From assembly GCA_017461985.1 (NCBI GenBank), contig JAFTSA010000010.1:1-64000 (forward strand): a stretch of DNA of 64,000 bases, read 5' to 3'. Each line of letters begins with the position of its first letter. The first letter of the stretch is position 1. The notes beneath the pieces are model-generated. The model made no database searches and had not been told where the DNA came from. It was given only the letters and a program-made list of their open reading frames with translations. This DNA is from Clostridia bacterium. GTDB taxonomy: Bacteria; Bacillota; Clostridia; Christensenellales; CAG-917. This document shows positions 1 through 64,000 of this stretch, piece after piece. A program made the translations under genes and the position numbers.

Positions 1-130
1 GCTCTGAAAGACCAGCCTTAGCAAGTACAGTTGTAATCGCTGAGGTCAATGTAGTCTTAGCGTGGTCAACATGGCCGATTGTACCAATGTTGACGTGGGG
101 TTTAGTTCTTTCAAACTTAGCTTTTGCCAT
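1..130 (-). CDS. tuf: Elongation factor Tu, N-terminal part (runs off the window)
   Basis: Only the first 43 codons are present; the gene continues beyond position 1. The start ATG at 130 is preceded by a GGAGG ribosome site (140-144). The N-terminus is plainly EF-Tu ([20 protein letters not shown]), the GTPase that brings aminoacyl-tRNA to the ribosome. It follows fusA by about 90 bp, the usual rpsL-rpsG-fusA-tuf order. The phosphate-binding loop reads GHVDHAKT: codon 24 is GCT (Ala) where the family has Gly (GHVDHGKT). This is visible directly and is unusual; a base error or a lineage-specific change could both explain it. Confidence 0.93.
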
Positions 131-222
131 ACTAAATTCCTCCAAATGAATTTGTGTTTTTGTTCTTTTTTTGTTTTTATTTATTTCTAAAAGATATTTA
201 TTATATATAAATTATACAATAT

Positions 223-2307
223 TTATCCTCTTGAAATCTTTCTGCCAGTGACCTTTTCAAGCACGCTGTTGGGCACAGGTGCGAAGTGGTCAAAGATCAT
301 TGTGAAGTTGCCTCTGCCTTGGGTTATGCTACGAAGTTGGGTTGCATATCCAAACATTTCTGAGAGAGGTGCGTCGCAATCAATTGCTTGCACACCGCCC
401 TTCATTTCGATGCCCTTGACACTGCCTCTTCTTGAGTTCAAGTTGCTGAGCACGTCGCCGAGATATTCCTCAGGCATGAGCACTTCAACTTTCATAATGG
501 GCTCAAGGAGCACAGGACCTGCTTTGGCTGCTGCATCACGGAAAGCCATTGTGCCTGCAATCTTAAATGCCATTTCACTGCTGTCCACTTCGTGCATACT
601 TCCGTCAAGAAGTTTTGCTTTGAAGTCAACGCATTCATAGCCTGCAAGAACACCTGCTTTGGCTGCTTCCTTGATGCCTTCGCAAACTGCGTTTGCATAT
701 TCCTTGCTGACAACTCCGCCCACGGTTTCGTTTGAGAATTCAAATCCGCCGTTGGGGTTGGGTTCAAGCTCGATAACGCAGTGACCATATTGTCCGTGAC
801 CACCAGTTTGTCTGACAAACTTGCCTTCTGCCTTTGCGGTCTTGGAGATAGTCTCGCGATAACTGACTTGAGGTTTGCCGACTGTTGCTTCCACTTTGAA
901 TTCACGGAACATTCTGTCCACGATGATTTCAAGGTGAAGTTCGCCCATGCCGGCGATAAGAATTTGACCTGTTTCGTTGTCGGTGTAAGCCTTGAACGTG
1001 GGGTCTTCTTCTTGAAGTTTGACGATTGCGTTTGTAAGTCTTTCTTGGCTTGCCTTTGACTTGGGTTCGATTGCCATCTTGATGACGGGTTCAGGGAACT
1101 CCATATTTTCAAGGACAATTTGTTTTGACCTTTCACAAAGTGTATCGCCAGTGGTGCTGACTTTGAGGCCTACCAGTGCGACGATGTCGCCTGCTCCAGC
1201 TTCGGTCATATCTTCTCTTTCGTCTGCGTTCATACGAAGGATACGGCCGATACGCTCGTTGGAGTCTTTCACTGAGTTGTAGACCATCATACCCGTCTTG
1301 ATTTGACCAGAGTAGATTCTGATGAATTCAAGCTTGCCCACGAAAGGATCGGTGAGGATCTTAAAGACGAGGGCGCTGAAAGGTGCGTTGTCGTCAGGTT
1401 CTCTGGTTTCTTCCTTGCTTGTTCTGGGGTTTGTGCCAGCAATTGCAGGGACGTCAAGGGGGCTAGGCAAATAATCGACGATTGCGTCAAGGAGTCTTTG
1501 GACACCTTTGTTTCTATAAGAACTTCCGCAGAGGACGGGTGTCATCTTCATTTCGATTGTACCCTTTCTTATTGCGGCCTTCAGCTCCTCAACTGTGACG
1601 CTGTCAGCATCGTCGCATATACATTTTTCAAAAATGTCGTCGCTGAAATCTGCTGCGCTGTCAAGAAGATTTTGACGTGCCATCTCGTATTCTGCCATCA
1701 TATATTCAGGGATTTCTGCTTCTCTGGGGAAGATGCCCTGTGCGTCGTCGTAGAAATATGCTTTCTTGCTTACGACGTCAATGATGCCGACAAAATCACT
1801 TTCCTTGCCGATAGGCAAGATGATGGGCACTGCGTTTGCGTGAAGTCTTTCACGCATCATCTTCACTGCGTTTTCAAAGTCTGCGCCGTTGATGTCCATC
1901 TTGTTTACGAATGCGATGCGAGGCACTCTGTAGGTGTCTGCTTGACGCCAAACGTTTTCAGATTGGGGCTCAACTCCGCCCTTTGCACAGAAGACTGCGA
2001 CTGCACCGTCGAGCACTCTCAAACTACGTTCAACTTCAACGGTGAAGTCCACGTGTCCGGGGGTGTCAATGATGTTGATTTGATGATCTTTCCACACTGC
2101 GGTGGTTGCGGCTGAGGTGATTGTGATACCACGTTCACGCTCTTGCGCCATATAGTCCATAAATGCTGCACCGTCGTGAGTTTCGCCGACTTTGCGGAGC
2201 ATTCCTGTATAGAAAAGCATACGCTCTGTCGTCGTAGTCTTGCCGGCGTCTATGTGTGCCATGACGCCAATATTTCTCACGTGGTCAAGTGCATATTTAC
2301 GTGCCAT
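223..2307 (-). CDS. fusA: Elongation factor G
   Basis: This is the ribosomal translocase, a cytosolic GTPase of 694 residues, the normal length. The G domain shows the P-loop AHIDAGKT (17-24), DTPGH (81-85) and NKMD (135-138); domains II-V follow, with the domain IV/V region ending in the typical run [13 protein letters not shown]. It lies 12 nt after rpsG and before tuf on the same strand, so it is the third or fourth gene of a str-type operon. The ATG at 2307 follows a GGTG-type ribosome site. Nothing looks truncated or altered in the visible motifs. Confidence 0.98.
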
Positions 2308-2319
2308 ATCTTCACCAAA

Positions 2320-2790
2320 TTACCATCTGAAATGTGCAAATGCCTTGTTTGCTTCTGCCATACGGTGCATTTCGTCCTTTCTCTTGACTGAGCCACCGGT
2401 GCTGTTGTATGCGTCCATAAGTTCGCCTGCGAGACGATCCTTCATGGTCTTTTCACCGCGCTTACGTGCAAAGTCAACGATCCATCTGATTGCGAGAGTT
2501 TGTCTTCTTTCGCCACGGATTTCCATAGGGACTTGGTATGTGCTGCCGCCAACACGTCTTGCTTTGACTTCCAGTTGGGGCTTTGTGTTTTCGAGAGCTC
2601 TTTCAAAAACTTCCATAGGTTCTGTTCCGAGCTTCTTTGCTGCTATTTCAAGTGCCTCGTAAACGATTGCTTGTGCTGTTCCCTTCTTGCCGTCGAGCAT
2701 AACTTGGTTGATAAGCTTTGCAAGGACGACACTGCCGTACACGGGATCAGGCAAAACGTCTCTCTTGGGCACGCCACTTCTTCTAGGCAT
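2320..2790 (-). CDS. rpsG: 30S ribosomal protein S7
   Basis: S7 (156 residues, normal length) binds the 3' major domain of 16S rRNA and nucleates assembly of the 30S head. The sequence is typical from the start ([16 protein letters not shown]) to the end ([12 protein letters not shown]). The ATG at 2790 has a GGAGG site about 7 nt upstream. It sits between rpsL and fusA, the canonical str operon position. In many bacteria S7 represses its own operon; no clear S7 target was identified here. Confidence 0.98.
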
Positions 2791-2832
2791 AATAAACCTC
2801 CTGGGTAATAAATTTACATTCGAATTTTGATG

Positions 2833-3204
2833 TTATTTGGGGCGTTTTGCACCATACTTGGATCTTGCTTGCTTACGTTTTGCAACGCCTGCAGTATCAA
2901 GAGCACCACGAATGATGTGATAACGCACACCGGGCAAGTCCTTGACACGTCCGCCTCTGATAAGAACGACACTGTGTTCTTGCAGATTGTGGCCGATGCC
3001 GGGGATGTAGACTGTTCCTTCCATACCGTTCACAAGACGAACTCTTGCGATTTTACGGAGTGCTGAGTTAGGCTTCTTAGGTGAAGTTGTTGTAACACTC
3101 AAGCAAATACCTCTCTTTTGAGGGCATTGTTCCATGATAGGGGTCATTGATTTTTTGACCTGTCTTTCCCTGCCTTTTCTAATCAATTGATTGATGGTTG
3201 GCAT
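2833..3204 (-). CDS. rpsL: 30S ribosomal protein S12
   Basis: S12 (123 residues) lies at the decoding centre and controls accuracy. The start is the ATG at 3204 ([12 protein letters not shown]): it has AGGAGG just upstream, whereas the longer open frame adds 13 residues foreign to the family. The two streptomycin-contact segments are wild type: KKPNSALRK keeps the lysine usually called K43 and [10 protein letters not shown] the one called K88, so no ribosomal streptomycin resistance is predicted. It is the second gene of the L7Ae-like, rpsL, rpsG, fusA, tuf unit. Confidence 0.98.
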
Positions 3205-3263
3205 TATTGTTCCTCCTATTTGATTTTTCGAATGTACCCGCAACCCTACAGGTGCAATTCAGT

Positions 3264-3533
3264 CTATTCTGACTCCTTCAAAAATCCCACTGTCGCTGCG
3301 CCCACGTCAATGCCTGCATTTCTTCCAAGCCACTCCATTGAGGGGGCTTTCAGGACTTGCACGCCTTTGAGCATAGATGCTTTTGTCAGCACGTCTTTTA
3401 TTCCGTTGTCAGCATCCTCAGCCACAACCACACACCTGATTGTGCCCTCGGACAAACCTCTCAAAACCTGTCTGCAACCGACATGTTTTTCGAGATCTTT
3501 GAGCATTGATAAAATTGTTTGTTCAGTTTCCAT
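3264..3533 (-). CDS. rplGB: L7Ae/YbxF-type K-turn-binding ribosomal protein
   Basis: An 89-residue protein of the L7Ae/L30e/S12e/Gadd45 fold, as expected for the Firmicutes YbxF/RplGB group that binds kink-turns in RNA. Recognisable segments are VGCRQVLRGLSEG near residue 18 (the RNA-binding glycine-rich turn), VVVAEDAD in the middle strand and the C-terminal GAATVGFL. In Bacillus the equivalent gene stands between rpoC and rpsL; here it heads the str unit but rpoC is about 8 kb away. A consensus promoter lies 43-71 bp upstream of its start. Assignment rests on motif and position. Confidence 0.9.
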   Translation of the reverse strand: METEQTILSMLKDLEKHVGCRQVLRGLSEGTIRCVVVAEDADNGIKDVLTKASMLKGVQVLKAPSMEWLGRNAGIDVGAATVGFLKESE

Positions 3534-3551
3534 ATTTTTGCAACTTAAAAT

Positions 3552-3569
3552 GCTTGCAATTTTGCAAGC
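3552..3569 (-). promoter_or_regulatory. Perfect 8-bp inverted repeat at the predicted start of the str mRNA
   Basis: GCTTGCAA and TTGCAAGC are separated by two bases. Because transcription should start at or next to its first base, it would either fold at the extreme 5' end of the mRNA or act as a DNA operator just downstream of the -10 box. Which of these applies cannot be told from the sequence. Confidence 0.5.
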
Positions 3570-3575
3570 GACAAT

Positions 3576-3604
3576 ATACTAACAACATTTTTCGGTTAAG
3601 TCAA
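3576..3604 (-). promoter_or_regulatory. Sigma-A promoter of the rplGB-rpsL-rpsG-fusA-tuf unit
   Basis: On the minus strand there is TTGACT (3604-3599), a 17-nt spacer, then TAGTAT (3581-3576). The predicted start of transcription, about 3569, falls on the first base of a perfect inverted repeat. No competing promoter of this quality lies between prfB and rplGB. Confidence 0.75.
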
Positions 3605-3937
3605 ACGATTACAGCAAAATTATGAAAAAAAAGTAAACTTATATAATATATAACAACATATTGCGCATACGAGGGCGGGTGAACCACAAGGGTTTTAGAG
3701 GTTTTTTCAACACCTGTCCGTTTTTGTTGATTTTACTTTCAAATTTCCCTTTTTCCACCCCGCTAAAATCACGAAGAAACAAAAACACCCTTCAAAACCT
3801 TTCTCAAATCCGCGTTAATAACACCACGGCACAACCAAAATCTGGTTTCAAACCCACTCCGCTTTTTGCAAGTTTTCAGTGTTCTAACCGCATATTTTGT
3901 CCAAAATTGTCTTTTGATATTGCCATGTTTTTCATGG
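3605..3937. other. Intergenic stretch without a recognisable gene
   Basis: Between the str promoter and the prfB terminator I see AT-rich sequence with a short open frame (3661-3975, plus strand) that has no ribosome site, no family resemblance and runs into the terminator hairpin. No riboswitch or small RNA could be recognised. Confidence 0.5.
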
Positions 3938-3972
3938 ATAAAAAACAAAGCACCCGTTTTGAAACGAGTGCT
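3938..3972 (-). terminator. Rho-independent terminator of prfB
   Basis: On the minus strand an 11-bp stem (3972-3962 with 3959-3949, one U-G pair) with a two-base tip is followed by a T-rich run. The U-G pair would be a C-A mismatch on the plus strand, which supports minus-strand use, 110 bp after the prfB stop. Confidence 0.8.
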
Positions 3973-4080
3973 TAGAATGTCGGTTTTTTTGAAAATTTTG
4001 AATTTACAAATTTTCTAAAATCATTTTTTAATTTTTTGATGAACTTTTCTTTCCCTCAATTTTTTGAGGCTTGAGAGCAA

Positions 4081-5184
4081 TTATTCTGCGATTGAAAGTT
4101 TCAAATATTCGTCAATAAATGCGTCAAGGTCGCCGTCCATAACCCCTTGCACGTTGCCCGTTTCGTAGGCGGTGCGGTGGTCTTTGACCATGGTGTACGG
4201 GCAGAAGACGTAACTTCTTATTTGACTGCCCCACTCAATTTTCTTCAACTTGCCACTGATTGCTGCCGCCTCTTCTTCACGCTCTCTTTCCTTCTTTTCA
4301 ATGAGTTTACTGCGGAGCATTTGCATTGCAACTTCTCTGTTTTGGATTTGGCTACGCTCGTTTTGGCAAGCCACGATGATGCCCGTGGGCAAGTGAGTGA
4401 TGCGGATTGCAGATTCAGTTTTGTTGACGTGTTGTCCACCTGCGCCTGAGCTTCTATAGGTGTCCACCTTCAAGTCTTCGGGACGGATTTCAATTTCGCT
4501 GTCGTCAATGATTTCGGGCATAACTTCAAGAGAAGCAAAGGACGTATGACGTCTTGCTTGTGAGTCAAAGGGTGAAATGCGCACCAGTCTGTGTACGCCC
4601 TTTTCTGCTTTGAGATAGCCGTAGGCATTGTCACCTTCAACACGGAAAGTGACACTCTTGATGCCGGCTTCGTCCCCGGCAAGGAAGTCAAGTTCCACAA
4701 GCTTCCAACCAGTGCGCTCAACGTATCTAGAATACATACGATAAAGCATATCGCACCAGTCTTGTGCCTCTGTGCCACCTGCACCTGCGTGCAAGGTGAG
4801 GATTGCGTTGAGGCCGTCGTACTTGCCTGACAGCAGTGTTTCAAGGGTCAGCTTTTCCACTTGACCTTGAAGACGCTCAACAGTCTTTTGAAGAGCAAGG
4901 TCTTCTTCCTCACTGGCTTCAAGTTCAACTATGTCAACGATTTCAACTGCATCGTCAAGTTCACCAAGCAGTTTTTCAAAGCGTTCAAGCTTTGCCTTGA
5001 TTTGACTTATTTCTTTGGACACTTTTTGTGCATTTTGGACGTCGTTCCAAAAGCCGTCTGCATTTTGTTCGGCTTCAAGTTCTGCCACTTTATTTCGCAG
5101 AACATCGGGTTTAATGCCGTCATACGCACACTTTAAGTCCTCTTTCAGTGATTTCAATTCGTTTTTCTTTGCAAGATAATCCAT
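4081..5184 (-). CDS. prfB: Peptide chain release factor 2, read without a frameshift
   Basis: RF2 recognises UGA and UAA stop codons. The 367-residue protein carries the RF2 tripeptide SPF (204-206) and the hydrolysis motif GGQ (249-251). In most bacteria prfB contains an in-frame UGA near codon 26 and needs a programmed +1 frameshift; here the frame is open from MDYLAKKNELK onward and the stretch where the site would lie reads ...LKCAYDGIKPD without any stop. The frameshift autoregulation is therefore absent. It follows secA by 52 nt, a pairing common in Firmicutes, and ends at its own terminator. Confidence 0.97.
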   Translation of the reverse strand: MDYLAKKNELKSLKEDLKCAYDGIKPDVLRNKVAELEAEQNADGFWNDVQNAQKVSKEISQIKAKLERFEKLLGELDDAVEIVDIVELEASEEEDLALQKTVERLQGQVEKLTLETLLSGKYDGLNAILTLHAGAGGTEAQDWCDMLYRMYSRYVERTGWKLVELDFLAGDEAGIKSVTFRVEGDNAYGYLKAEKGVHRLVRISPFDSQARRHTSFASLEVMPEIIDDSEIEIRPEDLKVDTYRSSGAGGQHVNKTESAIRITHLPTGIIVACQNERSQIQNREVAMQMLRSKLIEKKEREREEEAAAISGKLKKIEWGSQIRSYVFCPYTMVKDHRTAYETGNVQGVMDGDLDAFIDEYLKLSIAE

Positions 5185-5236
5185 ATCATTTCCTCCTGTG
5201 GTTTTGTGTAGTGTAGTGCTTTTTTAGTGTCCTACG

Positions 5237-7897
5237 CTACTTTTTGCCACAGCAGTTTTTATATTTAAGTCCGCTTCCGCAAGGGCACGGATCATTGCGT
5301 CCCACCTTTTGTTCGGTGTTGCGCACTGTCTTTGATGCGGCTGCAATTTGTTGCTTTGCGCTGGTTGATCCGTCTTCACGTTTTTCAATTTGCACCTTCA
5401 AAAGGATTGATGCTGTTTCGCTGTGAATACGGCTGACCATGTCATCAAACATATCCCAACCCTCTTGACGATATGCAAGGACGGGATCACGTTGGCCATA
5501 TCCTCTAAGGCCGATACCTTTGCGGAGAGCATCCATTGCATCGATGTGATCCATCCACTTTGCATCAACTGTTTTGAGGAGGACAAGACGCTCAAAGTCG
5601 CCAAAGTCAAGGCCGTCTTCTTTGAGGCGAGCAATCTTTGCTTCATAGTCTTTCAGTGCCACGGCAAGGACTGCTTCCTTGATCTTGTACACGTCGTAAG
5701 CAGAGCAAAGTTCAGGGGTGACCACGTTTGATCCCTTGGGGAGCATACGTTGTTCAAGGGAGTTGTTGAAGGCCTCGTAATCCCAAGTTTGGAAATCGGT
5801 TTTGTAGTCCGCATAGTAGCCGATGATTTCCTCTGCCAGATCGTCAATCATATCAAGGATTTGATCGTGGACGTCAAGTCCGTCAAGGACTTTGCCTCTT
5901 TCCTTGTAGATGAGTTCACGTTGTGCGTTCATAACGTCGTCGTAGGCAAGGACTTGCTTTCTTATTGAGAAGTTTCTGCCTTCAACCACACGTTGTGCTC
6001 TTTCAACTTGCTTTGAGATGATGCTGTTGGCAATAGGCTCGTCATCAGGGAAATTCATTGCCGTTGCAATAGACTTCATCTTGTCCCCGCCAAAGATACG
6101 GGACACGTCGTCTTCCATTGAAATGTAGAAAACGGTTTCACCGAGGTCGCCTTGACGTCCGCTACGTCCGCGAAGTTGGTTGTCAATACGTCTGCTTTCG
6201 TGTCTTTCTGTGCCGATGATACGAAGTCCGCCGAGAGCAACCACCTTTTCCTTTTCCACGTCACATTGCTTTTTGAATGCTTCATAGTGGTGGAGATAGA
6301 CTTTCTTTGCCTCTTTCACCTTTTCGTCATCGTAGGCGTGAGGTGAAGTTGCCATTTCGATAATATCAAGAGGATAGCCGTCCTTTTCCATCTTTTTCTT
6401 TGCTTGGAATTCGGCGTTGCCACCCAGCATAATGTCTGTACCACGGCCTGCCATGTTGGTGGCGATGGTGATCATACCCTCTTTGCCTGCTTGAGCAACG
6501 ATTTCTGCCTCTTGTTTGTGATATTTTGCGTTCAAAACGTTGTGGGGTATGCCCTTACGCTTCAAAATTGCGCTGAGTTCTTCAGATTTTTCAACGCTGA
6601 CCGTGCCAACAAGGACAGGTTGTCCCGTCTTGTGGCATTCAAGGATATCCTCAACGATTGCGGTGATTTTGCCAGATTCCTTTGTGTAAATCTTGTCGTT
6701 TTCGTCCTTTCTTTGTGAAGGTCTGTTGGGAGGGATTTGCACAACGTCAAGGCGGTAGATTCCTTCAAATTCGTCCTCTTCGGTTTTGGCTGTACCAGTC
6801 ATACCGCTAAGCTTTGCATACATACGGAAGAAGTTTTGGAAGGTGATTGTGGCAAGAGTTTTGTTTTCACTGCGGATGACCACTCTTTCCTTTGCTTCGA
6901 TTGCTTGGTGCAAGCCTTCGTTGTATCTTCTGCCTATCATGACACGGCCCGTGAATTCATCAACAATGAGCACTTCGCCGTCATTGACGATATAGTCGCG
7001 GTCGCGTTTCATCATATAGTGAGCCTTCAAGGCTTGCTTGATATGATGATAGAGGTCGGTGTTGTTTATATCGGTGAGGTTGTCAAGTTTGAAATATTTT
7101 TCCGCCTTCTTCACGCCCTCGTCGGTGAGCATAATCGCCTTTTCCTTTTCTTCAATGGTAAAGTCGTCGTTTTCACGGACTGTGCGAGCAAATGCGTCTG
7201 CGGTCTTGTACATTTCACTGGACTTTCCGCCCCTGCCTGAAATGATGAGAGGTGTACGCGCTTCGTCAATGAGGATTGAGTCCACTTCGTCGACGATGGC
7301 AAAGTTCAGTTCTCTTTGCACCTTTGCTCTCTTTTCCACCACCATATTGTCGCGGAGGAAGTCAAAGCCAAGTTCGTTGTTGGTGCAGTAGCAAATGTCG
7401 CAGGCATATGCCTTTTGCTTTTCATCGTTACGCATTGAGGGGAGGATGACGCCAACTGTCAAACCGAGGAAGCGGTGCACCTTGCCCATCCAGGCGGCGT
7501 CACGTTCTGCAAGATAGTCGTTGACGGTGACCACGTGGACACCCTTGCCTGTCAGTGCGTTGAGATAGCTAGGGAGAGTTGCCACAAGGGTTTTACCTTC
7601 ACCAGTGCCCATTTCTGCAATACGTCCTTGATGGAGGGCAATACCGCCCATAAGTTGGACAAAGTAGGGGCGCATGCCAAGGACACGGGCCGCTGCTTCG
7701 CGGACTGTTGCAAATGCTTCAACAAGCAAACTGTCAAGGCTCTCACCCTTTTCAAGGCGCGCCTTAAACTCTGCCGTCTTTGCGGTCAGTTCTTCGTCAG
7801 TCAGTGCCTTGTAAGTGTCGGCAAGACTGTCAATCTTCATTGCAATCTTTTTGATTTTGCGAAGTTTTCTTTCGTTTTCGTTGAAAATGGATGCCAT
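5237..7897 (-). CDS. secA: Preprotein translocase ATPase SecA
   Basis: SecA (886 residues) drives secretory proteins through SecYEG at the membrane. Visible motifs are the Walker A region MGTGEGKTLVA (near residue 100), the DEAD-like DEVDSILIDEARTP (near 205), the RGTDIMLGG and GLRIIGTERHESRRIDNQLRGRSGR segments of the second motor domain, and a C-terminal zinc-binding SEC-C tail, DPCPCGSGLKYKNCC. Start ATG at 7897 with an AAGGAG site. It precedes prfB. The 145-bp gap to comFC upstream presumably holds its promoter, but no consensus pair stood out. Confidence 0.98.
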   Translation of the reverse strand: MASIFNENERKLRKIKKIAMKIDSLADTYKALTDEELTAKTAEFKARLEKGESLDSLLVEAFATVREAAARVLGMRPYFVQLMGGIALHQGRIAEMGTGEGKTLVATLPSYLNALTGKGVHVVTVNDYLAERDAAWMGKVHRFLGLTVGVILPSMRNDEKQKAYACDICYCTNNELGFDFLRDNMVVEKRAKVQRELNFAIVDEVDSILIDEARTPLIISGRGGKSSEMYKTADAFARTVRENDDFTIEEKEKAIMLTDEGVKKAEKYFKLDNLTDINNTDLYHHIKQALKAHYMMKRDRDYIVNDGEVLIVDEFTGRVMIGRRYNEGLHQAIEAKERVVIRSENKTLATITFQNFFRMYAKLSGMTGTAKTEEDEFEGIYRLDVVQIPPNRPSQRKDENDKIYTKESGKITAIVEDILECHKTGQPVLVGTVSVEKSEELSAILKRKGIPHNVLNAKYHKQEAEIVAQAGKEGMITIATNMAGRGTDIMLGGNAEFQAKKKMEKDGYPLDIIEMATSPHAYDDEKVKEAKKVYLHHYEAFKKQCDVEKEKVVALGGLRIIGTERHESRRIDNQLRGRSGRQGDLGETVFYISMEDDVSRIFGGDKMKSIATAMNFPDDEPIANSIISKQVERAQRVVEGRNFSIRKQVLAYDDVMNAQRELIYKERGKVLDGLDVHDQILDMIDDLAEEIIGYYADYKTDFQTWDYEAFNNSLEQRMLPKGSNVVTPELCSAYDVYKIKEAVLAVALKDYEAKIARLKEDGLDFGDFERLVLLKTVDAKWMDHIDAMDALRKGIGLRGYGQRDPVLAYRQEGWDMFDDMVSRIHSETASILLKVQIEKREDGSTSAKQQIAAASKTVRNTEQKVGRNDPCPCGSGLKYKNCCGKK

Positions 7898-8042
7898 TTT
7901 TCTCCTTATATTCCGCCTATGCGGACACGCGTTATGCGTTTATATTCATTTTAATACACTTTGTTGAAATAACCTTAATCTTTTTAGACCTTCGTCTAAT
8001 GATTTTTGCCTAGGATTTAATTTTTCCAAAACAAATCCTCGG

Positions 8043-8807
8043 TTATTCCATAAGGGGTTTCAGTTTTGTTATGCAAGCGGTGAGCACGCTGACCTCTTTG
8101 CACTTTGCCTTCAAAAGCACCTTTGAGCACTCGTTGACGGTTGTGCCTGTGGTGAAGATGTCGTCAATGAGAAGGATTTTTCTGTCCTTCACCTGAGGAT
8201 AGACCACCTCAAAGGCCTTTGACAAGTTTTCTGCGCGCTCCTTTCCGGACAATTCCTTTTGTTGTGAGGTTTCCTTCACTTTTGCCAGTGCTGGCAGGAC
8301 AGGGATGTCAAGGCGTTTGCCCACTTCGTAGGCTAGAAGTTCCGCTTGGTTGAAGCCACGCTTTCTTTTCTCCTTGTCTGTCATAGGCACAGGAACGATG
8401 ATTTCCCCTTGCATGTTGTGTTTGATGTAGGTGTCAGCCATCATTGCACCGATTGTGGTGACAAGATATTTCTTTCCGCCGAATTTCAGTGCGTGGACCA
8501 TCTCTCTTGCCTTGCCGTCATAGATGAGAGGTGAGCGGTTCAGCTTGTACACTCCGTGAGAGCGTTGACACCTGTCGCAGTAGTCTGCCTCGTTGTCAAT
8601 CTGCACGCCGCAGTCAAGACAAATGTGGTCGCCGATGAAAGGCATTTCCTCGGTGCATTTTGCACAGAGATGATATCTGGTTTCCGCCACAAGTTCATCT
8701 CCGCATATATCGCAAGTGATGCCCTCGGGATATAGGGCGTCCTTCATCTTTTCAGGCAAGCCCTTAAACCACTGACGCAACTTTTCTTTCAACTCCGCCT
8801 TGTTCAT
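8043..8807 (-). CDS. comFC: ComFC-type phosphoribosyltransferase-like protein
   Basis: A 254-residue cytosolic protein of the ComFC/GntX family, which in competent bacteria works with the ComFA helicase in uptake of transforming DNA; the function in species without comFA is unclear. The N-terminal third carries four CXXC pairs (CDIC, CAKC, CLDC, CDRC) expected to bind zinc, then a type I phosphoribosyltransferase domain with the PRPP loop LLIDDIFTTGTT near residue 215. Its start overlaps the recD2 stop by 4 nt, so the two are co-translated. No comFA is present in the window. Confidence 0.9.
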   Translation of the reverse strand: MNKAELKEKLRQWFKGLPEKMKDALYPEGITCDICGDELVAETRYHLCAKCTEEMPFIGDHICLDCGVQIDNEADYCDRCQRSHGVYKLNRSPLIYDGKAREMVHALKFGGKKYLVTTIGAMMADTYIKHNMQGEIIVPVPMTDKEKRKRGFNQAELLAYEVGKRLDIPVLPALAKVKETSQQKELSGKERAENLSKAFEVVYPQVKDRKILLIDDIFTTGTTVNECSKVLLKAKCKEVSVLTACITKLKPLME

Positions 8808-11023
8808 CTTTGATGCTTGCCACTGACTTCATCGTCAATGAGGTTGACAAGAAGGGAGTATCTTTTTGCAGTTTCATTGTTTTTGACCATACGTCCAACA
8901 GTGGCTTTGCTTCCTGCAATCACCACCAGTTTTTTGGCTCTTGTGACTGCTGTGTAGAGCAAGTTTCTTGACTGCAACATATAGTTGGCGTCAAGGGCTA
9001 TGACCACTGCATCAAACTCACTGCCCTGTGATTTGTGTATGGTGACGGCGTATGCAAGAGCAAGTTGCTCAGCGTCTGCATATTGATAAATCGCCACTTT
9101 ATCATCATCAAAACGCACGATAAACTGCATAATCTGCATATTGATGCTTTCAATGACTCCTATGTCGCCATTGTACACGCCCATGCCTCTTTCAACACGG
9201 AAGCCCACGGTTTGAGTCCATTCTTGTTGATAGTTGTTTTGCATTTGCATGACCTTGTCACCCTCACGGAAGACAAACTCTCCGCACCTAAATTCCTTCT
9301 TTTCCTTGCTGGCAGGATTCAGTGCGTTTTGCAAATATCTGTTGAGATTGTATATGCCTGCGGCCCCACGCTTCATAGGGCAAAGCACTTGGATTTCCTC
9401 AGGGCGTACGTTGAGATAATTAGGAAGACGCTTTGTGACAAGGTCAATGGTTGTCCTTGCAATTTCTTCTGCGCTCCCCTTTTCTTCAAAGAAGAAGTCA
9501 CGGCTTCTGTTGTCCATTGTGGGCATTTCACCGTTGTTGATTTTGTGGGCGTTGGGTATGATGTGGCTGTCCTCACTTTGACGATAAATCTGGGTGAGAT
9601 AACTGACGGGGAAACGTCCACAGCCTATGAGGTCACCAAGCACGTTGCCTGCGCCCACTGAGGCAAGTTGGTCCTTGTCGCCAACAAGCACAAGTCTTGC
9701 GCCGTTGTTGATGGCTTTGACAAGGGCGTTGAAGGCGTATTCATCAACCATACTCATTTCATCCACGATGACAACGTCAACAGGGAGACGAGTTTGGTCG
9801 TTGTAGGTGAAGCAACCTTGTCCGTCCTTGTAGTCAAGGTCAAGAAGACGGTGGATTGTCTTTGCTTCTTCTCCGGTGGCTTCACTAAGGCGTTTTGCCG
9901 CTCTGCCAGTAGGGGCGCAAAGTGCAACCCTTTGTCCAAGGTTTTTGAAGAGGTGCAATATGCACTTGACAATGGTGGTTTTGCCTGTGCCGGGGCCGCC
10001 TGTGACAATTTGCACGCCGTTTTCAACGGCCTCTCTCACTGCTTCAACTTGGTTGGGGTGCAGGGTGAAACCTGCCTCCTCTTCAAAGCGTTTGACTGCA
10101 TCTTTCACGTCAACACGGAAATCTGCTGTCCTTGCTTGCAAGGTGATGAGGCGGCGAGCAATGCTCTCCTCTGTGCGGAAGTTGGATTTCAGTGCTATTG
10201 CACTGTGCTCTCCTGTGTCATAGCGGACTATGTCACCAAAGAGCACCATATCTTCTACGTTGTCCTTTATGCGCTCATCGGGGTTGTCTGAGTCAAGGCG
10301 CAACAGGTCAAACACTGCGGTGAAAAGTTCGTTTTCAGGGAGATACGTGTGACCTCCTCTTGATGCGCCCTCTTTCAGCACGTGTATGACACCTGCAGAA
10401 ATACGATAGTCGCTGTCCTTTGCAATACCCAACTCCCCTGCAATTCTATCCGCTGTTGCAAAACCAACGCCGTCAATGTCATCAACAAGCATATAGGGGT
10501 TTTTGCGGACAAAGTCCTCGGTTTTGTCCTCGTAGACGCGATAGATTTTGAGAGCCAAGTTTATGCTGATGCCCAACTCTTGCAAAAACACGATTGAATC
10601 CTGCATGCGCATAATCTTGGTGTACTCCATGCCAAACTCTGTTGCACGGCGAAGGGAAATTCCTCTCACCTTGCTCAGCTCCATAGGGTACTTCATCATT
10701 TCAAGAGATTTGACGCCAAATCTGTCTACGATTGCCTCTGCGGTGACAGGGCCAAGGCCGTGAATGAGTCCACTGCCAAGGAAACGTTTTATCCCCTCAA
10801 CCTTTGAGGGGGCGGACAAATAAATCTTGTCCGCAAAGAACTGTCTGCCATAGACAGTCTTGGTCTGGAACTTGCCTTCAACGCGGATATTTTGTCCTTC
10901 GCTGACGGGCGGAAAAATGCCGACAACAGTAAAGATGCTGGTTTCCACCCTCATATCGAGGACAGTATAACCAGTGTCTTCACTTCTGAATATTACGGTT
11001 TTGACTTCGCCACGTAGTTCCAT
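8804..11023 (-). CDS. recD2: RecD2-type 5'-3' DNA helicase
   Basis: A 739-residue superfamily 1B helicase of the RecD2/YrrC family, involved in replication-fork and repair work without RecBC. The N-terminal OB-like and helix-hairpin-helix region (about residues 1-200, e.g. GLGPVTAEAIVDRFG near 90) precedes the motor: Walker A GGPGTGKT (342-349), VDEMSMVD, GDKDQLASVGAGNVL, and the C-terminal motif TIHKSQGSEFD. Full length for the family. It overlaps comFC by 4 nt and lies downstream of metK, from which a terminator separates it. Confidence 0.95.
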   Translation of the reverse strand: MELRGEVKTVIFRSEDTGYTVLDMRVETSIFTVVGIFPPVSEGQNIRVEGKFQTKTVYGRQFFADKIYLSAPSKVEGIKRFLGSGLIHGLGPVTAEAIVDRFGVKSLEMMKYPMELSKVRGISLRRATEFGMEYTKIMRMQDSIVFLQELGISINLALKIYRVYEDKTEDFVRKNPYMLVDDIDGVGFATADRIAGELGIAKDSDYRISAGVIHVLKEGASRGGHTYLPENELFTAVFDLLRLDSDNPDERIKDNVEDMVLFGDIVRYDTGEHSAIALKSNFRTEESIARRLITLQARTADFRVDVKDAVKRFEEEAGFTLHPNQVEAVREAVENGVQIVTGGPGTGKTTIVKCILHLFKNLGQRVALCAPTGRAAKRLSEATGEEAKTIHRLLDLDYKDGQGCFTYNDQTRLPVDVVIVDEMSMVDEYAFNALVKAINNGARLVLVGDKDQLASVGAGNVLGDLIGCGRFPVSYLTQIYRQSEDSHIIPNAHKINNGEMPTMDNRSRDFFFEEKGSAEEIARTTIDLVTKRLPNYLNVRPEEIQVLCPMKRGAAGIYNLNRYLQNALNPASKEKKEFRCGEFVFREGDKVMQMQNNYQQEWTQTVGFRVERGMGVYNGDIGVIESINMQIMQFIVRFDDDKVAIYQYADAEQLALAYAVTIHKSQGSEFDAVVIALDANYMLQSRNLLYTAVTRAKKLVVIAGSKATVGRMVKNNETAKRYSLLVNLIDDEVSGKHQR

Positions 11024-11094
11024 ATTCGCCTTTTTGGTGTAGTTTTGTTTGTTGTATTTTTGGCTTTATGTTGCCAAAATCAAGGGTTTTGTAT

Positions 11095-11122
11095 ATGAAA
11101 AAACAAGGTTAAACCCTTGTTT
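11095..11122 (-). terminator. Terminator after metK
   Basis: On the minus strand the stem AACAAGG (11121-11115) pairs with CCTTGTT (11108-11102) and is followed by T residues. It lies 13 bp after the metK stop, so rpoB-rpoC-metK ends here and recD2-comFC probably has its own promoter. A second inverted repeat (11058-11079) follows. Confidence 0.7.
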
Positions 11123-11134
11123 TTGTCATTTGTG

Positions 11135-12313
11135 TCATATTCTTTGAAGTGCTGCTTTGATTTCTTCGACCTTGTCAAGTTTCTCCCAAGGGAACACTTC
11201 GCGTCCAAGATGACCGTAGTTTGCGCTTGCACGATAGATGGGTCTGTCAAGGCCCAACTTCTTGATGATTGCGCGAGGACGGAGGTCAAACACTTCATTG
11301 ATGATGTCCACGATTTTGTCGTCTGACACCACGCCAGTGCCGTAGCTGTCTGCATACACTGCAACGGGATGTGACATGCCGATGGCGTATGCCACTTGCA
11401 CTTCAACACGTCTTGCAACACCTGCTGCAACAAGGTTCTTGCAGATGTATCTTGTCATATACAAGCCACTTCTGTCCACCTTGCTGGGGTCTTTGCCACT
11501 GAGTGCGCCACCGCCGTGACGGCACATTCCGCCGTAGGTGTCGACGATGATTTTTCTGCCTGTGACACCGCTGTCGCCTGCAGGACCACCCACCACAAAT
11601 CTGCCTGTGGGATTGACGTAAATCTTTGTGTCATCGTCAAAATAGTGGGTGGGGATTGCCTTTTTGATGACCTTTTCAATGATGTCATTTTCAAGGACTG
11701 CCATATCCACGTCTTCTGCGTGTTGTGTTGACACAACGACTGTGTCCACTCTTTCGGGCACTCCGTCAATGTATTCAACGGTGACTTGTGCTTTTCCGTC
11801 GGGGCGGAGATAGTCGATTTCGCCGTTCTTTCTGGCCTCTGTAAGGCGGAAAGTAAGTGCGTGAGCAAGGACGATAGGCAGAGGCATAAGTTCCTCTGTT
11901 TCGTCTGAGGCGTAGCCAAACATCATGCCTTGGTCGCCTGCGCCTTGCATTTCAAATTCATCCTCTTCACTGCCGCTGTCTGTTGCGGTGTTGACACCCA
12001 TTGCGATGTCGGGAGATTGTTCGTCAAGAGAAGAAAGGACTGCACAAGTTTTGTAGTCGAAACCCAGTGAGCTGTCATCATAGCCGATATCCTTGATGAC
12101 ACCCCTCACGATTGAGGGGATGTCAGAATAATGGCTTGTGGTGACTTCACCGAATACCATGACCATGCCTGTTGTGGCACAGACTTCAATGGCGACTCTT
12201 GCAGAGGGATCCTCTGTGTAGATGTCGTCAAGGATGGCGTCTGCGATTTGGTCGCAAACCTTGTCAGGATGTCCTTCCGTCACACTTTCGGAAGTGAAAA
12301 ATCTTTTGTCCAT
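11135..12313 (-). CDS. metK: S-adenosylmethionine synthetase
   Basis: MetK (392 residues) makes S-adenosylmethionine from methionine and ATP in the cytosol. The family signatures GHPDK (14-18) and [12 protein letters not shown] are intact and the length is normal. It starts only 2 nt after the rpoC stop and there is no Shine-Dalgarno sequence before the ATG at 12313, so translation probably depends on ribosomes finishing rpoC. No SAM riboswitch is seen, fitting expression from the rpoB promoter. Coupling metK to RNA polymerase genes is unusual. Confidence 0.97.
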
Positions 12314-12315
12314 AA

Positions 12316-15300
12316 TTAAATAATGTCGTTGTCTGTTTCTGCGGGGACGGTTGTGATGTCCTTGTAGATCTTCATGCCAGTGCCTGCAGGGATAAGTTTG
12401 CCGATGATGACGTTTTCCTTAAGACCGATGAGGGGGTCAATCTTGTTCTTGATTGCAGCGTCTGCAAGAACTCTTGTGGTTTCTTGGAAGGATGCTGCTG
12501 ACAAGAAGGATTCAGTTGCAAGTGCTGCCTTTGTGATGCCGAGAAGTGTTCTCTTTGCGCTTGCAGGGACACCGCCGTTTTCAAGGGCCTTTTCGTTTTC
12601 TTCTTCGTATGTGAAGATGTCGACGAGGGTGCCGGGGAGCATATTGGTGTCACCTTGGTCTTCGATGCGGACCTTGCGGAGCATTTGACGGACGATGACT
12701 TCGATGTGCTTGTCGTTGATTTCAACACCACTGAGACGATAGGTTGCTTGAACTTCTTTTGCAAGATATTCTTGAACGCCGTTGACGCCCTTTGCTCGGA
12801 GCATTGCTTGAGGATCAATTGAACCGCTGGTGAGAGGATCACCTGCATCAATGATTTCGCCGTTTTCAACCTTGAGTTTTGCGCCGTAGGGGATGTCATA
12901 GACTCTTTCGTCGTCGCCTGTGACGGTGATCTTACGATTGTCGTCGCTGATGGTGACTGCGCCCTTGTTTTCGGTGATGATTGCTTGTCCCTTAGGTTTG
13001 CGTGCTTCGAATAGTTCTTCAACACGAGGCAAACCTTGAGTGATGTCGTCGCCTGTTGCAACACCGCCGGTGTGGAAGGTTCTCATTGTGAGCTGTGTAC
13101 CAGGTTCACCGATTGATTGTGCTGCGATGATACCAACTGCTTCACCAAGCTTAACGGGGTTGCCACTTGCCATATTCTTGCCGTAGCACTTTGCGCACAC
13201 GCCGTTCTTTGTCTTACAGGTGAGGACTGAGCGGATATGGACTGTGGGCAGTTTGTGGAGATTTGAGCCGTCGCTTTCCCACTTCTTGGTGAGAGCCTTG
13301 TCGATGGCCTTTGCTTGGTCGGTTGAGATCATGGTGTCTGCTTCGCAGAGGACTTCGCCGGTGAAAGGATCAACGATGTCTTCCATTGCGTATCTGCCTG
13401 CGATTCTGTCTGCCAGAGTTTCGATGACAGTCTTACCGTCCATGATAGGAGTGACTCTTGAGCCCTTTGTGTCACCACAGTCTTGTTCGCGGACGATAAC
13501 TGCGTGTGAGACGTCGACGAGACGACGGGTAAGATAACCTGAGTCAGCGGTCTTAAGTGCTGTATCTGCAAGACCTTTACGGCCACCGTGTGATGAAATG
13601 AAGTATTCCAAAACTGAAAGGCCTTCACGGAAGTTTGCACGGACAGGGAGTTCGATGGTTTCGCCCTTAGGGTTGGCCATCAAGCCACGCATACCAGCAA
13701 GCTGACGGATCTGTGACATATTACCACGAGCACCAGAGTTTGCCATCATCCAAATGGGGTTGAAATCGTCAAGACCGTCAACCAGGTGTTCTGTGACTGC
13801 GTCTGTTGCTTCTTTCCAAATTTTGATGACTGTTTGATAACGTTCTTCGTCGGTGACGATACCACGGGCGAAATTACGTTCAATATTGATGACTTTCTTT
13901 TCTGCCTCTTCAATAACTTGTTTCTTATTCGCGGGCACGTGCATATCAAAGACACTTGTTGTCACTGCGCCAAGAGTTGAATACTTGTAGCCCAGTGCCT
14001 TGATAAGGTCGAGGGTGTTTGCAGTTTCGGTTGCACCGTGATATTTGAAGCAGTTGTCAACGATGAGTGAAAGTTGTTTCTTGCCGATTGCGATTGCCTT
14101 TTCGCCAAGGACCTTTTGGATTGCCTTGCGGAGCAAAGTCTTTTCGCGGACTTCTTCACCATTGACGTCAACACCCTTTGCCACTGCGTCCTTGATGAGG
14201 TCAACGATCTTTTGTGCATCGCTGTCCTTGAGTTCAGGACGACGGACGATTGCTTTGATTTCTGCAAGGTCTGTTGTGCCGGCAAGTGCGTTGAGTTGTT
14301 TTTGGTCGATGAGGCAGTTGACGCCGAGGATGCCGTTCAGTTCAAGTTCGCCTGCAAGTGATTCGTCATCTCTGTTGATGAAGTGGAGGTCTTGAGGGAG
14401 GTTTGAGTTGAAGATGCAACGACCCACTGTGGTGTGGAGCAGCTTGGTTGCGGTTGTGCCGTCTGCCTTGACGTAAGGTGTGCGGATATAGACCAGTGAT
14501 TGTGCTGTGATTTCTCCGCATTGATATGCCATCATTGCTTCGTCAAATGAGCTGAAGATCTTGCCTTCGCCAAGACCGCCGGGGCGGACGATGGTGAGAT
14601 AGTAAGAACCAATGACCATATCTTGTGCAGGTGACACGATAGGTCTGCCGTCTGACAACTTCAAGATGTTGTTTGTACAAAGCATCAAGATTCTTGCTTC
14701 AACTTGTGCCTCAATTGAAAGAGGAACGTGGACTGCCATTTGGTCGCCGTCGAAGTCAGCGTTGAATGCTGTACATGCAAGGGGGTGGAGTTTGATTGCT
14801 CTGCCTTCAACAAGGACGGGCTCGAATGCTTGGATACCAAGACGGTGAAGCGTAGGAGCACGGTTGAGGAGAACGGGGTGATCTTTGATGATCTCTTCAA
14901 GGATATCCCAAACTTGGTGTTTGCCTGTGTCAACAAAGCGCTTTGCGCTCTTGATGTTGTGGCAGAGGTTTTGTTCAACAAGTTTCTTCATGATGAAGGG
15001 CTTGAAGAGTTCAAGTGCCATTTCCTTAGGAAGACCGCATTGATACAGTTTCAGTTCAGGACCGACAACGATAACTGAACGACCTGAATAGTCAACACGT
15101 TTGCCAAGGAGGTTTTGTCTAAAGCGACCTTGCTTACCACGGAGCATACCAGAGAGTGATTTGAGGTCTCTGTTGCCGGGGCCACTGACTGCCTTACCAC
15201 GACGGCCATTGTCGATGAGTGCGTCAACTGCTTCTTGGAGCATACGCTTTTCATTGCGGACGATGATGTCGGGTGCGCCGATTTCCTTCAACTTTTTGAG

Positions 15301-16116
15301 GCGGTTGTTGCGGTTGATGACTCTGCGATAGAGATCATTGAGGTCACTTGTTGCAAAACGGCCACCGTCAAGTTGAACCATAGGACGGAGATCGGGAGGA
15401 AGGACGGGAAGCACGTCGAGGATCATCCATTCAGGGCGGTTGCCACTGAGACGGAATGCTTCAACGATTTCAAGGCGCTTCACTGCGCGGAGACGCTTTT
15501 GTCCAACGCTGTTTTCAACGATTTCTTTGAGTTCCTTGCTGTCCTTGTCAAGGTCGATTTCCATAAGGAGTTCCTTGATGGCTTCTGCGCCCATACCGAC
15601 ACGGAGAGTCTTGAAGGTTTCGCTGTCATATTTTTCCATAAGTTCACGATACTCTCTGTCAGAAACAACTTGTTTCTTTGTGAGTTCTGTGACTTGACCT
15701 GCATCGAGGACGATGTGGTTGACAAAGTAAAGGACTTGTTCAAGATCCTTAGGGGAAATGTCAAGGAGGAGGCTGATGCGTGAAGGCACACCACGGAAAT
15801 ACCAGATGTGTGAAACGGGAGTTGCAAGTTCAATGTGTCCCATTCTTTCACGACGCACTTTGCTCTTTGTCACTTCAACGCCGCACTTTTCGCAGACGAC
15901 ACCCTTGTAGCGGATTCTCTTATAGCGACCGCAGTGGCATTCCCAGTCACGTGTAGGTCCAAAGATTTTTTCGCAGAAAAGGCCATCCTTTTCGGGTTTT
16001 TGTGTGCGGTAGTTTATGGTTTCGGGCTTTGTGACTTCACCGTGTGACCATTCTCTGATCTTTTCAGGTGAAGCAATGCCGATTTGGATTGAATCAAAAT
16101 TGCTCAGTTCGTACAT
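12316..16116 (-). CDS. rpoC: RNA polymerase beta' subunit
   Basis: The 1266-residue beta' subunit contains the catalytic [12 protein letters not shown] loop (three Mg-binding aspartates), an N-terminal zinc ribbon ([19 protein letters not shown], near residue 60) and a second zinc site ([13 protein letters not shown]). The trigger-loop and bridge-helix region ([19 protein letters not shown]) is intact. Start ATG at 16116 follows a GGAGG site 10 nt after rpoB. It is the middle gene of rpoB-rpoC-metK. Confidence 0.99.
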
Positions 16117-16126
16117 AATTTACCTC

Positions 16127-19100
16127 CTATTCCTCGTCGTTTCCGCCGCCAAGGCCGAAGATGTCGTTGACGTCCACAGTGCCCTTAGTGAGTGCGCTGA
16201 AAATGTCGTCGTCATCATCTTTTGCTGTGTCGAAGAGATTGTCAAATGCGGATCCTTCAGTCTTGAAGTTTTCGAAGATGTTGCCGCCTTCAAAGATGTC
16301 AACTTCTTTGAGCTCTTCATCCTTCTTGATGACAGAGGATTCGAAGTCCATATCTTCATCTGCTTCACGGAGTTTGATTTCATCGTGTTCGTCAGTGAGC
16401 ACCTTGACGTCAAGACCCAGTGATTGGAGTTCCTTGACGAGAACCTTAAATGATTCAGGGATGCCGGGCTCGGAGATGTTGTTGCCCTTGACGATTGATT
16501 CATATGTCTTGACACGACCGATGGTGTCGTCTGACTTGACTGTGAGGATTTCTTGGAGCATATTTGCTGCGCCGTATGCTTCCAGTGCCCAGACTTCCAT
16601 TTCACCGAAACGTTGTCCGCCGAATTGTGCCTTACCACCGAGAGGTTGTTGTGTGACCAAGCTGTAAGGACCGGTGCTTCTTGCGTGGATCTTGTCGTCA
16701 ACCAGGTGATGCAGTTTGAGGTAGTACATATAACCGACTGTCACGGGGTTTTCAAAAGGTTCACCAGTACGTCCGTCGAAGAGTTGGATCTTTCCGTCAA
16801 CCTTACCATTGCTGTTGACAAGACCGTTTTCGCTGAAGAGTTGTCTGATGTCTTGTTCATTTGCGCCGTCAAAGACGGGGGTGCTGATCTTGATGCCAAG
16901 CATATTTGCCACAAGACCGAGGTGGACTTCCAGCACTTGACCGATGTTCATACGTGAAGGCACGCCGAGGGGGTTAAGTACGATTTGGATGGGAGTGCCA
17001 TCTGCCATGAAAGGCATATCTTCTCTGGGGAGAACGCGGGAGATAACACCCTTGTTTCCGTGACGACCTGCCATCTTGTCACCCACGGAGATCTTTCTCT
17101 TTTGTGCGATGTACACGCGGACCAGCTTGTTGACGCCGGGGCTCAATTCATCACGATTCTTTCTTGTGAAGATCTTGACGTCCACAACGATACCGTCTTC
17201 GCCATTGGGCACGCGGAGTGATGTGTCACGGACTTCTCTGACCTTTTCGCCGAAGATTGCGCGGAGCAATCTTTCTTCGGGTGTGAGTTCTGTTTCGCCC
17301 TTGGGAGTGACCTTACCAACGAGGATGTCCCCTGCTCTGACTTCTGCGCCCACTCTGACGATACCATCTTCATCAAGGTTGCGGAGTGCGTCTTCGCTGA
17401 GGTTGGGGATGTCACGGGTGATGAGTTCTTCACCGAGTTTGGTGTCACGTGCTTCGATTTCGTGTTCTTCAATGTGGATTGAAGTGTAGAGGTCTTCTTT
17501 TACAAGGTCTTCACTGATGAGGACTGCGTCTTCATAGTTGTAGCCTTCCCAGTTCATAAATGCAACCAGCATATTTCTGCCGAGAGCAAGTTCACCTTGG
17601 TCGGTTGCAGGGCCGTCTGCGAGGACTGTGCCTTCACTGATAAGCACGCCGTTTTCATCGTACTTAGGTCCAACAACTTTGTCACCCTTCTTGACGATAG
17701 GATGTTGATTGATGCAGGTTGATTGGTTGCTTCTTTCAAACTTGGAAAGTGTGTAGGTTGTTTCGTTGCCGTCTGTTTCTTCAATGACGATCTTATCGCT
17801 GTCGACGTACTTGACAAAGCCGTCGTTCTTTGCAATCTTGAGGACGCCACTGTCGTATGCGATGCGGTGCTCAACGCCTGTTGCAATCATAGGTGCTTGA
17901 GGACGGAGGAGAGGCACTCCTTGACGTTGCATGTTTGAACCCATAAGTGCACGGTTGGTGTCATCGTTTTCAAGGAAGGGGATGAGGGCCGTTGCAATTG
18001 AAACAAGTTGCTTGGGGCTGACGTCCATGAAGTCAACTTCTGCCTTGGGATATGCGTTGATTTCGTCACGTCTACGGCAGTTGACACGGGCGTTTGCAAA
18101 GCATCCGTTTTCATCAAGAGGCTCGTTGGCTTGTGCCACGGTGTACTTATCTTCTTCATCTGCGGTCATATAGACGACTTCGTCAGTCACCTTGCCTGTT
18201 TCCTTGTCAACTCTGCGATAAGGTGTTTCGATGAAGCCATACTCATTGACTCTTGCGTATGCTGACAGTGATGAGATAAGACCGATGTTTTGTCCTTCAG
18301 GAGTTTCGATAGGACACAGACGACCATAGTGTGTATAGTGAACGTCACGGACGTCGAAGCTTGCGCGTTCTCTGTTCAAACCGCCGGGGCCGAGTGCGGA
18401 AAGCTTACGCTTGTGGGTGAGTTCTGCGATGGGGTTGGGTTGGTCCATAAATTGCGAGAGTTGTGATGAACCAAAGAATTCCCTCACTGCGCTGGTGACA
18501 GGACGGATATTTATGAGAGTTTGAGGAGTGATTTCTGCATTTTCTTGTGCGGAAGCCATTCTTTCTTTGATGACTCTTTCAAGACGGCTGATACCGATGC
18601 GGAATTGATTTTGGAGAAGTTCGCCAACTGCACGGACACGACGGTTGCCAAGGTGGTCGATGTCGTCGCAAGTGCCAAAGCCGTATCTAAGACCGAGGTT
18701 GTAGCTGACGGTTGACACGATGTCGTCGAGAGTAATGTGCTTGTAGACAAGCTTGTCAAGGTCTGCTTGGATTGCAAGGATAAGTTCCTTTTCATCGGTG
18801 ATTTCATCCATGAGGGCCTTGAGTTCAGGATAGTAGACCTTTTCAAGAACGCCGATTTCTCTGGGGTTGACGTTGACAAATGCGTCAAGGTCAACGGTGT
18901 TGTTGCCGATGCACTTGTAGGATCTTGCTGTGCCGTCTTCATCGGTGTATGCAAGATAGACCACGTTGATGCCGCTGTTTTGGATCTTGTTTGCGGTTTC
19001 AAGTGAAATCTTTTCGCCTTTTGCCACCAGGATTTCGCCGTCTTCGTTCACCACGTCTTCTGCTGCAACGTTGCCTGCAATACGAGTTGCAAGTGCAAGT

Positions 19101-19951
19101 TTCTTGTTGTACTTGTATCTGCCAACTCTGCCAAGTTCATATTTCTTGCCGTCATAGAACAGGTTGTTGATGAGGATGTTTGCACCTTCAGTGGTGGGGA
19201 CTTCGCCCGGACGCATACGCTTGAACAGGTCGATCTTGCCTTGTTCTTCGCTCTTGCATGCGGTGTCCTTGTTGCAGGTGATTGCGATCATTTCATCTCC
19301 GCCAAAGAGGTCGATGAGTTCTTGGTCTGTGCCGTAGCCCAGAGCACGCAACAAGGTTGTTGTGGTGATCTTACGGTTGCGGTCAACGTGGACCCATGAA
19401 ATGTCGTTGGAGTCTTGTTCAAATTCCAGCCATGCGCCACGGTTGGGGATGACTGTGGTTGCATAACGAGGCACGCCGTTTTTGTCTGCTGCTTGGTCGT
19501 TGTAGACGCCGGGGCTTCTGACAAGTTGGCTGACGATGACACGTTCTGCACCGTTGATGACAAATGAGCCTGCTTCTGTCATGAGAGGGAAATCACCCAT
19601 GAACACTTCTTGTTCCACAACTTCGCCAGTTTCGTTGTTGGTCAATCTCGCTTTGACACGGAGAGGAACTGCGTAAGTGGTGTCACGGTCCTTGCATTCC
19701 TTGACGGAATACTTAGGATTGCCGTTCAGGCTGTGGGAGAGAAATTCCAGTTTCAATCTGCCGGAGAAATCGTTGATGGGTGAATATTCTTTCAACACAT
19801 CTGCGATGCCTGCGTCAATGAAGTTTGCATAGGAACTTCTTTGCAACTCGATAAGGTACGGAATGGGGAGAATCTTTTCATCGTTGATACGTGAAAATGA
19901 GTTTCTTTCAGTTGTGCCGTACATTACTTTGTGAAATCTTTGTTGGGACAT
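16127..19951 (-). CDS. rpoB: RNA polymerase beta subunit
   Basis: The 1274-residue beta subunit is complete. The rifampicin-binding cluster reads [16 protein letters not shown] then [14 protein letters not shown]: the aspartate, histidine and serine most often mutated in resistant strains are all wild type, so rifampicin sensitivity is predicted. The C-terminus is long and acidic. Start ATG at 19951 has an AAGGAG site. rplJ and rplL, which normally precede rpoB, are absent; instead a private promoter and a ~180-nt leader drive rpoB-rpoC-metK. Confidence 0.99.
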
Positions 19952-20077
19952 GCTTCACTCCTTGAAAAAAATTACCATTTGACTTCCCGAAAAAAAATTT
20001 TTTGAAAATGAGTTTTCTTCGGAAAGAGTTGTGTTTTTTGTTGCTGTGCGCTATACTGATTGTGTTATTTATAACCC

Positions 20078-20110
20078 CCTACCCCCAAAAATTGAGATTT
20101 CAGGGGCAGG
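20078..20110 (-). promoter_or_regulatory. Stem-loop in the rpoB leader
   Basis: In the minus-strand transcript CCTGCCCC pairs with GGGGUAGG (one G-U pair) around a 17-nt loop, roughly 20 nt after the predicted transcription start. No U run follows, so it is not an ordinary terminator. It could be an autoregulatory or pausing element; that is inference. Confidence 0.45.
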
Positions 20111-20136
20111 AAACCGCATAATCGGCGCATTTTCCT

Positions 20137-20165
20137 ATTTTAGCAGTAATTTTCAAGGTTGTCAA
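20137..20165 (-). promoter_or_regulatory. Sigma-A promoter of rpoB-rpoC-metK
   Basis: On the minus strand: perfect TTGACA (20165-20160), 17-nt spacer, TAAAAT (20142-20137). The predicted start near 20130 leaves a leader of about 180 nt before rpoB. A 6-bp inverted repeat (GCCTAT/ATAGGC, 20186-20200) lies about 20 bp upstream of the -35 box. Confidence 0.85.
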
Positions 20166-20275
20166 GTGCGCGCGTAAAGTATTTTGCCTATTTTATAGGC
20201 TAAAAATGGGCGCAAAAAACACCAGATTTTTCGGCAAAATGGGACAAAAAATTCTTTTCAAATGGAGAAAATAAT

Positions 20276-20518
20276 ATGAGAATCGACAAATTTTTGAAGG
20301 TTTCAAGAGTGATAAAACGTCGCTCAGTGGCGGCAGATGCCTGTGACGGCGGTCGTATTGAAATAAACGGAAAAGTGGCAAAACCCTCAAAAGACGTCAA
20401 AATCGGCGACGTCGTCACCGTGTCTTTTGGCAACAATACTCTCCGTTTTGAGGTGCTTGACGTCAACGAAAAACAAACAAAGCAATCGGCAGAAACAATG
20501 TATCGCGTCATAGAATGA
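20276..20518 (+). CDS. rqcP: S4-domain RNA-binding protein, RqcP/Hsp15-like
   Basis: An 80-residue protein that is almost only an S4 RNA-binding fold: MRIDKFLKVSRVIKRRSVA at the start and GRIEINGKVAKPSKDVKIGD in the core. This matches RqcP (YabO) of Firmicutes, which works with RqcH in C-terminal alanine tailing during ribosome quality control. An AATGGAGAA ribosome site precedes the ATG. It is transcribed away from rpoB and ends at a strong terminator. rqcH is not in the window, so the pathway role is from family knowledge. Confidence 0.88.
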   Translation: MRIDKFLKVSRVIKRRSVAADACDGGRIEINGKVAKPSKDVKIGDVVTVSFGNNTLRFEVLDVNEKQTKQSAETMYRVIE

Positions 20519-20568
20519 CCGCAGAAACCTTGTTTTTCCACCCACTTCCCCCAAAAATCCCAACAAAA

Positions 20569-20596
20569 AAAACCGCCAATCTAGGCGGTTTTTCTT
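20569..20596. terminator. Bidirectional terminator between rqcP and the facing membrane protein gene
   Basis: AAAACCGCC and GGCGGTTTT pair around AATCTA, with T runs on both strands. It serves rqcP (plus) and the converging gene 20610-21353 (minus). Confidence 0.85.
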
Positions 20597-20609
20597 TTGT
20601 CAAATCGTC

Positions 20610-21353
20610 TTACACTGCCTGCTCTACGGGCACTTCTTCCAAAACCTCTGGGGCTTCTAATTGTGCCTTTGCTTGGCGAGCATAGTTTTTCTTTGCTTTG
20701 TCTGCCATTGCAAGCTCAACGGCAGCATAGATGAACATTATTGCATGAAGTAGCGTGAACACAGCGTTTGCCACCATTGTTTCAACAAAGAAGAAGTCTA
20801 TTTTGTTGTCTCCCAACACAGCAAGCGCAAAGACACCCTCGATAAATATAGCCACAGACATAGCCAACAATGTCGCTGTTGCGCCCACCGTTCTTTCCGT
20901 GCAATCATTGATGACGATTTTTGTCATTTTGTCTTGATCGTCATTTTTGATATATATGTTGCGCATTGACACAACAACACTCAACTCGATAGCCCCATAA
21001 ACGATTAAGGCAAGGCAAAAAATGCCTATAAACCAACTCATACAAATGAAGTTGACAATGGCAAGAATTGTAAAACTTGCAAGCAAAAATGAGCTGGCGC
21101 CTATTGATTTTGAGGATTCTCTCAGCAAAATCTCGTGTAAAGGAGCCGATTCATCTGCAAGGATTTCTTTTTTGATTGCAACCGCCCTATCAAGTTTAAT
21201 CGCTGCATATACAAGCAATGCCAATGCAAAGGCGGCGTGCAGCATTGCCAAAAAAACCGCAAGAACAATCGCTACCACTGCCGAAAACGCAACCAGTGTA
21301 GCATTGATTGCAATAGATTTTTCGCAATCTGAAAGGCTAACGTTAAATTTCAT
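20610..21353 (-). CDS. Membrane protein with three copies of a two-helix unit, function unknown
   Basis: I do not recognise a named family. The 247-residue protein has six hydrophobic helices arranged as three repeats of about 75 residues. Each repeat opens with a short polar stretch (CEKSIAINATLVAFS, SSKSIGASSFLLASF, CTERTVGATATLLAMS) and closes with a similar helix end (VYAAIKLDRAVAIKKE, VYGAIELSVVVSMRNI, IYAAVELAMADKAKKN). A charged C-terminal tail follows. Start ATG at 21353 with an AGGAG site. It stands alone, with a terminator after it. Repeats are visible directly; function is not inferable. Confidence 0.85.
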   Translation of the reverse strand: MKFNVSLSDCEKSIAINATLVAFSAVVAIVLAVFLAMLHAAFALALLVYAAIKLDRAVAIKKEILADESAPLHEILLRESSKSIGASSFLLASFTILAIVNFICMSWFIGIFCLALIVYGAIELSVVVSMRNIYIKNDDQDKMTKIVINDCTERTVGATATLLAMSVAIFIEGVFALAVLGDNKIDFFFVETMVANAVFTLLHAIMFIYAAVELAMADKAKKNYARQAKAQLEAPEVLEEVPVEQAV

Positions 21354-21474
21354 AATTTGCTCCTAAGAATTTATTGCAAATAAATTATACCCTCACCGCC
21401 CTACACTGTCAATATACAATTCAACACCCATTAGGGTGCTTTTCATTGAAAAAGGGCGGTTTTAAGGTTTTGTC

Positions 21475-21503
21475 TTGACCTATCGGCAAGAAAAGTATAT
21501 CCT
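21475..21503 (+). promoter_or_regulatory. Promoter of ispDF
   Basis: TTGACC, 17-nt spacer, TATCCT. The predicted start (near 21510) would leave a leader of only about 10 nt, which still contains part of the AGTAGGAG ribosome site (21507-21514). Confidence 0.6.
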
Positions 21504-21519
21504 ATCAGTAGGAGTTTTT

Positions 21520-22641
21520 ATGAAATCAGTCAACGTTATCATCGCTGCCGCAGGCGAAAGTCAACGCTACGGCAAGGAAAATAAGCTTTTTGCAAGATGT
21601 GGCAAGGGTTGTGTCCTCACCGAGGCTATCACCCCCTTTCTTGCATACGACGAAGTGACCAAAATCATCGTGGCAACCCACAACTCATACTTTGACGAGT
21701 TGGCGTCTTGGATGAGCATTTTGCACCTTGACGAGGACCACCGCATCACCTTCGCAATAGGTGGAAACAGTCGCACAGAAACCGTGAAAAACGCTATGCG
21801 CTCTCTCACTGACGGCTGCACCCACGTCCTTGTCCACGATGGCGCAAGACCCTTTGTTTCAGGCGAACTAATCGGTCGAATCTTGTCATCACTTGACACA
21901 CACAAAGTGGCAGTGCCCCTTGTGAATTTGGTGGACAACATCGCTCTCGTCACTGATGGCGTCAAATCCGTTGACCGCAATCACTATAGAGGCATACAAA
22001 CCCCTATGGGGTTTGACAGGGCGGTTTTTGAAACCGCATATTCAAAAACAACCACCTCTGCCCTTGATGACCTTGCCACAATTCAGGGATTCTATCAAGG
22101 TGAAATTGCCCACGTTGAAGGTGACAAAAACAACCGCAAAATCACCCACAAAGGTGATATTGTCATGAACAGAGTTGGCTCAGGATATGACATCCACCGC
22201 CTTGAAAAAGGAGACGGAATCACCCTCTTTGGGGTGAAAATCCCCTGTCCTTACTCCCTTGTTGCCCACAGTGACGGCGACGTGCCTATCCACGCAATTA
22301 TGGATGCAATCTTGTCCGCCCTGGGTGAAAAGGACATAGGTCATCACTTCCCCGTTGACGACACTAGGTACGACGACGTGGACAGCATGCTTCTCCTTGA
22401 CATCGTCATGGACATCTGCCACAAGAAAGGATACAAGGTGGAAAACGTCACCACAACCGTCATTGCAGAAAATCCTAAACTTGCCCCCTATATTAATGAA
22501 ATGCGCGCCCGCACCTGCGCGCGCCTAGGCGTGCCTGTGGAGTGTGTTGGTATTGCTGCAACCACCAACGAGCAAGTGGGTGAAATCGGTGACGGCAAGG
22601 CTATCGCCGCCTACGCCACGGTGCTTCTCTCCTCATTGTAA
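21520..22641 (+). CDS. ispDF: Bifunctional IspD/IspF isoprenoid enzyme
   Basis: A 373-residue fusion of two enzymes of the non-mevalonate (MEP) isoprenoid pathway. Residues 1-215 are the IspD cytidylyltransferase (IIAAAGESQRYGKENKLF nucleotide loop, VLVHDGARPFVS), which makes CDP-ME; residues 216-373 are the IspF cyclase (VGSGYDIHRL, LVAHSDGDVPIHAIMDAILSA with the metal-binding Asp and His) which makes the cyclic diphosphate. The two steps are not consecutive (IspE acts between them), but the fusion is known in several bacterial groups. The start is the ATG at 21520 after AGTAGGAG; an upstream in-frame codon would overlap the promoter. Confidence 0.96.
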   Translation: MKSVNVIIAAAGESQRYGKENKLFARCGKGCVLTEAITPFLAYDEVTKIIVATHNSYFDELASWMSILHLDEDHRITFAIGGNSRTETVKNAMRSLTDGCTHVLVHDGARPFVSGELIGRILSSLDTHKVAVPLVNLVDNIALVTDGVKSVDRNHYRGIQTPMGFDRAVFETAYSKTTTSALDDLATIQGFYQGEIAHVEGDKNNRKITHKGDIVMNRVGSGYDIHRLEKGDGITLFGVKIPCPYSLVAHSDGDVPIHAIMDAILSALGEKDIGHHFPVDDTRYDDVDSMLLLDIVMDICHKKGYKVENVTTTVIAENPKLAPYINEMRARTCARLGVPVECVGIAATTNEQVGEIGDGKAIAAYATVLLSSL

Positions 22642-22760
22642 TCGCAGACAATTAAACAAGAGGACAACTGTCAACAACACCAACAAAGCAATTTATGCAC
22701 CGAAACAACACCCAGTTCAAACACTAAAATATATTCGTTTAAAACAACAACACAACTCAA

Positions 22761-22784
22761 AAAACCGCCGAAAGGCGGTTTTAT
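22761..22784 (+). terminator. Terminator of ispDF
   Basis: AAAACCGCC pairs with GGCGGTTTT around a GAAA tetraloop, followed by T residues. Confidence 0.85.
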
Positions 22785-22790
22785 TGTACG

Positions 22791-22816
22791 AAAAAAGCCA
22801 CTTTAAGTGGCTTTTT
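22791..22816 (-). terminator. Terminator of the 22.9-kb hydrolase gene
   Basis: Palindromic stem GCCACTT/AAGTGGC (22797-22811) flanked by A6 on one side and T5 on the other. On the minus strand it lies 53 bp after the hydrolase stop and so could end the long catabolic cluster. Confidence 0.75.
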
Positions 22817-22868
22817 CGCTTTATTTGCTCATTTGCAATGATTTCTTTGTGTTGGTGCGGTTATGTTC

Positions 22869-23741
22869 TCAGCCGAAGAATACTCTCACGTCTTCTGCAA
22901 CCTTGTCGGGGCAATCCACCATGGGTGAGTGTCCGCAAGCGGTGTAAGGAATGAGTGTTGCCTTGTCGCCGAGGGCATTGTAGTTGTCCATAACCATATA
23001 GTTGGGCACAACGTTGTCGTGGTCTGCCATTGTCAGTGCAACGGGACACTTGATGTCTTTGATTGTGCCATCACCCTTTCCGTAAGGGGTGTATTCATCG
23101 GACATATTGAGGTTTGCCAGTGCCCAGTCAAGGTCAACAATGTTGCGTTGCTTCATGGTCTCTGCCATCCAACGTTCACTTTGTTCTCTTGTGGGCTTTT
23201 CAACGGTGTAAATGGTCATATCCCAAAGTGCGGTCATTGTGGGAGCATCACCCTTTGCAAACATATTGACAACAGGTGCAACTTGAAGAGGGTCAGTTGC
23301 CATCTCTTCTTTGCTTGCGTAAGGCTCGCCAGTTGACTTGAAGTTTTCCTTTTTGAACACGGGATATCCCTTCAATCCTGCTCCTTCAATGTCAAAGAAC
23401 TTTTTGACCTTTTCAGGATACTTTGCACAAAGCTTAAGGCCTACTCCACCGCCGTTTGACCAACCAACAAGATTGACTGCGCCAAGGTCAAGGGCGTCAA
23501 TAAATGTGCTGACGTCGTCAGCCAACTCTTCAAGGGTGTCAAAGCGGTTGTTGTATGATGAATCGCCAAAGCCACGAAGGTCAACTGCCACGCAACGATA
23601 GTCGTCTTTCAAGCGTTCAATGAGGGGCTCAAAGTGGATTGATGAGGACATATTGCCGTGGATCATAAGGACGACGTCGCCCTTTCCGCAGTCAACGTAT
23701 GCCAAAGTTTCTTTGCCGATTGAAATTGTTTTCTTTTCCAT
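22869..23741 (-). CDS. Alpha/beta-hydrolase, first of two
   Basis: A 290-residue cytosolic alpha/beta-hydrolase: oxyanion HGNMSS, nucleophile elbow GWSNGG (Ser95), acid in ADHDNVVP and catalytic histidine in CGHSP. Substrate cannot be told; esterase, thioesterase or C-C hydrolase are all possible. It is the last gene of the acyl-CoA cluster, 56 bp after a second, different hydrolase. In that setting release of a free acid from an ester or thioester is a reasonable guess. Start ATG at 23741 with AGGAG. Confidence 0.85.
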   Translation of the reverse strand: MEKKTISIGKETLAYVDCGKGDVVLMIHGNMSSSIHFEPLIERLKDDYRCVAVDLRGFGDSSYNNRFDTLEELADDVSTFIDALDLGAVNLVGWSNGGGVGLKLCAKYPEKVKKFFDIEGAGLKGYPVFKKENFKSTGEPYASKEEMATDPLQVAPVVNMFAKGDAPTMTALWDMTIYTVEKPTREQSERWMAETMKQRNIVDLDWALANLNMSDEYTPYGKGDGTIKDIKCPVALTMADHDNVVPNYMVMDNYNALGDKATLIPYTACGHSPMVDCPDKVAEDVRVFFG

Positions 23742-23797
23742 AATTTTCTCCTATTTAGGATAATATTGTTTTTGTTGTGTTTCCCTTTCCACCAATT

Positions 23798-24619
23798 TTA
23801 CACGTTGATGCCGTCATCGTCAAGATTGATGAATCCGAGGGTGAGGGCGGCATAGGCGGAGGGGCTTTCATACATGCTTGCATGTCCGCTTCCGTTGATG
23901 GTCACGTATGAACTGTTTTTGATGTGTTGATGAAGTATGATTTGCTCGGTGGGAGGCACTAGGACGTCTTCACTTGCAGAGATGACAAGTGTAGGACAGG
24001 TGATTTCGTGAAGTCTGTCCACATAGTCGTAGTCCCTTGAACTGTCTGTCAAGCGGATCAGTGCTTCAAGGACGTCTTCACGGGAGAAGTATGCCTTCAA
24101 GGTCTTTTCTCTGCCGTCCATCCAGTCTGCTCTCTTTTCAAAGAATTCGGTGGAGTAAATCACGGGGATTGTGGTGAGATAGTAGGCAAAGCCGTCTTTG
24201 TGTTTTGCCACCTCATTCCAGCCGTCACCGATTTTTCTGAGCCAGCTTGAGGTGCGACCTGCGGTGTTGGCAAGGACAAGACGGCGCACTTTGTCGGGGT
24301 GCTCCACTGCGTATTGCACTGCAATTTCACCGCCGTAGGAAATGCCCATGACGTTGACCTTGTCATAGGGCAGCACGTCCACAAGAGCATCCACAAGGCG
24401 CACTTGAATTGAGTGGTCATAGCTTTCAGTCATACGATCACTTCTGCCTTGGTCAAGGAAGTCAACAAGGATGAGGACGTTGTTTTTTGAAAAGTCCTTG
24501 ATGAAGGGTTTCCAGCTGAGGGTTGACATCATGATACCGTTGAGCACCACAAGGGGTTCACCCTTTTCACCGTGGATTTCGTAATATACTTTTTTGCCTT
24601 CAAATACAAATTCTGCCAT
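23798..24619 (-). CDS. Alpha/beta-hydrolase, second of two
   Basis: A 273-residue alpha/beta-hydrolase with the nucleophile elbow GISYGG (Ser94), a conserved acid in SASEDVLVPP and histidine in NGSGHASM. It resembles the other hydrolase in fold but the sequences differ throughout, so it is not a recent duplicate. The loop LNGIMMS replaces the usual HG oxyanion pair. It follows the CoA-transferase gene by 102 bp containing an inverted repeat, and precedes the first hydrolase. Substrate unknown. Confidence 0.85.
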   Translation of the reverse strand: MAEFVFEGKKVYYEIHGEKGEPLVVLNGIMMSTLSWKPFIKDFSKNNVLILVDFLDQGRSDRMTESYDHSIQVRLVDALVDVLPYDKVNVMGISYGGEIAVQYAVEHPDKVRRLVLANTAGRTSSWLRKIGDGWNEVAKHKDGFAYYLTTIPVIYSTEFFEKRADWMDGREKTLKAYFSREDVLEALIRLTDSSRDYDYVDRLHEITCPTLVISASEDVLVPPTEQIILHQHIKNSSYVTINGSGHASMYESPSAYAALTLGFINLDDDGINV

Positions 24620-24662
24620 AATTCACTTTTGGGCGGACAGCCACTATATCTTTGTAAATTTG

Positions 24663-24714
24663 CAAAAACCGTAGTTTAATTCGCTTTTTTGTCTAGATAA
24701 ACTGCGGTTTTTGT
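24663..24714. terminator. Imperfect inverted repeat after the CoA-transferase gene
   Basis: AAAAACCGTAGTTTA and TAAACTGCGGTTTTT flank a ~20-nt loop; the stem has one T-G pair on the plus strand, which becomes a mismatch on the minus strand. T runs are present on both sides. Possible partial terminator inside the operon. Confidence 0.45.
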
Positions 24715-24721
24715 GATTTTG

Positions 24722-26026
24722 TTATTTGCCGATGATGCCGAGGCGGACTGCTTCTTCTCTAAGTCCTTCTCTGAATTTGGGGTGCGCAACAGAGATGATA
24801 CGTTCAACTCTTTCCTTGATGCTTGTGCCACGGAGTGCAACACAACCATATTCTGTGACAAGATAGTCAACGTCGTTTCTTGACAAGGACACTGCTGCGC
24901 CGGGCTTCAATTGACATACGATTTTTGAGGTTTCTTCTCTTTCACCGGTGGCAGGATTCTTGACCATTGCGGTTGAATACAGTGCGATGATTGAACGTCC
25001 GTTTCTTGACTTTTGTGCGCCAACTGCTGTGTCTGATTGACCGCCTGTGCCTGAGAATTGCTTTGAGCCAATGCTTTCTGAACAGCATTGTCCTGTGAGG
25101 TCAACTTCGATTGTTGTGTTGATTGACACTTGGTTGTCGTTTTGCATGATGACGTAGGGATCGTTGACGTAGCCACCGTCAAGGATTGCCACTGAGGGGT
25201 TGTCGTCGATATAGTCGTAAAGTTCCTTGGGGCCCATTGCAAATGCTGCAACCATCTTGCCAACGTGGGTTTGTTTGCACTTGCCGGTGATGACGCCTGC
25301 CTTTGCCAACTTCACCATACCGCTTGTGAGCATTTCGGTGTGGATGCCAAGGTCTTTTTTGTCCATAAGGCTTGCTGCAACTGCGTTGGGGATTCCGCCA
25401 ATGCCAAGTTGGATGCAGTCGCCGTCGTTGATCATGCCTGCAATGATTTTGCCGATTGCAAGGTCCTTTTCATTGGGCTCTGCGTCTGCAAGTTCAGGCA
25501 TAGGATAATCCACTTCCACAACGTAGTCCACGTCGTCAAGGTGGAGTTGCACGTCACCAAAGGTTCTAGGTGCGTTGGGATTGATTTCAAGGATGACTGT
25601 CTTTGCTGCCTTGATCATCTTCATTTCGTAGGTGTTTGAAGTGGACAATGACACGTAGCCGTGTTTGTCAGGCATTGATGCGATGCCCACGTAGATGTCG
25701 GGAGTGCGATAGCAAAGACGCTTTGTTGCTGCAAGGTGCAGGTGGTTGGGGATGAAGGACACGTTGCCGTTGGCTTGTGCTTTTCTGAGCAAAGGTGTAT
25801 AGAACCAACCCTCTGTTGTGAATGAATCCTTGTAGGCAGGATTTGCGATAAATTCGTATGCGCCCATAGGCAGGCAGTTGGACACCATGACGTCCTTGAC
25901 TCTATCTGCGATTGTGTGCAGGTTGGTCATAAATTCTCTGCCTTCTGCTGCGCCAAGACCTGTGACGATATAATCTCCACTCTTGACAAGGTCAAGTGCT
26001 TCGTTGATACTCACGTATTTTGCCAT
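24722..26026 (-). CDS. Acyl-CoA:acetate-type CoA-transferase (butyryl-CoA or 4-hydroxybutyrate CoA-transferase family)
   Basis: A 434-residue class I CoA-transferase of the AbfT/But/Cat family, which moves CoA between an acyl-CoA and acetate through a glutamyl-CoA intermediate. The catalytic glutamate is Glu231 (LGIHTEMLTSG), preceded by the CoA-binding LGIGGIPNAV. The C-terminal half has FSGTGGQSDTAVGA and the conserved VTEYGCVALRG. With thiolase, reductase, hydratase and acyl-CoA dehydrogenase upstream, a role as the last step of butyrate formation is the simplest reading; uptake and activation of an acid is the reverse option. Start ATG at 26026 with AAGGAG. Confidence 0.9.
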   Translation of the reverse strand: MAKYVSINEALDLVKSGDYIVTGLGAAEGREFMTNLHTIADRVKDVMVSNCLPMGAYEFIANPAYKDSFTTEGWFYTPLLRKAQANGNVSFIPNHLHLAATKRLCYRTPDIYVGIASMPDKHGYVSLSTSNTYEMKMIKAAKTVILEINPNAPRTFGDVQLHLDDVDYVVEVDYPMPELADAEPNEKDLAIGKIIAGMINDGDCIQLGIGGIPNAVAASLMDKKDLGIHTEMLTSGMVKLAKAGVITGKCKQTHVGKMVAAFAMGPKELYDYIDDNPSVAILDGGYVNDPYVIMQNDNQVSINTTIEVDLTGQCCSESIGSKQFSGTGGQSDTAVGAQKSRNGRSIIALYSTAMVKNPATGEREETSKIVCQLKPGAAVSLSRNDVDYLVTEYGCVALRGTSIKERVERIISVAHPKFREGLREEAVRLGIIGK

Positions 26027-26069
26027 AATTTATCTCCTTATTCGCTTTCGCGTTCTATTTCTTTTACGT

Positions 26070-26233
26070 CACAAAGGGTTTCAAAGACTCTTTGTGGGTA
26101 TATGGTGGCAGACACACTGCTATGAATCCAAACAATCGTCCACTGCCCCAGAGGGGCAGGGACTTGTTTAAGCGCTTAAACAAAGCTCATTTTGTGAGAA
26201 GTGGTTGCCCACTTCCGCTTTGGCGGAAGTGGG
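26070..26233. repeat. Row of four inverted repeats between livK and the CoA-transferase gene
   Basis: This 220-bp gap holds, in order: CACAAAG/CTTTGTG (26070-26096), CTGCCCC/GGGGCAG (26143-26159), a perfect 20-bp palindrome (26164-26183) and an 11-bp stem with TTTG loop (26208-26233, CCCACTTCCGC/GCGGAAGTGGG). None is followed by a convincing T run on the minus strand. They may protect or process the mRNA, or be operators. Confidence 0.6.
26164..26183. promoter_or_regulatory. Perfect 20-bp palindrome, candidate operator
   Basis: TTGTTTAAGCGCTTAAACAA is fully symmetric with a central CG inside AAGCGCTT, the pattern of LacI/CcpA-family operators, although it does not fit the CcpA cre consensus exactly. 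It lies about 140 bp upstream of the CoA-transferase start and downstream of the livK stop. No LacI-type gene is in the window. Confidence 0.5.
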
Positions 26234-26247
26234 ACTAATTGATGTTA

Positions 26248-27744
26248 TTATGCTGCAAGAAGATCTCTGTAGTCTTGCATTGAGGTGAGGGTGTGGATTG
26301 TTGCACTATTTGCATAGTGGAAGAGTCCGCCACCGAGAGATGCATCGAGGTTGAACATATCGAAAATGCTGGTGAGTGCGAATGCGTCAACACCTGCTCT
26401 CATACCGTTTTGGAATGAGATTGTGTCTGCAAGTGCGAGATCTATGACACCACTTTCCATTGCTTCAACATAGTTTGCTCTGGTGAGTTCCTTGCCTTGT
26501 GCTTCAAGGGCTTCAAGGCCCTTGCAGAAGAGGTCGCCTGCGATGTAGCCTGCAAGTGCGTATGCGTCATAGCTCATTGCAAATGCATTTGCGGGATCAG
26601 CTGTGAGTGCATAGTTGAAGATGTTGTTTGCGATAACCCAGTATTCTGCGTTGAAACCTGCCATGAAGTCGTTGCCCTCTGCATCTTTACTTGTGAGACC
26701 TGCAAGCACGTAGGTGTTGAAGAGTGCTGATGTGGGATCACTGTAGAGATAGGTTGCTGATGTGATGTCAATCCATGCTTGTGCATAGAGTGCGATCTTT
26801 GAGAACACGGGTTGATATTGTTCTGCCATCAATGTGGTTTCGGTCTTGCCGTCACCGTCAAGGTCATATGATGCGTTGAACACTGCTGCTGATGCGTTGT
26901 TGTAGCTGGTGAGAGCCTTGCAGTAGTAGTTTGCATTTGCCATTGTGGTGAGTGCTGTTGTGAAGTCTGCACCGATAACTGTGAGGATGACTGTGTCGCA
27001 GCCTGCTGCTTGGAGAGCATTGATTGCGCCAGAGTAGTCGGTTGTGACGACTTCTTGATAGACGATGTTGTTTCTTTGTGCTTCAGGAAGGTTTGCTGCT
27101 TCTGCCTTGATACCTGCAAGGAGGGATGCTGATGCTTCATTTGAGTTGGAAACGACACCAACTTTTGTTGCACCGAGACCGCCTGCTGTCAAAGGAGCAA
27201 ATGCGCGGAGGATGAGCATTCTGCCTTCGGTTTGGTTCAAAGGTTGAACGGGGAAGATTGCTCTGTCTGCATCGCTTGTTGCGTTTTCATTGAGAAGAGT
27301 CTTGTTGCCTGCTGCTGCATAGATCATGGGAACTGCTTCTTCCTTGAGGGTTTCAAGGTTGACGTCAACTGCGTATGAACCGAAGTTGCCAACGATTGCG
27401 AAGACTTCGTCTTCGTGGATGAGTTTTTCCATGAGGGTCACTGCTTGTGTTGCAACGCCACCGTCATCGTAGTGTTTGAGAGCAACGGTCTTGCCGTTGA
27501 AACCACCTGCTGCATTGTAAGCTGCAAATGCTGCTTCAATACCAAGGTTGAAGGGGCCACCGATTGATGCCAGTGCGCCTGTTGTTCCTGCTGTGTTGCC
27601 GACATAGATCACATCGCCTTCCCAGACTTCTGTGCTGAGCTTAGGACCATTGTCGCCGTCTGTGGGATTACAACCAACAAAAAGGCCAACACAAAGTGTC
27701 AATGCAAGAACAAGTGTCAACATTGAGATTATTGTCTTTTTCAT
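26248..27744 (-). CDS. livK: LIV-type ABC transporter substrate-binding lipoprotein
   Basis: A 498-residue extracellular binding protein of the Leu/Ile/Val (type I periplasmic-binding) family. It starts with a lipoprotein signal peptide, MKKTIISMLTLVLALTLCVG, and lipobox LFVGC (Cys25), so the mature protein is anchored by lipid at the outer face of the membrane. The body has the family pattern (VGNFGSYAVD, VVSNSNEASASLLAGIK). It is longer than the usual ~390 residues. It follows livF by 77 bp with its own AAAGGAGAAA site. Such systems also import aromatic or short-chain acids in other bacteria, so the substrate is open. Confidence 0.92.
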   Translation of the reverse strand: MKKTIISMLTLVLALTLCVGLFVGCNPTDGDNGPKLSTEVWEGDVIYVGNTAGTTGALASIGGPFNLGIEAAFAAYNAAGGFNGKTVALKHYDDGGVATQAVTLMEKLIHEDEVFAIVGNFGSYAVDVNLETLKEEAVPMIYAAAGNKTLLNENATSDADRAIFPVQPLNQTEGRMLILRAFAPLTAGGLGATKVGVVSNSNEASASLLAGIKAEAANLPEAQRNNIVYQEVVTTDYSGAINALQAAGCDTVILTVIGADFTTALTTMANANYYCKALTSYNNASAAVFNASYDLDGDGKTETTLMAEQYQPVFSKIALYAQAWIDITSATYLYSDPTSALFNTYVLAGLTSKDAEGNDFMAGFNAEYWVIANNIFNYALTADPANAFAMSYDAYALAGYIAGDLFCKGLEALEAQGKELTRANYVEAMESGVIDLALADTISFQNGMRAGVDAFALTSIFDMFNLDASLGGGLFHYANSATIHTLTSMQDYRDLLAA

Positions 27745-27821
27745 AAATTTCTCCTTTTGATCTTTTTACTTTTAGTTTTATTAACATTGCCATTCTCACA
27801 AATGATGCAAATGTTTCAAGT

Positions 27822-28535
27822 TTAGCCGCCGAGATATGCTGCAATCAGTCTTTCGTCCTTGATGAGATCTTCTGCTTTTCCGTGCATACTGATCTTGCCA
27901 AGTTCGAGGACATAGGCATAGTCGGCTATCTTCAAGGTTGAAAGGGCGTTTTGTTCAACAATAAGGATTGTTGTGCCCTCTTCCTTTATTTTCAACAAGG
28001 TGTTGAAGATGTCTTTGATGAGCAAAGGTGCAAGGCCAAGTGAAGGCTCGTCAAGAATCAAAAATTCAGGACTTCCCATCAGCGCTCTGCCGATTGCAAG
28101 CATTTGTTGCTCACCGCCAGACAGGGTTGATGCTTGTTGCTTTGCTCTTTCTTTCAGTCTGGGAAAGAGTGTATACACTCTTTCAAAGTTTTCCATCAGT
28201 TGCTTTTTGGACTTGATTTTGTATGCGCCCACGCGGAGGTTTTCTTCAACAGTGAGTCCAACAAGAACGTGTCTGCCTTCGGGAGATTGCATGATGCCCA
28301 TCTTTGCAATTTTGAAGGCAGGCTTTCCGCCTATTGACTTTCCGTTGAAAAGAATTTCACCGGCAGTAGGCTTCAAAAGTCCAGAAATAACTTTCAGTGT
28401 AGAGGTTTTTCCTGCGCCGTTTGCACCGAGGATTGCAACGATTTGTCCCTTTTCAACGGTGAGGTCAATGCCTTTCAATGCGGTGATAGGGCCGTAATTC
28501 AGTTTCAGTCCTTTGACTTGGAGAAGTTCGCTCAT
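27822..28535 (-). CDS. livF: LIV-type ABC transporter ATPase LivF
   Basis: A 237-residue ATP-binding subunit with Walker A GANGAGKTS, signature LSGGEQQ and Walker B EFLILDEPSLGL. The start is the ATG at 28535 (MSELLQVKGLKLNYG); the longer open frame reads back into livG and adds an unrelated basic peptide. It starts 1 nt after the livG stop with GGAGGCAA as ribosome site. It is expected to pair with LivG on the cytosolic side of LivH-LivM. Confidence 0.95.
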   Translation of the reverse strand: MSELLQVKGLKLNYGPITALKGIDLTVEKGQIVAILGANGAGKTSTLKVISGLLKPTAGEILFNGKSIGGKPAFKIAKMGIMQSPEGRHVLVGLTVEENLRVGAYKIKSKKQLMENFERVYTLFPRLKERAKQQASTLSGGEQQMLAIGRALMGSPEFLILDEPSLGLAPLLIKDIFNTLLKIKEEGTTILIVEQNALSTLKIADYAYVLELGKISMHGKAEDLIKDERLIAAYLGG

Positions 28536-28536
28536 A

Positions 28537-30114
28537 TCAGTTGCCTCCTTTGTCAGTTTCTTCGGTTTCAGGGGCGACAGGTGCTTGTTCATTTTCTTCT
28601 TCTGTGGCAGAGTCTTCATCATCAGCCACTCCAAGATATGCCTCTTGCACTGCCTTATTCTTTTGGATTTCTTCTGTTGTGCCAATTGCAAGCATTTGTC
28701 CAAATGAAATTGCACAAACCGTGTCACAGACATTCATGACAAGACCCATGTCGTGTTCAACAAGAAGGATTGTCACACCAAATGTGTCGCGAATTCTGCG
28801 GATGGTTTCGGTGAGCTCCTTGGTTTCAGCGTCATTTAGACCTGCTGCGGGCTCGTCCATAATGATGAGTTTGGGATCTGCCATAAGTGCACGGGCGATT
28901 TCAACCTTTTTCAAGATGCCGTAAGGAAGGCCCATTGCCAACCAGCCAGCATAGTTCTCGATGCCCATAAACTTCAAGATGCCCATAGCCTTTTGCTTGA
29001 AGATTCTATCTTCCTTTTTGAGGAGAGGCAGTCCTACTGCGTGAGCAAGTATGCCTGTGCGGTATGAACGTGTGCAAGCAACAAGAAGGTTTTCAAGGAC
29101 TGAGATTTCTTTCACCAACTCTATGTTTTGGAAAGTTCTTGAAATGCCTTGAAGGATGACATCGTGGACCTTGAAGTCACGCATATCAACCACTTCACCG
29201 TGTTTGTTTTCAAAGAGCATATCTCCACCGGTTGCGTTGTAGAAACGAGTGATGCAGTTGAACACTGTGGTCTTGCCTGCACCGTTAGGACCGATAAGAC
29301 CAAAAACTTCGCCTTTTTTGACATCAAATGTAAGGTCGTCAACCGCTTTCAATCCGCCGAAATACATTTTGAGGTTTTTCACACTCAAAACCACATCGTC
29401 TGCAACGCCTTGTCTATCCTTCTCTTCTGTCTTGAAGGATGCGATTTTTGCGGTGAGTTTCTCTGCCTTTGCGGTGAGTTTTGCTCTCTTTTTGTCTTTT
29501 GCCTCTGCAAGCTTTGTTGCGACTGCGGTGCAAGATTCCTCGTATTGCTTTTCAAGAGTTGCATTCAATGTCACGTATGCTGTGTCATCTGCGGTTGAGT
29601 TGTTCAGCAAGAACTTTTCTTTTTCTGCTGAAAGCTTTTCTTCAAAAGCACTTCTCTTTGCACTGAGTGAATTCATCTTCTCCAAGTGCTTTGCGAGAAT
29701 TTCTAAGGTATCTTCTCCCTTTGCGGTTGCTTTGAACAGTGCTCTTGCGGTGCTTTGGTTGACTGCACGATGACTCATGTATGCGCGCTTGTCATAGCGT
29801 TGCATCTTGTCTGCAAGGAGTGCGTTGATATACTCTTCCTTGTCGCAAGCATCAAAGGCAGGCTTTGCCAGCTTTTTGTTGGCAGAACGCACAAATGCAT
29901 TTGCTTTTGCTTCCGCTTTTTTGTCGTACTTTGCATCAAGACCGCCCAGTTCTACGTTGACAAATTCAAGGTTTCTACGCAAATTCATCAGTTGCTTGTG
30001 ATTGAATCTCACAACCATCTTATCCGCAGATGTCTTGATTGTTTCGGGCAATGAAATGACTTTGCCCTTGAAGGATTCTGCAGAATGTTTGATTTTATCC
30101 CAAATCTTTGCCAT
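28537..30114 (-). CDS. livG: LivG-type ABC ATPase with a ~240-residue N-terminal helical extension
   Basis: A 525-residue protein, about twice the normal LivG length. Residues 241-500 are a typical LivG ATPase: Walker A GPNGAGKT (275-282), Walker B LIIMDEPAAGLN, H-loop LLVEHDMG. The signature is LPYGILKK, with a leucine where related proteins usually have Gln. Residues 1-240 are rich in Lys, Ala and Glu, predicted helical or coiled-coil by eye, with no membrane segment or family I know. The C-terminal ~30 residues are acidic. The frame is open with no stop or overlap problem; the ATG at 30114 has GGAGGTG and overlaps livM by 20 nt. Confidence 0.88.
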   Translation of the reverse strand: MAKIWDKIKHSAESFKGKVISLPETIKTSADKMVVRFNHKQLMNLRRNLEFVNVELGGLDAKYDKKAEAKANAFVRSANKKLAKPAFDACDKEEYINALLADKMQRYDKRAYMSHRAVNQSTARALFKATAKGEDTLEILAKHLEKMNSLSAKRSAFEEKLSAEKEKFLLNNSTADDTAYVTLNATLEKQYEESCTAVATKLAEAKDKKRAKLTAKAEKLTAKIASFKTEEKDRQGVADDVVLSVKNLKMYFGGLKAVDDLTFDVKKGEVFGLIGPNGAGKTTVFNCITRFYNATGGDMLFENKHGEVVDMRDFKVHDVILQGISRTFQNIELVKEISVLENLLVACTRSYRTGILAHAVGLPLLKKEDRIFKQKAMGILKFMGIENYAGWLAMGLPYGILKKVEIARALMADPKLIIMDEPAAGLNDAETKELTETIRRIRDTFGVTILLVEHDMGLVMNVCDTVCAISFGQMLAIGTTEEIQKNKAVQEAYLGVADDEDSATEEENEQAPVAPETEETDKGGN

Positions 30115-31183
30115 AACGCACCTCCTTCAACTTTGTGAATAATTTTTTGAGTTTGCCCTTCAATTCCCAAATCAATTGTGCAATGCCACCGGGATAGAAC
30201 ATAACCACCAAGATGACCAAAACACCTGACACAAAAGTGATGATGACAGGGTTCTCTTGCAAGACTTCAATTCTGTTGAGCAAAGTTGTTTGCAAGCCAT
30301 ACATGATGTACGTGCCAAACACTGCGCCCCAGATTGATTTGTAGCCACCAATGATGACCGCCGCCAAAATATTCAGGGATGTGATAAGGGCGTAAAAGCC
30401 TGTGCCATCACTTGCAGTTGCTGCACGCATACAAACCATAAGCATAACGCCAGAAATTGCAGCATATGCGGTGCAGATGACAAAAGCAAGGAGTCTATAT
30501 TTGATAAGACTGATGCCCATTGCTTGTGCTGCTGCGGTGCTGTTTTTCATTGCCAACATTGCGCGTCCTGTGGGGCTGTTGATTAGGTTTTGTGTGATGA
30601 TCATTATCACGACCAATACAACCGCAACAATGTATATTGAGCTTTGTCTTTTGACCAGCATACCAAAGATTTCAAAATTTGAAATCTTGATTGTATCTTC
30701 AAGAGCCATATACAGGTTTCTCAAAATTTCGCTGAGACCCAGTGTCAAGATACAGAGGTAGATACCTTCAATTCTAAGTGAAATGAAACCAACGATTATG
30801 CCGATGACCACTGACACCAACAAAGCGACGATGATTGCGATGGCAAAGGACATATTTGATTCGTTCATAATGTAATAAACCGAATATGTGCCGATTCCAA
30901 TAAATCCGCCTGTGCCCAGTGAGGCAAGGCCAGAATAGCCCATCAACAAACAAAAACCGATTGCTGCGATTGAATATGCCAGTGTGGTTGCGATACCTGA
31001 CTGCAATGAATAAGGGATGACCTTGTTGACTGCAAGATAACCAATGACGCAAATGAGTGCACCAAAGATCAAGAATTGCCAGGTTGAGTTCTTCAAAGCA
31101 CCGCGCATCTTGTTGGTGAGAGCGGTGTTTGCTTTTTGCTCTTTGCCTAAAAAGGCGTATTTGTTTGACAGAAATTTATTCAT
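30095..31183 (-). CDS. livM: LIV-type ABC transporter permease LivM
   Basis: A 362-residue integral membrane permease with about nine hydrophobic helices and the family loop SLRIEGIYLCILTLGLSEILRNL. GRAMLAMKNSTAAAQAMGI is the cytosolic EAA-type coupling loop that contacts the ATPase. The start is ATG 31183 (MNKFLSNKY), 1 nt after the livH stop, with GAAGG upstream; a longer frame begins inside livH. The C-terminal tail is lysine-rich, as is the LivG extension that follows. Confidence 0.93.
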   Translation of the reverse strand: MNKFLSNKYAFLGKEQKANTALTNKMRGALKNSTWQFLIFGALICVIGYLAVNKVIPYSLQSGIATTLAYSIAAIGFCLLMGYSGLASLGTGGFIGIGTYSVYYIMNESNMSFAIAIIVALLVSVVIGIIVGFISLRIEGIYLCILTLGLSEILRNLYMALEDTIKISNFEIFGMLVKRQSSIYIVAVVLVVIMIITQNLINSPTGRAMLAMKNSTAAAQAMGISLIKYRLLAFVICTAYAAISGVMLMVCMRAATASDGTGFYALITSLNILAAVIIGGYKSIWGAVFGTYIMYGLQTTLLNRIEVLQENPVIITFVSGVLVILVVMFYPGGIAQLIWELKGKLKKLFTKLKEVRYGKDLG

Positions 31184-31184
31184 A

Positions 31185-32093
31185 CTACACCTTCTTTGCA
31201 ATTCTCTTTCCAAATATGCCTTGGGGCTTGAAGAAAATTATCACAAGTGCCACGGCATAAACGATGACCATTGACCATTTTGTCATTTCAGGTGCGCCTG
31301 CTATGTTGACAAAATATTGCACCAAGTTGTTGGCAAGAGGAATCATCAAGGCAACAACGACAGGGCCGTAAAAGCTTGAGAAACCACCAAGAATACCTGC
31401 GAGGAACGCATACACTTGATAGTTGGTCATAAAATAGATGCCAACCGTGTTTCCTGATGAAGCATTGATTGCCGCAGCAAGTGCACCAAGTGCGCCGGCA
31501 AGTCCCCAAGAAACCGCTGTGACGATGTGGGTGTTGATGCCCATCATGCCAGCAACGTATTCATTTGAAGCGGTTGCACGGACTGAAAGTCCCCATTTGC
31601 TGAAACGCAAAGCCACAAAAATTGCCACGATAACAACAATTGTGATTCCTCCACACACAAGAGCATTTTTGGTGACAGTCACACTGCCATCGAAAATTTC
31701 AGCGGACAATGTCCCGTCAATAAATGCTGTGAATTGGGGGACTGCAATGCCAAAAATAAGAGGTATTGCGCCAACGATAATGGAAATAAGTCCCATGGTG
31801 ATGATTTGTTTGCCCAGTGCGTTGACGTATCTGCCTCGTCTAAAAATGAGCACGTCAATGAGTGTGGCAATGACCATGGAAACAATCATTCCAATAGGCA
31901 ACGACGCCCAAATTGGCAAACCCTTTTGATTCAAAAAATATGCCACCATATACGCACCAAAGGCAGAGATGACACCCTGCGCAAAGTTGGTGGTGTATGA
32001 TGTTTTGAATATAAGGGTGATTGCCAGCGTGACAAGTGCTGTCACGCACATGGGTGCAATCGAGCCCATTATTGTATTAAGAAAATACGCCAT
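31185..32093 (-). CDS. livH: LIV-type ABC transporter permease LivH
   Basis: A 302-residue permease with about eight membrane helices, partner of LivM. Recognisable segments are YTTNFAQGVISAFGAYMVAYFL near the N-terminus, the coupling loop LSVRATASNEYVAGMMGIN and GGFSSFYGPVV. The ATG lies 6 nt after the stop of the FabH-like gene, so the transporter is translated together with the acyl-CoA enzymes. This tight spacing is the best evidence that transport and acyl-CoA metabolism belong to one pathway. Confidence 0.94.
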   Translation of the reverse strand: MAYFLNTIMGSIAPMCVTALVTLAITLIFKTSYTTNFAQGVISAFGAYMVAYFLNQKGLPIWASLPIGMIVSMVIATLIDVLIFRRGRYVNALGKQIITMGLISIIVGAIPLIFGIAVPQFTAFIDGTLSAEIFDGSVTVTKNALVCGGITIVVIVAIFVALRFSKWGLSVRATASNEYVAGMMGINTHIVTAVSWGLAGALGALAAAINASSGNTVGIYFMTNYQVYAFLAGILGGFSSFYGPVVVALMIPLANNLVQYFVNIAGAPEMTKWSMVIVYAVALVIIFFKPQGIFGKRIAKKV

Positions 32094-32099
32094 AAAATA

Positions 32100-33116
32100 T
32101 TAACCCCATTGAATGATGTTTGCTGCCCAGGTGTAGCCGATGCCTGCTGCAATCATACACACAGTGCTGCCGTCCTTCACTTTGCCTTCTTTGAGTGCAA
32201 GTTCAAGTGAGAGGATTTGATCAATTTGTCCAATGTGTCCGTAGTTTTCAAGATAAAGTGTTTGATCTTCGGTAAGTCCCAAGTCTTGGAGCATACCCTT
32301 GTGACCTGAACGCTTGATGTGAAGGATGTCAAGGAAGTCGATGTCTGCCCTTGTCTTGCCACTCTTGCGGAGAGCTTCGTCGATGCAGTGATACCAGTTG
32401 GGCATTGACACTGTGTTGAGGAGGCCCTTCATCTTGGGTGAGTCCATAAGACGGAGCATATTCATTTCTTTGACGTTTTCTGCGGTGACGGGATTCATGA
32501 TACCGCCAACCTTGCCGCCACAAGTGTGGACAACAGAGCCGTCACTCATAACGTGTGTGCCAAGGAGAAGGTTTTTGCCGTAATTCTTCTTGAGAAGGAT
32601 TGCGCCGCCACCTGCGCCCAGGTTGAACATAAATGAAACGCCACTATCGGTGTAGTCGATCATATCGCAGTTGCGGTAGCCACCACAGACCAAGATTGTG
32701 TCGATTTCATCGTCAGCGATGAGCATATCCTTTGCGATCTTCATTGCAGACACTGCTGTGCAGCAACGGTTTTGTACGTCGATGCCCCATGCGTTCTTTG
32801 CACCGATTCTGTCTTGAACGTAGCAAGCAGAAGTGGTGAGAGGATATTCTTTCCATTCTTCGGTGATGCAAAGGATGACGTCAATGTCAAGGGGATCAAA
32901 GCCGGTGTTTTCAAGGCATTTGAGTGCTGCAAGAGCGCCCATTTCTTGTGTGCCGTCACAGGGGTCGTCTGTGGGGACGTACTTTTGGACGATGCCCAGT
33001 TTGTTGATGACAGCGTCTTCACTCCACACGCCGTTTGTTGCGTCGGAGATTTCCTTTGCGGTCATTATTTTCTTGGGAAGGTATGTGCCCATTCCCACGA
33101 TTCCAACGTTTACCAT
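32100..33116 (-). CDS. FabH-like (KAS III fold) condensing enzyme with altered catalytic residues
   Basis: A 338-residue thiolase-superfamily protein of the 3-oxoacyl-ACP synthase III type. Cys118 in DVQNRCCTAVSAM aligns with the nucleophile of FabH, and His266 (LHIKRSGH) with its histidine. The asparagine of the NxGNTSAAS motif is replaced: the segment reads ENYGHIGQIDQ, with His294. So it should still form an acyl-enzyme, but decarboxylative condensation as in FabH is doubtful. The gene lies between fabG and livH. Possible roles are acyl transfer to CoA or condensation of two acyl-CoAs; not decided by sequence. Confidence 0.82.
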   Translation of the reverse strand: MVNVGIVGMGTYLPKKIMTAKEISDATNGVWSEDAVINKLGIVQKYVPTDDPCDGTQEMGALAALKCLENTGFDPLDIDVILCITEEWKEYPLTTSACYVQDRIGAKNAWGIDVQNRCCTAVSAMKIAKDMLIADDEIDTILVCGGYRNCDMIDYTDSGVSFMFNLGAGGGAILLKKNYGKNLLLGTHVMSDGSVVHTCGGKVGGIMNPVTAENVKEMNMLRLMDSPKMKGLLNTVSMPNWYHCIDEALRKSGKTRADIDFLDILHIKRSGHKGMLQDLGLTEDQTLYLENYGHIGQIDQILSLELALKEGKVKDGSTVCMIAAGIGYTWAANIIQWG

Positions 33117-33142
33117 ACTGTTTTTCTCCTATAAAGTGCTTT

Positions 33143-33862
33143 TTACAGTCTCATACCGCCATTGACGGAGAGAACGTGACCTGTGACGTATGATGCGTCG
33201 TCGCTGGCGAGGAAGAGTGCTGCCTTTGCGATTTCTTCAGGTTGACCAAGTCTGCCAAGCATTGTAAGACCTGCAAATTTCTTGAGGAGGTCTTCGGGGA
33301 CTGTCTTCATCATGTCTGTCATGATATAGCCGGGAGCAATTGCGTTGACTCTCACGGGCACGCCCTTTCTTGCAAATTCCTTTGCCCAAGTCTTGGTGAG
33401 GCCGATGACGCCTGCCTTGGTTGCTGCGTAGTTTGCTTGACCGATGTTGCCGTATTCGCCAACGACTGATGAGATGTTGATGATGCTGCCGCCGCCGATT
33501 TCTTCCATGAAAGGTCCAACGTAACGGACGAGATTGAAGATGCCCTTGAGGTTGATGTCAACAACAAGATCCCATTGTTCGTCTGTCATCTTTCTGGTCA
33601 TTGCGTCACGAGTGATACCTGCATTGTTGACGAGGATGTCAATCTTGCCGTACTTCTCTTTTGCGTATTCATAGATTGCTTTGCATGCTGCGCCGTCTGT
33701 GACGTTGAGTTGATAGTATTCCACGTTTTCACATTCGTAGGTGAGAGGCATCATATCTGCTGCGATGACTTTTGCACCTTCTCTTGCAAAGGTTTGTGCC
33801 ATTTCGCCGCCAAGACCTTTTGCTGCGCCTGTGACAATTGCTACTTTACCTTCTAATCTCAT
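33143..33862 (-). CDS. fabG: FabG-type short-chain dehydrogenase, probable (R)-3-ketoacyl-CoA reductase
   Basis: A 239-residue SDR enzyme with the cofactor loop TGAAKGLGGEMA, the NNAG motif and the catalytic Ser (NISSVVGEYG) and YAATK pair. FabG/PhaB-type enzymes reduce 3-ketoacyl substrates with NADPH to the (R)-3-hydroxy form. Its place between thiolase and a MaoC-type hydratase operon member suggests acetoacetyl-CoA reduction rather than fatty acid synthesis, as no acyl-carrier-protein genes are near. Start ATG at 33862 with AGGAGATAT. Confidence 0.92.
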   Translation of the reverse strand: MRLEGKVAIVTGAAKGLGGEMAQTFAREGAKVIAADMMPLTYECENVEYYQLNVTDGAACKAIYEYAKEKYGKIDILVNNAGITRDAMTRKMTDEQWDLVVDINLKGIFNLVRYVGPFMEEIGGGSIINISSVVGEYGNIGQANYAATKAGVIGLTKTWAKEFARKGVPVRVNAIAPGYIMTDMMKTVPEDLLKKFAGLTMLGRLGQPEEIAKAALFLASDDASYVTGHVLSVNGGMRL

Positions 33863-33901
33863 AATTATATCTCCTATTATTTATTCATTATTATTCCGCA
33901 A

Positions 33902-35110
33902 TTATTGCAGATTTTTGAGGACGACTGCTGTGCCCATACCACCGCCGATGCAGAGTGATGCGAGGCCGTAAGTCTTTCCACTGTGTTTAAGTTCGTGTGC
34001 CAGGGTGACGATGATTCTGTTTCCGCTTGCGCCAACGGGGTGACCAAGTGCGATTGCTCCGCCGTTGACGTTGCAACGTGACTTGATTGTGTCTTGATCC
34101 ACGCCGTGTTCTTCACTGATGAGTTTGACAACGCCCAGTGATTGTGCTGCAAATGCTTCGTTCAGTTCAAGGACTTCCATATCGCCGAGGGTCATATTTG
34201 CATTTTTCAGTGCATTGCGGATTGCGGGGACAGGACCAAGGCCCATGACGTCAGGTTCAACACCGCCTTGACCGATGCCGACGATTTCTGCCATAGGTGT
34301 GAGGCCGTATTTTGCCACTGCTTCTTCACTGGCGATGACGCAGAAACTTGCGCCGTCGTTGATGCCGGATGCGTTGCCTGCCGTGACGGTGCCGTCTGCC
34401 TTGAATGCTGTGCGGAGTGTGCCCAGTTTTTCAAGGGTGGTTGTGCGGTTGATATATTCGTCTTGGTCAAAGAGGACTTCTTTTCTGCCCACTTTCACTG
34501 TGATAGGCACGATTTCTTCAACAAACTTGCCTGCATCTTGTGCTGCGATTGCCTTTTGTTGCGAGCCGATTGCGAACTCGTCTTGTGCTTCACGGGTAAT
34601 GCCGTATCTTTCTGCCACGTTTTCTGCGGTGATGCCCATGTGCATATTGCCAAAGGCGTCTGTAAGTGAATCAACCAACATATGGTCAACCAACTTCATT
34701 TCGCCCATCTTGTTGCCTGAGCGGACTTTGCCACTGACAAGATAGGGTGCGCCACTCATGACTTCTGTGCCACCTGCTGCAACGAGATTTGCCATGCCTG
34801 CCTTAATTGCGGTGACTGCGTTCATAACTGCCTTCATACCGCTTCCGCAAACCATATTAAGTGAATATGCGGGGATTTCAACAGGCACGCCTGCGCCGAT
34901 TGCAACTTGTCTTGCAGGACCTTGTTTTACGCCTGCGGGAAGGACGTTGCCCACCACCACTTCGTCAAGCCATTCGGGTTTGACTCCGCCGGCTTCAAGG
35001 GCTGCCTTCAATACTTTTGCGCCGAGATCAGTGGGAGTAACGTCTTTAAGTGTACCGAGCATTGTGCCGATGGCACTTCTCTTTGCGCTTACAAGATAAA
35101 CTTTGCTCAT
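33902..35110 (-). CDS. thlA: Acetyl-CoA C-acetyltransferase (thiolase)
   Basis: A 402-residue thiolase with the three catalytic parts intact: nucleophile Cys88 ([11 protein letters not shown]), His in [16 protein letters not shown] and the C-terminal [12 protein letters not shown]. Biosynthetic thiolases join two acetyl-CoA to acetoacetyl-CoA; the same family works in reverse in beta-oxidation. Position between etfA and fabG fits a C4 pathway. Start ATG 35110 with GGAGG. Confidence 0.95.
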
Positions 35111-35129
35111 AACTGCCTCCTATTTGTTT

Positions 35130-36095
35130 TTACAGAATTTTGTCAAGTTGTTTCAAAACTGCGTTTGCGTCTGCAACGATACCGAGGTTTGCCACCTTGA
35201 AGATGGGTGCGTTGACGTCGGTGTTGACTGCCACGATATATTCAGACTCTTCCATGCCTGCAAGGTGTTGGATTGCACCGCTGATACCAAATGCAAGATA
35301 TGCTTGAGGACGGACGGTCTTGCCTGTTTGACCAACTTGGCGTGCGTGTTCGATGATGCCACTGTCAACAAGGCTACGTGATGATGACACTGTGCCCTTG
35401 ACCTTCTTTGCCACGTCAAATGCAGGAGCAACGTCCTTGACGCCACGACCACATGAAACGAGGATCTTTGCATCTTCGATCTTTTCAACGTTTTTGGTTT
35501 CTTTTACTTCTTCAACAACTTTGACCACTGCCTTTGAGTCGTCCCAGTTGATTGTTTCTTGGATGATGTCCCCCTTTCTTGCGCCGTCAAATTCGGGTTT
35601 CTTCATAACGCCGGGACGGACTGTTGACATTTGAGGACGATGTTCAGGACAAATGATGGTTGCAAAGAGGTTGCCACCAAATGCAGGACGTGTCATAAAG
35701 AGGTTGCCTGCTTCATCCATTTCAAGTTTTGTGCAGTCTGCGGTGAGACCAGTGTGCAGTCTTGCTGAAAGTCTAGGAGCAAGATCTCTGCCGATGCTGG
35801 TTGCGCCGAAGAGCACCACGTTAGGATCATTTGCCTTTACCAATTGTGTCACTGCTTGTGCATAATATTCAGTGACGAAATGCTTGAGGTTTGCGTGGTC
35901 CACAACACGGACTTCGTCTGCGCCGTATGCAACAAGGTCGTTTGCCTTTGCTGAAACGCCGTCACCGAGGAGGAGTGCCACCACTTTTTCATTTACTTTG
36001 TCGGCGAGTTCACGTGCAACACCGAGGAGTTCGATTGCCACGGATTGGAGTTCGCCGTCACGTTGTTCACAAAATACCCATACGTTCTTTGCCAT
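35130..36095 (-). CDS. etfA: Electron transfer flavoprotein alpha subunit
   Basis: A 321-residue EtfA with its C-terminal FAD domain: GRGVKD, SSRSLVDSG, QVGQTGKTVRP and GISGAIQHLAGM are the cofactor-binding signature, and VNTDVNAPIF is typical. It passes electrons to or from the acyl-CoA dehydrogenase. It lies 11 nt after etfB. In clostridial butyrate formation the Etf-dehydrogenase complex bifurcates electrons between crotonyl-CoA and ferredoxin; that role is inferred from context. Confidence 0.95.
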   Translation of the reverse strand: MAKNVWVFCEQRDGELQSVAIELLGVARELADKVNEKVVALLLGDGVSAKANDLVAYGADEVRVVDHANLKHFVTEYYAQAVTQLVKANDPNVVLFGATSIGRDLAPRLSARLHTGLTADCTKLEMDEAGNLFMTRPAFGGNLFATIICPEHRPQMSTVRPGVMKKPEFDGARKGDIIQETINWDDSKAVVKVVEEVKETKNVEKIEDAKILVSCGRGVKDVAPAFDVAKKVKGTVSSSRSLVDSGIIEHARQVGQTGKTVRPQAYLAFGISGAIQHLAGMEESEYIVAVNTDVNAPIFKVANLGIVADANAVLKQLDKIL

Positions 36096-36106
36096 AATGC
36101 GCCTCC

Positions 36107-36892
36107 TTAAATCAAATGACGTGCTTTCAATGCGTCAACGATTGCACGTGCTGCCCCTTCGGGATCAAGTTCAACGGTTTCGATGGTCTTGTCAAATTGC
36201 TTGGTTGCAGTTGACTTAACCTTTGTGGGTGAACCGCTGAGACCGATGTTTGCCTTGTCCAGATCAAGATCTGCAAAGGTGATGATGCCGATTTCCTTTT
36301 CGTCTTGAGCAACCATGTCCCAAACGTTCATATATCTGGGAGTGCCAAGGGTGGAGAGCACTGTCACGAGGCAAAGGCCTTTTGCTTCAAGGGTTTGATA
36401 TCTGTCTTCAAATTGTCTCTTGACAACGAGGACTTCACGCTCTGCATCGTAATCAACTGCGGCGGCGTACGTGATTTGAGGGATGCCGAGGTGTTCTGCG
36501 ATTTGAGGACCAACTTGTGCGGTGTCGCCGTCGATTGCTTGACGTCCGCAGAGGACTAGGTCTGCGCCCAACTTTTTCACTGCTGCTGCAATGATTGTGC
36601 TGGTTGCAAGGGTGTCACTGCCTGCAAATGCTCTGTCGCTGAGGAGATATGCCTCGTCTGCGCCCATTGCAAGTGCTTCACGGAGTGCTTTTTCTGCTTG
36701 CATGGGTCCCATTGTGAGGACAACCACTTCTGCGCCGTGTTTTTCCTTCAGTTGAAGTGCAACTTCGATTGCGGTCTTGTCATCGGGGTTGATGATGCTG
36801 GGGACGCCGTCACGGATAAGAGTGTTTTTGACGGGGTCGATTTTGATTTCTGTTGTGTTGGGAACTTGTTTAATACATACGATAATTTTCAT
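36107..36892 (-). CDS. etfB: Electron transfer flavoprotein beta subunit
   Basis: A 261-residue EtfB. The N-terminus MKIIVCIKQVPNTTEIK and the segment GRQAIDGDTAQVGPQIAEHL are characteristic, as is VKRQFEDRYQ. The overall sequence resembles the Etf of acyl-CoA-bifurcating anaerobes more than that of mitochondria, but bifurcation cannot be proved here. The start is ATG 36892; a GTG four codons earlier is part of the ribosome site GAGGTGG. It begins 8 nt after the dehydrogenase stop. Confidence 0.94.
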   Translation of the reverse strand: MKIIVCIKQVPNTTEIKIDPVKNTLIRDGVPSIINPDDKTAIEVALQLKEKHGAEVVVLTMGPMQAEKALREALAMGADEAYLLSDRAFAGSDTLATSTIIAAAVKKLGADLVLCGRQAIDGDTAQVGPQIAEHLGIPQITYAAAVDYDAEREVLVVKRQFEDRYQTLEAKGLCLVTVLSTLGTPRYMNVWDMVAQDEKEIGIITFADLDLDKANIGLSGSPTKVKSTATKQFDKTIETVELDPEGAARAIVDALKARHLI

Positions 36893-36900
36893 ATTCCACC

Positions 36901-38037
36901 TCACTTTCTCAGGAGTGCACCGGAGATGACCATTCTTTGGACTTCGCTTGTGCCTTCGTAGATTTCTGTGATCTTTGCATCTCTCATCATTCTTTCAATG
37001 GGATACTCACGGGTGTAGCCGTATCCGCCGTGGAGCTGGACGCACTTGGTTGTGACTTCCATTGCTGTTTCTGATGCATAGAGTTTTGCTTGTGCTGCCT
37101 TCACTGAAAGTGTGGGGAGTTTGTTTTGCTTTGCGTCAACTGCTGCATAGACCAAGAGTTTTGCTGCTTCAACTCTTGTTGCAAGGTCAGCAAGGACAAA
37201 TTGTGTGTTTTGGAAACCGGAGATTGATTTGCCAAATTGCTTTCTGCTCTTGACGTATGCGATTGTTGATTGAAGTGCGCCTTCTGCAATGCCCAGTGCT
37301 TGTGCTGCGATACCAACACGACCGCCGTCCAGGGTCTTCATTGCAATCTTGAATCCGTCGCCACGTTTGCCAAGCATATTTTCTTTGGGGACTTTGACGT
37401 TTTCAAAAATAAGTTCACAGGTGGATGAACCGCGGATGCCCATCTTCTTTTCCTTCTTGCCGATTGAGAAGCCGGGGAATGCCTTTTCAACGATGAATGC
37501 ACTCATTTCGGGGCCTTTAGGGCCTTTGCCTGTCACTGCGATGATGACGTAGGTTTCTGCATAGCCTGCGTTGGTGATGAAGATTTTGCTGCCGTTCAAA
37601 AGATAGTGGTCTTCCATTTCGACTGCACGGGTTTGTTGATTGCTGGCGTCTGTGCCTGCATTGGGTTCAGTGAGGCCAAATGCGCCAATCTTCTTTCCGC
37701 TTGCAAGGTCGGGGAGATACTTTTGCTTTTGTTCTTCGGTGCCGTATTCAAGGATGGGTGCTGCGCAGAGTGAGGTGTGTGCTGAAAGGATAACACCTGT
37801 TGTGCCGCAGTGCTTTGAGAGTTCTTCAACGGCGGAGATATACATATTGTAGTTGCCGCCTGCGCCACCATATTCTCTGGGGATGATGATGCCGAAAAGA
37901 CCCATCTTTGCCATCTTTTCTGCCGTTTCAACGGGGAAACGCTCTTGCTCGTCAACTTCTTGTGCAAGAGGTTTCACTTCGTTTTCGGCAAAGTCTTTGA
38001 TCATCTGTTCAGAAAGAACTGATTTGAAATCTGCCAT
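36901..38037 (-). CDS. Short-chain acyl-CoA dehydrogenase (butyryl-CoA dehydrogenase type)
   Basis: A 378-residue FAD enzyme. The catalytic glutamate is Glu361 in ITEIYEGTSEVQR, the position used by short-chain and butyryl-CoA dehydrogenases; the FAD-binding FGLTEPNAGTDAS and the CVQLHGGYGYTREYP segments are intact. It is followed directly by etfB and etfA, the usual bcd-etfBA order. It would reduce crotonyl-CoA to butyryl-CoA or do the reverse. ATG at 38037 is preceded by GGAGGATAT. Confidence 0.95.
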   Translation of the reverse strand: MADFKSVLSEQMIKDFAENEVKPLAQEVDEQERFPVETAEKMAKMGLFGIIIPREYGGAGGNYNMYISAVEELSKHCGTTGVILSAHTSLCAAPILEYGTEEQKQKYLPDLASGKKIGAFGLTEPNAGTDASNQQTRAVEMEDHYLLNGSKIFITNAGYAETYVIIAVTGKGPKGPEMSAFIVEKAFPGFSIGKKEKKMGIRGSSTCELIFENVKVPKENMLGKRGDGFKIAMKTLDGGRVGIAAQALGIAEGALQSTIAYVKSRKQFGKSISGFQNTQFVLADLATRVEAAKLLVYAAVDAKQNKLPTLSVKAAQAKLYASETAMEVTTKCVQLHGGYGYTREYPIERMMRDAKITEIYEGTSEVQRMVISGALLRK

Positions 38038-38049
38038 TATATCCTCCGT

Positions 38050-38457
38050 TTAGCCGTTAAACTTGACGGTTGCCATACCAGTGATGACAACTGTGCCGTC
38101 TTGTTTTGTGCATGTTGTATTCAATTTGATGATTTTTTTGTCTTCGCGAATTTCTGCGATTTCAACTTCTGCCTTCACGTCGTCGCCAAGGAAGACGGGT
38201 GCTGTGAAGCGGAGTTCTTGTCCAAGATAAATTGTGCCGGGGCCGGGAAGTTTGTTTGCAAGAACTGCAGAGATGAGGCCTGATGTCAAAATGCCGTGGA
38301 CTATACGCTTTCCAAAGATGGTTTCCTTTGCGTAGCCATCACTCATGTGGATAGGATTGACGTCCAGGCTGATGCCTGCAAATGCTGTCACGTCTGCTGC
38401 TGTAAAGGTCTTTTGCACGGATGCTTTTTGACCAACTTTCAATTCGCTAAATGTCAT
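38050..38457 (-). CDS. MaoC/PhaJ-type (R)-specific enoyl-CoA hydratase
   Basis: A 135-residue hot-dog-fold protein. The catalytic loop AFAGISLDVNPIHMSDGYAK contains the Asp-His pair of (R)-hydratases, and IVHGILTSGLISAVL is the next conserved segment. It hydrates trans-2-enoyl-CoA to (R)-3-hydroxyacyl-CoA, the stereoisomer that FabG-type reductases make. It is the promoter-proximal gene of the cluster (CGGAGG site, 38467-38472). No crotonase or S-specific dehydrogenase is in the window. Confidence 0.92.
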   Translation of the reverse strand: MTFSELKVGQKASVQKTFTAADVTAFAGISLDVNPIHMSDGYAKETIFGKRIVHGILTSGLISAVLANKLPGPGTIYLGQELRFTAPVFLGDDVKAEVEIAEIREDKKIIKLNTTCTKQDGTVVITGMATVKFNG

Positions 38458-38480
38458 TTTGTTTTCCTCCGATTTCTAAA

Positions 38481-38501
38481 AATATGAATAATGTTCATAT
38501 T
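38481..38501. promoter_or_regulatory. Second inverted repeat, candidate TetR operator
   Basis: AATATGAA and TTCATATT are separated by 5 bp, just downstream of the predicted transcription start (about 38507) and before the maoC ribosome site. It differs from the spacer palindrome, so two proteins or a degenerate site are possible. Confidence 0.55.
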
Positions 38502-38513
38502 ATTGTTGTCTAT

Positions 38514-38542
38514 ATTATATAACATAAATGTTATGAATTCAA
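38514..38542 (-). promoter_or_regulatory. Promoter of the acyl-CoA/LIV cluster with an operator in its spacer
   Basis: Minus strand: TTGAAT (38542-38537), 17-nt spacer, TATAAT (38519-38514). The spacer is almost filled by the perfect inverted repeat ATAACAT-TT-ATGTTAT (38519-38534). A repressor bound here would block RNA polymerase; the divergent TetR gene is the obvious candidate. Confidence 0.75.
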
Positions 38543-38643
38543 TACAAAATTTAAAATTTGTTGAATATTTCTTAACTTTTTTTGGAAATCCTTTGGATTT
38601 CTCCTCTTTTTGAAGAAAATTTGAGGCAACTTCAAGCTTACGT

Positions 38644-38672
38644 TTGTAAAAATCGGGGTTTTGTTGTATAAT
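38644..38672 (+). promoter_or_regulatory. Promoter of the TetR gene
   Basis: TTGTAA, 17-nt spacer, TATAAT. The -10 box overlaps an upstream in-frame ATG (38671), which rules that codon out as the start. Confidence 0.7.
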
Positions 38673-38703
38673 GACTGCGTACAAAACCACAAAGGAAAGC
38701 GCT

Positions 38704-39315
38704 ATGTCAAACGAATTTACATCGAAAGGCTACAACTCTCCCAAGACCAAGATCGGTCAACAAAAAATGGACGTCCTCATTTCTTCTGCAGAGGAGCTTT
38801 TTGCAAAGAACGGTTTTTACGACACCTCCGTTGCTGACATCTGCAAACACGCTCAAACTGCAGTGGGCACTTTCTATATCTATTTCAAGACGAAAACCGA
38901 CGTCTATCGTTGTCTGCTTGACAAATATCAAAGAGCAATCAAGGAGCATCTTGACGAAAGCATCAAGGGTTGCACCACCAGATATGAAAAAGAGCGCCAA
39001 GGCATAAAGGCCTTTGTGAAGTATGCCCTTCAAAACCCCACCGCATACAACGTCATTTGGGGTAGTCTTTCAATTGATGAAAAACTCTTCCACGACTACT
39101 ACGTTTCCTTTGCAGCAAGCTATGCCCGCTCCCTCTCAAAGGACGCAGAGGGCGTCAGTGGCACGGACTACACTTCTCTTGCCTATTTGCTTATGGGCAT
39201 CTCCAACTTCTTGGGGCTGAGAGCAATCTTTGAAAATATGACCGACGAGCAAATCGACGAGATGATTGACTCCACCATTATGCCCGCCCTTTCAAGCGGC
39301 TTCATCAAGGCATAA
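38704..39315 (+). CDS. TetR-family transcriptional regulator
   Basis: A 203-residue one-component repressor. The N-terminal helix-turn-helix is clear (AEELFAKNGFYDTSVADICKHA then AVGTFYIYFKTKTDVY, about residues 20-65); the C-terminal ligand-binding domain is unassigned. It is transcribed away from the maoC-acd-etf-thl-fabG-liv cluster with a 246-bp shared control region that contains two inverted repeats. By family habit the ligand is likely an acyl-CoA or the imported acid. Start ATG 38704 after AAAGGAAAG. Confidence 0.92.
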   Translation: MSNEFTSKGYNSPKTKIGQQKMDVLISSAEELFAKNGFYDTSVADICKHAQTAVGTFYIYFKTKTDVYRCLLDKYQRAIKEHLDESIKGCTTRYEKERQGIKAFVKYALQNPTAYNVIWGSLSIDEKLFHDYYVSFAASYARSLSKDAEGVSGTDYTSLAYLLMGISNFLGLRAIFENMTDEQIDEMIDSTIMPALSSGFIKA

Positions 39316-39408
39316 TCAAGGTCAAAAATCGGTTGAATTTTGTTCATATTTTTTGAAAATAATTCAACCTTGAACGGTATTGTTTCAACATTAGACTATA
39401 TTGCAATT

Positions 39409-39437
39409 AAAACGGCGGAAAATCGCCGTTTTTTCTT
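39409..39437 (+). terminator. Terminator of the TetR gene
   Basis: AAAACGGCG pairs with CGCCGTTTT around GAAAAT, followed by further T residues. Confidence 0.85.
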
Positions 39438-39477
39438 TGTTTTTTGAGGTTTTAACCCCTAAAACCGTAGTTCTATC

Positions 39478-39506
39478 TTGACTAACTCATATAAATATGA
39501 GAAAAT
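39478..39506 (+). promoter_or_regulatory. Candidate promoter/operator of the GPH symporter gene
   Basis: TTGACT (39478-39483), 17-nt spacer, GAAAAT. The spacer contains the perfect repeat CTCATAT-AA-ATATGAG (39486-39501), the same layout as at the acyl-CoA promoter but with a different sequence. The -10 box is weak. Confidence 0.45.
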
Positions 39507-39575
39507 ATCTTTTGGTTGTAAAATAATAACCGCTCCCTTTTGCCAAAGGCTGGGCGGAAAATAAAGGAGAAAATT

Positions 39576-41246
39576 ATGGCAAAATTCCAAAGAAAACCCA
39601 TTCAGTATGATGAACGTGGTTTCCGCAAATTTGGATGGATGGACAAGCTTGCATACGCCGCTGGTGACTTCGGTTGCAATATGAGTTTCGCACTCAAGAG
39701 CACCCACCAAACTTTCTGGCTCGTGTATATGCTTTTGGACAGCAACCTGTTGTCAATCCTCGTCCTCATCACCCAAATTTGGGACGCTATCAATGACCCC
39801 CTCATTGGTGCACTCATCGACGCAGACAGACGCAAATATCGTCTTGGCAAGTTCAAGAGTTATATCTTGCTTGGCGCAATAGGCCTTACATTTGCGGGTG
39901 CTCTGTCCTTCCTCCCCGTGCCCACCGCAGACACTTGGCTGAAAGCCGTGCTGTTCATACTGGGCTACGTGTTCTGGGACGCATTCTACACCGTGGCAAA
40001 CGTGCCTTACGGCTCAATGCTCTCACTGGTTTCAAACAACGAAGGCGAAAAGGCACAGCTGTCAACTTGGCGTTCAATCGGCTCAATGATTGGCAATATG
40101 TTCCCTATGATGATCCTGCCCACAATCATGTGGAAAGACATCGCATATGATGGAACAGGTGTTGTTCAAGGCGTTGCAGACAAGTTCTTCCACACTCACC
40201 CCGAAACAGGCGAAGCATACAAGATTGGTGACTTGATGATCAACCCCGACACAATGGAGCCTTTCCAAGAATTGCAAGGTATGACCGTCTTCATCGTGGC
40301 AATCGTCATGGGCGTCCTCGGTCTTCTCGCATTCCTGTTTATGATCAAGAAGATCACCCTCCGCGTTGACGAATCCTCAGTGAAAGTGGGCGAAGGACAA
40401 GGCAAATTCAACATCCTTGTGGCAGCAAAAAATTTCTTCACCAACCGTCCCGCAATCGGTGCAACTCTTGCCGCAATGGGTATGTTCCTTGGCATGAACT
40501 CCGCATCAACCGCCACAAGCATTATGTTTGCAACCTACTTTGGCATGCCCAAACTGTCAGGCATCGCATCAGCAATCGGCTTTGTGCCTATGCTCATCTT
40601 CATGCCCTTCATCAAGAAGATCGTCACCAAGTACGGCAAAAAGGAAGCATCCGTGGTTGGCACTTTGGTGTCCTGCGCAGGCGCACTCCTTATGTTCGTC
40701 TTCCCCGCAATCCCCAACAGAACAGTGGGTATGGTCATGTACATCCTCGCCCTTTCAATCTTCGGCATCGGTATGGGCACTTACACCTGTGTGTCTTGGG
40801 CACTTATGGCTGACGCAATCGACTACAATGAATGGAAAACCGGCAAGCGTGAAGAAGGCACGGTCTATTCACTGCACAGCTTCTTCCGTAAACTGGCACA
40901 AGGTGTTGGACCCACAATCGTCATCGCACTTATGGGCGTCCTGGGCTACGTATCAGCCAACGGTGTCAACGGTCAAACTCCCGAAACCGCAAAGAATATG
41001 TGCTGGCTGGTGGCAGGTCTCTACTGCGTGTCTGCTCTGTTTATGATTGTCGGCATCGGCGTCATCTACAACCTGAACAAGAAGACCACCGACAAGATGT
41101 ATGCAGACCTTTCTGCAAAGCGTGAAGCAGTAGCTCAACAAGCAGCAATCGATGCAGCACCCGAAGTTGAAACAGTCTTTGAAGATGCTCCTGAAGCAGT
41201 GGGATCAGCAGACGTCGTCGCAGAAGACACAACAACCGAAGAATAA
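39576..41246 (+). CDS. GPH-family (MelB-like) sugar:cation symporter
   Basis: A 556-residue membrane transporter with about twelve helices of the glycoside-pentoside-hexuronide:cation symporter family. The MelB-type signature is clear near the N-terminus: WDAINDPLIGALIDAD then RRKYRLGKFKSYIL. Two insertions make it longer than the usual 450-480: a loop around residues 190-230 and an acidic C-terminal tail of about 50 residues. Substrate cannot be inferred and no glycosidase is adjacent. Start is ATG 39576 with AAAGGAGA; an upstream in-frame TTG has no ribosome site. Confidence 0.92.
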   Translation: MAKFQRKPIQYDERGFRKFGWMDKLAYAAGDFGCNMSFALKSTHQTFWLVYMLLDSNLLSILVLITQIWDAINDPLIGALIDADRRKYRLGKFKSYILLGAIGLTFAGALSFLPVPTADTWLKAVLFILGYVFWDAFYTVANVPYGSMLSLVSNNEGEKAQLSTWRSIGSMIGNMFPMMILPTIMWKDIAYDGTGVVQGVADKFFHTHPETGEAYKIGDLMINPDTMEPFQELQGMTVFIVAIVMGVLGLLAFLFMIKKITLRVDESSVKVGEGQGKFNILVAAKNFFTNRPAIGATLAAMGMFLGMNSASTATSIMFATYFGMPKLSGIASAIGFVPMLIFMPFIKKIVTKYGKKEASVVGTLVSCAGALLMFVFPAIPNRTVGMVMYILALSIFGIGMGTYTCVSWALMADAIDYNEWKTGKREEGTVYSLHSFFRKLAQGVGPTIVIALMGVLGYVSANGVNGQTPETAKNMCWLVAGLYCVSALFMIVGIGVIYNLNKKTTDKMYADLSAKREAVAQQAAIDAAPEVETVFEDAPEAVGSADVVAEDTTTEE

Positions 41247-41267
41247 CCAAATCAACACTTTACAAAT

Positions 41268-41300
41268 CAAAAAACGGCACGTTATGTGCCGTTTTTGTTT
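41268..41300 (+). terminator. Terminator of the GPH symporter gene
   Basis: AAAACGGCAC pairs with GTGCCGTTTT around GTTAT, followed by TGTTTT. It also lies just downstream of the converging YjbR-like gene. Confidence 0.85.
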
Positions 41301-41325
41301 TGTTCCTTCTGTTTCCGCCCCTCAA

Positions 41326-41724
41326 TTATTCTGCCAATTTTGTCGGTTTTTCCCCTCGTTTTTTGAGGGCTTTTGCTGTCAAATTGACACTCATATCAAG
41401 CAGTTTTTCGGTGAGTTCGCGGTCGGTATTTTCGTCCAAAATCACACTTATCCAGTGTTCTTTGTTCATGTGATAAGCAGGATAAACGCCTCTCTCTTGA
41501 CGGACAAAATAAGCGATGTCTGTGTCGCATTTCAGGTTGACCACGTCCACTTCACCCTCTCCGTCAACACCAAATTTGCCCCTATCCAAGGTCATGATGA
41601 CAGCAAACCACTTCTTGTTGCCCTCGTGTCTAAACACTGAAAAACTGGGGTATTTCATCCACGGTTTCTCCCCCGTCACCCCATACTTTTCCTCGATTAA
41701 ACTTTCAATCTCCAACCTAGTCAT
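41326..41724 (-). CDS. MmcQ/YjbR-family protein
   Basis: A 132-residue cytosolic protein of the MmcQ/YjbR family (CyaY-like fold, often annotated as DNA-binding without firm proof). Typical parts are the N-terminal helix, KWFAVIM, VNLKCDTDIAYFVRQERGVYPAYHMNKEHWISV, where the last tract (PAYHMNKxHW) is the family signature. It starts 3 nt after the TfoX-like gene and the two are co-transcribed. Role unknown. Confidence 0.85.
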   Translation of the reverse strand: MTRLEIESLIEEKYGVTGEKPWMKYPSFSVFRHEGNKKWFAVIMTLDRGKFGVDGEGEVDVVNLKCDTDIAYFVRQERGVYPAYHMNKEHWISVILDENTDRELTEKLLDMSVNLTAKALKKRGEKPTKLAE

Positions 41725-41727
41725 AGC

Positions 41728-42015
41728 CTACTCTCTTGTCACTTCTTCAATGACCTTTGACAGTCTTTCACCATCATCTACAAAGTCGCAAAGCAACATC
41801 ATTTTTGCCCCAGGATACGGCAATGCCAGCCCTGCCCGAGGCATCATTTTTTTCGCTTTTTCCGTAGGCTTAAACAGCAACCTGTCGTCATAAATCCCGC
41901 CAAACAAAACGCCGTTTGCGTAGAGCAAATATTCTCCCATCATCTTCTTATAGGACAATTCCACTCTACCAGTCTGCTCCAAGACATATTCAAGATATTC
42001 CCTGCTGGACGCCAT
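41728..42015 (-). CDS. TfoX N-terminal-domain protein
   Basis: A 95-residue protein equal to the N-terminal domain of TfoX/Sxy: KKMMGEYLLYANGVLFGGIYDDRLLFK is the diagnostic part (usually RKMFGxYGLY). The single-domain form is common in Firmicutes and has no proven role; the competence function of Sxy in gamma-proteobacteria cannot be transferred. The start is ATG 42015 after GAGAGG; an in-frame TTG two codons earlier is less likely. Operon with the YjbR-like gene. Confidence 0.85.
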   Translation of the reverse strand: MASSREYLEYVLEQTGRVELSYKKMMGEYLLYANGVLFGGIYDDRLLFKPTEKAKKMMPRAGLALPYPGAKMMLLCDFVDDGERLSKVIEEVTRE

Positions 42016-42087
42016 CTTCAACCTCTCGTATTTATCAATCTAATTCTACATCAACCCTCACTGGTTTTCAACACCTATTGCACAAAA

Positions 42088-42111
42088 AAAGAGCCGTTTT
42101 ATCGGCTCTTT
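42088..42111 (-). terminator. Terminator-like hairpin next to the tRNA remnant
   Basis: AAAGAGCCG pairs with CGGCTCTTT around TTTTAT; on the minus strand it follows the CCA of the tRNA fragment and runs into T7. Confidence 0.7.
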
Positions 42112-42210
42112 GGCGTTCCCACGGGGAATCATAAGGAACGAAGTGACGGAATAGCGAGGAAGTGAGCTTGCTCACAAGCCGCGCGTCAGCCCGAACTAGC
42201 CCTTAGGAGG
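42111..42210 (-). repeat. tRNA-Arg 3' end with inserted palindromic element, copy 1 (left edge of island)
   Basis: 42111-42130 is nearly identical to the last 20 nt of the intact tRNA-Arg gene, including encoded CCA; 42191-42210 matches its anticodon arm. Between them, in place of 5 nt of the T arm, are about 60 nt with the hairpin GTGAGC-TT-GCTCAC. The first 86 bp (42111-42196) align with 45156-45242 at roughly 85% identity by eye, giving direct repeats around the HEPN island. The tRNA copy cannot be functional. Confidence 0.7.
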
Positions 42211-42343
42211 ATGTATCTGACCTTAATGTAGGATTTGCAAAACATCTAAAATGCATATTTTGCACGATTTTCGCCGCTTGCTCGCCGTATTTTGCGTAAT
42301 TTTCACGCCGTTTAATAACTTTTATAGCGTTCAAAAAACCAAG
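42211..42343. other. Intergenic stretch without a recognisable gene
   Basis: Between the tRNA remnant and the terminator of the first HEPN gene I see only AT-rich sequence with no ribosome site or conserved frame. Confidence 0.5.
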
Positions 42344-42375
42344 GCAACCAAAAAGGTCACCAAACTTGGTGACCT
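42344..42375 (-). terminator. Terminator of the 42.4-kb HEPN gene
   Basis: AGGTCACC pairs with GGTGACCT around a six-base loop (42354-42375), followed on the minus strand by T5. Confidence 0.8.
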
Positions 42376-42380
42376 AAGGT

Positions 42381-43625
42381 TTATAAGTTTTTAAAATAAA
42401 CTTCCACTTCGTGCCCGCTTTTCTCTTTCATATCTAACAGTAATTGACGGAAATTCCAATATGCAAGTCCTTGGACATTTAGACAAGCAAAAATTTTTCT
42501 ATCGAAGTATCGTCTAATAGAATAATAGGTAGGCACGACATAATATTCATCATAATCACGCCTAGCGTAAAATTCGCAAATTTCTTCATAGTTAAAGGTT
42601 TCTATTTTCTGTGGCGCTCCAGTAAAACATAACCCTTCCAAATGCCTTCCACTAAACTCATCAACATGAAGATAGTTTTTATAGTCTTCTTCAACAGTAT
42701 CATCGTCAGACTCAAACATTAAGATAGGTGAAGCGTTTTTAGTGACTTCAGGAATATACAAAATTAAACTTTTGAATTTAAACCTAAAATCACTTTTATT
42801 GTCTTTTGTCCATAAAGAAAAATGAGTTTCATCCAAAATTTTAATTTCTGTGTTACCAGAGCAACACCCATCAAACATATCCATGCCAAACTGCAACCCT
42901 GAACGGTTTAGTATGTTTACAAACTTTTTTGCAAGTGCCAAATCTGTAATTCTCGCTATTTCATTCTGTCCTAATGATAATCCTATTTCTTCTATTGCTT
43001 GCTTAAACACTTGTGTTGTCTTTTTCTTAAGTTCCATGCCATGAGTAGTTAAGAATGCCATGTAAGCATCATAATTACGGACTAATTCACTATAACCTGT
43101 TAGCGTTTTATATCGCTCCCCAATAGCTTTATAGAATAAAATATCTAAATCATTTAATAACGACTGGAATATATCAGTCAGCACAGCATCGTCTATATTT
43201 AATTCAGCATGAGTTAAAGCGTTTCTTACTTTATTAAGTTTCTTTAATTTGTCAATTAATGGCTTCTGCATTTGTAAGTCGCAAATTTTTTCAACTCGGT
43301 TAAGAGCTTCTTCATAAGTAATTGTATGAATAGGACTCCATTCACAAAAATCAAAGATATTACAAGAAGGGTCCTTTTTTTGTTTTTGATACGCCTCCAA
43401 GTAAGCATTATCTATTTTTGATATAATAAAAAGTTCGTTTACCTGTCTTAATATAAATTTTAACAATATTTCTACCCCATGATGAGTAAATAATATTGCA
43501 TGCTTAAGATCCAAGTAATCAGCTTTTTGGGGTGATTTTTCGACTGTGTTTTTTTCAAATTCTAAGAAGGAAGCAAAACCCATTTCCAAAGAATCCATCC
43601 CATTTTCCAATAAATCAATTTTCAT
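42381..43625 (-). CDS. HEPN-like accessory protein, putative defence RNase
   Basis: A 414-residue soluble protein. Residues 35-170 have the look of a HEPN domain: DLKHAILFTHHGVEILLKFILR in the first helices and KVRNALTHAEL with the RX4H catalytic motif (Arg134, His139). The C-terminal ~230 residues are unassigned. HEPN proteins are often RNases of toxin-antitoxin, abortive-infection or CRISPR systems. Base and codon use is much more AT-rich than the flanking genes, and it lies inside a tRNA-flanked island, which supports recent transfer. ATG at 43625; an AGG-type site is weak. Confidence 0.7.
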   Translation of the reverse strand: MKIDLLENGMDSLEMGFASFLEFEKNTVEKSPQKADYLDLKHAILFTHHGVEILLKFILRQVNELFIISKIDNAYLEAYQKQKKDPSCNIFDFCEWSPIHTITYEEALNRVEKICDLQMQKPLIDKLKKLNKVRNALTHAELNIDDAVLTDIFQSLLNDLDILFYKAIGERYKTLTGYSELVRNYDAYMAFLTTHGMELKKKTTQVFKQAIEEIGLSLGQNEIARITDLALAKKFVNILNRSGLQFGMDMFDGCCSGNTEIKILDETHFSLWTKDNKSDFRFKFKSLILYIPEVTKNASPILMFESDDDTVEEDYKNYLHVDEFSGRHLEGLCFTGAPQKIETFNYEEICEFYARRDYDEYYVVPTYYSIRRYFDRKIFACLNVQGLAYWNFRQLLLDMKEKSGHEVEVYFKNL

Positions 43626-43760
43626 TTCGTCCTCCGTAGAATAAACAGAAAATTTAAAAGATTATTCTATTACATACAAACGAAAAAATCAAGCGCTTTC
43701 GCTGGGCTCTTAAAAACCTTTGCAGTATACTTTGCTTAACAATAATATATGGAGGCAAAA

Positions 43761-44018
43761 ATGGCAGGTATAAGCAAACGACCTAGTAAAAGCGGTATGA
43801 CCTACCGAATACAGGTAAAAATCAAGGACAAAGGTAGCGAAAAAAATAAGCGCACCATACGGTCGGTTCTCGCTACGGCAAAAAAACAACGATTGATAGC
43901 CGATAATTACGCTAGCGCCGACTACATATCCTTCCCCAAAAACTGGAAGAGATATTCGACTGAGCATAATGACCCTATAGTACACCGGTGTGCTCATTTT
44001 TTATTGGCCTTTTTCTAA
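43761..44018 (+). pseudogene. Remnant of a phage-type integrase (N-terminal arm)
   Basis: An 85-codon frame with a good GGAGG site. The first ~40 residues (MAGISKRPSKSGMTYRIQVK) resemble the arm-type DNA-binding N-terminus of tyrosine integrases of the SAM-like, AP2-like group. After about residue 45 the sequence no longer looks like any integrase, and the core-binding and catalytic domains are absent downstream, so the gene is truncated or frameshifted. It is the only mobility gene of the island. Confidence 0.5.
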
Positions 44019-44106
44019 AGAAAGTCTTTAGATATGCGAAGAGCCTACTTGATTAAATTTTTTATTTGTGGTATAACGATAAAAATCCCGCTCAAGGGGA
44101 ATTTTT

Positions 44107-44196
44107 ATGGCAGTAAGTTACGATAAATTGTCAGATAAGAGCAAAAGAATTATTCCGACTACCCTTGTTTACATACCAGATATTAAAGTTGATTAA
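44107..44196 (+). CDS. Short open frame ahead of the second HEPN gene
   Basis: 29 codons beginning MAVSYDKLSDKSKR, with a strong AAGGGGAA site 5 nt before the ATG and ending 11 nt before the next gene. The first eight residues resemble the start of small XRE-type regulators (MAVSYxKL), but the rest does not. It may be a leader peptide, or a truncated regulator or antitoxin. Confidence 0.3.
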   Translation: MAVSYDKLSDKSKRIIPTTLVYIPDIKVD

Positions 44197-44207
44197 ATTG
44201 CACAACA

Positions 44208-45122
44208 ATGACTAAAATTCAAGAATATAAAATTGAGCCCATATATGCTAGCGGAGATTATGGCCGTCAAGCAATTATTTTAAGGGATAAAATTTTGAGT
44301 GATGCCAAATTACTACCTGAAGATAGTAAAACAGATGAAAATAAATGGGAATGGCGTAATTTTTACCAAAATGTTTATATTTACTGGTACTTAATTTTAC
44401 AAGACATGTTTGAAGGTGCTCTTGTGGCATCCATGGCTGATAATACCGCAAACGAAAATGCTGGATGGTTTACATATCCACGAAAATACCGAATTCATTT
44501 GGGTAATGCTGACGACTATAAAACTATAGATGAATATAACGCTGCCGTATACAACAAATATTTTGATAGTTTTTTCAGTTTTACTGTTTCTTCTGAATTA
44601 GTAAACAAATATTTTATAGAAGCGAAAACCACCTATAAGGAAGGTAAATATTACTGCACCGCTTGTGCTCTTTTTCCTATTATTGAGCATTATTCTAGGC
44701 TACTATCCGCATATTCGAGCGAAGACGGCAATTTTACTCAAAAGACCGCATTAAATGCGATTTTAGAAAGAATACCCAAGTGGCCAAGTGTTCCGTCCAT
44801 CAGCATAGACTATTTCACCAACGAGTATCGTAAAATTAAAGACTTTATGCTGGATAATTATTATAAGCGTTCTAAGCAAGAAGACCCAGAACCACAATTT
44901 ATTTGTAGGCATAGGTTATTACACGGTATAATAACACGTGATATAACAGAATCGGATTGTTTAAGGTTATTCCTAATAATTAGAAGTTTTTCATATTTAG
45001 AACGTTTATTTGTCGCAGCGGAAAAATTGATAAAATATAACAGTTTGACTTTACAAACAGAAGATCGGTTACTTTTCGACGATGAAGAATATGAAAAAAT
45101 AATAGCAGATTTATTACAATAA
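44208..45122 (+). CDS. HEPN-like accessory protein with RX4H motif
   Basis: A 304-residue soluble protein, unlike the other HEPN protein of the island in sequence. The stretch AKTTYKEGKYYCTACALFPIIEHYSRLLS (139-167) resembles helix 1-2 of Abi/Apea-like HEPN proteins, and CRHRLLHGI carries Arg234 and His239 in the RX4H arrangement with the common trailing glycine. No ribosome site precedes the ATG at 44208, so it may depend on the short frame 11 nt upstream. AT-rich composition like its island neighbour. Role as a defence RNase is inference. Confidence 0.68.
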   Translation: MTKIQEYKIEPIYASGDYGRQAIILRDKILSDAKLLPEDSKTDENKWEWRNFYQNVYIYWYLILQDMFEGALVASMADNTANENAGWFTYPRKYRIHLGNADDYKTIDEYNAAVYNKYFDSFFSFTVSSELVNKYFIEAKTTYKEGKYYCTACALFPIIEHYSRLLSAYSSEDGNFTQKTALNAILERIPKWPSVPSISIDYFTNEYRKIKDFMLDNYYKRSKQEDPEPQFICRHRLLHGIITRDITESDCLRLFLIIRSFSYLERLFVAAEKLIKYNSLTLQTEDRLLFDDEEYEKIIADLLQ

Positions 45123-45128
45123 AAGCAA

Positions 45129-45156
45129 AAAACGGCCGAGAAATCGGTCGTTTTTT
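45129..45156 (+). terminator. Terminator of the 44.2-kb HEPN gene
   Basis: AACGGCCG pairs with CGGTCGTT (one G-U pair on the plus strand, a mismatch on the minus), followed by T6. Confidence 0.75.
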
Positions 45157-45255
45157 GGTGTTCCCACAGGGAATCGTAAGGAACGAAGTGACGGAATAGC
45201 AAGGCGATGGGCTTGCTCACAAAGCCCAGCGTCAGCCCGAACGTCGGGGTTCTGC
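45156..45255 (-). repeat. tRNA-Arg 3' end with inserted palindromic element, copy 2 (right edge of island)
   Basis: TGGTGTTCCCACAGGGAATC (45156-45175) copies the tRNA-Arg 3' end with CCA, followed by the same ~60-nt element as copy 1, with changes in its hairpin (GGGCTT...AAGCCC). It lies in the same orientation as copy 1 and as the intact tRNA gene 70 bp further on. Confidence 0.7.
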
Positions 45256-45299
45256 AACGGAGTTGCGTGCGGTTGGCAAACAGCACTATTCCCTGAAAA

Positions 45300-45326
45300 G
45301 AAAAAACGACGGAATGTCCGTCGTTT
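45300..45326 (-). terminator. Terminator of the tRNA-Arg gene
   Basis: AAAACGACGGA pairs with TCCGTCGTTTT around a three-base tip; on the minus strand it begins right after the tRNA CCA and ends in T6. Confidence 0.8.
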
Positions 45327-45401
45327 TGGCGTTCCCACAGGGAATCGAACCCCGAACTAGCCCTTAGGAGGGGCTTGTTATATCCGTTTAACTATGAGAA
45401 C
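45327..45401 (-). tRNA. trnR-CCU: tRNA-Arg (anticodon CCU)
   Basis: A complete 75-nt cloverleaf on the minus strand: acceptor stem GTTCTCA/TGGGAAC with one T-G pair, 4-bp D stem GTTA/TAAC, anticodon stem AGCCC/GGGCT with loop CTCCTAA (anticodon CCT), T stem CGGGG/CCCTG with loop TTCGATT, discriminator G and an encoded CCA. tRNA-Arg(CCU) genes are frequent integration sites of tyrosine-integrase elements, which fits the neighbouring island. Confidence 0.95.
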
Positions 45402-45422
45402 AAATCATTTATTGCGAGGTGA

Positions 45423-45451
45423 ATTATACGCCAAATTTGAGGTGCTGTCAA
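45423..45451 (-). promoter_or_regulatory. Promoter of tRNA-Arg
   Basis: Minus strand: perfect TTGACA (45451-45446), 17-nt spacer, perfect TATAAT (45428-45423), 21 bp before the tRNA 5' end. Confidence 0.9.
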
Positions 45452-45494
45452 GGACGTATGACGTGGGGTGTGGTGCAAAATTTGTCAATGAAAA

Positions 45495-45515
45495 AGCCGA
45501 GCGTTTGGCTCGGCT
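45495..45515. terminator. GC-rich hairpin upstream of repeat copy 3
   Basis: AGCCGAGC and GCTCGGCT pair around GTTTG, with A5 before and TTT after. It may terminate either strand. Confidence 0.55.
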
Positions 45516-45517
45516 TT

Positions 45518-45582
45518 GTGAGCATGCTCACCACCTCGCTATTTTGACACTTCGTTCCTTATGATTGTCGCCGGGAGTACCA
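45518..45582 (+). repeat. Palindromic element joined to another tRNA 3' end, copy 3
   Basis: In the opposite orientation to copies 1 and 2. It has the perfect palindrome GTGAGCATGCTCAC, the shared block CACTTCGTTCCTTATGATT and then TGTCGCCGGGAGTACCA, which looks like the 3' end of a different tRNA with CCA, followed at once by a terminator (45593-45609). So the same element is fused to the 3' ends of two different tRNA types. Confidence 0.55.
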
Positions 45583-45584
45583 AA

Positions 45585-45614
45585 AAAAGAAGACCGCCTT
45601 CAGGGCGGTTTTCT
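45585..45614. terminator. Terminator after repeat copy 3 and after the DUF1232 gene
   Basis: ACCGCC and GGCGGT pair around TTCAG, with A7 and T-rich flanks, usable on both strands. Confidence 0.8.
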
Positions 45615-45615
45615 T

Positions 45616-46020
45616 TTATTCTGTCTTTGAATCTCTCCACGCAAGATACTCTTCTATGTCACTATCTACCAACTGAAGGCATGCTGTGACAACTGCTGCA
45701 TCATCTACTATACCAAAGCCAGGAATTGTGTCTGGGATCAAGTCCGCAGGGGATACGCAATAAATTATCGCACTGATTATTGCAATTAATGTGCCAAGGG
45801 GAACTTTTGTGTACTCTTTCTTAATATAACTTCGCACAAGAGAAATAAATGCAGGTATATGGGATAGTTTTTCGCCTATTCCCGGTATAACTTTGAACTT
45901 TTCTTCCATTCGCAAAAGCAGTTCATTTATTTTTTGTTCGTCTTTTAGAAGGGCTTCTGCTTTTGTAAAGCCATTCTTAAGTGTTGCTAGCGCGCGTTCT
46001 TTTGTAATTGTCAACTCCAT
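45616..46020 (-). CDS. DUF1232 (YkvA-type) membrane protein
   Basis: A 134-residue protein of the DUF1232/YkvA family. The hallmark is at the centre: a hydrophobic helix (LGTLIAIISAIIYCVSP) followed by ADLIPDTIPGFGIVDDA. The first 70 residues are charged and helical. Function unknown in the family. It faces the tRNA island and ends at a shared terminator; ATG 46020 has an AGGAGG site. It has its own transcription unit, divergent from nrdD. Confidence 0.87.
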   Translation of the reverse strand: MELTITKERALATLKNGFTKAEALLKDEQKINELLLRMEEKFKVIPGIGEKLSHIPAFISLVRSYIKKEYTKVPLGTLIAIISAIIYCVSPADLIPDTIPGFGIVDDAAVVTACLQLVDSDIEEYLAWRDSKTE

Positions 46021-46082
46021 ATTGACCTCCTAAATTTACTTTAAGTATTGTGTGTAAACTTCGCGTCCTCCCTATATTTATA

Positions 46083-46153
46083 TTACAATAATTTGTGCTA
46101 TTTTTTCAAGAACGAATTTAAATTAATTCAACTGCTAGCACAACATATTGTGG
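46083..46153. promoter_or_regulatory. Two candidate NrdR boxes
   Basis: GCACAACATATTGTGG (46138-46153) agrees with most of the NrdR consensus ACACWATATATWGTGT; a weaker match lies at 46083-46098. NrdR is the ATP/dATP-sensing repressor of ribonucleotide reductase genes. The boxes are 55 bp apart, not the usual ~31. Confidence 0.45.
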
Positions 46154-46325
46154 AGGGATTTGTGATTGAATTTTGTTCAGGTTTTGAGGGGGTGAATAAT
46201 CCGCATTTTTATAGACAATCGGTTAGAATACGCAAAACAATGTTTCGTGAAACTTTTAGATTGCCGATTTTGTCGAATCGCCCCGTTTTTGTCAAAAATT
46301 TAGAATGCGGGTAATTTTGGCGCAA

Positions 46326-46341
46326 CCACAATATATTGTAT
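46326..46341. promoter_or_regulatory. Strong candidate NrdR box of nrdD
   Basis: CCACAATATATTGTAT matches the NrdR consensus at 14 of 16 positions and lies 40 bp upstream of the nrdD -35 box. The rest of the 458-bp gap (46021-46478) holds no gene I can support. Confidence 0.6.
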
Positions 46342-46381
46342 ATTCGCATAAAAATTCTTCCCACATTTTGTTGTTTTTGTG

Positions 46382-46410
46382 TTGACAACCACCTCGCCTT
46401 CATATACAAT
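46382..46410 (+). promoter_or_regulatory. Promoter of nrdD
   Basis: Perfect TTGACA (46382-46387), 17-nt spacer, TACAAT (46405-46410). The leader would be about 60 nt. Confidence 0.75.
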
Positions 46411-46478
46411 AACTCTCGCACACCAGTTGGCAGATTCTGTCGACTATTTCTTAAAATAGACTTATAAGGAGAAAAATT

Positions 46479-48848
46479 ATGCTTAACGTAAAAAAGCGTG
46501 ACGGAAACGTTGTTCCGTTTGATCTGTCCAAAATCAAGAACGCAATCGAAAAAGCATTTATTGCTGAAAAGAAAAGCTATAGCGATGACATTCTTGATAT
46601 GTTGGCACTTCGCACCACCGCCACTTTCAGCGACAAAGTGAAAAACGATGTGGTCTCAGTTGAAGACGTCCAAGACGCAGTTGAAGTGGTCCTCATCCAA
46701 GGTGGCTACGTTGAAGTGGCAAAGTCCTACATCCTCTATCGCAAGCAACGCGAGAAGGTCCGCAACATCGGATCAACCACCCTTGACTACACAAAGACAG
46801 TCAACAATTATCTCAACATCAACGACTGGCGCGTGAAGGAAAACAGCACCGTCACCTATTCAGTTGGTGGTCTTATCCTGTCCAACTCTGGCGCAATCAC
46901 CGCCAACTACTGGCTCAGCGAAATCTACGATGAGGAAATTGGCAAGGCACACCGTGATGCTGCAATCCACATCCACGACCTCAGCATGCTCACCGGCTAC
47001 TGCGCAGGTTGGTCATTGAAACAACTGATCAAGGAAGGTCTTGGAGGAATCCCCGGCAAGATTACCTCTTCCCCTGCAGGACACCTCTCCACCCTTTGCA
47101 ACCAAATGGTCAACTTCCTTGGCATCATGCAAAACGAGTGGGCAGGCGCACAAGCATTTTCATCCTTTGACACCTATCTTGCTCCCTTCGTCAAGGCAGA
47201 CAATCTGTCATACAAAGAAGTCAAGCAATGCATCCAATCATTCATATACGGCGTCAACACCCCTTCACGTTGGGGCACACAAGCACCTTTCACCAATATC
47301 ACCCTTGACTGGGTTGTGCCCAATGACCTTGCAGAACTTCCTGCAATCGTGGGCGGAAAGGAAATGGACTTCAAGTATAAGGATTGCGTGAAGGAAATGG
47401 CAATGGTCAACAAAGCCTTCATCGAAATTATGATTGAAGGTGACGCCAACGGCAGAGGATTCCAATATCCTATCCCCACCTACTCAATCACAAGAGATTT
47501 CGACTGGTCACCCACCGAAAACAACAAGTTGCTCTTTGAAATGACCGCAAAATACGGCACACCTTATTTCAGCAACTACATCAACAGCGATATGGAACCC
47601 AGCGACGTCAGAAGTATGTGCTGCCGTCTCCGCCTTGACCTGAGAGAACTCCGCAAAAAGAGCGGTGGCTTCTTCGGCAGTGGTGAATCAACCGGTTCAG
47701 TGGGCGTTGTCACCATCAATATGCCCAGAATCGCATACCTTGCAAAGGACGAAAAGGAATACTTTGCAGAACTTGAACGCTTGATGAATATCTCTGCACG
47801 TTCACTGAAAGTGAAACGTGACGTCATCACAAAACTTCTTGAAGCAGGCCTCTACCCCTACACAAAGCGTTATCTCGGCACTTTCAACAACCACTTCTCC
47901 ACCATCGGTCTTGTGGGTATGAACGAAGCATGCCTCAACGCAAAGTGGATTGGCAAAGACCTCACCGACAAGAAGGCACAAGAATTCACAAAGAAGACTT
48001 TGAACTTCATGCGTGAAAAACTCAGCGACTATCAAGAAATGTACGGCGACCTGTACAACCTTGAAGCAACTCCCGCAGAGTCAACCTCATATCGTCTTGC
48101 AAAGCACGACAAACAAAGATATCCCGACATCATCACCGCAAGTGAAGGCAAGGACCAAGCACCTTACTACACCAACAGCTCACACCTTCCTGTCACCTTC
48201 ACAGCAGATATCTTTGAAGCACTTGACGTGCAAGATGAACTGCAAACCCTCTACACCTCAGGCACAGTGTTCCACGCATTCCTTGGACAAAAGCTTGAAG
48301 GTTGGGAAGCAGCAGCAAACCTTGTGAGAAAGATTGCTGAAAACTACAAACTGCCCTACTACACCATGTCACCTACATACTCAGTCTGCGCAGAGCACGG
48401 ATATCTTGCTGGTGAACAATGGACTTGCCCTATCTGCGGAAGAAAGGCAGAAGTATATAGCCGTATCACAGGATATTATCGTCCGGTCCAAAACTGGAAC
48501 GATGGCAAGATGGCAGAATTCAAGGAAAGAAAGACTTACGACATCGCCAACAGTGTCCTCACCCACGAAGGCGTCATTGAAGAATGTGCTTGCGAATGTG
48601 AAGAATCACCCAAGGCAGAAAGCATCATGCTCTTCACCACAAAGACTTGCCCCAAGTGCAAGATGGCAAAGACCATGTTGAACGCAGCAGGCATTGACTT
48701 TGTTGAAATCGACGCCATTGACAACAAGGAATTGACCTTGTCCTACGGAGTTAGAGATGGTGGCACACTCCTCGTCCCCAACGGAAATGGATTTGACCGC
48801 TACGACAACCCCAGTGCAATAAAAGGCTACATCGAGAGCTTGAAATAA
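46479..48848 (+). CDS. nrdD: Anaerobic ribonucleoside-triphosphate reductase with a fused glutaredoxin-like domain
   Basis: A 789-residue class III ribonucleotide reductase, which makes dNTPs without oxygen using a glycyl radical. Order of parts: N-terminal ATP-cone (MLNVKKRDGNVVPFDLSKI, 1-90), the barrel, a zinc site (VCAEHGY...WTCPICGRK), and the glycyl radical loop RITGYYRPVQNW with Gly665. A linker with CACEC (703-707) leads to residues 715-789, a glutaredoxin-like fold, LFTTKTCPKCKMAK, with the redox pair Cys724/Cys727. This suggests reduction by a thiol system rather than formate, in line with the flavoprotein gene next door. Strong AAGGAG site. Confidence 0.95.
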   Translation: MLNVKKRDGNVVPFDLSKIKNAIEKAFIAEKKSYSDDILDMLALRTTATFSDKVKNDVVSVEDVQDAVEVVLIQGGYVEVAKSYILYRKQREKVRNIGSTTLDYTKTVNNYLNINDWRVKENSTVTYSVGGLILSNSGAITANYWLSEIYDEEIGKAHRDAAIHIHDLSMLTGYCAGWSLKQLIKEGLGGIPGKITSSPAGHLSTLCNQMVNFLGIMQNEWAGAQAFSSFDTYLAPFVKADNLSYKEVKQCIQSFIYGVNTPSRWGTQAPFTNITLDWVVPNDLAELPAIVGGKEMDFKYKDCVKEMAMVNKAFIEIMIEGDANGRGFQYPIPTYSITRDFDWSPTENNKLLFEMTAKYGTPYFSNYINSDMEPSDVRSMCCRLRLDLRELRKKSGGFFGSGESTGSVGVVTINMPRIAYLAKDEKEYFAELERLMNISARSLKVKRDVITKLLEAGLYPYTKRYLGTFNNHFSTIGLVGMNEACLNAKWIGKDLTDKKAQEFTKKTLNFMREKLSDYQEMYGDLYNLEATPAESTSYRLAKHDKQRYPDIITASEGKDQAPYYTNSSHLPVTFTADIFEALDVQDELQTLYTSGTVFHAFLGQKLEGWEAAANLVRKIAENYKLPYYTMSPTYSVCAEHGYLAGEQWTCPICGRKAEVYSRITGYYRPVQNWNDGKMAEFKERKTYDIANSVLTHEGVIEECACECEESPKAESIMLFTTKTCPKCKMAKTMLNAAGIDFVEIDAIDNKELTLSYGVRDGGTLLVPNGNGFDRYDNPSAIKGYIESLK

Positions 48849-48852
48849 CTTG

Positions 48853-48882
48853 AAAAGCATCTCACACGAGATGCTTTTTTTG
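48853..48882 (+). terminator. Hairpin terminator between nrdD and the flavoprotein gene
   Basis: AAAAGCATCTC pairs with GAGATGCTTTT around ACAC, followed by more T. It ends 8 bp before the next start codon, so it likely lowers rather than abolishes read-through into the flavoprotein gene. Confidence 0.8.
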
Positions 48883-48890
48883 AGAGAATT

Positions 48891-49808
48891 ATGAAAACTT
48901 ACGACGTAATTATTATCGGTGCAGGGGTTGCAGGTATGACTGCCGCCCTCAACTGCAAGAGAGCAGAAAAGTCCGTCCTCCTTCTTGAACAAGAATGTGT
49001 TGGCGGACAAATTGCCCTGTCACCCAAAGTGGAAAACTACCCCACAAAAAAGCAAATTTCAGGCAGTGAATTGGCAGACGAAATCTTTGACCAAATCACC
49101 GAATGGGGCACTGACTTTGACCTTGACCAAGTGGAAAAAGTGACTCGTCTTGAAGACGGCACTTTTGAAGTGAAAGGCGTGTACAACACCCATCACGGCA
49201 GGTCAGTCATCATGGCAACCGGCGTCCATCATCGCCCTATCGGTGTTGACCGTGAAGAAGACCTCATCGGCAAGGGTGTCAGCTACTGCGCAATCTGTGA
49301 CGGCGCATTTTACGCCAACGAAGACGTGGTGGTCATAGGTGACGCCAACACCGCTCTCCAATACTCAAATCTCCTTGCAGGATATTGCAAGAGCGTGCAT
49401 ATCTGCACCCTCTTTGACAAGTTCTTTGGAGACAAGACTCTTATATCAAGCGTGCTGTCAAAACCCAACGTCCACTACACTCACAACCTCTCTCTCAAGG
49501 AGTTTGTTGGTGATGACGAATTGACAGGATTGGTGTTTGAAGACACCAAAACACACGATAAAGTGTCTGTTCAGTGCAAAGCGGTGTTTATTTGCATCGG
49601 TCAAATCCCTCACAACGACTGCGTGAAAGACCTTGTTGAACTTGACAAAAACGGCTATATTGTGGCAGACGAAAGTTGCTTCACTTCCTGCCCCGGCGTG
49701 TTTGTTGCAGGGGACTGTCGCACCAAGAAAGTCCGTCAAGTTGTCACCGCAGTGGCAGACGGCGGAGTGGCTGGATTCAACTGTTGTCAATATCTGGACA
49801 CTCTCTAA
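48891..49808 (+). CDS. trxB: Thioredoxin reductase-like flavoprotein
   Basis: A 305-residue low-molecular-weight thioredoxin reductase: FAD site VIIIGAGVAGMTAA at the N-terminus, redox pair Cys133/Cys136 in SYCAICDGAF, a nucleotide-binding VVVIGDANTA (the family usually has GxGxxA, so the pyridine-nucleotide loop is altered), and C-terminal FAD loop GVFVAGDC. It follows nrdD, whose C-terminal glutaredoxin-like domain is the likely partner. The ribosome site (GAGAG) is weak. Confidence 0.9.
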   Translation: MKTYDVIIIGAGVAGMTAALNCKRAEKSVLLLEQECVGGQIALSPKVENYPTKKQISGSELADEIFDQITEWGTDFDLDQVEKVTRLEDGTFEVKGVYNTHHGRSVIMATGVHHRPIGVDREEDLIGKGVSYCAICDGAFYANEDVVVIGDANTALQYSNLLAGYCKSVHICTLFDKFFGDKTLISSVLSKPNVHYTHNLSLKEFVGDDELTGLVFEDTKTHDKVSVQCKAVFICIGQIPHNDCVKDLVELDKNGYIVADESCFTSCPGVFVAGDCRTKKVRQVVTAVADGGVAGFNCCQYLDTL

Positions 49809-49819
49809 ACTGATTTTTT

Positions 49820-49864
49820 GGCACACTCTCAATGGTTGTTTTATCATAAAGAGTGTGCTATTAT
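49820..49864 (+). promoter_or_regulatory. Hairpin and promoter at the start of the exonuclease gene
   Basis: GCACACTCT and AGAGTGTGC (49821-49859) form a long stem. TTGTTT (49836-49841), 17 nt and TATTAT (49859-49864) form a possible promoter across it. Transcription from it would begin at about the ATG (49871), which has no ribosome site: a possible leaderless mRNA. Confidence 0.4.
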
Positions 49865-49870
49865 ATTTTT

Positions 49871-50704
49871 ATGGATTATTTGTTTTTCGACATTGAATGC
49901 AGTGAGGGCAGAAGCATCTGCTCCTTTGGCTACGTCTTGACTGACGAGGCTTTCTGCATCAAAGAAAAAAAGGATATCCTCATCAATCCTCAGTCCTATT
50001 TCCACACCGGCCCTTGGAGCAAAAAGGCAAGGGAAAAGGACGAGGGCATTTCACTTGCCTACCATGTCAGTGAGTTTAGGGCACAACCCCCTTTCCCTGC
50101 TCTATACGACCTCATCAAGGATTTGTTGAAGAGGAAGGACGTCACCATCGTCACCTTCTCTGGGGACAACGATGCACGGTTTTTGAACATTGCTTGCACC
50201 CGCTATCATATGCCCTGCTTCAACTACTCCTTTGTTGACGTGCAAAGGATCTATCAAGATATGGAAGGGCTCAAAGGCCAACTCTCCCTTGAAAAGATGC
50301 TTGCCATATTTGAGGTGGACGTTGAAGGACTTGTGCAACACAAGAGTGATGACGATGCCCATATCACTATGCTTGTCACCGAGGCTCTTTGCTTAAAGAC
50401 GGGCAAGAGCCTGAAAACTCTTGTGAAGGAGTCAAAGCGCGCCACTTGTTTCTCAAAGGACTATATGCCCAAAAAGAAGAAGCAAAAGCCTGCCAAAATT
50501 GCGGTCAGCGGTGAAACCTCTACAAAAGCCACAAAGGGAGCAACGTCCACTGACAAAAAGACTTCTGCCGTAAACAAGGCAAAAGCACCCTCAAAAGGGG
50601 TGACCACAAGGGGAAAGCAAAGTGGCAACAAAAACAAAAAGCCCCAAAACAGAAAACCTAGGGCGCAAAAATCTCAAAATGCAAAAGGACAAAATCAAAA
50701 CTGA
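49871..50704 (+). CDS. DEDDh-type exonuclease with a long basic tail
   Basis: A 277-residue protein. Residues 1-185 are a DEDDh 3'-5' exonuclease domain (FDIECSEG gives the first Asp-Glu; NDARF and HKSDDDAHITMLV give the rest). Residues 190-277 are a low-complexity tail of Lys, Thr, Ala, Gln and Asn (KKKKQKPAK, NKNKKPQNRKPRAQK), expected to be unstructured and to bind nucleic acid. ATG 49871 is preferred over a GTG six codons upstream, which lies inside the hairpin. It overlaps nrdG by one base, linking it to dNTP supply. RNA or DNA as substrate is not decided. Confidence 0.85.
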   Translation: MDYLFFDIECSEGRSICSFGYVLTDEAFCIKEKKDILINPQSYFHTGPWSKKAREKDEGISLAYHVSEFRAQPPFPALYDLIKDLLKRKDVTIVTFSGDNDARFLNIACTRYHMPCFNYSFVDVQRIYQDMEGLKGQLSLEKMLAIFEVDVEGLVQHKSDDDAHITMLVTEALCLKTGKSLKTLVKESKRATCFSKDYMPKKKKQKPAKIAVSGETSTKATKGATSTDKKTSAVNKAKAPSKGVTTRGKQSGNKNKKPQNRKPRAQKSQNAKGQNQN

Positions 50705-51387
50705 TGAAGATATGCGGATTTGAAAAATTTTCAATGGTGGACTGGGACGGCAAAGTTGTTTGCACGGTTTTTTGTGCAGGCTGCAACTTCCGTTGCCCTT
50801 TCTGTCACAACCGCTCCCTTGCTCTGTCCTCTGCTCCAGGAATCCCTGAAAGCGAGGTTTTTGAATATCTTGAAAAGCGCAAAGGCCTCATTGACGGCGT
50901 ATGCGTGTCTGGTGGTGAGCCTACTCTATCCCACGACCTCAAAGATTTCATAGCAAAGATAAAAGCACTGGGCTACAAGGTAAAACTTGACACCAACGGC
51001 ACAAACCCCGAAGTGGTGAAAGATCTCATTGACAACGGACTTGTGGACTACGTTGCTATGGACGTCAAGGACAGCCCCGAAAAATATCCCCTCATCACCA
51101 AGACGAAAAACCTAGAATTGAACAAAGTGCTTGAAACAATGAGCATTTTGAAATCGTCAGGAGTGGATTTTGAATTCCGCACCACCCTCATCAAGGAATT
51201 CCACACTGAGGAGGATATGAAGCGCATCGCTCTCCTTGTGAAAGGTGCAAAGAGATATTTCCTGCAAAAGTACGTGGACAACGACAACTGCATTGAGCAC
51301 GGCTTCACCGCTGTTGACCGTGACACCGCAGAAAAGTGGCTATCACTCTTTGACGGCGTTGACAAGGCAGGCCTTAGAGGATATTGA
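50704..51387 (+). CDS. nrdG: Anaerobic ribonucleotide reductase-activating radical-SAM enzyme
   Basis: A 227-residue radical-SAM protein of the NrdG2 type. The [4Fe-4S] motif is Cys27, Cys31, Cys34 (CNFRCPFC), followed by VCVSGGEPTL, the SAM-binding GGE, and VKLDTNGTNP. It generates the glycyl radical on NrdD. This form starts MKICGFEKFSMVDWDGK, as the longer activases related to pyruvate-formate-lyase activase do. TGATG overlap with the exonuclease gene means coupled translation. Confidence 0.92.
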   Translation: MKICGFEKFSMVDWDGKVVCTVFCAGCNFRCPFCHNRSLALSSAPGIPESEVFEYLEKRKGLIDGVCVSGGEPTLSHDLKDFIAKIKALGYKVKLDTNGTNPEVVKDLIDNGLVDYVAMDVKDSPEKYPLITKTKNLELNKVLETMSILKSSGVDFEFRTTLIKEFHTEEDMKRIALLVKGAKRYFLQKYVDNDNCIEHGFTAVDRDTAEKWLSLFDGVDKAGLRGY

Positions 51388-51456
51388 AACACAACTCAAT
51401 GCAAGCACATCGACCCAAACCAAACCAAACTAGAAATCGACAACAAACTAAACTAT

Positions 51457-51487
51457 AAAAAAGACGGTCAAACGACCGTCTTTTTGT
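51457..51487 (+). terminator. Terminator of nrdG
   Basis: GACGGTC and GACCGTC pair around AAAC, extended by A-T pairs, followed by TTTTTGTTTG. Confidence 0.88.
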
Positions 51488-51571
51488 TTGCAAGGGTTAT
51501 TTGGGGAGAGAACTTATGCCCTTGCTGGAAATATGGGGTACAACATTCGTTGTTGTTGTCTATTTGTTTGT

Positions 51572-52714
51572 TTATGCATTCTGTCCGTCGGGATTTTCGC
51601 CACTTTCTTTGTCGTGCTTGTCTTTCAGTTGACCTTTGATTTGATTCAAAATCATATCCTCGATTTCATCACTATGATTGCCCTCTGCCATATCTTCAAG
51701 GAAGGTGCAGAAGTCACCAACCATTTCGGGTGAGCCAAGGATGAAAGCCCCGAATTCGTCAAGAGCCACGTTGAGGTCTGCGGAGTCAATGTACATTGCG
51801 ATATATTCACCTGCTTCCAAGATTGCAAGGGCAAAGTTTACGTAATCCTTCTTGTTGTAGGCATCCACAATCTTGTCGGCAATGGGCTTCAACTTTGCAT
51901 ATTCCTCTTCAAGGGTGGCACGGATTTCTTCACCTTGTGCCTTGACGTCAGCAATGAAAGCGTCAATCTTTTCGCTGTCGTAATCCTTGAAATATTTGTG
52001 GAGATGCTCTGCGCTCCAGTCCTCCATGCCCTCGACAAACTTGCCTGCTTCTTCAAGGGCGGAAACAAGTGCTTCTTTGCCTTTTTCGATGTTTATTGTG
52101 ATGTTTTCGGCACTTAAAAGTGCGTTTACGTCATCAAGCACGTTTTCAACACGGGTTGCAATTGCTTCTTGCAATGCGGCGGCTGAATCATTTGACATCA
52201 CCACGTTGACTGTGCCGTCTTCCTTCAAATAACCAAGCTCTTCGGCAAGGGACACGATGGTGGTGAACACCTCTTCAACTGTCTTGCCAACAAGGTCGGT
52301 GTCAAGGAGCACGATGACTGCATCTTCGTTGAGGGCCTCAACTGACACCACAACTCCGTCCTCGTCAACCTCAATGCCGAAAGAGGGGTTGATGTCAACG
52401 GACATATAGGTGGGTGCAGGGGCAGGGTCTCCGCCGTGGGTGGAAGGATCATCTCCGTCAGGAGTGAGCATTCCGCCATTGAGACCAAGGCCAAGGCCCA
52501 CGCCAAGACCGACGCAGACGATGAGGCAAGTTGCCACAAAACTCATGATGGCGCGCTTTGAGGTGAACATTGCCTTCACTCTTGCTCTTTCCTTTGCCTT
52601 CAACATTTCTGCCTCGGGAGTGACTGTTTCAACAACCTTTTCTTTGAAGGAGAAATCGGGTAACAGTTTTTCAAATTGCTCTTTCAGTCTTTTTCTTAAA
52701 TTTCTTTTAGTCAT
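51572..52714 (-). CDS. Anti-sigma factor with RsgI-like extracytoplasmic domain
   Basis: A 380-residue single-pass membrane protein. Residues 1-50 are cytosolic and charged, 54-78 form the membrane helix (SFVATCLIVCVGLGVGLGLGL), and outside lies a domain starting YMSVDINPSFGIEVDEDG with ALNEDAVIVL, the RsgI/SigI-type pattern. The remaining ~200 residues are acidic and helical with no known fold. It overlaps the sigma gene by 8 nt and is co-translated, so it should hold the sigma factor until a signal arrives outside. The C-terminal half is probably the sensor; the signal is unknown. Confidence 0.88.
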   Translation of the reverse strand: MTKRNLRKRLKEQFEKLLPDFSFKEKVVETVTPEAEMLKAKERARVKAMFTSKRAIMSFVATCLIVCVGLGVGLGLGLNGGMLTPDGDDPSTHGGDPAPAPTYMSVDINPSFGIEVDEDGVVVSVEALNEDAVIVLLDTDLVGKTVEEVFTTIVSLAEELGYLKEDGTVNVVMSNDSAAALQEAIATRVENVLDDVNALLSAENITINIEKGKEALVSALEEAGKFVEGMEDWSAEHLHKYFKDYDSEKIDAFIADVKAQGEEIRATLEEEYAKLKPIADKIVDAYNKKDYVNFALAILEAGEYIAMYIDSADLNVALDEFGAFILGSPEMVGDFCTFLEDMAEGNHSDEIEDMILNQIKGQLKDKHDKESGENPDGQNA

Positions 52715-53243
52715 AATTTTCTCCTTTCAGTTGTTGTTGCAGTTTTTTCATTGCGGTTTTATATCTATGGCTGACGGTTGACGTTGGCATATCAAGGATT
52801 TTGCCAATCTCTCGTCGTTTATATCCTGCCACGGCGTACATAACCACAATCTGGAAGTCGGTTTCATTAAGGGTGTCGTGTGCCACCTTGAATAGCCCTA
52901 GTGAGTCCTCATCGGGCATTGTCACCTCACCAAAGGCGTTTGCTTCGTCGGTGAAGTCGGTGGCTGACTCGTGCTTCATCTTGTTGTATTCGTTGATTGC
53001 AAGGCGTTTTGCGATTGTAGTGAGCCAAGCCACGAAATGGGAGTCCTCTTCATAATGACCGATATGCTCTACGGCTTTGAGATAGGTGTCCTGAGTGATG
53101 TCCTCAGCCTTCTCTTTTGAGCGGAGAACGGAATACGCCACAAAATACACCACCTTGTGGGTGCAATCGTATATATAGTCAAAGGCGCGCATATCCCCTT
53201 TTTTGAATTTTCTTACCGCTCTTGCGAGCATATCTTTGGTCAT
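52707..53243 (-). CDS. ECF-type RNA polymerase sigma factor
   Basis: A 178-residue group IV sigma factor with regions 2 (YDCTHKVVYFVAYSVLRSKEKAEDITQDTYLKA) and 4 (ETDFQIVVMYAVAGYKRREIGKILDMPTSTVSHRYKTAMKKL), the latter a clear helix-turn-helix. It should direct RNA polymerase to a small regulon, usually including its own gene. Paired with the anti-sigma gene by an 8-nt overlap. ATG 53243 with GTAGGAGA. Confidence 0.94.
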   Translation of the reverse strand: MTKDMLARAVRKFKKGDMRAFDYIYDCTHKVVYFVAYSVLRSKEKAEDITQDTYLKAVEHIGHYEEDSHFVAWLTTIAKRLAINEYNKMKHESATDFTDEANAFGEVTMPDEDSLGLFKVAHDTLNETDFQIVVMYAVAGYKRREIGKILDMPTSTVSHRYKTAMKKLQQQLKGENYD

Positions 53244-53312
53244 AAGTTCTCCTACATATAAAACAAGCTTATTATGATTTTTGCCAACGTGTTGCTATTA
53301 TTTTTGTATTTT

Positions 53313-53344
53313 TTTGAAAATAAAACCCCGTGATTTTCACGGGG
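53313..53344 (-). terminator. Terminator of pyrE-yitT
   Basis: On the minus strand CCCCGTG pairs with CACGGGG around AAAAT and is followed by TTTTATTTT, 7 bp after the YitT stop. Confidence 0.88.
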
Positions 53345-53350
53345 CGGTTG

Positions 53351-54358
53351 TTATTGATTGTCCTCTGTCGGCTCTGTGGTTGGAGTATCGCTGGTTGCCG
53401 TCGCCGTGGCAGATATTGTTTCGGTGGGTTTGCGCTTTTTGTCAAACCTTGAATAGCGCAGGTTTTTGCTCATACTGTCCGTGACGTCGTTGATTGCCAC
53501 AAAAGCGTGAGGGTCGATTGATTGTATAATCTCTTTCAGTTTTGACACTTCAAAGCGGTTGATGACGCAGTAGATGATGGTCTTGTTTGCCTTTGAGTAA
53601 TAGCCCTCTGCATCAAGGACGGTGACTCCTCTGCCAAACTCAGCACTAAGTGCCTCTGCCACTTCTTCGTGCTTGTCACTGATGATGAAGGCGGATTTTG
53701 CCTTGTCAAAGCCGTCAACCACAAAGTCCACTGCTTTAAGTCCGCAAGCGTATGCAATGACTGAATAGAGGGCAAGAAGCCAGTTGCTCATGACAGCCCC
53801 TGCGATGATATAGAGGATTGCGTTGTAAATCATGACAAAAGTGCCGATGGACAGGTTTATCTTCTTTGCAAAGAGGACCCCCAACACTTCAACGCCGTCA
53901 ATTGCTCCGCCAAAACGGATTGTAAGGCCACTGCCCACACCGGATATTATTCCGCCGAAAACCGCCGCCAAAAGAACTTCATCTTGGACAACGGGTGAGC
54001 CGAGGGAGAAATCCAAGCCGAAAACAGACTGATAGAGCCAAGCAAACAATGAATACATGCCGATGGCGTACAATGAATATACGATGAAAGGCAAGCCAAG
54101 TTTCTTAAAGCCCAGCAAGAAAAAGGGGAAGTTGAGGATGACAAGGAATATGCTGAGGTTGAGGGGTGTCACTTGGCTGAGGAAAAATGACGTACCAGAA
54201 AAGCCTCCGTCGTAAAGTCCTACGGGGGTGAGGAAAAGGGTGACGCCAGTTGCATTGATGATGCCTGCCAACGTCAAAAACAAAAAGTTGACGTAATGAA
54301 GTTTTTTCACTTCGTCTTTGAACCATTGTTTGAAGTTGAATTTCCTAGTCTTTGTCAT
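53351..54358 (-). CDS. YitT-family membrane protein
   Basis: A 335-residue protein with about five or six membrane helices in residues 20-210 and a C-terminal cytosolic DUF2179 domain (VTVLDAEGYYSKANKTIIYCVI), ending in a Thr/Ala/Pro-rich tail of ~25 residues. YitT proteins are widespread in Firmicutes; substrate or role is not established. ATG overlaps the pyrE stop by 4 nt, so it is made together with orotate phosphoribosyltransferase. Confidence 0.9.
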   Translation of the reverse strand: MTKTRKFNFKQWFKDEVKKLHYVNFLFLTLAGIINATGVTLFLTPVGLYDGGFSGTSFFLSQVTPLNLSIFLVILNFPFFLLGFKKLGLPFIVYSLYAIGMYSLFAWLYQSVFGLDFSLGSPVVQDEVLLAAVFGGIISGVGSGLTIRFGGAIDGVEVLGVLFAKKINLSIGTFVMIYNAILYIIAGAVMSNWLLALYSVIAYACGLKAVDFVVDGFDKAKSAFIISDKHEEVAEALSAEFGRGVTVLDAEGYYSKANKTIIYCVINRFEVSKLKEIIQSIDPHAFVAINDVTDSMSKNLRYSRFDKKRKPTETISATATATSDTPTTEPTEDNQ

Positions 54359-54984
54359 CGTGTCGTCCAGTTGTTGTCTGTGGGATTATCTCTGAAAGCA
54401 AGTATCTTTGCTTTGTCGCTCTCATCAATGAGGTTTTGTTCAAGTGCTACGTCCACTACGTCGTCAAGGGTGGCAAGGCTGACGTTTTTGACACCTGCCG
54501 ATGCCATATTGTCTATGCCCTTCTTCATGCCGTAGGTGAAGATGCTGACCATGCCAAGGACTTCTGCCCCTGCACTGCGCAACACTTCAACCACTTCCAG
54601 TGAACTTTTTGCAGTGGAGATGAGGTCCTCAACAACCACCACTTTTTGACCTGCCTTCAATTCACCCTCAATGCGCTTGCCCTTGAAGTCCTTTGCGCCC
54701 ATACGGACGTAGCCCATAGGCATGTCAAGGATATGCCCAACGATTGCGGCGTGGGGTATGCCTGCCGTTGCGGTGCCAATGAGGATTTCCGCCTCAGGAT
54801 AATGAGTGCTGACGATTGATGCAAGGCCGTCCTCAATTTGCCTACGCAAAAGCGGTGCGGTGAGGGTGAGTCGGTTGTCGCTGTACACCGGACTCTTTAT
54901 GCCACTTGCCCACACAAAAGGCTCTTTCACGTTGAGTTTGACTGCTCCTATCTCTAGAAGCCCACTTGCAATCTGCTTTTTCAT
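54355..54984 (-). CDS. pyrE: Orotate phosphoribosyltransferase
   Basis: A 209-residue cytosolic enzyme that joins orotate to PRPP in pyrimidine synthesis. The PRPP-binding loop VVVVEDLISTAKSSLE is intact, as are PVYSDNR and the flexible loop VRMGAKDFKGKRIEG. ATG 54984 (MKKQIASGLLEIG) is preferred for family fit; an in-frame ATG three codons upstream is possible, and neither has a strong ribosome site. A 5-bp hairpin (GCGCG/CGCGC) occupies the short leader. Confidence 0.93.
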   Translation of the reverse strand: MKKQIASGLLEIGAVKLNVKEPFVWASGIKSPVYSDNRLTLTAPLLRRQIEDGLASIVSTHYPEAEILIGTATAGIPHAAIVGHILDMPMGYVRMGAKDFKGKRIEGELKAGQKVVVVEDLISTAKSSLEVVEVLRSAGAEVLGMVSIFTYGMKKGIDNMASAGVKNVSLATLDDVVDVALEQNLIDESDKAKILAFRDNPTDNNWTTR

Positions 54985-55019
54985 AGTCACCATGTGCGCG
55001 TATCTTCGCGCTACGTTAT

Positions 55020-55048
55020 ATTATATCACAAATGAATACCATATTCAA
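55020..55048 (-). promoter_or_regulatory. Promoter of pyrE-yitT
   Basis: Minus strand: TTGAAT (55048-55043), 17-nt spacer, TATAAT (55025-55020) with TG one base upstream (extended -10). Confidence 0.8.
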
Positions 55049-55156
55049 ATACTATTTTTCTTCATTAAAACCTACTGGAAAAATGAAAAACGGAAAATAA
55101 AAACAAAGAACTTACATCATCAAGCGTGAAAGCGAAAATACAAGTGAAAGTGCAAA

Positions 55157-55187
55157 ACAAAAGGCACTCAAACGAGTGCCTTTTTTT
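55157..55187. terminator. Terminator of the 55.2-kb gene
   Basis: GGCACTC and GAGTGCC pair around AAAC, with A/T runs on both sides; it can act on either strand. Confidence 0.8.
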
Positions 55188-55188
55188 G

Positions 55189-56034
55189 CTAAAACCAGTT
55201 TTCTAAATATTTCTGTCCTTCCTCACTTTCGATAAACTCGGTTATGATTTCTTTATGAATGGCTTGATAATACTGTGCTATTTGGTCACGTTCCTCAATG
55301 GTTGCTTCTGCAAATACTTCTGGAAGCACGTAATCGTAAGTATACACAATGTGTGTGGCAAACTCTAAAACTCGTTGTTTCCCTTCTTTATAAATGAGCG
55401 TGGCAAAGACAAATCCTGCCCCATACGTGTCATCATCGACTACAACGCCATCCATAATATAAGAAATGTATGCCACATAGAAATCATTGACTCTATATGT
55501 TTCGTGAGAAATGTAATTTTTCAGAGTGTCACTGTCTGAAATCACACCTGTTTTTAAATTTTGAAACAATTTATATTTTATGTTTTGTGGCTTGTCAATA
55601 ATAATAGTTTCAGTCAGAAAAGACTGACCATATATCAGCTGACTGGTCAAATCATCTATATCAGTCAAATCCCCTGCTGTTGGTATCTTTGATTTGCTGC
55701 TTGTATAAACCTCTTGAATTTTGCTGACAGTTGGCTGAAATGCGGTGTCATCTTCAAACGTCAAGTGTGGCACACTACCACCGGTATATACAAGGTTTTT
55801 TTGGCACACTTTTCCAAAGCTAAATTCATTTTTCAACAAAAACTGCCTTATTCCGTCTGTATCGGGACTCGGTGCTTGCAATGCCAAATTAATAAACACG
55901 CCACTCACAGCCAAAATCGCAGCCAAAACCACAGACGCCACCACAATGATGACTATCTTTGCATTTTTGGTCAAGGGCTTCCTTTCCTTTTTCGGGCAAG
56001 AAGATTTATTGATTTCATTATTTTCCTTTCTCAT
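55189..56034 (-). CDS. Single-pass membrane protein of unknown function
   Basis: I do not recognise this 281-residue protein. It has a basic cytosolic N-terminus (SSCPKKERKPLTKN), one membrane helix at 26-51 and a ~230-residue domain outside the cell with no repeats or known motif. The start is ATG 56034 after GGGAGGG; the longer open frame adds 27 residues without a ribosome site. It has its own terminator and composition slightly richer in AT than its neighbours. Confidence 0.75.
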   Translation of the reverse strand: MRKENNEINKSSCPKKERKPLTKNAKIVIIVVASVVLAAILAVSGVFINLALQAPSPDTDGIRQFLLKNEFSFGKVCQKNLVYTGGSVPHLTFEDDTAFQPTVSKIQEVYTSSKSKIPTAGDLTDIDDLTSQLIYGQSFLTETIIIDKPQNIKYKLFQNLKTGVISDSDTLKNYISHETYRVNDFYVAYISYIMDGVVVDDDTYGAGFVFATLIYKEGKQRVLEFATHIVYTYDYVLPEVFAEATIEERDQIAQYYQAIHKEIITEFIESEEGQKYLENWF

Positions 56035-56159
56035 AATTCCCTCCCGTGGCATATTTGACGTTGTGGTGAACCTATCTATACAAGAAACACTCGTCAATTT
56101 ATATATATCATACAAATTATAGACATGTCAACACCCCCCCCATTTTCATAAAAAACAAA

Positions 56160-56190
56160 ACAAAAACGGCGCATTTCTGCGCCGTCTTTT
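56160..56190 (-). terminator. Terminator of the tandem membrane-protein operon
   Basis: ACGGCGCA and TGCGCCGT pair around TTTC (56166-56185); on the minus strand it is followed by TTTTGTTTTG. Confidence 0.88.
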
Positions 56191-56204
56191 GGATTGTTTT
56201 GGGG

Positions 56205-57902
56205 TTATGCTTCCACCAAGGTGTCTGCTGCTTCTTCCTTTTCTGCGTCTTCTTTTGCAAGTTGTTCACGCTTCTTTTCGATGTGTGAGTTGATGACACC
56301 GATTGCGAAGATCATGACCATTGACACTGCGCCAAAGATGTAGAGGAGGTTGCGGAGGGACATAAGTCCGCAGATGGTGACCAGCAAGTTGCCTGATTCA
56401 AGCCAGCTCATATATTGATAGCCGAGGTAGCCAAGTTGGATGCCTTGAGGGATCAATGTGATTGCGATTGAACCGCTGTCTGTCACGTAGAGGTGGAGAT
56501 AGAGTTTTTGTCCGCCTGTTGCTTCAACGATAACCTTGTTGGTGAGGCCTTCGTTGAGGAGATCTTCAATGTTGTCTCCTTGGCTTGAAAGGATGCCGTT
56601 GATTGCGTTTGAGATGAGGGGGTTGTCGCCGAGGAGTGAGCCAAGGTCAAGTTCTGCGATTGCCATGGGATCACCAAGCATATCAAGGACGCACCAGTTG
56701 ATGATTGTGTCAACGTGGCCTGTATCATAGACGTAGTAATAGTTGCCGTCTGTTGCCTTATAAAGTTCAAGGCTTCTGCCGTCTGAGTCAAAGGTGCTTT
56801 CATAGTCTGCGCCCTTTGCGTCCTTATATTCCTCAAGAATTTCAGGCATATACATATAGCTCATAAATCCGTCGTAGTCGATGATGGTCTTGCCGTCGTC
56901 TGCATAGACGGGTTGAGTGTAGGTGTAGCTGTCGTTGAGGATGAGGCGGATGACAACGGGGATTGTCATACGGTTGGACGTTGCGTAGCCGAGGCCTGCG
57001 TCATCGTTGAAGGGGAGATAGCCGTCCATATCCATTGCGCCGTAGTTCTTGCCGAAGAGCCAGCTCATCTTTTCATTGCCTGAGGTGAACAATGCGCCGA
57101 GGCCGTTTGTTTTGACGCCTTCTGCACAGAGTTTTGCGTAGGTTTCTGAATATTCATCAACAAGTGCAAGGCACAGTGCCTTTCTGTCAACTGAGTTCTT
57201 GAGAGCATAGTCATAGTCCATCAAGATATAGTTGTTGTAGATGAAGTCGTAGAGTTCTCTGTCAAGGTCGGTGTAGTAGTTTTCGTCTGCAACCCAGTAT
57301 TCATAGAATGCTTGGTTGGTGGTGAGGCCTGCTTCTTCTGCGTATTCCTTGAAGTCTTCATCCTTCTTGTAGAGGTCTGCATTTTCCTTCACAAACTCAT
57401 CTGCAATCAGTTCTTGATAAGCAAGTGTTCCGTCATAGTTGCCGTTGACAAGGTTCAAGCGGACAAAGTGACGAGTGTAGCCCTTGATGACTTCTGCTTG
57501 GGCGATACCGTTGTTGTATACGTCTTCGACGTAAAGGGTGTTTGAGGTTGCTTTTGCGATGACGTCAGGAAGGACAACGTCAAATGCAAGGCCGAACACT
57601 GAGGTGAGGACCACACAGCAGATGAGCAAGGATGCCGTTCTGCGCATTGCGTTGTGTTTGCTTCCCTTTCTGTTGACGATGAGGGCCACGATTGCAAAGA
57701 TGAGGAGGAAGAGTCCTGCCACGATTGCACCAACGTAGGGCCAGAATGAATAGAAGTCTGCGCCTTCTGCAGTCTTCATACAGATGAGGAATGCAAGAGC
57801 GACGATGACGGGGAATGTGAGGATATAGCACAGTGCTTTCACAAAACCAAGGCCAACAAAGTGTTTTTGCTTCTTTTGAGCGGGTTTCTTAGTCTTTGCC
57901 AT
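56205..57902 (-). CDS. Large membrane protein of unknown function, second of a tandem pair
   Basis: A 565-residue protein without recognised family. A lysine-rich start is followed by three membrane helices (about residues 20-115), an acidic ectodomain of ~370 residues rich in Tyr and Asp, one or two helices near 505-530 (LLYIFGAVSMVMIFAIGVI), and a short charged cytosolic end. It begins 2 nt after the stop of the 701-residue protein, which has the same plan. No catalytic motif or cysteine pattern stands out outside. Envelope role is inference. Confidence 0.8.
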   Translation of the reverse strand: MAKTKKPAQKKQKHFVGLGFVKALCYILTFPVIVALAFLICMKTAEGADFYSFWPYVGAIVAGLFLLIFAIVALIVNRKGSKHNAMRRTASLLICCVVLTSVFGLAFDVVLPDVIAKATSNTLYVEDVYNNGIAQAEVIKGYTRHFVRLNLVNGNYDGTLAYQELIADEFVKENADLYKKDEDFKEYAEEAGLTTNQAFYEYWVADENYYTDLDRELYDFIYNNYILMDYDYALKNSVDRKALCLALVDEYSETYAKLCAEGVKTNGLGALFTSGNEKMSWLFGKNYGAMDMDGYLPFNDDAGLGYATSNRMTIPVVIRLILNDSYTYTQPVYADDGKTIIDYDGFMSYMYMPEILEEYKDAKGADYESTFDSDGRSLELYKATDGNYYYVYDTGHVDTIINWCVLDMLGDPMAIAELDLGSLLGDNPLISNAINGILSSQGDNIEDLLNEGLTNKVIVEATGGQKLYLHLYVTDSGSIAITLIPQGIQLGYLGYQYMSWLESGNLLVTICGLMSLRNLLYIFGAVSMVMIFAIGVINSHIEKKREQLAKEDAEKEEAADTLVEA

Positions 57903-57904
57903 AA

Positions 57905-60010
57905 TTATGCCACCTCCTCGTTATTTTCTGCAACTTTTCCGGCTTTCTTGCCCTTCTTGCCTTTTTTCTTGTTGGGATCAATTTGACCAGTTGCCCAGAG
58001 GATTTCTCTGTCTGCTGCGATATAGCTCATCATTGTGAAGAAGAGTGCGAGGCCTGCAAAGGTCATGAGCATATCTCTTACGATGAGGAGTGAATAGAGT
58101 GTAGGTTGATATGAGAGGTCTGTTTGAAGTTGTCTTACTGCGGTGAGGTTTTGGAGGCCAAATTCTGCACCGTAGTTGCCACTGCCAAGGGAGCCACCGA
58201 TAAGTCTGCTTCCGCAGAGATAGCCGTGGAGACCGCCTTCATATTCTGCTCTCTTATACTTTGCGTATGCTGCTTGATATTCCATGATTGCCCAATCAGT
58301 GTCGTCTGCGGGGTCAAGGGATTCATCAACGTAGAAGTCATATTCAGGAGCAAGGACGGGTGAGGTGTACCAGTAGAGGTTTTCAAGAAGACCTGCAAGC
58401 ATGGTTTCAAGACCTGCAACGCTGTTGTCGTCTGCCTTTGCTTCAAGACCGATCATGGTGATGATTTCTGCAAGCATCCCGTTTGAAATGCCGAGGGTTG
58501 AGATGAGTTGCTTCACTGTTGCCACTGAGAAGTTTTCATCAAGGTCGATTGCAACGTCTGCTGCACCATCGGGAAGGTTTTGGAGGACGATTTGGAGGTT
58601 GCCACTCCACTTGATTGCCAACTTGATGTTGACAAGGTCAGCAAGTTCTGCTGAGAGATATGCGATGGTTTCAGGCATACTGCCAAGGACCATACCAAGG
58701 ATTTGTCCAACTGAGAATGAAAGTCCGCCAAGCAAGCTTTCAACTGTGGGAAGAAGTGATTGAAGGAGTTTTGCACTGCCAAGAGCACCACCAAGTTCAT
58801 TGAGGACACGGTTGAGTTCGGTGACGGTCAGTGAGTAGTCTGCTGCCATTGCATTTTCTCTTTCCCAAAGGAAGATATCTTCTTCAGTTGCATCTGCGCC
58901 GGTGTAGTATTCCTCACGACGTGCTGCTGCGCCTGCTTCGATTTCTGCACGGAAGTCTGCTTCGTTGGTCTTGCCTGTGAGGGCGAAGAGTTCCTTCATT
59001 TCTTCTTGTGCTTCATAGTAATCTTCGAGGATGTTGAGTGCAACTTCAAGGCTGTAGATATATCCGTCTGCCAGCATACCGTTCTTGTTGTAATATGCTT
59101 CGCCGTAGACGCCTTCACTCTTTTCGTAAACTACCTTGTCGCCGTCATACCAGAGATAGCATTCCACGTTTTCACTTGCATCGGGAGAAACGGCTTGTGT
59201 GTAGTGCACTGAATAGAAATTGCCGAAGACTTCCACAGGATTTTCGCCGTACATATCTGTCAACACCAAGGAATCTGCCCAAATCTTGTTGAAATCACCA
59301 GGTTCTGCGTTTTCGTCAGGGGCGATTCTGATGAGGATGTGGTCGTATTCATCAATAATGGCGTCGCCGTCTGCATTGTAGTCTGCATTGTAGTTATAAC
59401 CGAAATCATCATAGTAGAGGGCTTCGTTGGTGAAGTTGGCTGCGTTGCCACCCTTGAAACCACCATACATAGGTATGTTGTAGACTCTCAAATATTGTTC
59501 TACGTTGTTGATCAGGGTGCTTGAGTATGAGGTTTTCATTGAAAGGCCGCCGTTGCCTGCGCCACTGGTGTGGGTGCGATAGTAGGACAGTTGATTTGTG
59601 TAGTCCTTGACCACCACGCCTTCAGGTGCTTCTGCTGCCAAGGTTTCAAGCTTTGCAGTGTAGATTGCATCAATTGCAAACATAGGCACAAGCATAACCA
59701 CAAGCATAACTGCCACAACGATCATTGCTCTTGTACGTCTGTTTTTGACTGCGAATCTGCAAATGATTTGAACAAGCCCGATAATCACCCAAACTGCCAA
59801 AGCAATCCAGATTGCGTACATTGCAGGTGCGCTGAGCATTGACTTAATTGAAGTAAACAAACCTTCGCCGTAGTTGCCCATGAAGGGGTTGTGTCCGTAG
59901 ACTTGCATGACGAGGGTGAATACTGCAAGAAAGAAAATGGGCAAGCCCAAGCAATAGTAAATGACTTTCAACATGCGGAAAAGTCTTGCTTTCTTTACTC
60001 TTTGCTCCAT
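57905..60010 (-). CDS. Large membrane protein of unknown function, first of a tandem pair
   Basis: A 701-residue protein, no recognised family. Three helices lie in residues 12-115, then an ectodomain of ~520 residues: Tyr/Asn/Asp-rich with a DxDxDG-like stretch (NADYNADGDAIIDEYD), then a hydrophobic helical part (LGGALGSAKLLQSLLPTVESLLGGLSFSV). A last membrane helix (LLIVRDMLMTFAGLALFFTMMSYIA) and a Lys-rich tail (KKKGKKGKKAGK) follow. It shares layout, not obvious sequence, with the next gene. ATG 60010 has AAAGGAG. Confidence 0.8.
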   Translation of the reverse strand: MEQRVKKARLFRMLKVIYYCLGLPIFFLAVFTLVMQVYGHNPFMGNYGEGLFTSIKSMLSAPAMYAIWIALAVWVIIGLVQIICRFAVKNRRTRAMIVVAVMLVVMLVPMFAIDAIYTAKLETLAAEAPEGVVVKDYTNQLSYYRTHTSGAGNGGLSMKTSYSSTLINNVEQYLRVYNIPMYGGFKGGNAANFTNEALYYDDFGYNYNADYNADGDAIIDEYDHILIRIAPDENAEPGDFNKIWADSLVLTDMYGENPVEVFGNFYSVHYTQAVSPDASENVECYLWYDGDKVVYEKSEGVYGEAYYNKNGMLADGYIYSLEVALNILEDYYEAQEEMKELFALTGKTNEADFRAEIEAGAAARREEYYTGADATEEDIFLWERENAMAADYSLTVTELNRVLNELGGALGSAKLLQSLLPTVESLLGGLSFSVGQILGMVLGSMPETIAYLSAELADLVNIKLAIKWSGNLQIVLQNLPDGAADVAIDLDENFSVATVKQLISTLGISNGMLAEIITMIGLEAKADDNSVAGLETMLAGLLENLYWYTSPVLAPEYDFYVDESLDPADDTDWAIMEYQAAYAKYKRAEYEGGLHGYLCGSRLIGGSLGSGNYGAEFGLQNLTAVRQLQTDLSYQPTLYSLLIVRDMLMTFAGLALFFTMMSYIAADREILWATGQIDPNKKKGKKGKKAGKVAENNEEVA

Positions 60011-60094
60011 AATATTCTCCTTTTCTTATCAAGTGTGGGGCATAGCACGCTACACCCGCACGGCTTTAATGATACAAAAATAATTATCTCATTA

Positions 60095-60123
60095 ATTATA
60101 TCACACGCGTTTTAACATTTCAA
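60095..60123 (-). promoter_or_regulatory. Promoter of the tandem membrane-protein operon
   Basis: Minus strand: TTGAAA (60123-60118), 17-nt spacer, TATAAT (60100-60095) with an upstream TG. Confidence 0.8.
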
Positions 60124-60205
60124 TAGACAATTTAATGTTTTTTAACAATACCCTATTTTGTGCAAGATAATCGACAAAAACCACAAAAAGGCTAAATAAG
60201 TTGTA

Positions 60206-60233
60206 TTGCAATTCGATTTGAAAGTGCTATAAT
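60206..60233 (+). promoter_or_regulatory. Promoter of gdhA
   Basis: TTGCAA (60206-60211), 16-nt spacer, TATAAT (60228-60233) with TGC directly before it (extended -10). Confidence 0.7.
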
Positions 60234-60276
60234 ATTCCTATACACATCGCATCAAGCGACTGATTTGGGAGGAATT

Positions 60277-61623
60277 ATGTCTTATATTTCAGAAGTCATC
60301 GAGCAAACCAAGCTGAGAAACCCCGGTCAACCTCAATTTATGCAAACCGTTGAAGAAGTCCTGGGCTCAATCGCACCCGCAGTTGAACAAAACGAAAAGA
60401 AATTGCGCAAAAACGTGATTTTGGAACGTCTTGTTGAACCCGACCGTCAAATCATCTTCCGCGTTCCTTGGATGGATGACAACGGTGTCTATCACGTCAA
60501 CACCGGCTACCGCGTTCAATTCAACAACGCAATCGGCCCTTACAAGGGTGGCCTCCGCTTCCAAAAGGACGTCAACCTTGACACAATGAAGTTCCTTGCA
60601 TTTGAACAAACCTTCAAAAACAGCCTCACTTCCCTTCCTATGGGCGGCGGCAAGGGCGGCAGTGACTTCGACCCCACCGGCAAGAGCGACGATGAAATCA
60701 TGCGTTTCTGCCAAAGCTTTATGAATGAACTCTATCGTCATATCGGCCCCAATATGGACGTCCCCGCAGGCGATATGGGCGTTGGTGGACGTGAAATCGG
60801 CTATCTCTTCGGTCAATACAAGAAGATCGTCGGCGACTATGAAAACGGCGTCTTGACAGGCAAAGGCCTCTCCTACGGCGGAAGCCTTATCCGCCCCGAA
60901 GCAACCGGCTTTGGCGCAACCTACTTCCTTGACGAAGTGCTCAAACACGAAGGTCAAACCATTGAAGGAAAGACATTCTGTCTTTCAGGTTTCGGCAACG
61001 TGGCATGGGGCGCATCAAAGAAGATTGATGAACTTGGTGGCAAGGTTGTCACACTGTCAGGCCCTGACGGATTCATCTATGACCCCGATGGCGTCACCGG
61101 TGAAAAGATTGACTACCTCCTTGAAATGCGCGCATCCAACCGCAACAGAGTCCAAGACTACTCAGACAAATTCGGTTGCGACTTCGTGGCAGGCAAAAAG
61201 CCTTGGGGCAACGTCAAAGCAGACATCTATATGCCCTGCGCACGTCAAAACGAAATCCTTCTTGAAGATGCAAAAGCAATGGTGGCAATGGGCGTGCCCA
61301 TCCTCAACGAAGTTTCAAATATGCCCACCACCAACGAAGCACTTGCATACCTCCAAGCACACGGTGTCCTCGTCACTCCTTCAAAGGCAGTCAACGCAGG
61401 CGGTGTTGCAACAAGCGGTCTTGAAATGAGCCAAAACAGTGAAAGACTTTCATGGCAAGCAGAAGAAGTTGACAGACAACTGAAAAACATCATGAAAGGC
61501 ATCCACAATCAAATCTGTGATGCACTTGACACCTATGGTCTCCCCTACAATCCTGTTGCAGGCGCAAACCTTGCAGGCTTCAAGAAAGTTGCAGACGCAA
61601 TGCTTGCACAAGGCATCTATTAA
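60277..61623 (+). CDS. gdhA: Glutamate dehydrogenase, probably NADP-dependent
   Basis: A 448-residue family I hexameric glutamate dehydrogenase that interconverts 2-oxoglutarate plus ammonia and glutamate. Substrate lysines and the glycine loop are intact: YKGGLRFQ, LPMGGGKGGSDFDP, VPAGDMGVGGREIGYLFGQY; the nucleotide fold follows (LSGFGNVAWGA). The length and YxxNG-type sequence fit the biosynthetic NADP form. ATG 60277 with GGGAGG; an in-frame upstream GTG-type start is unlikely. Single gene with own promoter and terminator. Confidence 0.96.
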   Translation: MSYISEVIEQTKLRNPGQPQFMQTVEEVLGSIAPAVEQNEKKLRKNVILERLVEPDRQIIFRVPWMDDNGVYHVNTGYRVQFNNAIGPYKGGLRFQKDVNLDTMKFLAFEQTFKNSLTSLPMGGGKGGSDFDPTGKSDDEIMRFCQSFMNELYRHIGPNMDVPAGDMGVGGREIGYLFGQYKKIVGDYENGVLTGKGLSYGGSLIRPEATGFGATYFLDEVLKHEGQTIEGKTFCLSGFGNVAWGASKKIDELGGKVVTLSGPDGFIYDPDGVTGEKIDYLLEMRASNRNRVQDYSDKFGCDFVAGKKPWGNVKADIYMPCARQNEILLEDAKAMVAMGVPILNEVSNMPTTNEALAYLQAHGVLVTPSKAVNAGGVATSGLEMSQNSERLSWQAEEVDRQLKNIMKGIHNQICDALDTYGLPYNPVAGANLAGFKKVADAMLAQGIY

Positions 61624-61650
61624 TCGACAATCTAACCCACTCAATCAAAC

Positions 61651-61684
61651 AAAACGGCACTCAACGCAGTGCCGTTTTTTTTAA
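61651..61684 (+). terminator. Terminator of gdhA
   Basis: AAAACGGCACT pairs with AGTGCCGTTTT around CAACGC, followed by T8. Confidence 0.9.
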
Positions 61685-62290
61685 GTTATATTGCTCACTA
61701 CGCTTGCAGTTGTGGTGGGAAGAACTACGCACTTTGCTTGTTCAGTGGGTTCTTATACAAGCACTCACTTTTTCGAAGACGGAATGCGAGGAGCAGTGGC
61801 GACGAGGAAGGGAGCGCCGAGCACCAGACGAGAGTACGAAGTTGCGGGTGCGCTGTGATTTTTTTGCACCAGCGCAACGAGTGGCATAATGAGGCGACGT
61901 CGCTTAATGTGCGAGAGCCGAGTGTTGCCCTGCCCGTAGGGCTCTGCCGTAGGCAGAAGGGGGAAACACGTGAGGAAGGGGGACATATTCTCTCGTGGGA
62001 TTATGCACTCTACTTTTTGTAGCGTACTTTCCGTACGTGAGGGTTGGACTCGGCGTGTCTGTGCAATAGCGATTGCTACGAAGTCAATCGCGTCCAAAAC
62101 TAGGCGCCAAATGCGCGACGTGTTTTGCGTATGTTTGCAGTTGGCTTTGTTTTGCACTCTCCTAAAAACGCGATATTTGGATGCATGACAAGAAAAGAAA
62201 AAGCCAACGGACAGGAGCGTACTTGTCGTACGTGACTGCTCGGGGGCTTGAACTTGACACAGTCAGGCGCCAAATAGCGCGTTTTTAGTG
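61685..62290. repeat. Repeat-rich non-coding stretch before the SCIFF locus
   Basis: No supported gene lies in this 600-bp region, although frames are open on both strands. It contains two related blocks: GCGTACTT..CGTACGTGA (near 62022 and 62216) each followed later by AGGCGCCAAAT.GCGCG (62103-62118 and 62265-62281). The 19-bp segment at 62162-62180 is repeated in inverse form at 62270-62288 with one mismatch, and GTTGGCTTT/AAAGCCAAC are nested around it. Base composition and word use differ from neighbouring genes, as in dispersed repeats or decayed mobile DNA. Confidence 0.55.
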
Positions 62291-62319
62291 TTGACTTTGA
62301 ACATAACCCGTGTTATAAT
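62291..62319 (+). promoter_or_regulatory. Promoter of the SCIFF locus
   Basis: TTGACT (62291-62296), 17-nt spacer, TATAAT (62314-62319) preceded by TGT (extended -10). It starts directly after the inverted repeat region. Confidence 0.88.
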
Positions 62320-62352
62320 CAATAAAAATCAAGATTTTTATGGAGGCTATTT

Positions 62353-62502
62353 ATGAAGCACATCAAAACATTGAAAACCCGTGACCTTTGCAAGAGCGCA
62401 CAAAACGGCGGCTGTGGTGAATGCCAAACTTCTTGCCAATCTGCTTGCAAGACCAGCTGTGGCATCGCAAACCAAAAGTGCGAAAACACAAAAAAGAACT
62501 AA
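62353..62502 (+). CDS. scfA: SCIFF ribosomal peptide precursor
   Basis: A 49-residue peptide starting MKHIKTLKTRDLCKSAQNGG and continuing with the cysteine pattern CGECQTSCQSACKTSC, then a last Cys at 43. This matches the SCIFF family (six cysteines in forty-five residues) found in nearly all Clostridia; here there are seven cysteines. The adjacent radical-SAM enzyme is expected to form a thioether between a Cys and a Thr or other residue. The biological function of the mature peptide is unknown in any species. GGAGG site 8 nt before the ATG, strong promoter. Confidence 0.95.
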   Translation: MKHIKTLKTRDLCKSAQNGGCGECQTSCQSACKTSCGIANQKCENTKKN

Positions 62503-62559
62503 TTTAGTCATCTCAACCTAAATGGGTGTGGCTTTTGCCCACTATTAAGGATCAATCGG

Positions 62560-62597
62560 GCACACTTTTCACATCGTGGCAGTGTGCTTTCTTTTTC
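62560..62597 (+). terminator. Attenuator-like hairpin between the SCIFF gene and its maturase
   Basis: GCACACT (62560-62566) pairs with AGTGTGC (62581-62587) around a 14-nt loop and is followed by TTTCTTTTTCT, which abuts the maturase ATG. It should let most transcripts end after the peptide gene, giving peptide in excess over enzyme. Confidence 0.7.
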
Positions 62598-62598
62598 T

Positions 62599-63972
62599 AT
62601 GATACATCAATTCAAACAAGGTGGTCTTTGTGTTGTAGTTGACGTCTTTTCAGGTGCAATTCACTTGGTGGACGACGTGGCGTACGACATAATTGCTCTC
62701 TACGAAACCACTGAAAAGGAACAAATTGTAAACACTCTCGTGGAAAAATACGCCCACGAGAATTTGTCACGTGAAGAAATCGGTGAGTGCTATGACGAAA
62801 TCACTGAACTGAAAAATGAGGGCAAACTCTTCTCCCCCGACACCTTTGCACCCATCTCAAACAAGTTGAAGGAAAAGACGTCGGGTGTTGTAAAGGCACT
62901 GTGTCTGCACGTGGCGCACACCTGCAACCTTAACTGCGCATATTGTTTTGCAAGTCAAGGCAAATATTCTGGTGAAAGAGCGGTTATGAGTGAAGAAGTG
63001 GGCAAACGCGCCCTTGACTTCCTCATTGAAAATTCTGGCACTCGTCACAACCTTGAAGTTGACTTCTTCGGCGGTGAGCCTCTTATGAATTTTGACGTGG
63101 TCAAAAATCTTGTGGCTTATGCCCGTGAAAGAGAAAAGGAAACAGGCAAAAACTTCCGCTTTACCCTCACCACCAACGGCATGCTCATTGACGATGACGT
63201 CATCGATTTTGCAAACCGTGAGATGAGCAACGTGGTCCTCTCCCTTGACGGCAGAAAGGAAATCCACGATGAATTCCGTGTGGACTATGCAGGCAAAGGT
63301 AGTTTTGACAAGATTGTGCCCAAATTCCAAAAGTTGGTGGAAGCAAGAGGGGGCAAGGACTACTATATGCGTGGCACTTTCACCCACCGCAATCCTGACT
63401 TTGTCAACGACATCCGCACTATGCTTGACCTAGGCTTTGACGAGCTGAGCATGGAGCCTGTGGTATGCGCACCCGATGACCCTGCCGCCCTCAACGACAG
63501 TGACCTTGAAATGGTGATGCAACAATATGAAGAGTTGGCGTCACTTATGCTTGAGCGCAGACGTCAATGCAAGCCCTTCACCTTCTATCACTACATGATA
63601 GACCTTTCTGGTGGCCCTTGCATCTACAAGCGTGTGTCCGGTTGCGGAAGCGGAACTGAATATATGGCAGTCACCCCTTGGGGAGACCTTTACCCTTGCC
63701 ACCAATTTGTGGGGGATGAAAAGTTCAAGCTGGGTGACATCTACAACGGCGTCACCAACACTGCTCTACAAAACGAATTCAAACAGTGCAACGTCTATGC
63801 TCACCCTGAGTGCAACGACTGTTGGGCAAAACTGTACTGCTCTGGCGGTTGCGCCGCAAACGCATATCACGCCACCGGCAAGATAACCGGCATCTATGAA
63901 AATGGTTGCAAACTTTTCCGCAAACGTATGGAATGCGCCATCTTCCTTGAAGCCATGAAAACCCTTGAATAA
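62599..63972 (+). CDS. scfB: SCIFF radical-SAM maturase (SPASM family)
   Basis: A 457-residue peptide-modifying radical-SAM enzyme. Order: N-terminal peptide-binding (RRE-like) part, 1-90; radical-SAM core with Cys109, Cys113, Cys116 (CNLNCAYC) and FFGGEPL; C-terminal SPASM domain with at least seven cysteines (VSGCGSGTEYMA, LYPCHQF, CNDCWAKLYCSGGC, NGCKLF) for two auxiliary iron-sulfur clusters. The start MIHQFKQGGL is the family N-terminus. There is no ribosome site before it; the codon follows the U run of the hairpin. Partner of the peptide gene just upstream. Confidence 0.96.
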   Translation: MIHQFKQGGLCVVVDVFSGAIHLVDDVAYDIIALYETTEKEQIVNTLVEKYAHENLSREEIGECYDEITELKNEGKLFSPDTFAPISNKLKEKTSGVVKALCLHVAHTCNLNCAYCFASQGKYSGERAVMSEEVGKRALDFLIENSGTRHNLEVDFFGGEPLMNFDVVKNLVAYAREREKETGKNFRFTLTTNGMLIDDDVIDFANREMSNVVLSLDGRKEIHDEFRVDYAGKGSFDKIVPKFQKLVEARGGKDYYMRGTFTHRNPDFVNDIRTMLDLGFDELSMEPVVCAPDDPAALNDSDLEMVMQQYEELASLMLERRRQCKPFTFYHYMIDLSGGPCIYKRVSGCGSGTEYMAVTPWGDLYPCHQFVGDEKFKLGDIYNGVTNTALQNEFKQCNVYAHPECNDCWAKLYCSGGCAANAYHATGKITGIYENGCKLFRKRMECAIFLEAMKTLE

Positions 63973-63973
63973 A

Positions 63974-64000
63974 ATGAAAACACCCATCATCGACTTTGTA
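63974..64000 (+). CDS. Start of a further gene (cut by the window end)
   Basis: Nine codons, MKTPIIDFV, directly after the maturase stop. N-termini of this form (TPIxDFV) are usual in Orn/Lys/Arg decarboxylase-type PLP enzymes, but nine residues are too few for a firm call. It seems to belong to the same operon. Confidence 0.35.

Follow-up and report, generated by a model that had tools for sequence, protein, structure and literature searches.

The window analysed here, a stretch of 64,000 nucleotides from a Clostridia bacterium (GenBank assembly GCA_017461985.1, contig JAFTSA010000010.1; genome G000 in our comparisons), carries two large membrane protein genes on its minus strand, which we refer to as P1 and P2. 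P1 (57905..60010) encodes 701 residues and P2 (56205..57902) encodes 565, and when we recomputed the coordinates, the lengths, the strand and the gap of 2 nt between the two genes, all were exactly those of the original prediction. Using hydropathy and charge counts, we confirmed that the two proteins share the design that had been proposed for them, namely three N-terminal helices (TM1-3), an acidic outer domain, a C-terminal helix (TM4) and a charged tail. Helix centres were found at residues 25, 75, 104 and 650 of P1 and at residues 33, 66, 94 and 515 of P2, and the same 3+1 arrangement was present in most relatives. Among the more compact homologues are those of L139, with about 464+429 aa.

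The individual parts all lie on the minus strand. In P1, the membrane frame TM1-3 (about residues 1-117; 59660..60010) is followed by an outer domain with a net charge of about -53 (about residues 118-640; 58091..59659) and by TM4 (about residues 641-660; 58031..58090), near the start of which lies the invariant Arg645. The corresponding parts of P2 are TM1-3 (about residues 1-112; 57567..57902), an outer domain with a net charge of about -38 (about residues 113-504; 56391..57566) and TM4 with the invariant Arg517 (about residues 505-525; 56328..56390). The net charge of the tail is +3 in P1 and -4 in P2. Because the N-termini and the TM2-TM3 loops of both proteins carry charges of +3 to +6, and because the C-terminus of P1 can be joined to the N-terminus of P2 in natural fusions (see below), we infer that both proteins would have cytosolic N- and C-termini (N-in/C-in).

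A promoter-like sequence, TTGAAA-17-TATAAT with a TG before the -10 element, lies upstream of P1 (60095..60123, minus strand); it agrees with the consensus at 11 of 12 positions and is the top-scoring site in 55000-60500. Following P2, a sequence scan found an intrinsic-terminator-like stem of 12 pairs, six of them G-C, and then a T-rich tail (56162..56189, minus strand). Both score best among the sites near the unit, for which a dedicated promoter and a strong terminator had been claimed, but sites of either class are no more frequent in 55000-60500 than in shuffled sequence (11 promoter-class sites found and 8.8 expected; 3 terminator-class sites found and 4.6 expected), and for this reason the argument for both signals lies only in their strength and placement.

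On either side, the pair in the window is flanked by a gene for a 308-aa protein with no Pfam match and by a gene of the GdhA cluster. A glutamate dehydrogenase gene adjoins the pair at eight loci of the window's family, the window included, and is mostly divergent from P1. PRPP synthetase, a beta-lactamase-fold hydrolase and Rho are encoded near the pair in some sister genera, and metabolic and transport genes (for a phosphate transporter, flavoproteins, a riboflavin ECF component and others) in family f24 and elsewhere. A conserved operon context across clades was therefore rejected, and since the neighbours differ from clade to clade, they point to no shared pathway.

Linkage and distribution of the pair

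To see whether the two genes always occur together, a check that had been proposed, we studied in detail 41 loci from 39 genomes, which had been picked because of a match. Of these, 38 of the 41 loci contain a split pair on one strand with P1 before P2, and at the other three P1 and P2 form one fused frame. Two genera contain fused frames. One of them, g4, belongs to the window's family (L076 with 1349 residues, L077 with 1352 residues, and L100, which is truncated at the start of its contig). The other, g25, is from a different family (L069 with 968 residues and L164 with 981 residues), and its P2 half gives only a partial match to the P2 profile. In their design, the C-terminus of P1 leads through a short linker into the N-terminus of P2.

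The split genes are also connected at the level of their translation signals. In the window, the ribosome-binding site of P2, GAGGAGGTG (57911..57919, minus strand), lies within the last codons of P1, where it is read as Glu-Glu-Val. A Shine-Dalgarno-like motif, mostly read as Glu-Val or Gly-Gly, is present within the final 24 nt of P1, counting the stop codon, in 33 of the 38 split pairs. Four of the remaining five pairs (L063, L141, L146 and L152) have a GGAGG-, GAGG- or GGGGG-like purine stretch that starts from or just past the P1 stop codon, and the fifth (L066) has a GGGGG run upstream. The conserved C-terminal residues of P1 (EV or GG) are hence best explained by the ribosome-binding site of P2 at this position.

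Searching 60 related genomes with the single proteins, we found homologues of P1 in 36 and of P2 in 38. In one of the two genomes that appeared to contain P2 only (G008), a profile search detected P1 adjoining P2, and the other (G039) was set aside as a marginal match. Within the window's family, P2 was detected in 34 of 36 genomes, and the two without it are 54% and 83% complete. Across the order, 72 of 396 genomes matched the P2 profile; after removal of four marginal matches (G249, G280, G281 and G335; together with G039, E 6.7e-5 to 9e-4), the matches fell into four families, f1, f13 (genus g22), f16 (genus g25) and f24. Of the genomes of f24 that are shared with the order-wide draw, 27 of 30 matched, and none of the 13 listed genomes of genus g49 in f16 did. 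A class-wide search returned 5 of 391 genomes, two of which (G000 and G006) belong to the window's family; the other three (G048, G583 and G753) were taken as chance matches, with E values of 2e-4 to 9e-4 over 54-61 columns. The pair is thus near-universal in the window's family and in one other and occurs in parts of two more, and the rest of the class yielded no match that convinced us. The named contigs that bear it are from metagenome-assembled genomes of gut Clostridia, among them Candidatus Limadaptatus and entries that carry the label Christensenella. In one IMG/VR scan, no viral homologues of P1 were found.

Relationship between P1 and P2 and comparison with known families

The original prediction had seen no clear similarity between the two proteins, which holds for their outer domains but not for their membrane parts. 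When whole profiles of P1 and P2 were compared, TM1-3 aligned with E 3.8e-14 (E 2.4e-13 with more compact relatives). TM1-3 alone gave E 5.4e-12, with 0.01 for a reversed control and 0.1 or worse for column shuffles, and the C-terminal piece with TM4 gave E 4.4e-5. As a further control, we took six multi-TM clusters that are encoded in the same neighbourhoods but are unrelated, and they scored E 0.033 or worse against either profile. In 24 loci, the profile of each family retrieved members of the other (best E 1.2e-13 and 5.4e-10), and no further frame of at least 200 residues was retrieved with them. Judged by these profile comparisons, the membrane parts of P1 and P2 are paralogous, and the one design of both proteins is accounted for by common descent of this frame. 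The outer domains, on the other hand, matched with E 0.21, the same as shuffles, so that no similarity was detected between them; they have either diverged past recognition or been replaced.

We asked whether a known family explains either P1 or P2. Pfam and NCBIfam searches at E up to 10 returned nothing near a curated cut-off for P1 or P2, and none of the PADLOC models for anti-phage defence matched the two proteins of the window; a single P1 from a distant relative was matched weakly (E 0.0063). Sequence searches of the PDB with P1 and P2 gave no match, nor did a profile of P1, and the best match for a profile of P2 reached only E 0.21 (both profiles built from 25-26 diverse relatives). We also scanned the members of the two alignments, 26 for P2 and 25 for P1, against Pfam at E up to 0.1, with 25 of 42 and 25 of 26 families listed. 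The matches were scattered and mostly helix-rich, and the best among those listed, DUF7937 with E 1.3e-5, was below its cut-off and confined to the N-terminal helices. AlphaFold2 models from 21-sequence alignments had a mean pLDDT of 68.4 for P1 and 66.4 for P2 and a pTM of 0.60 each, and are thus of middling quality. Foldseek found no PDB match to the models at E 0.001 or better. VIA-align, used on the same models (mean pLDDT 66-68), returned pore-forming toxins, MukB, TTYH, PRPH2, AcrB and MmpL3, all with Z under 7.

Among these weak resemblances are tetraspanins and claudin-like proteins, eukaryotic proteins with four TMs. Tetraspanins have a large TM3-TM4 loop, which is small beside the outer domains of P1 and P2 and contains a CCG motif. 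The placement of a large TM3-TM4 loop is common to P1 and P2; by eye, the CCG motif is in neither sequence. With models of mean pLDDT 66-68, PRPH2-ROM1, a designed claudin fold and TTYH were matched at Z 5-7, which is within noise and is reached by common arrangements.

In the portions of the literature on Limadaptatus, on Christensenellales membrane proteins and on flotillin/NfeD operons that were accessible to us, the P1-P2 pair is not described. Collectively, nothing in Pfam, NCBIfam, PADLOC or the PDB explains P1 or P2, in agreement with the earlier statement that neither is clearly similar to a familiar family, and we conclude that they represent a pair of new protein families that is restricted by lineage and well established as a unit.

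A putative envelope complex and its possible roles

Since P1 and P2 are constantly together and sometimes fused, they probably form one envelope complex. The two-part complex that had been proposed gains support from the fixed adjacency in 38 of 41 loci, the fusion in 3 of 41, the ribosome-binding site of P2 within P1 in 33 of 38 split pairs and the paralogous membrane frames, and the balance of this sequence evidence tips towards P1 and P2 being two subunits of one membrane complex that arose by an ancient gene duplication. Adjacency and fusion can, however, mirror coordinated dosage of the two proteins instead of contact between them. In the proposed mechanism, translational coupling would set a fixed stoichiometry, the conserved 3+1 helix frames would pair within the membrane as a hetero-oligomer, and the divergent outer domains would build a single surface-facing assembly whose working part lies outside the cell. 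Such a complex would occur mainly in a few families of bacteria that are related to one another.

Paralogous membrane subunits encoded in tandem have precedents. The accessory secretion subunits SecD and SecF are encoded in tandem, have large outer domains and six TMs each, and are sometimes one fused protein. The likeness of P1 and P2 to this system, including the occasional fusion, raises the possibility of a machine for secretion or for the handling of lipids or lipoproteins, in which the paralogous membrane parts would form a gate, the outer domains would pass cargo outward and surface lipoproteins would be cargo or receptor. Candidates for the latter are encoded at some loci: a gene for a roughly 1,300-residue protein directly follows the pair in L064, L067 and L154 (and in L155, where it is cut off), loci that belong to f13 and, within the window's family, to G008, and two of the three full-length copies, those of L067 and L154, have by eye a lipobox-like N-terminus. 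Moreover, the four helices of the models weakly resemble those of RND/MmpL3 proteins, at a Z of about 5 that is far below a trusted level. However, P1 and P2 have 3+1 TMs instead of six and no SecD/F match in NCBIfam, and no ABC ATPase or other ATPase linked to the pair was seen at the window's locus. We also rejected the pair as a replacement for SecDF, as SecD is present in 58 of the 60 relatives including G000, whose contig C2 encodes SecD and, in addition, a protein of SecF-like length that also matches the SecD model; in G047, matches to the SecD and SecF regions lie within one 835-aa frame. The giant downstream protein, for which Pfam gave no match in the two copies scanned, was detected by single-protein search in only 2 of the 60 relatives and not in the window's genome, and was consequently rejected as a general partner. 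We therefore consider a role in secretion or lipid handling unlikely.

A second explanation, which we regard as rather improbable, is that P1 and P2 are two receptors or sensors whose outer domains bind ligand and whose cytosolic tails signal. The length of the outer domain varies widely across species (about 340-1,080 aa in P1 and about 380-950 aa in P2) while the membrane frame is kept, and a pattern scan found an EF-hand-like acidic loop in a variable region of P1 (residues 210-221; 59348..59383, minus strand); the strict pattern is present in 3 of the 79 P1 and P2 proteins scanned. The tails speak against signalling, being short, of low complexity and not conserved, with EV or GG ends that the ribosome-binding site of P2 explains, and Pfam found no kinase, regulator or anti-sigma domain in the pair of the window.

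Still less probable is that the pair belongs to a bacterial flotillin (SPFH-NfeD) membrane-microdomain system. This reading draws on four loci at which such genes lie on the far side of P1 and are transcribed away from it, an NfeD-SPFH or SPFH gene in L068, L143 and L145 of genus g25 and an NfeD-FloA gene set in L070 of another family. In the family of L070, though, NfeD is present in 32 of 40 genomes and shares a stretch with P2 only in G058 among the listed P2 places. With NfeD detected in just 21 of the 60 relatives and not in G000, a general link between NfeD-SPFH and the pair is not supported, despite the four adjoining loci; NfeD was likewise not found in most of the window's family, whose genomes have the pair all the same, and Pfam detected no SPFH or NfeD domain in P1 or P2 themselves.

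Finally, permeases of the FtsX, MacB and LolCE types combine a large outer domain with four TMs, work with an ABC ATPase partner and often occur as paralogous pairs; one TM precedes their outer domain and three follow. Although P1 and P2 resemble them in helix number, outer domain and pairing, their opposite order of TMs (three before, one after), the lack of a linked ATPase at the locus and the lack of any FtsX-type model, both for P1 and P2 in Pfam and NCBIfam at E up to 10 and among the Pfam families listed at E up to 0.1 for the 51 members of the alignments, make it hardly credible that a known ABC permease or another described family explains both proteins, and the profile match to such a family that had been named beforehand as a refutation was looked for and not found. 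The FtsX outer domain was detected in none of the 60 relatives, whether they carry the pair or not, and is therefore uninformative on a replacement of FtsX.

Returning to the two-subunit complex, we tentatively suggest, as the likeliest role, a constitutive scaffold or anchor of the envelope. It might hold or assemble partners outside the cytoplasm, for instance the surface protein of roughly 1,300 residues whose gene directly follows the pair in one related family. In a more speculative extension, which we think improbable as a whole, P1-P2 might form the core, within the membrane, of an envelope machine not described so far that a few families of gut Clostridia have taken into their core genome; its duplicated 3+1-helix frame would act as a hetero-oligomeric gate or platform that recruits clade-specific surface proteins, its outer parts having been rebuilt independently.

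For co-purification or joint structure prediction, P1 and P2 are a well-defined set of partners, and their genes can serve as a paired marker for the clades that carry them. As a near-universal, inseparable pair without a recognisable family, they mark a core function of the envelope that is overlooked by current annotation in uncultured gut bacteria of several families.

Genes flanking P1-P2 in the window

Downstream of the P1-P2 pair, on the same minus strand, lies a gene with a TTG start (55189-56115) that encodes a 308-aa orphan protein, for which a comparison with Pfam gave no match, and a counterpart of which occupies the same place at L072, a P1-P2 locus of a related genome. A hydrophobic stretch at the N-terminus of this protein was seen by eye. 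On the other side of the pair, a glutamate dehydrogenase gene (60265-61623, plus strand) is divergent from P1; members of its cluster occur at eight loci of the window's family, and the divergent placement is the same in most of them. Further along the plus strand, at 62584-63972, we found a gene for a 462-aa peptide maturase of the radical-SAM/SPASM type, SCIFF-like by eye.

The minus-strand region 51572-53243 holds two adjoining genes, one encoding a protein of 380 aa whose central domain is RsgI-like (Pfam PF23750, E = 1.2e-21) and the other a 178-aa protein that by eye resembles a sigma factor. The two probably constitute a sigma/anti-sigma pair.

FtsX and SecDF in relatives

A search for PF18075, the outer domain of FtsX, detected it in none of 60 relatives of the window's genome, all of the same order, whereas 7 of 14 control genomes carry it. 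On contig C13 of genome G047, a single 835-aa frame holds SecD-model matches from both the SecD and the SecF regions and is probably a SecDF fusion.

P1-P2 loci in other genomes

Directly 3' of P2, three loci encode a surface protein of about 1,300 residues (L064:9858-13682, L067:4206-8036 and L154:10408-14331), which is present in G008, a genome of the window's family, and otherwise in a single related family. Two copies were scanned against Pfam and gave no match; judged by eye, the N-terminus is of the lipoprotein type in two of the three. Genus g25, which belongs to another family, carries a second P1-P2 copy in fused form (L069:6620-9517, and also at L164), the P2 half of which fits the P2 profile only partly.
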